32,839 nucleotides of DNA, taken from positions 1-32,839 of the forward strand of contig JAQTMH010000005.1 in NCBI GenBank assembly GCA_028714495.1, written 5' to 3'. Shown here in pieces: positions 1 to 32,839 of this stretch (positions are counted from its first letter, which is position 1; every line of letters starts with the position of its first letter). The position numbers and the translations under genes were made by a program. This DNA comes from Patescibacteria group bacterium (GTDB lineage Bacteria; Patescibacteriota; Patescibacteriia; JAHIZJ01). Under the pieces are notes generated by a model that was not told where the DNA came from, did no database searches, and saw nothing but the letters and a program-made list of their open reading frames with translations.

Positions 1-1061
1 GTGAAATAGCTCAAAATTTCAGGGCGGTCTTTATTGATCAAATTTTGCCGTTCAAAGATGGGGTGAGACGAGCTTATCTGTTTTGTACCCGATATAGTAA
101 TGCGCAAACTGGCTGTCTGGGTTTCGATATTGTAGTTTTCAATGTCAAATTCATACGGATCCTCGCTGGCCAAAGTAAACAGCGTGTTATCAGTCAACGA
201 CTCTCGAACTTTACCCAGGGCGGCTGATTGAACGGCTGTTTCATCATAGCTTAGGGCCACCAGATGAAGTTTTGTGGTGACGGAAAATTTATCCGTGACA
301 GTGCCTGGTTCGACCGAAGCAGTCTCAGAGATGATCTCTTTTTTTACAGTTTGGATTTTGGATTCAGCGTTGTCCGCCAGTAGCTCAGCCTCAAGCGCGT
401 CGAGCGCTTGGTTGTAACACTCGTCAAAAGTTTGAGTTTTAGCTTTTTGGATATCTTCCGCGCTGGCCATTTTAGCGGCGATCGTCCCACCGGTCATGGC
501 GGCAGAACTTTCAGCGTAAATTTTATCCTGAAGTCCGAGCCATAAAGCCGGCAGGGTAAAATGCGCTGGTCCGATCTCACCCGCTTGGCCAGGCTGATCA
601 GCCGTAACCGTTACCTCCACCTGGCCGCCAGCCGGGACGTCAACGCGCTTATCTGTTCGAAACAGCACGCCGGAATCAGATAGTAGTCGAGTACTCGCGA
701 CCAGTGGCTGAGTTTTTGAATAATGGTTGTAAATAATTACCGCGCCCTGAGCTTTGGCTGGAGCTTCTGACTGAGTTGTTAAGTCAGTGAATTCCTTAGT
801 CAGTTCATAGTTTTTTTCGAGGACTAAGCCAATCGTCGCGGTCTGAAGCTGTTCTTGACCTTCGGTTTTACCCACGACCTCAATTAATGTACTGGTGGTA
901 TACGGCTTTTTAACAATGGTTACATCTATGACAGTTTTAGAAAATGAGAAATAGGCGATTAAGATCACTATCGCCACGGTGCTAATGCCAAAAACCGTAA
1001 TAATCGTGCGATAATAACGTTGAATAATCGTCTTTCTTTTGACGGCTCTTCTTTTAGCCAT
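1..1061 (-). CDS. Partial CDS (3' end outside window): single-TM extracellular protein, baseplate J-like/uncharacterised
   Basis: Read on the minus strand from ATG at 1059-1061: MAKRRAVKRKTIIQRYYRTIITVFGISTVAIVILIAYFSFSKTVIDVTIVKKP..., open to the window edge; basic N-terminus, TM helix, then a 'VDVPAGGQVEVTVTADQPGQAGEIGP' segment resembling baseplate J-like domains. Absent from the ORF track because no stop lies in the window. Confidence 0.75.
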   Translation of the reverse strand, partial: MAKRRAVKRKTIIQRYYRTIITVFGISTVAIVILIAYFSFSKTVIDVTIVKKPYTTSTLIEVVGKTEGQEQLQTATIGLVLEKNYELTKEFTDLTTQSEAPAKAQGAVIIYNHYSKTQPLVASTRLLSDSGVLFRTDKRVDVPAGGQVEVTVTADQPGQAGEIGPAHFTLPALWLGLQDKIYAESSAAMTGGTIAAKMASAEDIQKAKTQTFDECYNQALDALEAELLADNAESKIQTVKKEIISETASVEPGTVTDKFSVTTKLHLVALSYDETAVQSAALGKVRESLTDNTLFTLASEDPYEFDIENYNIETQTASLRITISGTKQISSSHPIFERQNLINKDRPEILSYF

Positions 1062-1065
1062 AGGT

Positions 1066-4000
1066 TTATTGTAATTTTACCCTATTTTCGCCGATAAGAG
1101 AAGCAATCTCCTGAACCAAGATGGCTGAATGATCGACTGACAGGCTGGTTTTGATATATCGTTGTCCCTGATGATTTGAGATGGCTAAGTATACCGGGAT
1201 CGCGCCAGGGTGTTTGCTGATGACATTCTTTAAATTGTCGTAAAGGTCGCGCTTAGCTTTATCAGGGACATAAATAAGAAAATGAGGGCCGGCTGATGAA
1301 TCATTTTTAGAGGAAGGCCCGAGGTGGGAAAATCGATTAATGGTCGTTTCGGCATTTTCAAGCGTTAATTCGACGGCCTCTTCAACTATGATTTTTCGTT
1401 CGTCGTCTTTATCGGATATCCGGCCTTTAATGGCTACGGCGCCACCTTCCTGCCAAAGAGACGGATTTTGCTGGAGGATGCTGGGAAAAACCAGTGCTTC
1501 AATTGAACCGCTGGAGTCTTCTATTTTGACAAAGATCATCGGTTCGTGAGTCCGGGTCAGTATTTTATGGAGGTTGGTAATAATCCCCGCGATTACCAGA
1601 TGGCGTCGGATCGGCACCTGTCCGATATCGGAAAGCGAGGTAATCGACTGACCTATTTTATCCTGGTATTCCTTAAAAGGATGTTCGGTAATGTAAAGGC
1701 CCAAAAGCGCTTTTTCCCAGGCCAAGAGCTGTTCTTTCGTGGCGGGATCGGTTTTTTTGAGCCTAAGTTTCGGGGTATTGTCGATTGGGGCTACGCGGAA
1801 AAAATTAATTTGACCCACGGAACTTTCCTTAGCCGAAAAGCGAGCGTAGCTGAGGAGCAATTCGATGTTTTCCAAAAGTTCATTGCGTTCGCCAAAACGA
1901 TCGAGGGCGCCGCATTTGATCAGGCTTTCAACAGATTTTTTATTTAAATCCTTGCTATGGACGCGGCTCAAAAAATCTTCGAGGCTTAAATACGGCCCGT
2001 GCGCCTTCCTTTCCTCAATCAGGATATCTACGATATTGGTCCCGATGTTTTTTATCGCTCTCAAGCCGAAGCGGATGGTCGGCGTCAGGGCGATCGGTTT
2101 GGGCACCACGGCAAAGCTGGCAAAACTCTCATTGATATCAGGCGGGAGCACGCTAATGCCCATTTTTTCACATTCGTCGACTTCGACCGAGATGCGGTCA
2201 ATATTTTCTTCGTCCGAGGATAAAAGGGCGGCCATGAATTCCTCGGGGTAATTAGCCTTAAAAAAAGCAGTTTGGTAGGCGATCATGGCATAGCAGGCGC
2301 CATGGGAGCGGTTAAAACCATATCGGGCAAAGGGCTCGATAAATTGAAATATCTTTTCAGCCGTGACCTTGGCAATTTTGTTATTGACGCAGCCGTCGAT
2401 AAATTTCTGCTTTTGCTCGTTAAGCAGCTTGGCGATTTTTTTACCCACCGCTTTGCGCAAAACATCGGCCTCGGCCAGGGTAAAACCCGCCAGTGACTGG
2501 GCGATCTGCATTATTTGCTCCTGGTAGACCGCCACGCCGTAGGTTTTTTCGAGAATTGGCTTCAGTTTAGGATGGAGATATTCGGTTTTCTTCAAGCCAT
2601 GTTTTCCGGCGATAAAATCGGGGATCAGTTCCATCGGGCCGGGACGATAAAGCGAGACCATGGCGATAATGTCTTCCAGGCTGGTCGGCTCGAGTTGTTT
2701 TAAATAACGCTTCATGCCCGAACTTTCCAATTGGAAGACGCCGGTAGTTTGAGCCCTTTTTAATAAACTGAAGGTTTTATTGTCATCGAGCGGTAACGTG
2801 TCTAGATCAATTTTTTTGTTTCTGGTCTTTTGAATAATCTTAATTGCCTGTTGTAAAATGGTGAGGTTTTTCAGGCCCAGGAAATCCATTTTAAGCAGGC
2901 CCAGATCTTCAATAGCGTGAAGTGAATACTGGGTGATGATTGTTTGGTCATCCTGGCTCGCGTATTGAACCGGGACGTAGTGATCCAGAGAATCCTGCGT
3001 GATAACAATACCGCAGGCATGGGTTGAGGCGTGGCGAGCAACGCCCTCCAGCTTCTTGGCGTTTTCGATCAAATCGCGCCCTTCCTCGTCGTTTTCGTAT
3101 ATTTCTTTCAACTCGCTAATTTTAGAAATCGCGTCAGTTAAACTGGAGAACATCGGGATAAGCTTGGCCACTCGATCGCAATACGTATAGCTTAAACCCA
3201 GGGCGCGACCGACATCGCGGATGGCCGCGCGGGCGGCCATCGTCCCAAACGTAATTATTTGCGCGACATGGTCTTTGCCGTATTTTTCTTCAACGTATTG
3301 AATTACCTCATCCCGCCGGTTATCGGCGAAATCAACGTCAATATCAGGCATGGAAATTCGCTCTGGGTTCAAAAAACGTTCAAACAGCAATTCATAGGTC
3401 AGTGGATCGAGGTTTGTGATGTTGGTTAAATAGGAAATAATTGATCCGGCCGCTGAACCGCGTCCGGGTCCGACCACTATTCCTTTTTGCTTGGCCCAAT
3501 TGATAAAATCCTGAACAATCAGAAAATATGGCGCGAAACCGGTCTTGGCTATCACTGACAGCTCGAAACGCATTCGTTCAATAATTGTTTTTTCTTGATC
3601 GCCCTTAATTTTGCCAGCGTCAGTAATATTGTAACGGCGTTTTAAGCCTTCGGCGCAAAGTTCTTCCAAATATTGATCGGGGGTTTTTCCTTCGGGTAAG
3701 TGGAAATAAGGCAGCGTGATTTTTCCAAGCTCCAGTTCTAAATTACACGCCTGGGCCACCTTAATCGTATTGCCCAAAACATCGAGATGTCCGGGAAAGG
3801 CGCTCGCCATTCTTTCGGCCGACTTGAAGGAATAGTCGTCTGACAGGTAGGAAAGTCTATTTTGGTCGCTTTTTTTCCTTTTAGTTTGTATGCAAAGCAG
3901 GATGTCTTGAGCTTCAGCATCGGCCGTTTCCAGATAGTGGACATCGTTTGTCGCTACCACCGGTACGTTTAGTTTCTGGCTTAATTGAAAAACGCGCTCA

Positions 4001-4560
4001 TTAACGTCTTTCTGGTAATTAATATTCGGGTGGTCTTGAACTTCAAGATAAAAATTATCCGGTCCGAAAACCGACCGATACTTTTCTATCATCTCCTCGG
4101 CCTTGGCCAGATTATTCGTAATAATGTGGTTGGCTAATTCGCCCTGAAGACAGGCCGTCAAGGCGATTAAACCTTCGTGGTGTTCCTGAAGTAAATCAAA
4201 ATCAATCCGAGGTTTTCGGTAGAAGCCCTCGAGATGGGCTTTAGTAGTTAGACGAACCAGATTTTGATACCCAGTTTGATTTTTGGCCAGAAGCACTAAA
4301 TGATATGGTTTCTCGTCAATTTTTGGCCTTTTTTGAAGACGACTATAACGAGCGACGTAGGCTTCAACCCCGATGATTGGTTTGATGCCCTCCTTCTTGG
4401 CTTTTTGATAAAATTCTATCGCTCCATGCATAACACCGTGGTCAGTTATGGCCACGGCGGACATTCCTTCCTGTTTAACTTTGGCTATCAGTTCATCGAT
4501 TTTTGGCAAACCGTCAAGAAGGCTGTAGTGAGTATGGACGTGGAGATGGACAAAGTCCAT
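1066..4560 (-). CDS. dnaE: DNA polymerase III subunit alpha
   Basis: 1164 aa; N-terminal PHP motif FVHLHVHTHYSLLDG, polymerase motifs GPGRGSAAGS and PDIDVDFAD, C-terminal OB-fold region. Confidence 0.98.
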   Translation of the reverse strand: MDFVHLHVHTHYSLLDGLPKIDELIAKVKQEGMSAVAITDHGVMHGAIEFYQKAKKEGIKPIIGVEAYVARYSRLQKRPKIDEKPYHLVLLAKNQTGYQNLVRLTTKAHLEGFYRKPRIDFDLLQEHHEGLIALTACLQGELANHIITNNLAKAEEMIEKYRSVFGPDNFYLEVQDHPNINYQKDVNERVFQLSQKLNVPVVATNDVHYLETADAEAQDILLCIQTKRKKSDQNRLSYLSDDYSFKSAERMASAFPGHLDVLGNTIKVAQACNLELELGKITLPYFHLPEGKTPDQYLEELCAEGLKRRYNITDAGKIKGDQEKTIIERMRFELSVIAKTGFAPYFLIVQDFINWAKQKGIVVGPGRGSAAGSIISYLTNITNLDPLTYELLFERFLNPERISMPDIDVDFADNRRDEVIQYVEEKYGKDHVAQIITFGTMAARAAIRDVGRALGLSYTYCDRVAKLIPMFSSLTDAISKISELKEIYENDEEGRDLIENAKKLEGVARHASTHACGIVITQDSLDHYVPVQYASQDDQTIITQYSLHAIEDLGLLKMDFLGLKNLTILQQAIKIIQKTRNKKIDLDTLPLDDNKTFSLLKRAQTTGVFQLESSGMKRYLKQLEPTSLEDIIAMVSLYRPGPMELIPDFIAGKHGLKKTEYLHPKLKPILEKTYGVAVYQEQIMQIAQSLAGFTLAEADVLRKAVGKKIAKLLNEQKQKFIDGCVNNKIAKVTAEKIFQFIEPFARYGFNRSHGACYAMIAYQTAFFKANYPEEFMAALLSSDEENIDRISVEVDECEKMGISVLPPDINESFASFAVVPKPIALTPTIRFGLRAIKNIGTNIVDILIEERKAHGPYLSLEDFLSRVHSKDLNKKSVESLIKCGALDRFGERNELLENIELLLSYARFSAKESSVGQINFFRVAPIDNTPKLRLKKTDPATKEQLLAWEKALLGLYITEHPFKEYQDKIGQSITSLSDIGQVPIRRHLVIAGIITNLHKILTRTHEPMIFVKIEDSSGSIEALVFPSILQQNPSLWQEGGAVAIKGRISDKDDERKIIVEEAVELTLENAETTINRFSHLGPSSKNDSSAGPHFLIYVPDKAKRDLYDNLKNVISKHPGAIPVYLAISNHQGQRYIKTSLSVDHSAILVQEIASLIGENRVKLQ

Positions 4561-4575
4561 AATTAAATCATGAGC

Positions 4576-4872
4576 TTATTTTTTCTTCGAGTTGGTATTT
4601 TTTTTATCCTTCTTTTTTTTAATATAGTCAACCACGGTACTTACGCCGTTTATCAAAGACAAGAACGCGCCCGGAGATTGCCCCACCTTATCCTTGATCG
4701 CTTTTAATGTTTCTTCCAGTGATTTAACCAGGCTCTGTACGTCTTGGACAATTTTACGCGAGGTGCCGATGATTGAAATTAAATAGTAAAGAAGCCAGCA
4801 TACGAAAATAGTGAAAATAGTCACGGCCGCTGCCAGCACAAGGTTTAAGACGTCTTTTGATGTTTCGAACAT
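4576..4872 (-). CDS. Small membrane protein with one TM helix and Lys-rich C-terminus (hypothetical)
   Basis: 98 aa ORF; hydrophobic N-terminal helix, amphipathic middle, KKKKDKKNTNSKKK tail; same strand as dnaE and just upstream. Confidence 0.7.
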   Translation of the reverse strand: MFETSKDVLNLVLAAAVTIFTIFVCWLLYYLISIIGTSRKIVQDVQSLVKSLEETLKAIKDKVGQSPGAFLSLINGVSTVVDYIKKKKDKKNTNSKKK

Positions 4873-4991
4873 ACAAATTTCCTTTCTCGGGCATTTGGCG
4901 GGCCGCCCGGTTTATTATCAATAAAATGGCAGTTGAGATTATACCATAAATATCATTTGTTGAAAAATTGGAAGTTTGCTAAACTGATCAT

Positions 4992-5837
4992 ATGGTCAAT
5001 GACGAAAATAAGCAATTTAGCGACCGTCAGCTGTCGTTCAGCTACTGGTATTTGGGCCACAAATTATTGCTGAAGCGTATTTTTTTAGGCGTCTTTCTAG
5101 TACTGAATCTAGCGCTTTATCTTAATGTCTTTATTTTCCTAGTTCCTTATGTTGCCGGATTATCAAAATCTTCAGACTGGGCCAGTAGTCTAATCAGCCA
5201 AAGTGTTGACTGGAAGAAGGCGAAGCAATCGATCCGTCCCAATGAAATAGTCACGATAAAAACCGAGGCAATTAAGGCTGGCCCAGGAAATTATACGGTT
5301 TTGGCCTGGTTGAAAAATCCAAATAAAGAATGGTACGCCAAAGAATTGAGATATAAAATTATTTTTGCCGACCAAAAATCAGACGAATTGCAAACCTTTA
5401 TTCTACCGGGCGAAGAGAAGCTGGTTTATGATCAAAACTTCCGAACCACGGATTCCGAGGCTCTGACCGAAGCGATAAAAATAACGATATTAGATACGGA
5501 CTGGGAGATGGTCAATGAATCGTCGGAATATCAATTACCAAAATTTGTGGCTAACAATATCACCATCCAAAATTTAACGGAACAATTGACAAAAACCAGA
5601 GTGACGGCTAATCTGAGCAATAATAGTTTGTCCGGTTTTCGGAAAACAATTGTTACTGCCTTGATTGTCTCGAACGAAAAAACCTTAGCCGTAAACAGCA
5701 CAACCCTACAGGATTTCGAATTATTAGAGACAAAATCGATTGATATCCGTTTTAATGAAACTTTTCCTAATACCGCTGAAGCTGTGCTGTATGTTTCCTC
5801 CGATAATATCGATACGGAAAACCTTTTGAATATATAG
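4992..5837 (+). CDS. Hypothetical membrane-anchored extracytoplasmic protein
   Basis: 281 aa; TM segment IFLGVFLVLNLALYLNVFIFLVPYVAG followed by a beta-rich ectodomain; directly upstream of rodA. Confidence 0.75.
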   Translation: MVNDENKQFSDRQLSFSYWYLGHKLLLKRIFLGVFLVLNLALYLNVFIFLVPYVAGLSKSSDWASSLISQSVDWKKAKQSIRPNEIVTIKTEAIKAGPGNYTVLAWLKNPNKEWYAKELRYKIIFADQKSDELQTFILPGEEKLVYDQNFRTTDSEALTEAIKITILDTDWEMVNESSEYQLPKFVANNITIQNLTEQLTKTRVTANLSNNSLSGFRKTIVTALIVSNEKTLAVNSTTLQDFELLETKSIDIRFNETFPNTAEAVLYVSSDNIDTENLLNI

Positions 5838-5867
5838 GTCGAGGATTAAAACGGTGCCGATAAAAAG

Positions 5868-6980
5868 ATGAACCGATACATCTTGCATTTCAAAAAATTC
5901 GACTGGCTGATTGTTACCCTGACCCTTTTGCTCGTAAGCTTAGGGCTTTTGTCAATTTATAGCACTTCAGGCATTTCGAACGAGTCGGGATTATCCGTTT
6001 TTTGGAAACAATGCCTATTCGTCTTGATCGGTCTTATCCTTATGTTGGGAGTTAGTTCGGTTGACTATCGTTCTTTTCGCTCCTACGCGAATATTTTTTA
6101 CGTAATTGGTTTTTTATTGCTTGGGGTAGTCTTGATATTTGGCACGCAAATACGCGGCACGACTGGATGGATTTATATTTTTGGTTTTAGTTTCCAGCCG
6201 GTCGAATTAGTAAAATTATTCTTAATTATAATGCTAGCGCGTTATTTTTCCAGACCGGGTGAAAATGTCCATCGACCCAAGCACATTATGATTAGTGGAT
6301 TAATCGCGCTGGTCTATATTATCATGGTGTTTTTACAGCCGGATTTTGGATCGGCTTTGATTTACTTTCTCATCTGGGTTACCTTAATATTTCTTCTGAA
6401 TATTAAGCGTTCATATATAATTACGATACTATTGATAATTCTAATTATCGGGAGTATCGGGTGGTTGGGGCTGAAAGATTATCAAAAGGAACGCCTGGCC
6501 ACGTTTGTTAATCCAAACCGTGACACTCTAAAAACTGGATATAATATTACCCAGTCGATTATCTCAATCGGTTCAGGCAAGATCTGGGGCAGGGGATTGG
6601 GTTCGGGTTCGCAGAGTCAATTAAAGTTTCTGCCAGAGCAGCAAAATGATTTTATTTTCGCGGTAATAGCGGAAGAGCTTGGATTTGTCGGAGCCAGTCT
6701 CGTTATAATATTTTTTGGAGTTTTATTTTATCGTTTATTAAAGATTGCCCGGTCTTCACCCGATGATTTTTCATTGTTTTCCGTCAGTGGAATAATAATC
6801 ATGATATATTTACAAATGCTGGTTAATATCAGTATGAATATGGGATTAGTGCCGGTCGTGGGGATCCCTCTGCCATTTGTCAGCGCCGGCGGGAGCTCTT
6901 TGATAACAAATTTTATTGCCCTAGGTTTTATCCAAAGTATTATTGTTCATCGGCCGGTCATGATCAGACGATCAATCTAG
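5868..6980 (+). CDS. rodA: RodA/FtsW-family SEDS glycosyltransferase, most like RodA
   Basis: 370 aa polytopic; SEDS motifs FLPEQQNDFIFAVIAEELGFVGA and VGIPLPFVSAGGSSLI. Confidence 0.93.
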   Translation: MNRYILHFKKFDWLIVTLTLLLVSLGLLSIYSTSGISNESGLSVFWKQCLFVLIGLILMLGVSSVDYRSFRSYANIFYVIGFLLLGVVLIFGTQIRGTTGWIYIFGFSFQPVELVKLFLIIMLARYFSRPGENVHRPKHIMISGLIALVYIIMVFLQPDFGSALIYFLIWVTLIFLLNIKRSYIITILLIILIIGSIGWLGLKDYQKERLATFVNPNRDTLKTGYNITQSIISIGSGKIWGRGLGSGSQSQLKFLPEQQNDFIFAVIAEELGFVGASLVIIFFGVLFYRLLKIARSSPDDFSLFSVSGIIIMIYLQMLVNISMNMGLVPVVGIPLPFVSAGGSSLITNFIALGFIQSIIVHRPVMIRRSI

Positions 6981-7010
6981 GGTAAAAAAATGGAAAAAAT
7001 ATACTAATGG

Positions 7011-7038
7011 TTGACTTTATCTGTAAATTTGATATAAT
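7011..7038 (+). promoter_or_regulatory. Sigma70-type promoter for the 7069 ORF
   Basis: TTGACT - 16 nt - TATAAT, 30 bp upstream of ATG at 7069. Confidence 0.65.
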
Positions 7039-7068
7039 ATAACTGCGAAAAACACATTTTATATTTAT

Positions 7069-7422
7069 ATGAAGCCAGAAAACAAATATCCAATATTTTC
7101 AGGCGAAAGCATTAGGCTGGTGTCTTATTGTCCATTATGTAACGCCCAATATAACCCTTTATCCGCTAAAATACTGGAAGAAAGAGATGACGCGCATCTA
7201 ATTCACATTCAATGCCGGAAGTGCGGATCATCGATTGTGGCGCTGGTATTGGCCAGTGGGGTGGGGATAAGTTCAGTTGGATTAATTACCGATTTATCGG
7301 GTGACGACGCGTTACGTTTTAAAAACAATCCTACAATATCCAGCGATGACATATTGCAGCTATACGATTTTTTGCAAAAAGACGTCGATATAATTAAACA
7401 TCTCTCCCTTAATATTTCTTAA
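7069..7422 (+). CDS. Small zinc-ribbon-like hypothetical protein
   Basis: 117 aa with CPLC...CRKC pairs; own promoter; immediately upstream of rplY. Confidence 0.7.
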   Translation: MKPENKYPIFSGESIRLVSYCPLCNAQYNPLSAKILEERDDAHLIHIQCRKCGSSIVALVLASGVGISSVGLITDLSGDDALRFKNNPTISSDDILQLYDFLQKDVDIIKHLSLNIS

Positions 7423-7428
7423 ACGATT

Positions 7429-8136
7429 ATGCCAGCATTATCCCTTCAGGCGGATGCCCGGAAAGTTTTAGGTAAAAGCGTGAATAAATTGAGACATGAC
7501 GGTAAAATACCCGGTGTTTTGTACGGTTCACGCGTTAAGACTAAGCCGATTCAATTAAACTACCAGGAATTCGAAAAGCTTTACGCCGAGGCGGGTGAGT
7601 CGAGCCTGGTTGATTTGAGCATTGATAAGTCGAAACCGGTCAAGGTGATAATTCACTCAGTTAGCCGACATCCGTTAACCGGTAAATTCGAGCATGTTGA
7701 TTTTTACCAAGTTGATTTAAAGAAAAAAATCACAGCTGAAATTATTTTAAATTTTGTCGGTGAATCAGTGGCGGTTAAAGAACTTGGCGGGGTCTTGGTA
7801 AAAAGCCTGGACCGGGTAAAGGTTGAATGTCTGCCCAGCGATTTAATTCACGAGATAGATATTGATATTAGCCGCTTGAAAACATATGAAGACATTATTC
7901 ACGTGAAGGACATTGTTGTTCCGCCAGGAATTACCTTATTGGAAGATGTTGAAGAACCCGTTGCCTTAGTAAAACCGCCGCGAAGCGAAGCTGAGCTTGA
8001 GGCTCTTGACCAGACAGTTGAAGAAAAAGTTGAAGAAGTTGAAGTCGTCAAGGAAGCGCCAAAGGAAGAAGGAGAAGAGGCGGAAGTCCCAGAAGCTGAA
8101 ACTAAAAAAGCCGAAAGCAAAGACGAAAAGAAGTAA
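7429..8136 (+). CDS. rplY: 50S ribosomal protein L25/general stress protein Ctc with acidic C-terminal tail
   Basis: N-terminal ARKVLGKSVNKLRHDGKIPGVLYGS and HPLTGKFEHVDFYQVD; TL5/CTC C-terminal domain; Glu/Lys-rich tail. Confidence 0.95.
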   Translation: MPALSLQADARKVLGKSVNKLRHDGKIPGVLYGSRVKTKPIQLNYQEFEKLYAEAGESSLVDLSIDKSKPVKVIIHSVSRHPLTGKFEHVDFYQVDLKKKITAEIILNFVGESVAVKELGGVLVKSLDRVKVECLPSDLIHEIDIDISRLKTYEDIIHVKDIVVPPGITLLEDVEEPVALVKPPRSEAELEALDQTVEEKVEEVEVVKEAPKEEGEEAEVPEAETKKAESKDEKK

Positions 8137-8147
8137 ATATTATATCT

Positions 8148-9221
8148 ATGAGTTTTTCAACAAAATTAAAGGATTTTATGTGGCGAATGAAAAAAAGCAA
8201 ATCCGCGATGATTATTGTCATCGTTGTAATATTAATAGCCGCGGCAACTGTTGGCTATTTTGTATTTCGAGGTGAGAATACGGTAAATAATAGTAATAAC
8301 AACGTAAATACGAATTCCGAGGAAAAAGAAGGCAAATTAGCCAGAGTTATTGACGGCGTCTGGGTAGAAAAAGGAAAGGCAAACTATCTCCCAGTGGCCG
8401 TAATGATTGAAAATTTAGTTTCCTCAAGGCCACAATCTGGCCTAGATAAGGCGAATTTGGTATACGAAGTGCTGGTCGAAGGCGGAATAACCAGATTCCT
8501 CGCGGTTTACGCCTCGGGAGATATTATTGATAACATTGGGCCTGTCAGGTCGGCCCGAACATATTATCTTGATTGGGTTAAGGAAATTGGCGCGGTCTAC
8601 GCCCATATTGGAGGTAGTCCCGAAGCGTTTCAGTTAATACCAAAATATGAAATCCTCGACCTCAATCAATTCTATAACAGCCAGTATTTTTGGAGGTCGA
8701 AGGAACGAGCCGCTCCGCACAACCTTTATACTTCCTCAGAACTTTTAGCCAGAGCCCTGAGAGATAAAAATTATTCTAAAATCGGAAGTTACGACAGCTG
8801 GAAATACGCCCAAAACGAAGATCCAAAAGGTAAAGACGGACAAACCTTGACAATAGATTTCTCGACCTATAATTACCAGGTGCAATATGTCTATGATCTG
8901 AAGAGTAATGAGTTTATCAGAAAGCTGGCCGGAGAAGAGCATAAGATGGAAAACGGAAAAACCATTAGAACCAAAAATATAGTCGTACAATTTGTAAAAG
9001 CCAGAATTGCCGATTCGGAAAATCGTCTTAGTCTTGAAGTAATTGGTGAGGGTGACGCGAATATATATATCAACGGCAAAGAAATTAAAGGCAAGTGGAA
9101 GAAAGCAAACCGGGAAGAGCGCACCAGATTTTACGACGAATCTGGGAAAGAGGTGAGTTTTAACCGCGGGACGACCTGGATCGAGGTGATCCCTTCTGAT
9201 AGAACGGTGATATTTGAATAG
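8148..9221 (+). CDS. DUF3048 (YerB-like) membrane-anchored protein
   Basis: N-terminal TM; PVAVMIENLVSSRPQSGLDKANLVYEVLVEGGITRFLAVY and GPVRSARTYY motifs. Confidence 0.88.
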   Translation: MSFSTKLKDFMWRMKKSKSAMIIVIVVILIAAATVGYFVFRGENTVNNSNNNVNTNSEEKEGKLARVIDGVWVEKGKANYLPVAVMIENLVSSRPQSGLDKANLVYEVLVEGGITRFLAVYASGDIIDNIGPVRSARTYYLDWVKEIGAVYAHIGGSPEAFQLIPKYEILDLNQFYNSQYFWRSKERAAPHNLYTSSELLARALRDKNYSKIGSYDSWKYAQNEDPKGKDGQTLTIDFSTYNYQVQYVYDLKSNEFIRKLAGEEHKMENGKTIRTKNIVVQFVKARIADSENRLSLEVIGEGDANIYINGKEIKGKWKKANREERTRFYDESGKEVSFNRGTTWIEVIPSDRTVIFE

Positions 9222-9230
9222 CGTACTTTA

Positions 9231-10364
9231 ATGAAGCCTCAAAATAAAGATCAAAATAAAGCGAAGTCAAAAGCCGGGAAGAGTCCAAGCCAATGGTTTA
9301 TATTGGGGGGCTTTTTTGTTTTTGCCAGCGCTCTGTCGTGGGTTTTAATTTACCTCCTGATCCATTATTATCTCGGGACAACCAAGAATGTTCTAGCCAG
9401 TAATTCAAAGAGTGAGAACAGCGCGGAAGTGACCCAACAAGTGGGGGATAAAGTAGCCAGGCGAAGCGATGGTGTTTTGGTGGCCCCGGAACACGCCAAT
9501 CCATATCCCGTTGCCATAATGATAGATAATATTCCGCCAGCTTGGCCTCAAAGTGGCTTAGAAGCTGCTTCGATATTTTATGAAACGCTAGTCGAGGGAG
9601 GGGCGACCAGAATAATGGCTGTATTCACGGGCGGTACTTCGGAAAAAATCGGGCCGGTCAGGTCAGCCAGGCCTTATTACATAGAATGGGTTTCCGAATA
9701 TGACGCTTTTTACGGGCATGTCGGTGGATCGCCGGACGCCTTAGCGGCAATCAGCGGATTGGGCATAAAAGACTTCAGCCAGTTTAGTAATGGCCAGTAT
9801 TTTTGGCGCGATCAGGAACGTTATGCCCCCCACAATGTTTATACCAGCACCGAATTAATAAACCGCGCTTTGCGAGACAAGCAAATTGATGTTAAAACGC
9901 CGGATTATCGATCCTGGAAATTTAAAGACGAAGCTAGTCTGTCCAATCGGCCCAGTAAAAATGAAACTATTACCGTAAAATTTTCCAGCGGTCAGACCTG
10001 GACTTCAACTTATGAATATGATTTAGAGACGAACAGCTACCTCAAGTCGCAGGCCAATAATCCGCACCTAGACGCTGAAACGGGTAATCAACTAAAATTG
10101 AAAAACGTTATAGTAATAATTGTTCCAAAAATTTCAGACTACGGTGAAAAAGGTCGAATTACCTTAAATATCACGGGCGAAGGGAAAGCCTATATTTTCA
10201 GAGATGGGCTAAAAATAGAAGGCACTTGGAAAAAGCCAGACCGTTTAAGCAGGACGATTTTTTATGATGAGACAGGCCAAGAAATATCTTTGAACCGAGG
10301 CACGAGTTGGGTTTCGATTGTGCCCGAGGACAAAGAAGTGCTATATAGTGAAAAAGATTTGTAG
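9231..10364 (+). CDS. DUF3048 (YerB-like) membrane-anchored protein, tandem paralogue
   Basis: Same motifs as the preceding ORF (PVAIMIDNIPPAWPQSGLEAASIFYETLVEGGATRIMAVF; GPVRSARPYY; NGQYFWR). Confidence 0.88.
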   Translation: MKPQNKDQNKAKSKAGKSPSQWFILGGFFVFASALSWVLIYLLIHYYLGTTKNVLASNSKSENSAEVTQQVGDKVARRSDGVLVAPEHANPYPVAIMIDNIPPAWPQSGLEAASIFYETLVEGGATRIMAVFTGGTSEKIGPVRSARPYYIEWVSEYDAFYGHVGGSPDALAAISGLGIKDFSQFSNGQYFWRDQERYAPHNVYTSTELINRALRDKQIDVKTPDYRSWKFKDEASLSNRPSKNETITVKFSSGQTWTSTYEYDLETNSYLKSQANNPHLDAETGNQLKLKNVIVIIVPKISDYGEKGRITLNITGEGKAYIFRDGLKIEGTWKKPDRLSRTIFYDETGQEISLNRGTSWVSIVPEDKEVLYSEKDL

Positions 10365-10390
10365 ATAGGACAGAAATAAAGTCCGGGTAT

Positions 10391-11248
10391 TTATCGGCCT
10401 TTTTTAGTTAATTTAACAACTCGGTCGATAGAAGCGTAGTCTTTAATCGCTTCAATAAAATACATCGGAAGCAATCGGCTGATATATTTTGACAATCTGA
10501 TATATTGTTCCGAGCCAATTTCAAAGAAAATATACTTGGGTTTTTGATCTCTTTGGGCGATTTCCGCGACTAATTTCCGATAATACGCTAGGCCATCAGC
10601 TCCTCCGGATAGGGCGATCCTGGGTTCATATGATAAATCCGTTTTAATGACCTTAGTCATTTCTTTATTATTTAAATAAGGTAAATTGGCAGCCAGTATA
10701 TCAAGGCGGTGATTTAGTAACGGTTTTAGAAATGAACCTTGAAAGAATTTAACATTGTTATTTAACTTGTATTTAGTCGCATTTTTTCTTGCCAGGATAA
10801 GAGCTTTCGCAGAATTGTCAGTCGCCAAAATTAATGATTTTGGCAGTACCTTGGCCAAAGAAACCGCGATATTTCCACAACCAGTACCAAGGTCGGCTAT
10901 TGCATACCTTTTAGTTTTTAGGTCTGTTATTTTTAGTATTTCGTCAATCAATAATTCGGTTTCAGGTCGAGGTATCAAAACGCTTTTATTTACCAAAAAT
11001 TCGGATTGATAAAAACATTTAGTTCCCAGAATATAAGCAACCGGCTCGTGCTTGGTGCGCCGGTTCAGTAAATTTAAATATTTCCTTTTTTGTCGCTTCG
11101 AGAGCTCGGCTTGCTGATTGAGATAAAGAAAAGGGAGAGGCTTTTTTAATACATAACCAAGCAGTACCTCAGAATCTATCTCGGCGAACGCAATTTTTGA
11201 TTTATTGAGAAATTTATAACCAAATAATGTGGCATTAATTACGTTCAT
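10391..11248 (-). CDS. prmC: Peptide chain release factor N5-glutamine methyltransferase
   Basis: [19 protein letters not shown] motif and AANLPYL (NPPY-type, NLPY variant); overlaps prfA end. Confidence 0.92.
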
Positions 11249-12285
11249 AATTCAGCCGACTTCAAAGCCGCGATGACAGGCTCGAGATTGCCGTTTAAGA
11301 TATCTTGAATATTATGCCAACTTTTTTTTATTCGATGATCGGTAACCCGGTCTTGCGGATAATTGTAGGTACGAATTTTTTCCGATCGATCGCCACTGCC
11401 AATTTGCTTTTTTCTGTCAGCGGCCCGGGCACGCATTTTTTTATCCTCCGCCAGAGCCAGAAGACGGGAGCGTAAAACTTGAAGAGCGCGCTCTCGGTTT
11501 TGCAATTGTGAACGTTCATCCTGACATTGCACAATTAATCCGGATGGTTTATGGACAATTCTAATGGCAGAATAGGTTGTATTAACGCTTTGACCGCCGT
11601 GGCCACCAGCCGTAGATGTTTGGATCTCTAAATCTTCGGGTTTTATGTCGATCTCACTGGGTTCGGCTTCTGGAAGTATGGCCACGGTCGCGGCAGAAGT
11701 ATGAATTCTGCCGGATTTTTCAGTTTCTGGTATTCGCTGTACCCGATGAACGCCGGATTCATACTTCAGGTTGCTAAAAACATTATGGCCGCGGATTTCA
11801 AAGATTACTTCTTTAAAGCCACCCAGGCCAGTACGATTTGACGAGATCAAATGAGTAGTCCAATTTTTCTTTTCGGCGTAATGGCTGAACATGCGAAATA
11901 ATTCGCTGGCAAAGAGCGTAGCTTCATCGCCGCCCGTGCCAGCCCGAATTTCCACGATAATATTCTTTTTGTCTCTCGGATCGGAAGGACTAGTTTCATT
12001 GAGTATCTCAAGATTTAACGATGAAAATTCCTTTTGGAGTTTTTGGATTTCCTCACGGGCCAATTCTAAAATGTCAGAATCAGATTCTTTTTTCAAAGTT
12101 ACGTTCAAGTGAGCGATTTGTTTTTCGATTTCTTCGACTCGATCGAACTTTTTTAGTAATTCAGACAAACCAGCGTACTCCTGAGAAATTAACTTCAGCT
12201 CATCTTTATTCTGGATGAGGCTGGGATCTTGAAGCTTATTCTCAAGAAATTTTAGTCGATTATCAAATTCTTTTCGATCAGGCAT
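11245..12285 (-). CDS. prfA: Peptide chain release factor 1
   Basis: [23 protein letters not shown] motif; full-length 346 aa; next to prmC. Confidence 0.97.
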
Positions 12286-12324
12286 ATCCTAAAAAAATCT
12301 AAACCAAATAAATATTTGTTAGAC

Positions 12325-12558
12325 TTATTTATTGCGCGACTTTGCCTTGAGGGTATTTTTTTTCTCAATCATTTTGCGATAACGATCGACTCGACGGGCG
12401 GTATCCACTAGTTTCTGTTTACCCGTATAAAAAGGATGACAGGCCGAACAAATTTCAACTCTAATTTCAGGCACGGTCGAGCCGGTGACAATTTCGTTAC
12501 CACAAGCGCAATGGATTTTTGCTTCTGGGTAGTACGTTGGATGCAAGTTTTTTTTCAT
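12325..12558 (-). CDS. rpmE: 50S ribosomal protein L31
   Basis: CACGN...[26 protein letters not shown], Cys-containing L31. Confidence 0.95.
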
Positions 12559-12823
12559 GTTAACTCTTTGGTTATATTTGAGAATTTTTAAACTTTGGGA
12601 TTTATGACTATTATGATATTTTCCTCGGCTTTATGGTCGCGCTGATTGAACCCGCCGTCGCATTATATTTATTCTTGGAAGAAAAGTCAATGCGGAACAA
12701 GACGATTGTCGCCAGGCCCAAATATTTGATTGTCATAACAAAAGTACGTTTTTAGTTGCTTTTCAGCCTCTCCGGCGTCAGAATGATAAAAATATACCAA
12801 AATATAATAAATTCAGCAAGGCT

Positions 12824-12852
12824 TGATGTTATTTCAAATATCTGATATTATA
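12824..12852 (+). promoter_or_regulatory. Putative sigma70-type promoter for rpsB-tsf
   Basis: TTGATG - 17 nt - TATTAT upstream of a long leader. Confidence 0.5.
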
Positions 12853-13004
12853 GTAATCATCTAATTATTAGTAATCACACATACCTTATTTCCTGGATTT
12901 TTTAATAAATTATCCGGGATAAACCGAGTCTTGCCACTTCAACGCCAAACCGCGCTTTGGCTGATGGTAAAACGGTGATATATGAGGTAGAGGGAAAAAG
13001 AATT

Positions 13005-13745
13005 ATGAGAGAAATCACACTCTTAGAAATGCTTAAAAGCGGGGTTCATTTTGGCCATCAAAAATCTCGCTGGCATCCAAAAATGAAACCCTTCATTTTC
13101 GCTGAACGGAGCGGCATTCACATTATCGATTTAGAAAAAACTCAGGAAAAATTAAAAGAAGCCCTAAAATTCGTAGAGACCACCGTCAGTCGAGGCGGGA
13201 TGGTTGTATTTATTGGAACAAAAAAGCAGGCCCAAAATATCGTAAAGAAATACGCCCTGGAGTCAGGCATGCCGTATGTTGTTAATCGCTGGATTGGCGG
13301 TCTTTTTACAAATTTTGCGGTAGTGAAAAAAATGATAGAAAAGCTGGCTAATCTGAAAAAGAAAAAAGCCAGTGGTGAACTTGAAAAATATACCAAGAAG
13401 GAAAAGGTTGAATTTCAGAAGGAAATTGACAGACTGGAAACGCTAGTCGGAGGCATTAGTGGTTTAAAGAAGATCCCGGAAGCGGCGTTTATTGTTGACC
13501 TGAAAACAGAAAAAACCGCTTTGCAGGAATCCAGAAAGAAAGGCATCCCGATAATCGCCTTGACTGATACCAATACCGACCCGACCAAGGTAACCTACCC
13601 GATACCGGCGAATGACGACGCGACAAAATCAATAGAACTGATAACCAGTTTGATGTCCGAATCGATTATCGAAGCAAAAAGAAATATTCCGGTAAAAACT
13701 CCGGAGGTTGGTAAATCTCCGGATATGCAAAAGCCGGTTGTGTGA
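13005..13745 (+). CDS. rpsB: 30S ribosomal protein S2 (ATG at 13005 preferred over the 12957 start in the ORF track)
   Basis: MREITLLEMLKSGVHFGHQKSRWHPKMKPFIFAERSGIHIIDLEKT; canonical S2 N-terminus starts at this Met. Confidence 0.97.
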   Translation: MREITLLEMLKSGVHFGHQKSRWHPKMKPFIFAERSGIHIIDLEKTQEKLKEALKFVETTVSRGGMVVFIGTKKQAQNIVKKYALESGMPYVVNRWIGGLFTNFAVVKKMIEKLANLKKKKASGELEKYTKKEKVEFQKEIDRLETLVGGISGLKKIPEAAFIVDLKTEKTALQESRKKGIPIIALTDTNTDPTKVTYPIPANDDATKSIELITSLMSESIIEAKRNIPVKTPEVGKSPDMQKPVV

Positions 13746-13773
13746 TTAATAAATAATATATTGAATAAGTATC

Positions 13774-14361
13774 ATGAAAGAAATATCAACGCAATTAATA
13801 AAAGAACTCAGACAAAAGACAGGCGTTGGAATAATGGAAGCCAAGCACGCCTTGATAGAGAATAGGGGAGATCTTAAAGAAGCCGTTGTTTATTTAAAAG
13901 AGCGTGGTAAAAAAATAATCGAAGCTAAGGCCGACCGCGCGACTAATCAGGGGGTGGTCGATGCCTATATCCACAGCAATAAAAAGGTAACCGGCGTGGT
14001 AGTACTTTTGTGCGAGACTGATTTTGTCGCCCGCACAGAAGATTTCCAGAATTTAGCCCATGAATTAGCTATGCAGGTTGCCGCGACAAAACCGAAATAT
14101 CTGAGTCCTGAAGACGTATCAGCGGAAATATTAGAAAAAGAAAAGGATGAATACCGCGCGCAGGTAAAGGGAAAAAAGCCAAAGGAAATAATTGAAAAAA
14201 TAGTTATGGGAAAGTTAGAAAAATATTTTGAAGAAAATTGCTTGCTGAATCAAAGGTATATTAAAGACGACACTCTAACTGTGGACGATCTAGTAAAACA
14301 AAAAGTGTCGTCACTCGGTGAAAACATCAGAATTAAATCGTTCGTCTACCTCGAAATATAA
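13774..14361 (+). CDS. tsf: Elongation factor Ts
   Basis: IKELRQKTGVGIMEAKHAL and LCETDFVARTEDFQNLAHELAMQVAA motifs. Confidence 0.97.
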   Translation: MKEISTQLIKELRQKTGVGIMEAKHALIENRGDLKEAVVYLKERGKKIIEAKADRATNQGVVDAYIHSNKKVTGVVVLLCETDFVARTEDFQNLAHELAMQVAATKPKYLSPEDVSAEILEKEKDEYRAQVKGKKPKEIIEKIVMGKLEKYFEENCLLNQRYIKDDTLTVDDLVKQKVSSLGENIRIKSFVYLEI

Positions 14362-14362
14362 T

Positions 14363-15145
14363 ATGGAATTATTCGCCGTACAGACAGAGGCCTGGGATCA
14401 AATACATTATGTTGAAATTCCGAATTATGATTTAAAAATCGGTGATCTGGTGGTTTTTCAGATTGAAAACGGAAGCGACATCGGCCGCATAATCAATCGC
14501 GCGAATTTGCCTGATCAGGAGATGCGCTTACCGTCAAAAACGATTATCCGTCGCGCCTCACCCGATGATCTGAATACTCTCAAGGAAAAGAACAAAGAAG
14601 CCGGCGACGCTCTGGCGAACTGCCGCAAGATGATCCAAAATTACAACTTAGACATGAAACTGATTGATTGCCATTTTTCCCTTGATGGCAGCAGAATAAC
14701 CTTTGGTTTCATCGCTGATGGCCGGGTGGATTTCCGTGAATTGGTTAAAGAACTTACCCGGCACCATCAAAAGACGATCAGACTTCAGCAAATGGGGATT
14801 AGGGATGAGGCAAGGCTTTTCGGAGACATCGGGCAATGCGGGAGGGTTTTATGTTGCCGGCGCTTTTTGAGGCAATTGACCAGCGTCACTTCTGATTACG
14901 CGAAAATTCAAGGCCTGGAACATCGAGGATGTGAGAGGCTTTCGGGGGTATGCGGACGATTGAAATGCTGCCTGGCGTTTGAATCGGAAGTGTATAAAAA
15001 GCTAATCGCCAACCTGCCTGAAATTGGAAGTAAGATCAAGACCGATCAAGGTCAGGGCGTTGTCCAAAGCGTGAATATCTTAAAACAGACAGTCGGGGTA
15101 GAAGTCGCTCCCAATAAGATAATCGAAGTGGCAATTAAGAAGTAA
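14363..15145 (+). CDS. PSP1/RicT family protein
   Basis: ATG at 14363 follows the tsf stop; Cys-rich GQCGRVLCCRRFL...CERLSGVCGRLKCCLAFE typical of PSP1 C-terminal domain. Confidence 0.9.
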   Translation: MELFAVQTEAWDQIHYVEIPNYDLKIGDLVVFQIENGSDIGRIINRANLPDQEMRLPSKTIIRRASPDDLNTLKEKNKEAGDALANCRKMIQNYNLDMKLIDCHFSLDGSRITFGFIADGRVDFRELVKELTRHHQKTIRLQQMGIRDEARLFGDIGQCGRVLCCRRFLRQLTSVTSDYAKIQGLEHRGCERLSGVCGRLKCCLAFESEVYKKLIANLPEIGSKIKTDQGQGVVQSVNILKQTVGVEVAPNKIIEVAIKK

Positions 15146-15146
15146 A

Positions 15147-16004
15147 ATGACTGACGTAATTATATTAATAATTTTTGTTTTAAGCGCCGCCGGGATCGTT
15201 TATATTATTTACCGGCGCCTTCCTAGATTGGCCCAGACAGAAAACCGGTCAATTAAGCAAGATCGGGAAACCGGAACAAAACAAGATATCATAACCCGGA
15301 GGCTGGAAAGAAAATTTTCTTCATTTGGTTCAATAATCTCAAAATATTTACGACCACTTTTATTGGCTATAAAATCAGGAGTAAAAAAGCTCTATCAAAA
15401 AATTGCTCATCTAGAATGGCAATACCGCAATTTAAGCAAGCAAAAATCCGTTGATGACCCCATGGCCGTTCGGGAAACGGCCCAGCAAATTACCGAAGAG
15501 ATTGATGACCATGTCGAGAATAAAAACTACGACCAGGCAGAAAAAAAATTAATTGAATTGATATCTCTCGATCCAAATAATATAGAGCTTTACCGCCACC
15601 TGGGAGAACTGTACATGGAAATGGGTGACTTTGTCCATGCCCGTGAAACACTTGAATTCGTGATATCGCTGGCCGTCAAAAAGAGAGAAGAAAATGAGAT
15701 AATTGACGCGTCAACAAATGTTGAATTGGCGGCTGATCACATAGATTTGGGTTTGGCCCTTCGCGAATTGAAATTATATAATGAGGCCTTGGAGAATATT
15801 GAACACGCCTGCAAACTTGAAGCGAATAATCCCAGGAACCTTGATATATTATTAGAAACTAGTATTATGGCGGGAGATAAGGTGCTTGCTTGGGAAGCGT
15901 TTGATCGTTTAAAAGAGACAAACCCGGAAAATAAGAAACTAGATGAGTTTGAAAAAAAGTTAAAAGAAATGGACAAAAGTAGATTACGATCAACAAATAA
16001 TTAA
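15147..16004 (+). CDS. TPR-repeat protein with N-terminal TM helix
   Basis: N-terminal hydrophobic helix; repeats such as NIELYRHLGELYMEMGDFVHARETLEFVIS and LGLALRELKLYNEALENIEHACKLEANN. Confidence 0.82.
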   Translation: MTDVIILIIFVLSAAGIVYIIYRRLPRLAQTENRSIKQDRETGTKQDIITRRLERKFSSFGSIISKYLRPLLLAIKSGVKKLYQKIAHLEWQYRNLSKQKSVDDPMAVRETAQQITEEIDDHVENKNYDQAEKKLIELISLDPNNIELYRHLGELYMEMGDFVHARETLEFVISLAVKKREENEIIDASTNVELAADHIDLGLALRELKLYNEALENIEHACKLEANNPRNLDILLETSIMAGDKVLAWEAFDRLKETNPENKKLDEFEKKLKEMDKSRLRSTNN

Positions 16005-16039
16005 TTTATTTGTTAAGTGGCTCGCGCCCGCCGCCAGGC

Positions 16040-16058
16040 GCCGATGTAGCTCAGCTGG
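16040..16058 (+). repeat. Partial copy of the tRNA-Thr 5' end (acceptor strand plus start of D-arm)
   Basis: GCCGATGTAGCTCAGCTGG matches tRNA-Thr positions 16072-16090 (GCCGATGTAGCTCAGTTGG) at 18/19. Confidence 0.85.
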
Positions 16059-16159
16059 CCCCGCCACCTCTGCCGATGTAGCTCAGTTGGTAGAGCAACT
16101 CCATGGTAAGGAGTAGGTCGTCGGTTCAATTCCGACCATCGGCTCCAGAGGTGGCGGGG
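16059..16159 (+). repeat. Inverted repeat flanking tRNA-Thr (extends acceptor stem)
   Basis: CCCCGCCACCTCT (16059-16071) is the exact reverse complement of AGAGGTGGCGGGG (16147-16159). Confidence 0.9.
16072..16147 (+). tRNA. tRNA-Thr (anticodon GGT), CCA encoded
   Basis: Acceptor GCCGATG/CATCGGC, anticodon stem ACTCC/GGAGT around ATGGTAA, T-arm GTCGGTTCAATTCCGAC, 3' TCCA. Confidence 0.95.
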
Positions 16160-16186
16160 TAAATAGCGCAACTTCACATATAGAAG

Positions 16187-16251
16187 TGTCTGGCGGGTGG
16201 ATACCAAAGCGGTCCCCGTCATACGACGGGGCAGGCGCTAGGGACCAGACA
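16187..16251 (+). other. tRNA-Tyr 5'-like fragment with a hairpin in place of the downstream arms
   Basis: GGCGGGTGGATACCAAAGCGGTC matches GGTGGGCAGGTACCTAAGCGGTC at 18/23; then CCCCGTC-ATAC-GACGGGG; whole unit closed by TGTCTGG (16187-16193)/CCAGACA (16245-16251). Confidence 0.6.
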
Positions 16252-16270
16252 TTATAGAGATTTAAAACAT

Positions 16271-16376
16271 AATCCAACCGGTGGGCAGGTACCTAAGCGG
16301 TCAACAGGGCCAGACTGTAAATCTGGTGCCTCCGGGCTTCGTAGGTTCGAATCCTACCCTGCCCACCAGTTGGATT
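16271..16376 (+). repeat. Inverted repeat flanking tRNA-Tyr (extends acceptor stem)
   Basis: AATCCAACCGGTGGGCAGG versus the reverse complement of CCTGCCCACCAGTTGGATT: 18/19 match. Confidence 0.9.
16283..16368 (+). tRNA. tRNA-Tyr (anticodon GTA), class II with long variable arm, CCA encoded
   Basis: Acceptor GGGCAGG/CCTGCCC, anticodon stem CCAGA-CTGTAAA-TCTGG, T-arm GTAGGTTCGAATCCTAC, 3' ACCA. Confidence 0.95.
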
Positions 16377-16418
16377 GATGACTATCAAGACAGCTCCATC
16401 TCGCACCCAAACGTAGGG

Positions 16419-16527
16419 CTGGATTAATAAGGTCGGGCTTCGTAGGTTCTCCTGCCTCGATGGCGGGATCCCGCATTCCTTTCGTAGTTTTATATAAGGG
16501 TGCGGGAGAATCCTACCCTGCCCGCCA
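16419..16527 (+). repeat. Broken tRNA-Tyr 3' copy: T-arm split by a 58-nt insert
   Basis: CGGGCTTCGTAGGTTC (to 16449), then 58 nt (16450-16507), then GAATCCTACCCTGCCCGCCA (16508-16527; 19/20 to the tRNA-Tyr 3' end). Insert holds palindrome GCGGGATCCCGC (16463-16474) and TCCCGCA/TGCGGGA (16469-16475/16501-16507). Confidence 0.82.
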
Positions 16528-16658
16528 ATACAATCTTTTATCGGAGCCGACCCATGTGGGTCAAAACGGTAGTAGGTTGCATTGGCACGTAACCCAACCC
16601 CTTGTCGGAGACCCCGACGAGAGGTTCTGTGTTTATTTGACGAATTCCCATAATCTAA

Positions 16659-19055
16659 TTAATCTTTCCCGTTTTGTTCATCCTCACCCTCAATCGATAA
16701 GTGAGGCAAAATGCGATTCAGCCACTTTGGCAACCACCAGGCCGACTTTCCTAATAGTGTCATGACTGCTGGAACGAAAGTCATGCGAACAATAAAAGCA
16801 TCCACTAGGATACCAACAGCCAGACCAAACCCAATCGATTTGATAGTTGTGTCATGATTTCCGATAAAACCGGCAAAGACGGCGACCATGATAATCGCTG
16901 CTGCGGTCACGACTTGGGCGCCCAGACTAAATCCAGTAATGATGGCTTTTCTGGCGTCGTTGGTGTGGATGTATGACTCATGCATACTAGAAACCAAGAA
17001 GAATTCGTAATCCATGGCTAGACCGAACAAAATACCAATACCGATAATGGGGATAAAGCTGACAATGGGCGCTGGACTGACCAGGCCAAAATGTCCCAAC
17101 TGGAATATAGCAACCATGGATCCAAACATGGCGGAGACTGACAGGAGAAACCCGATTGTAGCCTTAATTGGAATAAGGACGGAGCGGAAGGCAATCAGCA
17201 ACAAAATGAGAGAGAGTCCGACCACAACGGCCAGATATACGGGCAGAGCATCGGTTAACTTCTGATTGATATCATCTTGAAGAGCAGTAGTGCCGGTAAT
17301 AGCAAGAGAGACATTTTTATTTCCAGTGGAAAAAGCCTGGTTATTACGTAGATAAGAAATAAGATCGGAGGTTTTTTTATCAGATGGCGTGCTACCCGGA
17401 ATGACCTGGATCAGCCCAGCTTTGCCATCAGAGGTAACCATGGCTGGCACAGCACTTTTCACATTGTCGACCTTGGCGATAGAGGTAGCAACCATATTTA
17501 GTTGATAGAGCGGCGCATATTGCATAACCGCGGTATCAATCTTCGCTAAAGCATCCTGTTTCTGTTGTTCGCCGGCCACTTGTGCGGCAGCAATCTCTTG
17601 TTGCAACGCTTGTTGCTCGGCGAGAGTAGTCGCTTGGGCGGCCCTTGCTTGAAACTGAGCTTGCTGAGCGGCGGCCTGTTCCGATAGCTGTTTATTGAAA
17701 TCAGCCATAAGCGAATCCCTTACCGTCTGACGATCAGCATCGGTTACTACTGGAAGGTTCTCAGCGATAACAATAAGTGGAGCGTTAAATCCAGGACCGA
17801 AGGCGTTGGAGAGAAGATCATAGGCTTTTTTCTGGGTAGTGGCCTTACTGGCGTATTGGTCTGTTGGTAGTCCCAGCTGCAAGTGACTTACCGGCCAGCC
17901 GAGCAAGCCGACTATTACTAAAGAGAAGATGATGGCAACGAGCGGCTGCTTCACTATGCTTTCGCCCCAACGGTGCCAAAAACTGACGTGGCCAGTTTCA
18001 TGGAGAGCGACTGGGCCACGCTTTTGGGCTGTGGCAATCTGACCCCGCATACGACGACTAAAAAGATGTTTGCCAAAAATGCCGAGTAAAGATGGGGTGA
18101 GAGTGATAGCAACCAAACCCGCGAAAGCGATTGTAGCGGCAGCAGACAACCCCATAACGGTCATGAAGGGGATGTGAACTACGCTTAGGGCGGACAGGGC
18201 AATTATGACCGTACCGGCAGCAAAAATGACGGCATTACCGGCCGTACCGACCGCTCGTCCCGCCGCTTCCTTAAATCCGTGACCAGCCAATAGTAGACTA
18301 CGATATTTAGAAATAATAAATAACGAATAATCAATGCCGACAGCTAGCCCAAGCATGGCCGCTAAGATCGGTGTAGTGGAATTAATATCGACGACCTGAC
18401 TCAGTGCGAATAGACCCGCGATGCCAGTAGCGACACTTACTAGAGCGCTAATGATGGGCATGCCAGCCGCTACCAATGATCCGAAAGTAAGGATTAAAAC
18501 CATTAGAGCGATAAGCAAACCACTCATCTCAGTAAATCCGATAATCTTATCTGGAATCCAACTAACGAGATTGCCGCCCCGCTCCACTTCTAGGCCGTTG
18601 CCGTTTAATTGTTCCGTTATTTTTGCGATGGCGCTTAAAGTATCCTTGCTAATCTCACCCTGCCCATCTTTAAGTTGTATTTCAGCGTAGGCAGTTTTAC
18701 CGTCACGAGAAATTGCGGCCGGATTATCAAAAGGACTCACCGCTCCGGTTACACCGTGCACATTTCTAATATCATCCAGACTTGAAGTAATCGCCAATGT
18801 ATAATCACTAATATTTTTATCTGTAGTATGAAATACGATCCGTCCAGACCCCTTGCCGGCATTTGGAAATAATTCGCCAAGACGGTCAATTGCAACTTGG
18901 GATTGGACGCCAGGAATAGACAGGGCGCCGGAGACTGGTTTGTAAAAATGATAAGCAGCTCCAACTAAGGATAACAACACGAGCAGCCACACACCGACGG
19001 CCCACCAATGCTTTTCAAATAATTTCTCACCGATTCTATGAAGAAACTTCCCCAT
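16659..19055 (-). CDS. MMPL/RND-superfamily transporter (YdfJ-like)
   Basis: 798 aa, two TM blocks each with a GxxxDY motif (AVGIDYSLFIISKYR; GLAMDYEFFLVSSMHE); periplasmic Gln/Ala-rich coiled-coil segment. Confidence 0.93.
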   Translation of the reverse strand: MGKFLHRIGEKLFEKHWWAVGVWLLVLLSLVGAAYHFYKPVSGALSIPGVQSQVAIDRLGELFPNAGKGSGRIVFHTTDKNISDYTLAITSSLDDIRNVHGVTGAVSPFDNPAAISRDGKTAYAEIQLKDGQGEISKDTLSAIAKITEQLNGNGLEVERGGNLVSWIPDKIIGFTEMSGLLIALMVLILTFGSLVAAGMPIISALVSVATGIAGLFALSQVVDINSTTPILAAMLGLAVGIDYSLFIISKYRSLLLAGHGFKEAAGRAVGTAGNAVIFAAGTVIIALSALSVVHIPFMTVMGLSAAATIAFAGLVAITLTPSLLGIFGKHLFSRRMRGQIATAQKRGPVALHETGHVSFWHRWGESIVKQPLVAIIFSLVIVGLLGWPVSHLQLGLPTDQYASKATTQKKAYDLLSNAFGPGFNAPLIVIAENLPVVTDADRQTVRDSLMADFNKQLSEQAAAQQAQFQARAAQATTLAEQQALQQEIAAAQVAGEQQKQDALAKIDTAVMQYAPLYQLNMVATSIAKVDNVKSAVPAMVTSDGKAGLIQVIPGSTPSDKKTSDLISYLRNNQAFSTGNKNVSLAITGTTALQDDINQKLTDALPVYLAVVVGLSLILLLIAFRSVLIPIKATIGFLLSVSAMFGSMVAIFQLGHFGLVSPAPIVSFIPIIGIGILFGLAMDYEFFLVSSMHESYIHTNDARKAIITGFSLGAQVVTAAAIIMVAVFAGFIGNHDTTIKSIGFGLAVGILVDAFIVRMTFVPAVMTLLGKSAWWLPKWLNRILPHLSIEGEDEQNGKD

Positions 19056-19091
19056 TGTTTTTCCTTTCGTATAAATATTTTAGTGGTAATA

Positions 19092-19679
19092 TTAGAATAC
19101 AACAGCTATAATTTGATCCGATATTTTGTCTGGATTCATTTTTTTATTGAAAAATGAATATTCTAAAAGTAATCCATCCATCATACTGGTAAGTAAAGAT
19201 GTAGCAAACCGGCTATCAACTTTTTGGGTGATATTTTCGCTTACAAACACTCCTTCGATTACCGGCTGAATTAAATTTACAATTCGTTCTCTTGATTTGG
19301 TAATATGATTTTTCATTTGAGCATCAGCTGACGATAATTTTAACATGAAAGCCTTAATAAGATTCTTCTCTTTGATCCCAAAAATCAAATAATTTTTGAT
19401 TAGTTTGTGTAGCTTTTTATCAATTGTAGTCTCGTCCAGTGCTTGAGAAATAGTTAGACTCAGATCATTAAAAACATTATCAAGCACTTCTTCATAAATT
19501 TCTGCTTTGCCGGTGAAATGATAATAAAGTGCCGCTTTAGTAATATTAAGTTTTTTTGCAATATCGCTCATCGAAACACCTAAATAACTATATTCAGAGA
19601 AAATCTTACGGGCGATATCAATGATGTTTTTCCGAGTGTCTTGGATGGCTCCTTTGGGTTGTTTCGCGATTGTTTTCAT
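19092..19679 (-). CDS. TetR/AcrR-family transcriptional regulator
   Basis: N-terminal HTH GVSMSDIAKKLNITKAALYYHFTGKAEIYEEVL; upstream of and co-directional with the MMPL gene. Confidence 0.95.
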   Translation of the reverse strand: MKTIAKQPKGAIQDTRKNIIDIARKIFSEYSYLGVSMSDIAKKLNITKAALYYHFTGKAEIYEEVLDNVFNDLSLTISQALDETTIDKKLHKLIKNYLIFGIKEKNLIKAFMLKLSSADAQMKNHITKSRERIVNLIQPVIEGVFVSENITQKVDSRFATSLLTSMMDGLLLEYSFFNKKMNPDKISDQIIAVVF

Positions 19680-19700
19680 GGGTTTATTGATTCATATTCA

Positions 19701-19718
19701 ACTTACCGACCGGTAAGT
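19701..19718. promoter_or_regulatory. Candidate TetR-family operator
   Basis: ACTTACCG-AC-CGGTAAGT: perfect 8-bp half-sites with 2-bp spacer, about 22 bp upstream of the tetR start. Confidence 0.78.
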
Positions 19719-19732
19719 AGTATCAGATTATC

Positions 19733-19753
19733 AAGAGGGCCAATATCTGTCAA
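19733..19753 (-). promoter_or_regulatory. Candidate tetR-MMPL promoter (spacing short, tentative; -10 element slightly outside precise bounds)
   Basis: Minus strand reads TTGACA-gatattggccctctt-GATAAT, immediately upstream of the palindrome. Confidence 0.4.
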
Positions 19754-19816
19754 GGGCAGCCATGCCTTAAATTATCTTCTGGGAAAATAGCCAAAACATC
19801 CTTACAATGCTTATAT

Positions 19817-19960
19817 AACTGGGCACCTAACCCTAATTGCCCACCAGTTAGAGTGATGATCAAATAGAAAGCCAACCATATACTCAACATAGTACTGGAT
19901 TAATAGGGTCGGGATTTGTAGGTTCCCCCGGACCCTGATCCGGGGCTACTCCACCCACCA
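19817..19960 (+). repeat. Decayed second copy of the tRNA-Tyr-derived block
   Basis: AACTGGGCACCTAA...TGCCCACCAGTT (tRNA-Tyr ends, middle missing); CTGGATTAATAGGGTCGGGATTTGTAGGTTC (19895-19925) matches 16419-16449 at 28/31; hairpin CCCCGGA-ccctga-TCCGGGG (19926-19945); then CTACTCCACCCACCA. Confidence 0.78.
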
Positions 19961-20136
19961 GATATTTCTAAGCCAGACAGCCTGCCCAAGCACCCATTGT
20001 GTTGCCGGGTATTATAATACTCCTACAAGCCGGAGCATTTTTTTATTGATTGTTATCTATTGACAAAACTATCGCTTAGAGTAATTTCAAATGTAACGAG
20101 GAAAACAAACACAGACCTTTGAAATAAGGGGGTTGT

Positions 20137-21063
20137 ATGAGAGCCTTAGTTTTTCCCGGACAGGGGACGCAGTTCGTGGGTATGGGCGAAGCAGAATTCA
20201 AAGCCGGAGGTGAATTCAGAAAGTTGTGCGATCAGGCAAATCAGATCCTGGGGCGGGATCTGACCAGCATCATGTTTAACGGGCCAGCCGACCTACTGAA
20301 CCAGACAGTCAATACTCAGCCTGCCATCTTCTTGTACTGCTGCGGTCTTCTGAACGAGATGGCGGCAACGCCTTCTAATTGCCTGCTAAGCGGCCACTCA
20401 ATCGGTGAATACGTCGCTTACTACTTCTCCGGAGCAATCTCATTCGAAGATTGTCTGACTGTGGTTGGAAAACGCGCTGAGGGCATGCAAAGGGCGAGCC
20501 GGATAAATCCCGGAACAATGGCAGCGATTATCGGACTGGATGGTGAGCTAATCGACACCTGGTGTTTCAGAGTTGTCGTATCAGTCGGCCCAGTTTACAT
20601 CGCCTGTTTCAATTCACCGGATCAAACGGTGATCAGCGGCTGTCGGAAAGCAGTCGAGGAAGTTCTCAGGGAAGCTGAGGAGGCTGGAGCCAGGAGAGCT
20701 GAAGTAATTCCAGTCTCTGGAGCATTCCACACTCCCTTAATGAAACCAGCTGAAGTGTTGTTGAGGCAGGCTTTAGATTCGGTTGCCATGACAAACCCAA
20801 GTGTACCTGTCTTTGCCAACGTTGATGGCAGCCAGGTAATATCCTGCGAAAGAATCCATCCGAACCTGATGCTCCAGCTGACTTCTCCGGTTCAATGGGT
20901 AACTGTAGTAAACAGAATGTATGATGAAGGAGCGGATGAATTCATCGAGATTGGCCCAGGTAAGGTCCTCCGAGGATTGATCAGAAGGATTGTCCCTGGG
21001 ATGAGGGTAACTAACATCAGTGACTTCGCGCAAGCCAGATCATTTCGGGACGCCGCCACCTAG
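20137..21063 (+). CDS. fabD: Malonyl-CoA:ACP transacylase (FabD/AT family)
   Basis: LVFPGQGTQFVGMG, GHSIGEY nucleophile elbow, SGAFHTPLM catalytic His; AAGGGGG Shine-Dalgarno before ATG. Confidence 0.93.
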   Translation: MRALVFPGQGTQFVGMGEAEFKAGGEFRKLCDQANQILGRDLTSIMFNGPADLLNQTVNTQPAIFLYCCGLLNEMAATPSNCLLSGHSIGEYVAYYFSGAISFEDCLTVVGKRAEGMQRASRINPGTMAAIIGLDGELIDTWCFRVVVSVGPVYIACFNSPDQTVISGCRKAVEEVLREAEEAGARRAEVIPVSGAFHTPLMKPAEVLLRQALDSVAMTNPSVPVFANVDGSQVISCERIHPNLMLQLTSPVQWVTVVNRMYDEGADEFIEIGPGKVLRGLIRRIVPGMRVTNISDFAQARSFRDAAT

Positions 21064-21080
21064 ATCGGCGCCCTTTTTTT
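21047..21080 (+). terminator. Rho-independent terminator overlapping the fabD stop
   Basis: GGGACGCCG...CGGCGCCC followed by TTTTTTT; contains TAG at 21061-21063. Confidence 0.8.
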
Positions 21081-21127
21081 AATAAAAAAATCTCGTCAAG
21101 AGATCACTTAAAATTGTTAGCCTTTAA

Positions 21128-21613
21128 CTAATTAAACGTAAACGCGATCCAATCGCCCAAGTAGTATGACAATACTACAACCAAACCCGTTATTAATACG
21201 TGCTCGCTGATTACTTTCCAAATTTTATCATTTTTAGACTTGGCAATAAATAAGCTCAAGACACTTACCAAGAACAAACCCCAGATTACACAAATAATTA
21301 CCGCTGTTTGTAAATTAAACAGCAATACCGGAACCAAAAAAGTCATGGCCACAACAAATTTTGAAAGCATGGTTGCTAAAGTTGATTCCCAAATTTCGCG
21401 AGTGGTATTTCCGTCTTTTGATTCCTCGGAAACATGGATACCTAAGCCATCAGAAAAGGCATCAGCCACGGCAATGGTCAGAATGCCGCCGATAACCGCG
21501 ATTTTTAGATTGGTGCCAGTCCATAACCCAACTAGTAATCCGAGAGTGGTAATTACTCCAGAGGTCATGCCAAAGCTTACGCCGGTAATCCAAGATTTTC
21601 TAGATAATCCCAT
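21128..21613 (-). CDS. Small polytopic membrane protein, VIT1/CCC1-like
   Basis: 161 aa; GVSFGMTSGVITTLGLLVGLWTGTNLKIAVIGGILTIAVADAFSDGLGIHVSEES, then three hydrophobic helices; family assignment tentative. Confidence 0.6.
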   Translation of the reverse strand: MGLSRKSWITGVSFGMTSGVITTLGLLVGLWTGTNLKIAVIGGILTIAVADAFSDGLGIHVSEESKDGNTTREIWESTLATMLSKFVVAMTFLVPVLLFNLQTAVIICVIWGLFLVSVLSLFIAKSKNDKIWKVISEHVLITGLVVVLSYYLGDWIAFTFN

Positions 21614-21745
21614 GGGTTGTCGATATTAATTAGCATAATTATTATACACCAATTAAATGTGGATAAACAGGTCTGACCCGAAAAAATATCTGGCAAAGGG
21701 TTTTCTTATAGATTTTTATTGGTTTTTTTGTTAAGATATGACAGT

Positions 21746-22609
21746 ATGAATGATCAAATAGACGTGTCGATTGTCATTGTTTCGTGGAGAGTAAAGAGGC
21801 TGCTTCGCCAGTGCTTAGCCTCTATTTATCATGAGACAAAGTCTATTAATTTCGAGGTTTTTGTGGTAGATAATGCTTCATCTGACGGCACGGAAGAAAT
21901 GGTCAAAGGAGAATTCCCAGAAGTTAAACTCATTGTTAACAAAGAAAATCTCGGTTTTGCCAAAGCCAATAATCAGGCTTTAAGCCTGGCCCGGGGTGAC
22001 TTTTTGTTGGTCTTGAACCCAGACACAGAAATTATCAATAACGCGGTTGAAAAAACTGTTAAGTTCATGCGGCAAACAAGCACTGCCGGAGTCACTGGCT
22101 GTCGGCTTCTAAACCCGGACAAAACGTCGCAACCGTCGGTCCGGGGTTTCCCCACGCTTTCGGCTATCAGCTTGCTGATGCTAAAGTTGCATCGAGTATT
22201 AACAAACTTGCCGACCTTTAAAAAATATTTCGGTAAATCAATTGATTACAATAAAACCCAAGAAGTCGATCAGGTGATGGGCGCCTTTTTTATGATTCGC
22301 AGAGAGCTGGTTAGAAAGATCGGTATTTTCGATGAAAAATTCTTTATTTGGTTTGAGGAGGTTGATTATTGCTATCGGGCAAAGCTGGCGGGCTGGCGCG
22401 TGTATTATTTTGCCGGGGCGGAAATAATCCATCATTATGGCCAAAGCTTTAACCAGCTGCTAAACGTCCGCAAACAAACATGGCTAAATCGAAGCGCTTT
22501 GCGCTACTTTAGGAAACACCATTCAATTTTTGCCTATTTATTGCTATTATTAATTTATCCGTTCAGTATCTTAATAAGCCTATTAGTACAAATTCTTAAG
22601 TTAAAATGA
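21746..22609 (+). CDS. Family 2 glycosyltransferase (rhamnosyltransferase-like)
   Basis: VSIVIVSWRVKRLLRQCLASI..., VVDNASSDGTEEMV, NPDTEI motifs; start at 21746 (MNDQIDVS) preferred over 21719. Confidence 0.9.
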   Translation: MNDQIDVSIVIVSWRVKRLLRQCLASIYHETKSINFEVFVVDNASSDGTEEMVKGEFPEVKLIVNKENLGFAKANNQALSLARGDFLLVLNPDTEIINNAVEKTVKFMRQTSTAGVTGCRLLNPDKTSQPSVRGFPTLSAISLLMLKLHRVLTNLPTFKKYFGKSIDYNKTQEVDQVMGAFFMIRRELVRKIGIFDEKFFIWFEEVDYCYRAKLAGWRVYYFAGAEIIHHYGQSFNQLLNVRKQTWLNRSALRYFRKHHSIFAYLLLLLIYPFSILISLLVQILKLK

Positions 22610-24114
22610 ACATCGCGTTGTTTAATCGTAAATTTCTAGTCAGCCTGACATTAATCTTGATTGTCTTTGGTTTAAGCTTTTTAGGCTGGAATTATCCAAA
22701 TATCTCTCCGATAATTTTTTGGTTGTCAATTGCCACGACGCTAATAATTGCCTGGAAGAGGCTAGACCTCGCTCTGATAATTCTGTTTGTCGAACTGATT
22801 ATCGGCTCAAAGGGATATTTATTTTCGTGGGTTTACGGAAACCTGACTATTTCGATCAGGTTGGGTCTTTTTTTGGCCGTGATCGCGGTTTGGGCAGTTA
22901 AATATTTAATTAGGGGAAAGGTAAGCTTTCGCTCTTCCAAGCTTTTCTGGCCGTTTATTGGTTTTTTAGCGATATATCTCTGGGGAATTCTAAACGCTAT
23001 TTTCAGGCACAATGTTTATAAAAATATATTTTTTGACGCCAATGGCTATCTCTATTTTGGCTTGATATTCGTTATCTATGAAGCCATAAAGAACAAGGAG
23101 CAATTATTATCCTTGGTTCAAGCGGTTGCCGCGGCAATCGTGGGACTGGGAATAAAGACCATGGTTTTGTTGGTTTTATTCGCTGGGAAATTCGCTTTTT
23201 TACCTGACATATATCGCTGGGTGCGTGACACCAGGTTAGATGAAATAACTTTGATTAGCCATAACTTCTATCGGGTTTTTAATCAATCGCATGTTTACAG
23301 CCTTTTTGGCACGATAATATTTTTGGTAATTTTGTCTCTGATCGGGAGAAAATACCTGGGCAAAAACTATATACCAATTTGCCTGGTGTTTCTATCAGCC
23401 AGTTTGAGCCTGATTATCAGCTATTCGAGAAGTTTTTGGCTGTCCCTGGCGGCAACCTTTATTATTATGCTGATATTGTTTGTAAAAAAATATAGGTTTG
23501 GAACGGCCAAAACCATAAAATATCTAATTATTCTCATACTTGTTGTCATCGCTGAAGCTGGTTTTATCGTCGGATTGGTTTATCTACCTAATCTATTGAA
23601 AAAAGGCGGCAGTTCGTTCAGCCTGGCAAGTTTAGTCGAGGAGCGGTTGGGCGACAGTGAACAGGCCGGATTGCAGAGCCGTTGGAATTTGATTGAACCA
23701 ATGTCCAGAAAAATTGTTCACGCGCCAATTTTAGGCAATGGTTTCGGCACTGAGGTCAAATATCGCTCAGAGGACCCGCGAATAGTCGCTGAATCCGGCG
23801 GTTGGTATTCGACTTATTCCTTTGAGTGGGGATACTTAGATATTATTTTGAAGATTGGCTTGGTCGGCCTGGCTTTGTATTTAGTATTTATTTGGGCAAT
23901 ATACAAAAACGGTATTAAGGCATATCTTAATCTTGACCATGACGGCAGAGTTATAATATTAGCCTTATTATTAGGCCTCTGCGCTTTATTGATTACGCAT
24001 TTAACAACTCCGTATTTAAACCATCCGCTAGGAATTGGATATTTGTTAATTTGCGCCGTGATGTTTGAGCGTCTAGCGAATATTAATAATGGAATCATCG
24101 CCAAAACAAGTTAA
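22606..24114 (+). CDS. O-antigen ligase/polymerase-like (Wzy/WaaL) membrane protein
   Basis: 502 aa polytopic; SYSRSFWLSLAATFI and a large loop (NGFGTEV...); sits between GT2 genes. Confidence 0.8.
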   Translation: MNIALFNRKFLVSLTLILIVFGLSFLGWNYPNISPIIFWLSIATTLIIAWKRLDLALIILFVELIIGSKGYLFSWVYGNLTISIRLGLFLAVIAVWAVKYLIRGKVSFRSSKLFWPFIGFLAIYLWGILNAIFRHNVYKNIFFDANGYLYFGLIFVIYEAIKNKEQLLSLVQAVAAAIVGLGIKTMVLLVLFAGKFAFLPDIYRWVRDTRLDEITLISHNFYRVFNQSHVYSLFGTIIFLVILSLIGRKYLGKNYIPICLVFLSASLSLIISYSRSFWLSLAATFIIMLILFVKKYRFGTAKTIKYLIILILVVIAEAGFIVGLVYLPNLLKKGGSSFSLASLVEERLGDSEQAGLQSRWNLIEPMSRKIVHAPILGNGFGTEVKYRSEDPRIVAESGGWYSTYSFEWGYLDIILKIGLVGLALYLVFIWAIYKNGIKAYLNLDHDGRVIILALLLGLCALLITHLTTPYLNHPLGIGYLLICAVMFERLANINNGIIAKTS

Positions 24115-25105
24115 GGTAACAGTAAGTTTAGTTACCTGGAATTCGGTTAACGATTTGCCAGGATTTTTTGAATCCCTAGCCAGCCAGACATATAAAGATT
24201 ATCAGGTGTGGGTGATTGACAACTGCTCAAGCGATGGGACAATAGAAAAAATAAAAAATAGTTATCCCGAAATTCGTTTCATTGAAAATGATAAAAATAT
24301 CGGATACGCCGCCGGACATAATCTGGCAATTTCAAAAAGCCGGTCAGACTATGTGCTAGTAGCCAACGCGGATCTCAGGCTGGAACCCGGGTTTCTCGAA
24401 GAGCTTGTCAGAATAATAGATTCCGATTCGCATATCGGATCAGTCGGTGGCAAACTGTTAAAAATGCAAGACCCCTTGAAAATTGGAGCCGAGGCTGCTA
24501 TTATTGATACTTGCGGCATCGGGGCATATAAAAGCAGAAGGTTTGTTGACCGGGGAGAAGGCGAAGAGGACAAGGGACAATATGACAATATTGAAGAAGT
24601 TTTTGGAGTCAGCGGCGCTTTAGTTCTTTACCGACGCAGTGCTCTCGATGACGTAAAAATTCCGCCCGGACAATATTTTGATGAAGAGTATTTTATGTAT
24701 CGGGAAGACATAGATCTGGCTTGGCGATTTCGTCAGCGAAGCTGGAAAAGCTTCTATTCACCCAGGGCCCTTGCTTGGCACCGTCGCTCGACTACGAGGC
24801 AGGGGAGTGATTGGCAGATTTTGAAAAACCGCCGGAAGAAATCGCCCCTGATAAAAAGCTTGTCCTATCGCAATCACTGCTACACGCTAATTAAGAATTT
24901 GCCCTGGCCCGATATGTTCTGGTGGTTTCCCTGGATATTTTGGTACGAACTTAGAAAATTTGTTTATTTAGTCTTATTTGAACCGAGAACGTTGCTTATG
25001 GATTTTCAAATAGTTAGCCATTTACCAATAATGTTAAACCGAAGGCGCCTGATTCAGAAAAGGCGAACCACTAGCTTAAAAGAATTGCGCAGCTGGTTTA
25101 AATAA
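24089..25105 (+). CDS. Family 2 glycosyltransferase
   Basis: VTVSLVTWNSVNDLPGFFESLASQTYKDYQVWVIDNCSSDGT; overlaps the previous ORF end. Confidence 0.9.
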   Translation: MESSPKQVKVTVSLVTWNSVNDLPGFFESLASQTYKDYQVWVIDNCSSDGTIEKIKNSYPEIRFIENDKNIGYAAGHNLAISKSRSDYVLVANADLRLEPGFLEELVRIIDSDSHIGSVGGKLLKMQDPLKIGAEAAIIDTCGIGAYKSRRFVDRGEGEEDKGQYDNIEEVFGVSGALVLYRRSALDDVKIPPGQYFDEEYFMYREDIDLAWRFRQRSWKSFYSPRALAWHRRSTTRQGSDWQILKNRRKKSPLIKSLSYRNHCYTLIKNLPWPDMFWWFPWIFWYELRKFVYLVLFEPRTLLMDFQIVSHLPIMLNRRRLIQKRRTTSLKELRSWFK

Positions 25106-25106
25106 T

Positions 25107-25910
25107 ATGGATATATCGATCATCATATTAAACTACAAGTCAAAGGGATTAACCAAGCAGTGCTTGCGCGGCATTGAGTTAATTAAGCCAAAGAGGGAAT
25201 ACGAGATTATCGTAGTGGACAATGCCTCAAATGATGGAACAGCGGAAATGGTTAGAAATGAATTTCCCGGCGTAAAATTGGTTGTCTCTCCGCGTAATTG
25301 TGGCTTTGCCGCGGGCAATAACTTGGGTATACGCCAGGCCACCGGTAAATATATTATGATTTTGAATCCGGACGTGGCCCTGTTAAGTGATTCAATCGAG
25401 GTGCTTTATAGATTTATGGAGGATCATCCGGAGGTCGGTTTGGCCGGGCCAAAGCTGATTAACCCGGATGGGACTGTCCAAGCTTCCTGTCGAACCTTTC
25501 CGACGCCCAAGATAATATTCTATCGTCGTTCCCCGCTAGGTAAATTGACCGGCCCAAAAAAGGTTCTGAGGGAACATTTAATGCTTGAGTGGGACCATGG
25601 AGAAAACCGAGCCGTTGACTGGATGATCGGAGCCTGTTTTATCGTCAGGGCCGAGACCTTGGAAAAAATTGGCCTACTTGATGAACGATTTTTCCTTTAT
25701 CTCGAAGACGTTGACTGGTGCCGGCGTTTCTGGCAAGCTGGATATAAAGTCTATTACGTGGCTGACGCCGAAATGGTGCACTACCATCAGCGCTTGTCGG
25801 CTGAAAGCCCAGGACTAGGCGGGATTTTAAGCTACGCGACAAGAATTCATATTATCAGCGCCATAAAGTATTTTGCTAAATGGAATGGCGTAAAGAATAA
25901 AAATATATGA
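25107..25910 (+). CDS. Family 2 glycosyltransferase (rhamnosyltransferase-like)
   Basis: ISIIILNYKSKGLTKQCL, VVDNASNDGTAEMVRNEFP, LNPDVAL. Confidence 0.92.
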   Translation: MDISIIILNYKSKGLTKQCLRGIELIKPKREYEIIVVDNASNDGTAEMVRNEFPGVKLVVSPRNCGFAAGNNLGIRQATGKYIMILNPDVALLSDSIEVLYRFMEDHPEVGLAGPKLINPDGTVQASCRTFPTPKIIFYRRSPLGKLTGPKKVLREHLMLEWDHGENRAVDWMIGACFIVRAETLEKIGLLDERFFLYLEDVDWCRRFWQAGYKVYYVADAEMVHYHQRLSAESPGLGGILSYATRIHIISAIKYFAKWNGVKNKNI

Positions 25911-27871
25911 TTAATTTAAAACCAGAAATCAATCTATCGAAAACCAAGCCAAAGAAAAGTCGATCAATCCGGCGTAGGAATATAAAATATATTTTATTGT
26001 CGGCCGCCGGATTAATTCTCTTGCTTCTGATAATTGGTTTTATCAAATATTTCGGCCCGCTCAAATCTATCTACAAATATTCAATTGATGGCAAGAATGA
26101 TTTTTATGACGCCCAAAAGCTGGTTACCGAAGAAAGATTTAAAGAAGCTGGGGACAAACTTTTGCAGGCTCAGGAGGAATTTAGCCAAGGTCTAAATGTG
26201 CTGGAGAAAAACGGTAGTCTGAGATCGTATTTATACATCAAAACCCAGGTGTCCGCCATAGATAATTTGTTAAGGGCCGGTTCTCAAACTGCCTCGGCCT
26301 TAGCTAAAATCGCTTATCTGGCCGATGAGATTATTACGCCAGTAAAAAAAGACAAGGAATTTACTTTGGCAAAATTAAATATTGAACAGAAGCATGAAAT
26401 ATTAAAGAAGATATCAGAATCATATCCGGACTTGGTTGGCGTAAAAGCGGAAATTGATCTAGCGGTATTAAGCCTTGACCAGATACCGGATCGCGGGCTA
26501 TTTCCAAGCATAAAAAAATCAATTGAACCAATAAAGGAGCAATTGCCTGAAATTCAAGATCGAATCAACCAGGCCTTGCCCGCGGTTGAAATATTACCAG
26601 CCATCGCTGGTTATCCCGAAGAACAAACCTACCTATTTTTATTGGAAAACAACGCTGAATTAAGGCCAACCGGCGGTTTCATCGGGACTTACGGAATTTT
26701 AAAAGCCAAGGATGGCGAAATTAATTACTTCAAAACAGATAATATATACAATCTAGATAACCCGGTTAGTGACAGACTCATTGAATTACCGCCGGAACCG
26801 CTCCAAAAGTATCTTAACGCTGAAAAATGGTTTATGCGCGACAGTAATTGGTCGCCAGATTTTCCAACCTCCGCGGCCAAGGCGATATGGTTCTATGATC
26901 AGGAGAATGGACCGGAAAAAAATATTCACGGAGTGATTGCCATTACGCCGACTTTTATTGAGTCGCTTCTTGGGCTGACGGGCGAGATAAAAGTGAACGG
27001 TTTAACTTTTACCGCTGAAAATTTTACTGAACAATTGCAATATCAAGTCGAGCAAGGATTTTATCGCCAGGGAATATCCGATGCTGACCGCAAGGAAGTT
27101 ATCGGGGACATGTCTGAGCAATTGCTTGATCGAATATTGAATTTTCCGCAATCACGTTGGGGCGAGCTTTGGCAAACAATTGAAAATCATATCGCCGAAA
27201 AACACCTTCTTTTCTATTCGAAAAATGCCTCGCTCCAGCAAGTAATCGAGCAGGAGAATTGGGGAGGTAAAATGGCCGAGCAAGATACTGGCGACTATCT
27301 TTTTGTAGTCGATGCTAACATGGCCAGCCTGAAAAGCGATCCGGGGGTGTTAAGAACGATAGATTATTCAGTTGCTGAGACAGCTGATGAAAAAATTGCC
27401 GACTTGACCATCACTTATAACAACTCCGGAACGTTTGACTGGAAATCAACTCGCTACCGCACCTATACCAGGGTCTATGTTCCGCTTGGCAGCGTATTGC
27501 TGGAAAGCGCCGGGGTAATGGACAACGATAAGCTCCACGGTGGGCGATCGGCCGAACCTGAGGTATATGATGAGCTTGGCCGGACTGTTTTTGCTGGATT
27601 CATTTCAATCGAGCCCCAGGAAACAGGTACGCTTCACTTTCGCTACCGCTTGCCTAATACAATATTTGATACTTCAGATGGCAAACAATACGACCTTTAT
27701 GTTCAGAAACAGGGAGGAACCAAACCCTATAAACTGAATATTGACTTAAAGTTTGAAGATGAAATATTCAGTTATGAGCCTATTGACAAAATTGAATTGT
27801 CAAACAATAATAAGGTGACCTTAAAAACTGACTTGGATCGGGATCGCCAAATTGAAATTGTATTTAAATAG
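25907..27871 (+). CDS. DUF4012 domain membrane protein
   Basis: 654 aa; basic N-terminus plus TM; YLFLLENNAELRPTGGFIGTYGIL signature. Confidence 0.88.
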   Translation: MINLKPEINLSKTKPKKSRSIRRRNIKYILLSAAGLILLLLIIGFIKYFGPLKSIYKYSIDGKNDFYDAQKLVTEERFKEAGDKLLQAQEEFSQGLNVLEKNGSLRSYLYIKTQVSAIDNLLRAGSQTASALAKIAYLADEIITPVKKDKEFTLAKLNIEQKHEILKKISESYPDLVGVKAEIDLAVLSLDQIPDRGLFPSIKKSIEPIKEQLPEIQDRINQALPAVEILPAIAGYPEEQTYLFLLENNAELRPTGGFIGTYGILKAKDGEINYFKTDNIYNLDNPVSDRLIELPPEPLQKYLNAEKWFMRDSNWSPDFPTSAAKAIWFYDQENGPEKNIHGVIAITPTFIESLLGLTGEIKVNGLTFTAENFTEQLQYQVEQGFYRQGISDADRKEVIGDMSEQLLDRILNFPQSRWGELWQTIENHIAEKHLLFYSKNASLQQVIEQENWGGKMAEQDTGDYLFVVDANMASLKSDPGVLRTIDYSVAETADEKIADLTITYNNSGTFDWKSTRYRTYTRVYVPLGSVLLESAGVMDNDKLHGGRSAEPEVYDELGRTVFAGFISIEPQETGTLHFRYRLPNTIFDTSDGKQYDLYVQKQGGTKPYKLNIDLKFEDEIFSYEPIDKIELSNNNKVTLKTDLDRDRQIEIVFK

Positions 27872-27873
27872 GC

Positions 27874-28881
27874 ATGTTTGTAAAGAAAATCGGAATTGAT
27901 CTAGGCACTACCAATACCCTGGTATACATACCGCGGCGGGGGATTATTATTAATGAACCATCAGTGGTGGCGATTTCGATAGCCGATAAAAAGGTTTTGG
28001 CCGTGGGTGAAGAAGCCAAGGAAATGCTTGGTCGCACGCCTGACACCATTACCGCTTCCAAGCCGTTGCGTGATGGAGTGATCGCCGATTACCGGACGAC
28101 TGAAAGCATGTTAAGGTATTTCATAAATAAAGCCTTGGGCGGAGTCAGGTTTTTCAGACCCGAGGTGATGGTTTCCGTACCGGCCGGCATAACCTCTACT
28201 GAAAGAAGGGCGGTTATTGACGCCACGCTGCAAGCCGGCGCTAAAGCGGCTTTTATTATCAAAGAGCCGATTGCCGCGGCCATCGGCGCGAATATTCCGA
28301 TTGGCTCGGCGTCCGGTCATATGATAATTGATTTAGGCGGCGGGACGTCGGAAATCGCGGTAATATCCTTGGGCGGAATTGTGGCCAGCACCTCGGTCAG
28401 AATTGGCGGCAACCGTTTAGACGTGGCCATCGCTGATTTCATACGGCGCAAATATGGTTTAGCCATCGGCGATCGGACAACCGAAGATTTAAAAATACAA
28501 ATTGGCGCGGCCTTGCCTCTCGAGGAAAAACTTTCGATGGATGTTCGAGGTCGAGACATGATAACCGGCTTGCCCAAAACAATTACCGTATCCTCGGATG
28601 ATGTGACTGAGGCAATTCAAGACGAGCTTGGTTCGATCATCCAGGCGGTAAAGTCGGTCTTGCAGGTGACTCCGCCAGAACTCTCGGCTGACGTCATTGA
28701 TAAAGGCATGGTTTTAAGCGGAGGCACGGCCTTGCTAAGAAATTTAGACTCGCTGTTAACCCAAGCGACAGGTGTTCCCGCCTATGTGGCCGATGACGCG
28801 CTACTTTGCGTCGCCCGGGGCACTGGCATTGCCCTGGAAAATCTTGAGTCCTACAAGAGAAGCATTTTGTATACCAAATAG
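27874..28881 (+). CDS. mreB: Rod shape-determining protein MreB
   Basis: GIDLGTTNTLVYIPRRGIIINEPSVVAI; IIDLGGGTSEIAVISLGGIV. Confidence 0.97.
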   Translation: MFVKKIGIDLGTTNTLVYIPRRGIIINEPSVVAISIADKKVLAVGEEAKEMLGRTPDTITASKPLRDGVIADYRTTESMLRYFINKALGGVRFFRPEVMVSVPAGITSTERRAVIDATLQAGAKAAFIIKEPIAAAIGANIPIGSASGHMIIDLGGGTSEIAVISLGGIVASTSVRIGGNRLDVAIADFIRRKYGLAIGDRTTEDLKIQIGAALPLEEKLSMDVRGRDMITGLPKTITVSSDDVTEAIQDELGSIIQAVKSVLQVTPPELSADVIDKGMVLSGGTALLRNLDSLLTQATGVPAYVADDALLCVARGTGIALENLESYKRSILYTK

Positions 28882-28895
28882 CCAAGAGTCCAGAT

Positions 28896-30092
28896 ATGAA
28901 AATTGGCATTGATGCCTCACGCGCTAATTCCAGAGAAAAAACCGGGACCGAGTGGTATTCATTTCGTTTAATCCAGGAATTCAAAAAAATTGCTGATACA
29001 AACGATCAGTATTTTTTGTATTCAAAAGAAAAACTAGATTTCGGCTTAGAGCATTTACCTAGTAACTTCAAATCAAAAATACTCCGCTGGCCACCAAAGT
29101 TTCTTTGGACCCAGATCAGGCTTTCAATCCATCTGCTGTTTAATAAAGCTGACGTGCTTTTCGTACCGGCGCATACCTTGCCTCTAATCAATTGCCGCAA
29201 AACAGTGTTAACCGTGCACGACATTGGCTTTGAAAGATTTGAACAGCTTTATTCACAAAAAATCATTGGTCCGCGGAATTTTGTGAAAAAATTGATCAAC
29301 CTAGGCGTCAGGGTAGTCACGCTCGGAAGATATGGGTCAAATGAATTGGATTATCATCGCTGGGCGATGAAATACGCCATTGAGCACGCGAGTATTATCA
29401 TTACCCCTTCACAGTTTACGAAAGATGAGATAATTCAGGTTTATGACATAAAGCCTGAAAGAATAAAGGTAATTTACCACGGCGTTGATAACGAGAGATA
29501 CTATCAAATTCTCGATCAAGATAAAATTTCTGTCGTTCTGAAAAAATATCGAATCGAAACCCCGTATTTTCTTTTTATTGGAAGATTAGAAAAAAAGAAA
29601 AACACCGCGGGACTGGTAAAAGCCTTTTCAATTTTTAAACATAAATATAATTTGCCTCACTCTTTAGTTTTGGTCGGCAATCCCGGATATGGCTTTGAAG
29701 AAATAAGGGATTTAGTTTTAAAAAATAATCTATCCCGTCAGGTTATTATGCCCGGCTATGTCCAGGCGGAAGACCTGGTTTATCTATTAAACGGGGCTGA
29801 GGCTTTTGTCTTTCCTTCTTACTACGAGGGCTTTGGGTTACCGATATTGGAAGCGATGGCTTGCGGGGTGCCGGTAATTACCAGCCAAAGAGCTTCAATA
29901 CCTGAAATATCGGGTCAAGCCGCTCAACAGATTGATCCAAATAATTATGAAGAATTGGCTCGGGCCTTATATCTAGTTTCGTCCAGGCCACAAATTAGAA
30001 GTGAAATGATCAGGCTCGGCCTGGAACATGTTAAGAAGTTCAGCTGGTCAGATTGCGCCAGCCAGACTCTCGAGATTATTAAACAAGCCTGA
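28896..30092 (+). CDS. Family 1 (GT4-like) glycosyltransferase
   Basis: FLFIGRLEKKKNTAGLVKAF; EAFVFPSYYEGFGLPILEAMACGVPVITS. Confidence 0.93.
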   Translation: MKIGIDASRANSREKTGTEWYSFRLIQEFKKIADTNDQYFLYSKEKLDFGLEHLPSNFKSKILRWPPKFLWTQIRLSIHLLFNKADVLFVPAHTLPLINCRKTVLTVHDIGFERFEQLYSQKIIGPRNFVKKLINLGVRVVTLGRYGSNELDYHRWAMKYAIEHASIIITPSQFTKDEIIQVYDIKPERIKVIYHGVDNERYYQILDQDKISVVLKKYRIETPYFLFIGRLEKKKNTAGLVKAFSIFKHKYNLPHSLVLVGNPGYGFEEIRDLVLKNNLSRQVIMPGYVQAEDLVYLLNGAEAFVFPSYYEGFGLPILEAMACGVPVITSQRASIPEISGQAAQQIDPNNYEELARALYLVSSRPQIRSEMIRLGLEHVKKFSWSDCASQTLEIIKQA

Positions 30093-30134
30093 ATTGACTT
30101 GCCAAAAAGATGTTTTTCTGTTATTCTTTTTTTG

Positions 30135-31151
30135 ATGCCACAAAACTTAATCGAGGTACGCTGGCCAATTATTGGCCATAAAAAGATAACGAAGTATTTA
30201 ACACACTCAATTCGAGAAAATCGGATTGCTTCGGCTTATCTTTTTACCGGGCCGGCCCACGTTGGTAAATCAACAGTAGCGTACTCGTTCATTCAAAGTC
30301 TTCTATGTTCTGATGAGAAATCGCGGCCTTGCGGCCACTGCTTAAATTGCCAGAAGTTTCTTAACCGGGCGCATCCAGATATCGCGTATATCGAAAAATT
30401 TGATAGTAAAAAAAATATCAGTATCGATGAAGTGCGCGAACGCATAGTCCATCGTCACAATCTGCGTTCATTTCTTTCGCCCTATCAGATATCAATAGTT
30501 ATCGGCGCTGAATCTTTAAGCATTGAGGCGGCCAATAGCTTATTGAAAACCCTGGAAGAACCATCGGCCAGTTCAATAATAATCTTAGTCACGGATAAAC
30601 CGGACGCCTTACCCAAAACGATTATTTCTCGTTGTCAGATTATTGAGTTTTTTCCGGTTCCTTTTGATGATATATTAAATTTTGTCGAAACAAATAGTGA
30701 GACATCAGACCGTCAAAAGATCTTGAAAATTTGCAAACTATCCGCCGGACGTCCCGGATTGGCCTGGCAGTATCTTCATATACCTGAAATTTTATCCCAG
30801 CGCGAGGAAATCAATACTCGGTTTATTAAGGCCCTGGGAACGCGCTTAATCGGACAATTTCGTTATCTTGAAAATGAGATTGAATCCCAATCATTCCAAG
30901 AGGGGCTTGATAAGGCCAACGACAGCCTCGATAACTGGATAAAAACCCTGCGCGATATGCTGATGGAGCATTATCACCTTGACGTTTATCAGATTAACAG
31001 TTATCTGAAGACAGACTTAGAAAAACTTGCCTATCGATATCCCACGCGTTTAATTGTCGAGCTAATAAATTATCTATTTAGGCTGAAACAAAGGCTGGCG
31101 GTAAATCTAAATCCGCGACTAGCCCTAGAGAATTTCTTCTTAAATACCTAG
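30135..31151 (+). CDS. holB: DNA polymerase III delta'-like clamp-loader ATPase
   Basis: FTGPAHVGKST P-loop, C-x8-CGHCLNC zinc module, NSLLKTLEEPSASSIIILVTD; start at 30135 preferred. Confidence 0.88.
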   Translation: MPQNLIEVRWPIIGHKKITKYLTHSIRENRIASAYLFTGPAHVGKSTVAYSFIQSLLCSDEKSRPCGHCLNCQKFLNRAHPDIAYIEKFDSKKNISIDEVRERIVHRHNLRSFLSPYQISIVIGAESLSIEAANSLLKTLEEPSASSIIILVTDKPDALPKTIISRCQIIEFFPVPFDDILNFVETNSETSDRQKILKICKLSAGRPGLAWQYLHIPEILSQREEINTRFIKALGTRLIGQFRYLENEIESQSFQEGLDKANDSLDNWIKTLRDMLMEHYHLDVYQINSYLKTDLEKLAYRYPTRLIVELINYLFRLKQRLAVNLNPRLALENFFLNT

Positions 31152-31154
31152 CGT

Positions 31155-32216
31155 ATGTTTAACAAAACCATAACGATTATCGTTGCAACCGCCTTAGGAG
31201 TTTTAATGTTGACTGGCTTATCGTGCGGTTCAAAAAAATCTACCAATGACGGGGGAGTATATAAAACTGTTGATGGGGGACAGACCTGGCAACAGAAAGG
31301 CTTTGTCGAAGTAGTAAAAAAGAAAACGATCACCATTAATAATGTCGATACCCGCCAATTAATATTTGACCCAAACGAAGCTCAGATTATTTATTTAGCG
31401 ACCAATGATCGAGGTTTGTATAAAACCGTAAATAGCGGTGACGAATGGAAGAAAACAGGACTTGATTCCGGTCAAATAACCAGCGTGGCAATAGACCCAA
31501 AAGACACAAAAGTTATCTACGCGACCAGCGGACGATATCTGTATAAAAGCCAAGACAGCGGTGACCACTGGGATACTGTCTATCGGGAAACCCGCGCCGA
31601 AGGCAAGCTTTATAATGTTTTGGTTGATACTTTTGATTCGAATAGAATCTACCTAAGCAATGACACCGGCGGATTATTCAAAAGCTTTGATCAGGGACAA
31701 AATTGGCAACAAATATATTGGTTTAAAAAACCAATTAAGTTTATAAAAATAAATCCAGTTGACACGCGACGTATTTTCGTGTCGGTTGACGCAACCGGAC
31801 TGTTTTTTAGCGAAGACGGCGGAAATACCTGGCTGTCATTGGAAGAAGGATTAAAAAACTTCAAAGGGGCTGGGAAAAATGTCCATAGTTTATGTTTTGA
31901 TCCGGTGTCAACAGAAATTTTATATGTCGGGACAAACTACGGCTTGCTAAAGAGTACTGATGAAGGAAAAACCTGGGAAGCGATAAAAACCTTGATAAAT
32001 TTCGGCAGCCAGCCAATCACTTTGGTTTCAATAAATCCGCAGAATTCCAAGATTATCTACCACGCGACCAAAACGGCAATCTATCGCTCTTCGGATGGCG
32101 GTTTTACCTGGGCGTCACTCACCCCGCTGCCAACCAAAAGAAATATTACCCAATTATTGATTAACCCCGAGCAACCAGAAATCATGTTTGCCGGAGTAAT
32201 CTATGTGAAAAGCTGA
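31155..32216 (+). CDS. Ycf48/BNR-repeat-like beta-propeller lipoprotein
   Basis: Lipobox LTGLSC; recurrent (S)xDxGxTW-type repeats (VDGGQTWQQ, SEDGGNTWLSL, STDEGKTWEAI, SSDGGFTWASL). Confidence 0.87.
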   Translation: MFNKTITIIVATALGVLMLTGLSCGSKKSTNDGGVYKTVDGGQTWQQKGFVEVVKKKTITINNVDTRQLIFDPNEAQIIYLATNDRGLYKTVNSGDEWKKTGLDSGQITSVAIDPKDTKVIYATSGRYLYKSQDSGDHWDTVYRETRAEGKLYNVLVDTFDSNRIYLSNDTGGLFKSFDQGQNWQQIYWFKKPIKFIKINPVDTRRIFVSVDATGLFFSEDGGNTWLSLEEGLKNFKGAGKNVHSLCFDPVSTEILYVGTNYGLLKSTDEGKTWEAIKTLINFGSQPITLVSINPQNSKIIYHATKTAIYRSSDGGFTWASLTPLPTKRNITQLLINPEQPEIMFAGVIYVKS

Positions 32217-32218
32217 TT

Positions 32219-32764
32219 ATGCCAAACAATCTAAACGAACAATTGAAAAAAGTGGTAGAGTTTTTTTCAAATGATCTGAAAGCTCTCAGAGTCGGACGCG
32301 CTAATCCGGCCTTGGTCGAGAATATAATAGTAAAATATTACGGTACGAAAACGCCGTTGATACAATTAGCCAGCATAACCGTGGCCGATGCCCATACTTT
32401 AGTCATCCAGCCTTGGGACAAGAACTCGTTTAAAGACGTAGAGCAAGCGCTGAACCAAGCTGATTTGGGTGGCAGTCCGGTGGCAAACGGAGAGATACTC
32501 AGGCTTTCGATACCGCCAATGACTGAGGAAAGGCGCCTTGAATTGGTAAAAATTGTTAAAGAAAAAGCTGAAAAATCAAAGGTATCAATCAGGATGATTC
32601 GTGAAGATGAAATTAAATTGTTAAAAAACAAAAAAGACAACGGTGAAATATCCGAGGACGTGTTTTTTAACAAACAAAAGGAAACCCAGAAGACAATCGA
32701 TGAAACAGTTAAAGAAATCTCCGAACTAGAGCAAGCAAAACAGGAGGAAATAACTAAAATCTAA
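32219..32764 (+). CDS. frr: Ribosome recycling factor
   Basis: LKALRVGRANPALVENIIVKYYGTKTPLIQLASITV; IPPMTEERRLELVK. Confidence 0.98.
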   Translation: MPNNLNEQLKKVVEFFSNDLKALRVGRANPALVENIIVKYYGTKTPLIQLASITVADAHTLVIQPWDKNSFKDVEQALNQADLGGSPVANGEILRLSIPPMTEERRLELVKIVKEKAEKSKVSIRMIREDEIKLLKNKKDNGEISEDVFFNKQKETQKTIDETVKEISELEQAKQEEITKI

Positions 32765-32766
32765 TT

Positions 32767-32839
32767 ATGCCTGGTCCAATTTTAACATTTATAATATTCA
32801 TCCTGGTTTTGGGTGTTATTGTTATTTTTCATGAAATCG
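32767..32839 (+). CDS. rseP: Partial CDS: M50 zinc metalloprotease (RseP/RIP-like), N-terminus only
   Basis: MPGPILTFIIFILVLGVIVIFHEI... TM helix running into HE(I), as in the HExxH of RIP proteases; truncated by window edge. Confidence 0.7.
   Translation, partial: MPGPILTFIIFILVLGVIVIFHEI

Follow-up and report, generated by a model that had tools for sequence, protein, structure and literature searches.

Extended stems of neighbouring tRNA-Tyr and tRNA-Thr genes in a Patescibacteria genome as putative arms of tRNA cassettes nested in broken same-anticodon tRNA genes

Introduction

The tRNA-Tyr gene of a Patescibacteria genome is enclosed by two complementary sequences that lengthen its acceptor stem, and the neighbouring tRNA-Thr gene has the same architecture with other sequences. 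The question raised by this locus is whether such stems were selected as a structure or were left by a shared generating mechanism. The original prediction placed both explanations side by side and proposed a lineage-specific type of tRNA precursor. In this analysis a generating mechanism was better supported, whereas selection for the structure was not well supported.

Materials and Methods

The window is the whole stretch of DNA that was analysed, i.e., 32,839 nt (G000:C5:1-32839). Its genome, G000, has a size of 1.165 Mb in 6 contigs with 98.9% completeness. G001 and G002 belong to two other genera of the same family, and the three were separately assembled. The relatives that were compared are metagenome-assembled genomes.

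The tRNAs of the window were called by ARAGORN and Rfam (RF00005). For nested copies, the long-intron mode of ARAGORN yielded mostly chimeras of neighbouring tRNAs, and spliced alignment was used instead. Masked flanks were aligned to 243 tRNA templates with any number of long gaps. As the null, 60 stretches of the window that contain no tRNA gave a maximum score of 38.6, and the cut-off was set at 40. In the pairing test, the pairing energy of a leader with the trailer of the same tRNA was compared with that for all swapped trailers.

Results

Architecture of the tRNA-Tyr and tRNA-Thr loci

Re-checking of the tRNA-Tyr flanks together with the acceptor stem gave the predicted complementarity. 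The arms, AATCCAACCGGTGGGCAGG at 16271-16289 and CCTGCCCACCAGTTGGATT at 16358-16376, pair at 18 of 19 positions, and the sole non-pair is a C/A mismatch. The tRNA-Thr gene is located 211 nt upstream of tRNA-Tyr. Its arms (16059-16072 and 16146-16159) are complementary at 14 of 14 positions and unrelated to the Tyr arms, as had also been described.

The flanks additionally hold pieces of a second tRNA-Tyr gene and a second tRNA-Thr gene (repeats D1, D2, D4, and D5), which had been overlooked. The halves of the outer tRNA-Tyr span 16192-16250 and 16434-16527, i.e., they lie around the intact tRNA-Tyr (Table 1). No GIY-YIG gene remains beside the Tyr/Thr pair of the window.

Table 1. Features of the nested tRNA-Thr and tRNA-Tyr loci in the window.
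Feature	Position	Strand	Basis
Outer broken tRNA-Thr, 5' fragment (positions 1-19)	16040..16058	+	95% identity to intact tRNA-Thr 5' end (D4)
tRNA-Thr(GGU) cassette, left arm CCCCGCCACCTCT	16059..16071	+	Perfect complement of 16147-16159 (I2)
Inner intact tRNA-Thr(GGT)	16072..16147	+	ARAGORN; Rfam RF00005, 72.6 bits
tRNA-Thr cassette, right arm; last A of CCA common to arm and tRNA	16147..16159	+	I2
Outer tRNA-Thr, probable decayed continuation of D-stem/anticodon arm	16160..16188	+	Position only, compared with L302, L303, and L305; not significant alone in the window
Outer broken tRNA-Tyr, 5' fragment	16192..16214	+	78% identity to 16280-16302 (D1); score of 60 in spliced alignment (null maximum, 38.6)
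GC-rich hairpin CCCCGTC ATAC GACGGGG, inserted after D-arm of outer tRNA-Tyr	16214..16231	+	Sequence, fold, break point
Outer tRNA-Tyr, anticodon-arm 5' strand (..CCAGAC)	16233..16250	+	Spliced alignment trace
tRNA-Tyr cassette, left arm AATCCAACCGGT	16271..16282	+	Inverted repeat I1
Inner intact tRNA-Tyr(GTA), CCA encoded	16283..16368	+	ARAGORN, Rfam
tRNA-Tyr cassette, right arm ACCAGTTGGATT, overlapping discriminator base and CCA of the tRNA	16365..16376	+	Inverted repeat I1
Outer tRNA-Tyr, variable-arm/T-arm 5' piece	16434..16449	+	16/16 identity to 16333-16348 (D5)
58-nt palindromic insert (tcctgcc..gcggga) in T-loop of outer tRNA-Tyr	16450..16507	+	Sequence, fold, break point
Outer tRNA-Tyr, T-arm and acceptor 3' end	16508..16527	+	95% identity to 16349-16368 (D2)

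The tRNA-Thr cassette of the window, including its arms, is present in six genomes of four families. At three loci (L302, L303, and L305), an outer tRNA-Thr(GGU) contains it in the D-loop, at the same insertion point as in the window, and there the 3' part of the outer tRNA-Thr is readable. After the outer tRNA-Thr of L302 and L303 comes, in turn, the right arm of a different cassette type.

Extent of the extended stems

Leaders and trailers were scanned in the genome and its relatives against swapped pairs, a check of the kind proposed with the original prediction. The prediction passed it, and excess pairing was found in all three genera of the family. In G000, the mean energy was -18.3 kcal/mol for own pairs and -9.5 kcal/mol for swapped pairs (z -14.9), and the z values of G001 and G002 were -11.9 and -8.5. 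By an ungapped score, 22 of 47 tRNAs of G000, i.e., about half, were above the threshold, against 2.5 expected from swapped pairs. The value was z -2.3 for 48 tRNAs of other class members and z +0.5 for 68 tRNAs in other Patescibacteria, which agrees with the predicted lineage specificity of the structure.

Broken outer copies around intact tRNAs

The nesting seen in the window is widespread. Thirty-nine regions scored over the cut-off, and the best template had the amino acid of the inner tRNA in 28 of them and its anticodon in 25. Label shuffling gave means of 2.7 (maximum 11) and 1.5 (maximum 8), respectively. Of the 11 regions in which the amino acid differed, several contained an intact tRNA that had not been masked or the outer copy of a neighbour. 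Break points were located in loops in 30 of 48 cases (p 4e-4) and in the anticodon loop in 15 of 48 (p 3e-5).

The inserts are approximately 100-350 bp long. Their termini, TCCCGC..GCGGGA or CCCGCC..GGCGGG, are common to inserts with and without an inner tRNA. No integrase ORF was found within the nested inserts, and the inserts matched no ribozyme family. The group I catalytic core (RF00028) had no match in the window or at the nested loci, whereas the same search detected the intron of tRNA-Asn.

In the Val-CAC locus of G000, a complete second tRNA-Val(CAC) was found, the anticodon loop of which is interrupted by cctgcccgccgctggt, an intact tRNA-Val, and accagctttggcaggcggg. The Ala-CGC and Pro-UGG loci of G000 have more than one layer. 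Same-amino-acid nests were also found outside the family (L057, L061, L073, L111, L149, L152, and L161). Of these, L152, from an unrelated genome, has a Val-UAC nest three layers deep, in which the insert ends are identical at two levels. Most nested tRNAs outside the family have no extended stem; therefore, the arms are not required for nesting. In the open-licence literature, nested same-anticodon tRNAs in bacteria were not found reported.

The order of the layers can be read at the syntenic tRNA-Arg(UCU) locus, which lies downstream of the same recombinase-like gene in the three genomes. Copy A stands alone in G001, B lies in A in G002, and in G000 C lies in B, which lies in remnants of A. 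In G000, the own arms of B are still recognisable around the broken B. By eye, the reading frame directly upstream of this nest is a XerC/D-like recombinase gene in all three genera (L004, L081, and L094).

Spliceable introns of the archaeal style were rejected, because the outer copies accompany an intact copy with the same anticodon. The tRNA-Asn is the only isoacceptor found solely interrupted in G000, and its insert is a group I intron of approximately 220 nt in the anticodon loop (G000:C4:122090, L214; RF00028, 52.4 bits). A similar tRNA-Asn intron, under the cut-off, was found in G002 (G002:C16:4849, L219) with a GIY-YIG frame just upstream, and that genome has intact tRNA-Asn copies too. 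Two other unusual tRNA loci were seen in G000. A tRNA-like sequence (46 bits), the anticodon loop of which, AACAACAACAA, is over-long, was not called by ARAGORN (G000:C3:160715-160790, L045). A tandem pair of near-identical tRNAs with GTG anticodons (G000:C3:102137-102310, L003) is unlike the canonical tRNA-His elsewhere in the genome.

GIY-YIG endonuclease genes beside tRNAs

The GIY-YIG domain (PF01541) was detected above the cut-off in G000, G001, and G002, and in reading frames next to Leu-UAA and Tyr. The three family genomes contain 26 small GIY-YIG genes, of which 17 were located within 500 nt of a tRNA, against approximately 5% expected. The proportion was 5/5 in G000, and one of five in G001 was near a recognised tRNA. 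Counted from the tRNA side, 5 of 48 tRNAs of G000 have a GIY-YIG gene nearby. At all loci examined, GIY-YIG frames with a tRNA within 700 nt were always on the strand of the tRNA, mostly 10-150 nt off.

These genes are grouped by isoacceptor. In a tree of 42 GIY-YIG sequences, the nine rows adjacent to tRNA-Tyr, which come from at least eight families, formed one clade (support 94/96), and the Leu-UAA pair and a Val pair each grouped. Given the short alignment and a Tyr set retrieved by means of the hairpin, i.e., by biased sampling, isoacceptor-specific lineages are supported rather than proven by this tree. GIY-YIG genes of a different, common type (L004 and L081) may be bystanders.

This twin hairpin has the sequence CCACCGCC..GGCGGGGTGCCGC..GCGGCA and lies between TG and TAAA. 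Of 381 genomes of the class, 13 have it, at 19 sites in total, with no sites for the reversed-pattern control and none in the other classes sampled. All 19 sites are located in the anticodon loop of a remnant of either tRNA-Tyr (between CTG and TAAA) or tRNA-Thr(UGU); TG and TAAA were included in the search pattern, and the rest of the tRNA context was outside it. At seven sites, a GIY-YIG frame starts 12-33 nt further on. An intact tRNA-Tyr then follows at six of them, and at the seventh (L290) the examined sequence ends before any tRNA could show.

Discussion

Proposed origin of the nested cassettes

It is fairly probable that the extended stem represents the palindromic arms of a small tRNA cassette, which lies in a homing-type nest with a same-anticodon spare. 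A cassette with a complete functional tRNA-Tyr, together with further hairpin inserts, would have broken an older tRNA-Tyr gene. The same may hold for the neighbouring tRNA-Thr and for many tRNAs of the family, and serial rounds would produce a Russian-doll arrangement.

The proposed cycle begins with a free-standing GIY-YIG homing endonuclease, specific to one isoacceptor, which would cut the resident tRNA gene in the anticodon loop or D loop. Repair from a donor that has the matching tRNA halves on either side would copy the insert in. The full same-anticodon spare in the insert would keep the cell alive. Afterwards, the endonuclease gene may be lost, the outer halves would decay, and the next round would hit the spare. 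The nesting, the same-anticodon match, the order of the layers, the bias toward loops, the recurrence of arms and hairpins across families, and the endonuclease genes beside tRNAs were observed, whereas the cut by the endonuclease, the insertion in the manner of intron homing, and the function of the inner copy alone are inferred. The observed geometry, with resident halves on both sides, a fixed loop, and the same isoacceptor, matches that of homing, in which repair requires the same gene on either side of the cut. As the insert has no recognised ribozyme, splicing cannot be assumed, and an insert unable to splice would have to carry a full same-anticodon spare tRNA.

In its broadest form, the proposal is of a class of selfish elements that rescue the host by a spare copy. 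An isoacceptor-specific homing endonuclease would break an essential tRNA gene, and a non-splicing insert would bring a full, diverged replacement, i.e., a natural cleave-and-rescue drive, stacked into nests across the class. This broader proposal is tentative, and we give it slightly less than an even chance. Several points count against homing. GIY-YIG genes are absent beside the Tyr/Thr pair of the window and beside most tRNAs of G000, most of those in G001 are away from recognised tRNAs, and some may be bystanders. Outside the family, nesting mostly goes without extended stems. The arms of the Tyr cassette in the window stop short of the insert ends, and homing gives no account of why the spare, whose anticodon loop is the same, would not be cut as well.

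Transposition of palindromes

Another explanation is that RAYT-type (Y1) transposases, which attack the loops of hairpins, moved REP-like palindromes, with the tRNAs caught between the arms as cargo and no role for the endonuclease. For the simple hairpins, transposition of this type is the main rival, but as an account of the whole it is unlikely. Y1_Tnp genes were found in all three genomes (6 in G000, 1 in G001, and 14 in G002), and the preference of the inserts for loops is in line with such an attack. In G000, the palindrome family CCCNGNACC(N2-30)GGTNCNGGG has 23 sites, of which about ten are beside tRNAs and three are at the RNase P RNA gene, whereas its reversed pattern has none. The hairpin density of this genome is also higher near tRNAs (2.9/kb) than elsewhere (1.2/kb). 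However, the palindromes at the six Y1_Tnp loci of G000 differ from those in the tRNA loops, although two of them resemble palindromes beside one tRNA-Glu (L039). The same-anticodon match and the isoacceptor grouping of the GIY-YIG genes are also left unexplained.

Perfect GC-rich palindromes were seen inside the reading frame of the RAYT-like genes of G000 (L272-L276 and L280). Large hairpins are inserted in the RNase P RNA gene (G000:C3:128105-128750; L046 and L278). Near each of its two ends is a copy of the same 42-nt palindrome, CCCTGAACC..GGTTCAGGG, and a third palindrome of this family is internal. The score of the gene, 91-92 bits, is under the 100-bit cut-off of Rfam.

Selection of the arms as RNA

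The arms may instead have been selected as RNA, either as a processing stem, e.g., for an RNase III-like cut before RNase P, or as an insulator against mispairing with the near-identical outer halves. We regard this as improbable. The excess pairing across the family is consistent with it, and so is the association of extended stems with nested fragments, which were found beside 32 of 52 tRNAs with a stem and 15 of 65 without (pooled Fisher p 3e-5, same-anticodon nesting). The covariation check was run on the Thr arms. Three of 13 pairs vary with two-sided compensatory changes, a level reached by 16 of 500 shuffles in a pattern-chosen set of five distinct sequences, and DNA-level upkeep of a palindrome gives the same result. 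One A.C cell and one U.G cell were also seen. The pairing was thus probably kept somehow, as RNA or as DNA, and covariation does not separate the two.

Among mismatches within the arms, RNA-level upkeep should favour G.U, yet 22 G.U and 26 A.C were counted in 44 stems with no strand preference, which argues for a DNA palindrome decaying on both strands. An RNA-selected precursor stem was downgraded by this symmetry. Furthermore, the offset at which the stem starts is variable, about half of the tRNAs in G000 have no stem, and arm sequences reappear as DNA modules in other families. For these reasons, i.e., the parity of G.U and A.C, the variable offsets, the link to nesting, and the recurring Thr module, the lineage-specific precursor type that had been suggested is not well supported.

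When the leader pairs with RCCA, the RNase P of E. coli is slowed (PMC9433436), an effect that a cell with such arms would have to handle. Among the CPR RNase P RNAs of one survey, two thirds have no CCA-binding motif (PMC8172020), and the present lineage may or may not owe a tolerance of such leaders to this. Loss of RNase P as the cause of odd precursors was rejected, since the RNase P RNA is present in G000.

Copying errors and artefacts

Copying errors at a tRNA cruciform, i.e., template switching or tandem duplication, could insert the locus into itself and lengthen the palindrome with no mobile element. The outer copies of Leu-UAA and Ser-UGA in G001 and of Pro-UGG in G000 are nearest to their own inner copies, and the stems are often seamless across the junction of TGGT and ACCA. 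The inner copies of Pro-UGG and G001 Leu-UAA could thus be simple self-duplicates. Other outer copies are far nearer to the intact tRNA of another genome than to their own inner copy, with values of 93 and 40 for Arg-UCU, 107 and 39 for Val-CAC, 72 and 48 for Cys, and 87 and 54 for Ile-GAU, respectively. Their inner copies are therefore not simple self-duplicates, and simple tandem duplication is contradicted. Recurrence of the same arms and hairpins at one site in different families also stands against copying errors, which makes this explanation quite improbable. Chance complementarity or an assembly artefact is extremely improbable: the compared relatives are metagenome-assembled, but the three separately assembled genera agree, G000 is 98.9% complete in 6 contigs, the excess over the swapped controls is very large, and nesting was found in many other genomes.

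Significance and comparison with known systems

If the cassettes spread by homing with a spare tRNA as proposed, essential tRNA genes in these bacteria would be turned over by selfish elements that break and replace them. This would be a third route of survival for an insert in an essential gene, beside self-splicing introns and inteins. It would also explain the fragment-rich tRNA loci, the confusion of gene finders, and the precursor-like stems. The nested layers would then preserve a readable order of past invasions.

Group I introns invade the anticodon loops of bacterial tRNAs site-specifically, with or without a homing endonuclease. The nested inserts resemble them in invading the anticodon loop, and the only tRNA-Asn of G000 has such an intron. 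However, the nested inserts match no ribozyme family and have a spare tRNA in place of self-splicing. The REP/RAYT systems are similar in their short GC-rich palindromes, and RAYT-like genes are present; here, in contrast, the target is tRNA loops, the cargo is a same-anticodon tRNA, and the palindromes of the RAYT genes seem to differ from those in the tRNA loops.

In the rRNA genes of CPR bacteria, insertion sequences with LAGLIDADG endonucleases, many of them introns, are located at the tips or bases of stem-loops (PMC11270868). They share with the present inserts the Patescibacteria hosts, the structured-RNA genes, the homing endonucleases, and the stem-loop tips or bases, whereas the target here is tRNA and not rRNA. 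In that study, GIY-YIG was judged to be rare and outside homing in the rRNA setting, and tRNA was unmentioned.

The two halves of the idea have precedents in tRNA-dependent lysogeny and in SegB. In tRNA-dependent lysogeny of actinobacteriophages, the prophage disrupts a host tRNA gene, which is not restored, and the cell survives on a complete same-isotype tRNA that the prophage brings (PMC10865867). The present inserts would likewise break a tRNA gene and bring a whole tRNA, with the same anticodon in 25 of 39 regions. The phage inserts have a tyrosine integrase and attP/attB, whereas the present inserts are approximately 100-350 bp without an integrase, the spare is placed beside or inside palindromic arms, and the layers are stacked repeatedly. 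SegB of T-even phages (PMC13096335, citing Brok-Volchanskaya et al.) is a free-standing GIY-YIG enzyme that cuts within tRNA genes and drives the spread or amplification of tRNA segments. A free-standing GIY-YIG gene linked to tRNA genes is common to both, with the cutting predicted in the present case. SegB acts on phage tRNA arrays with no isotype preference, whereas the system described here is bacterial, its enzyme genes are grouped by isoacceptor, and its tRNAs are nested within copies of the same anticodon.
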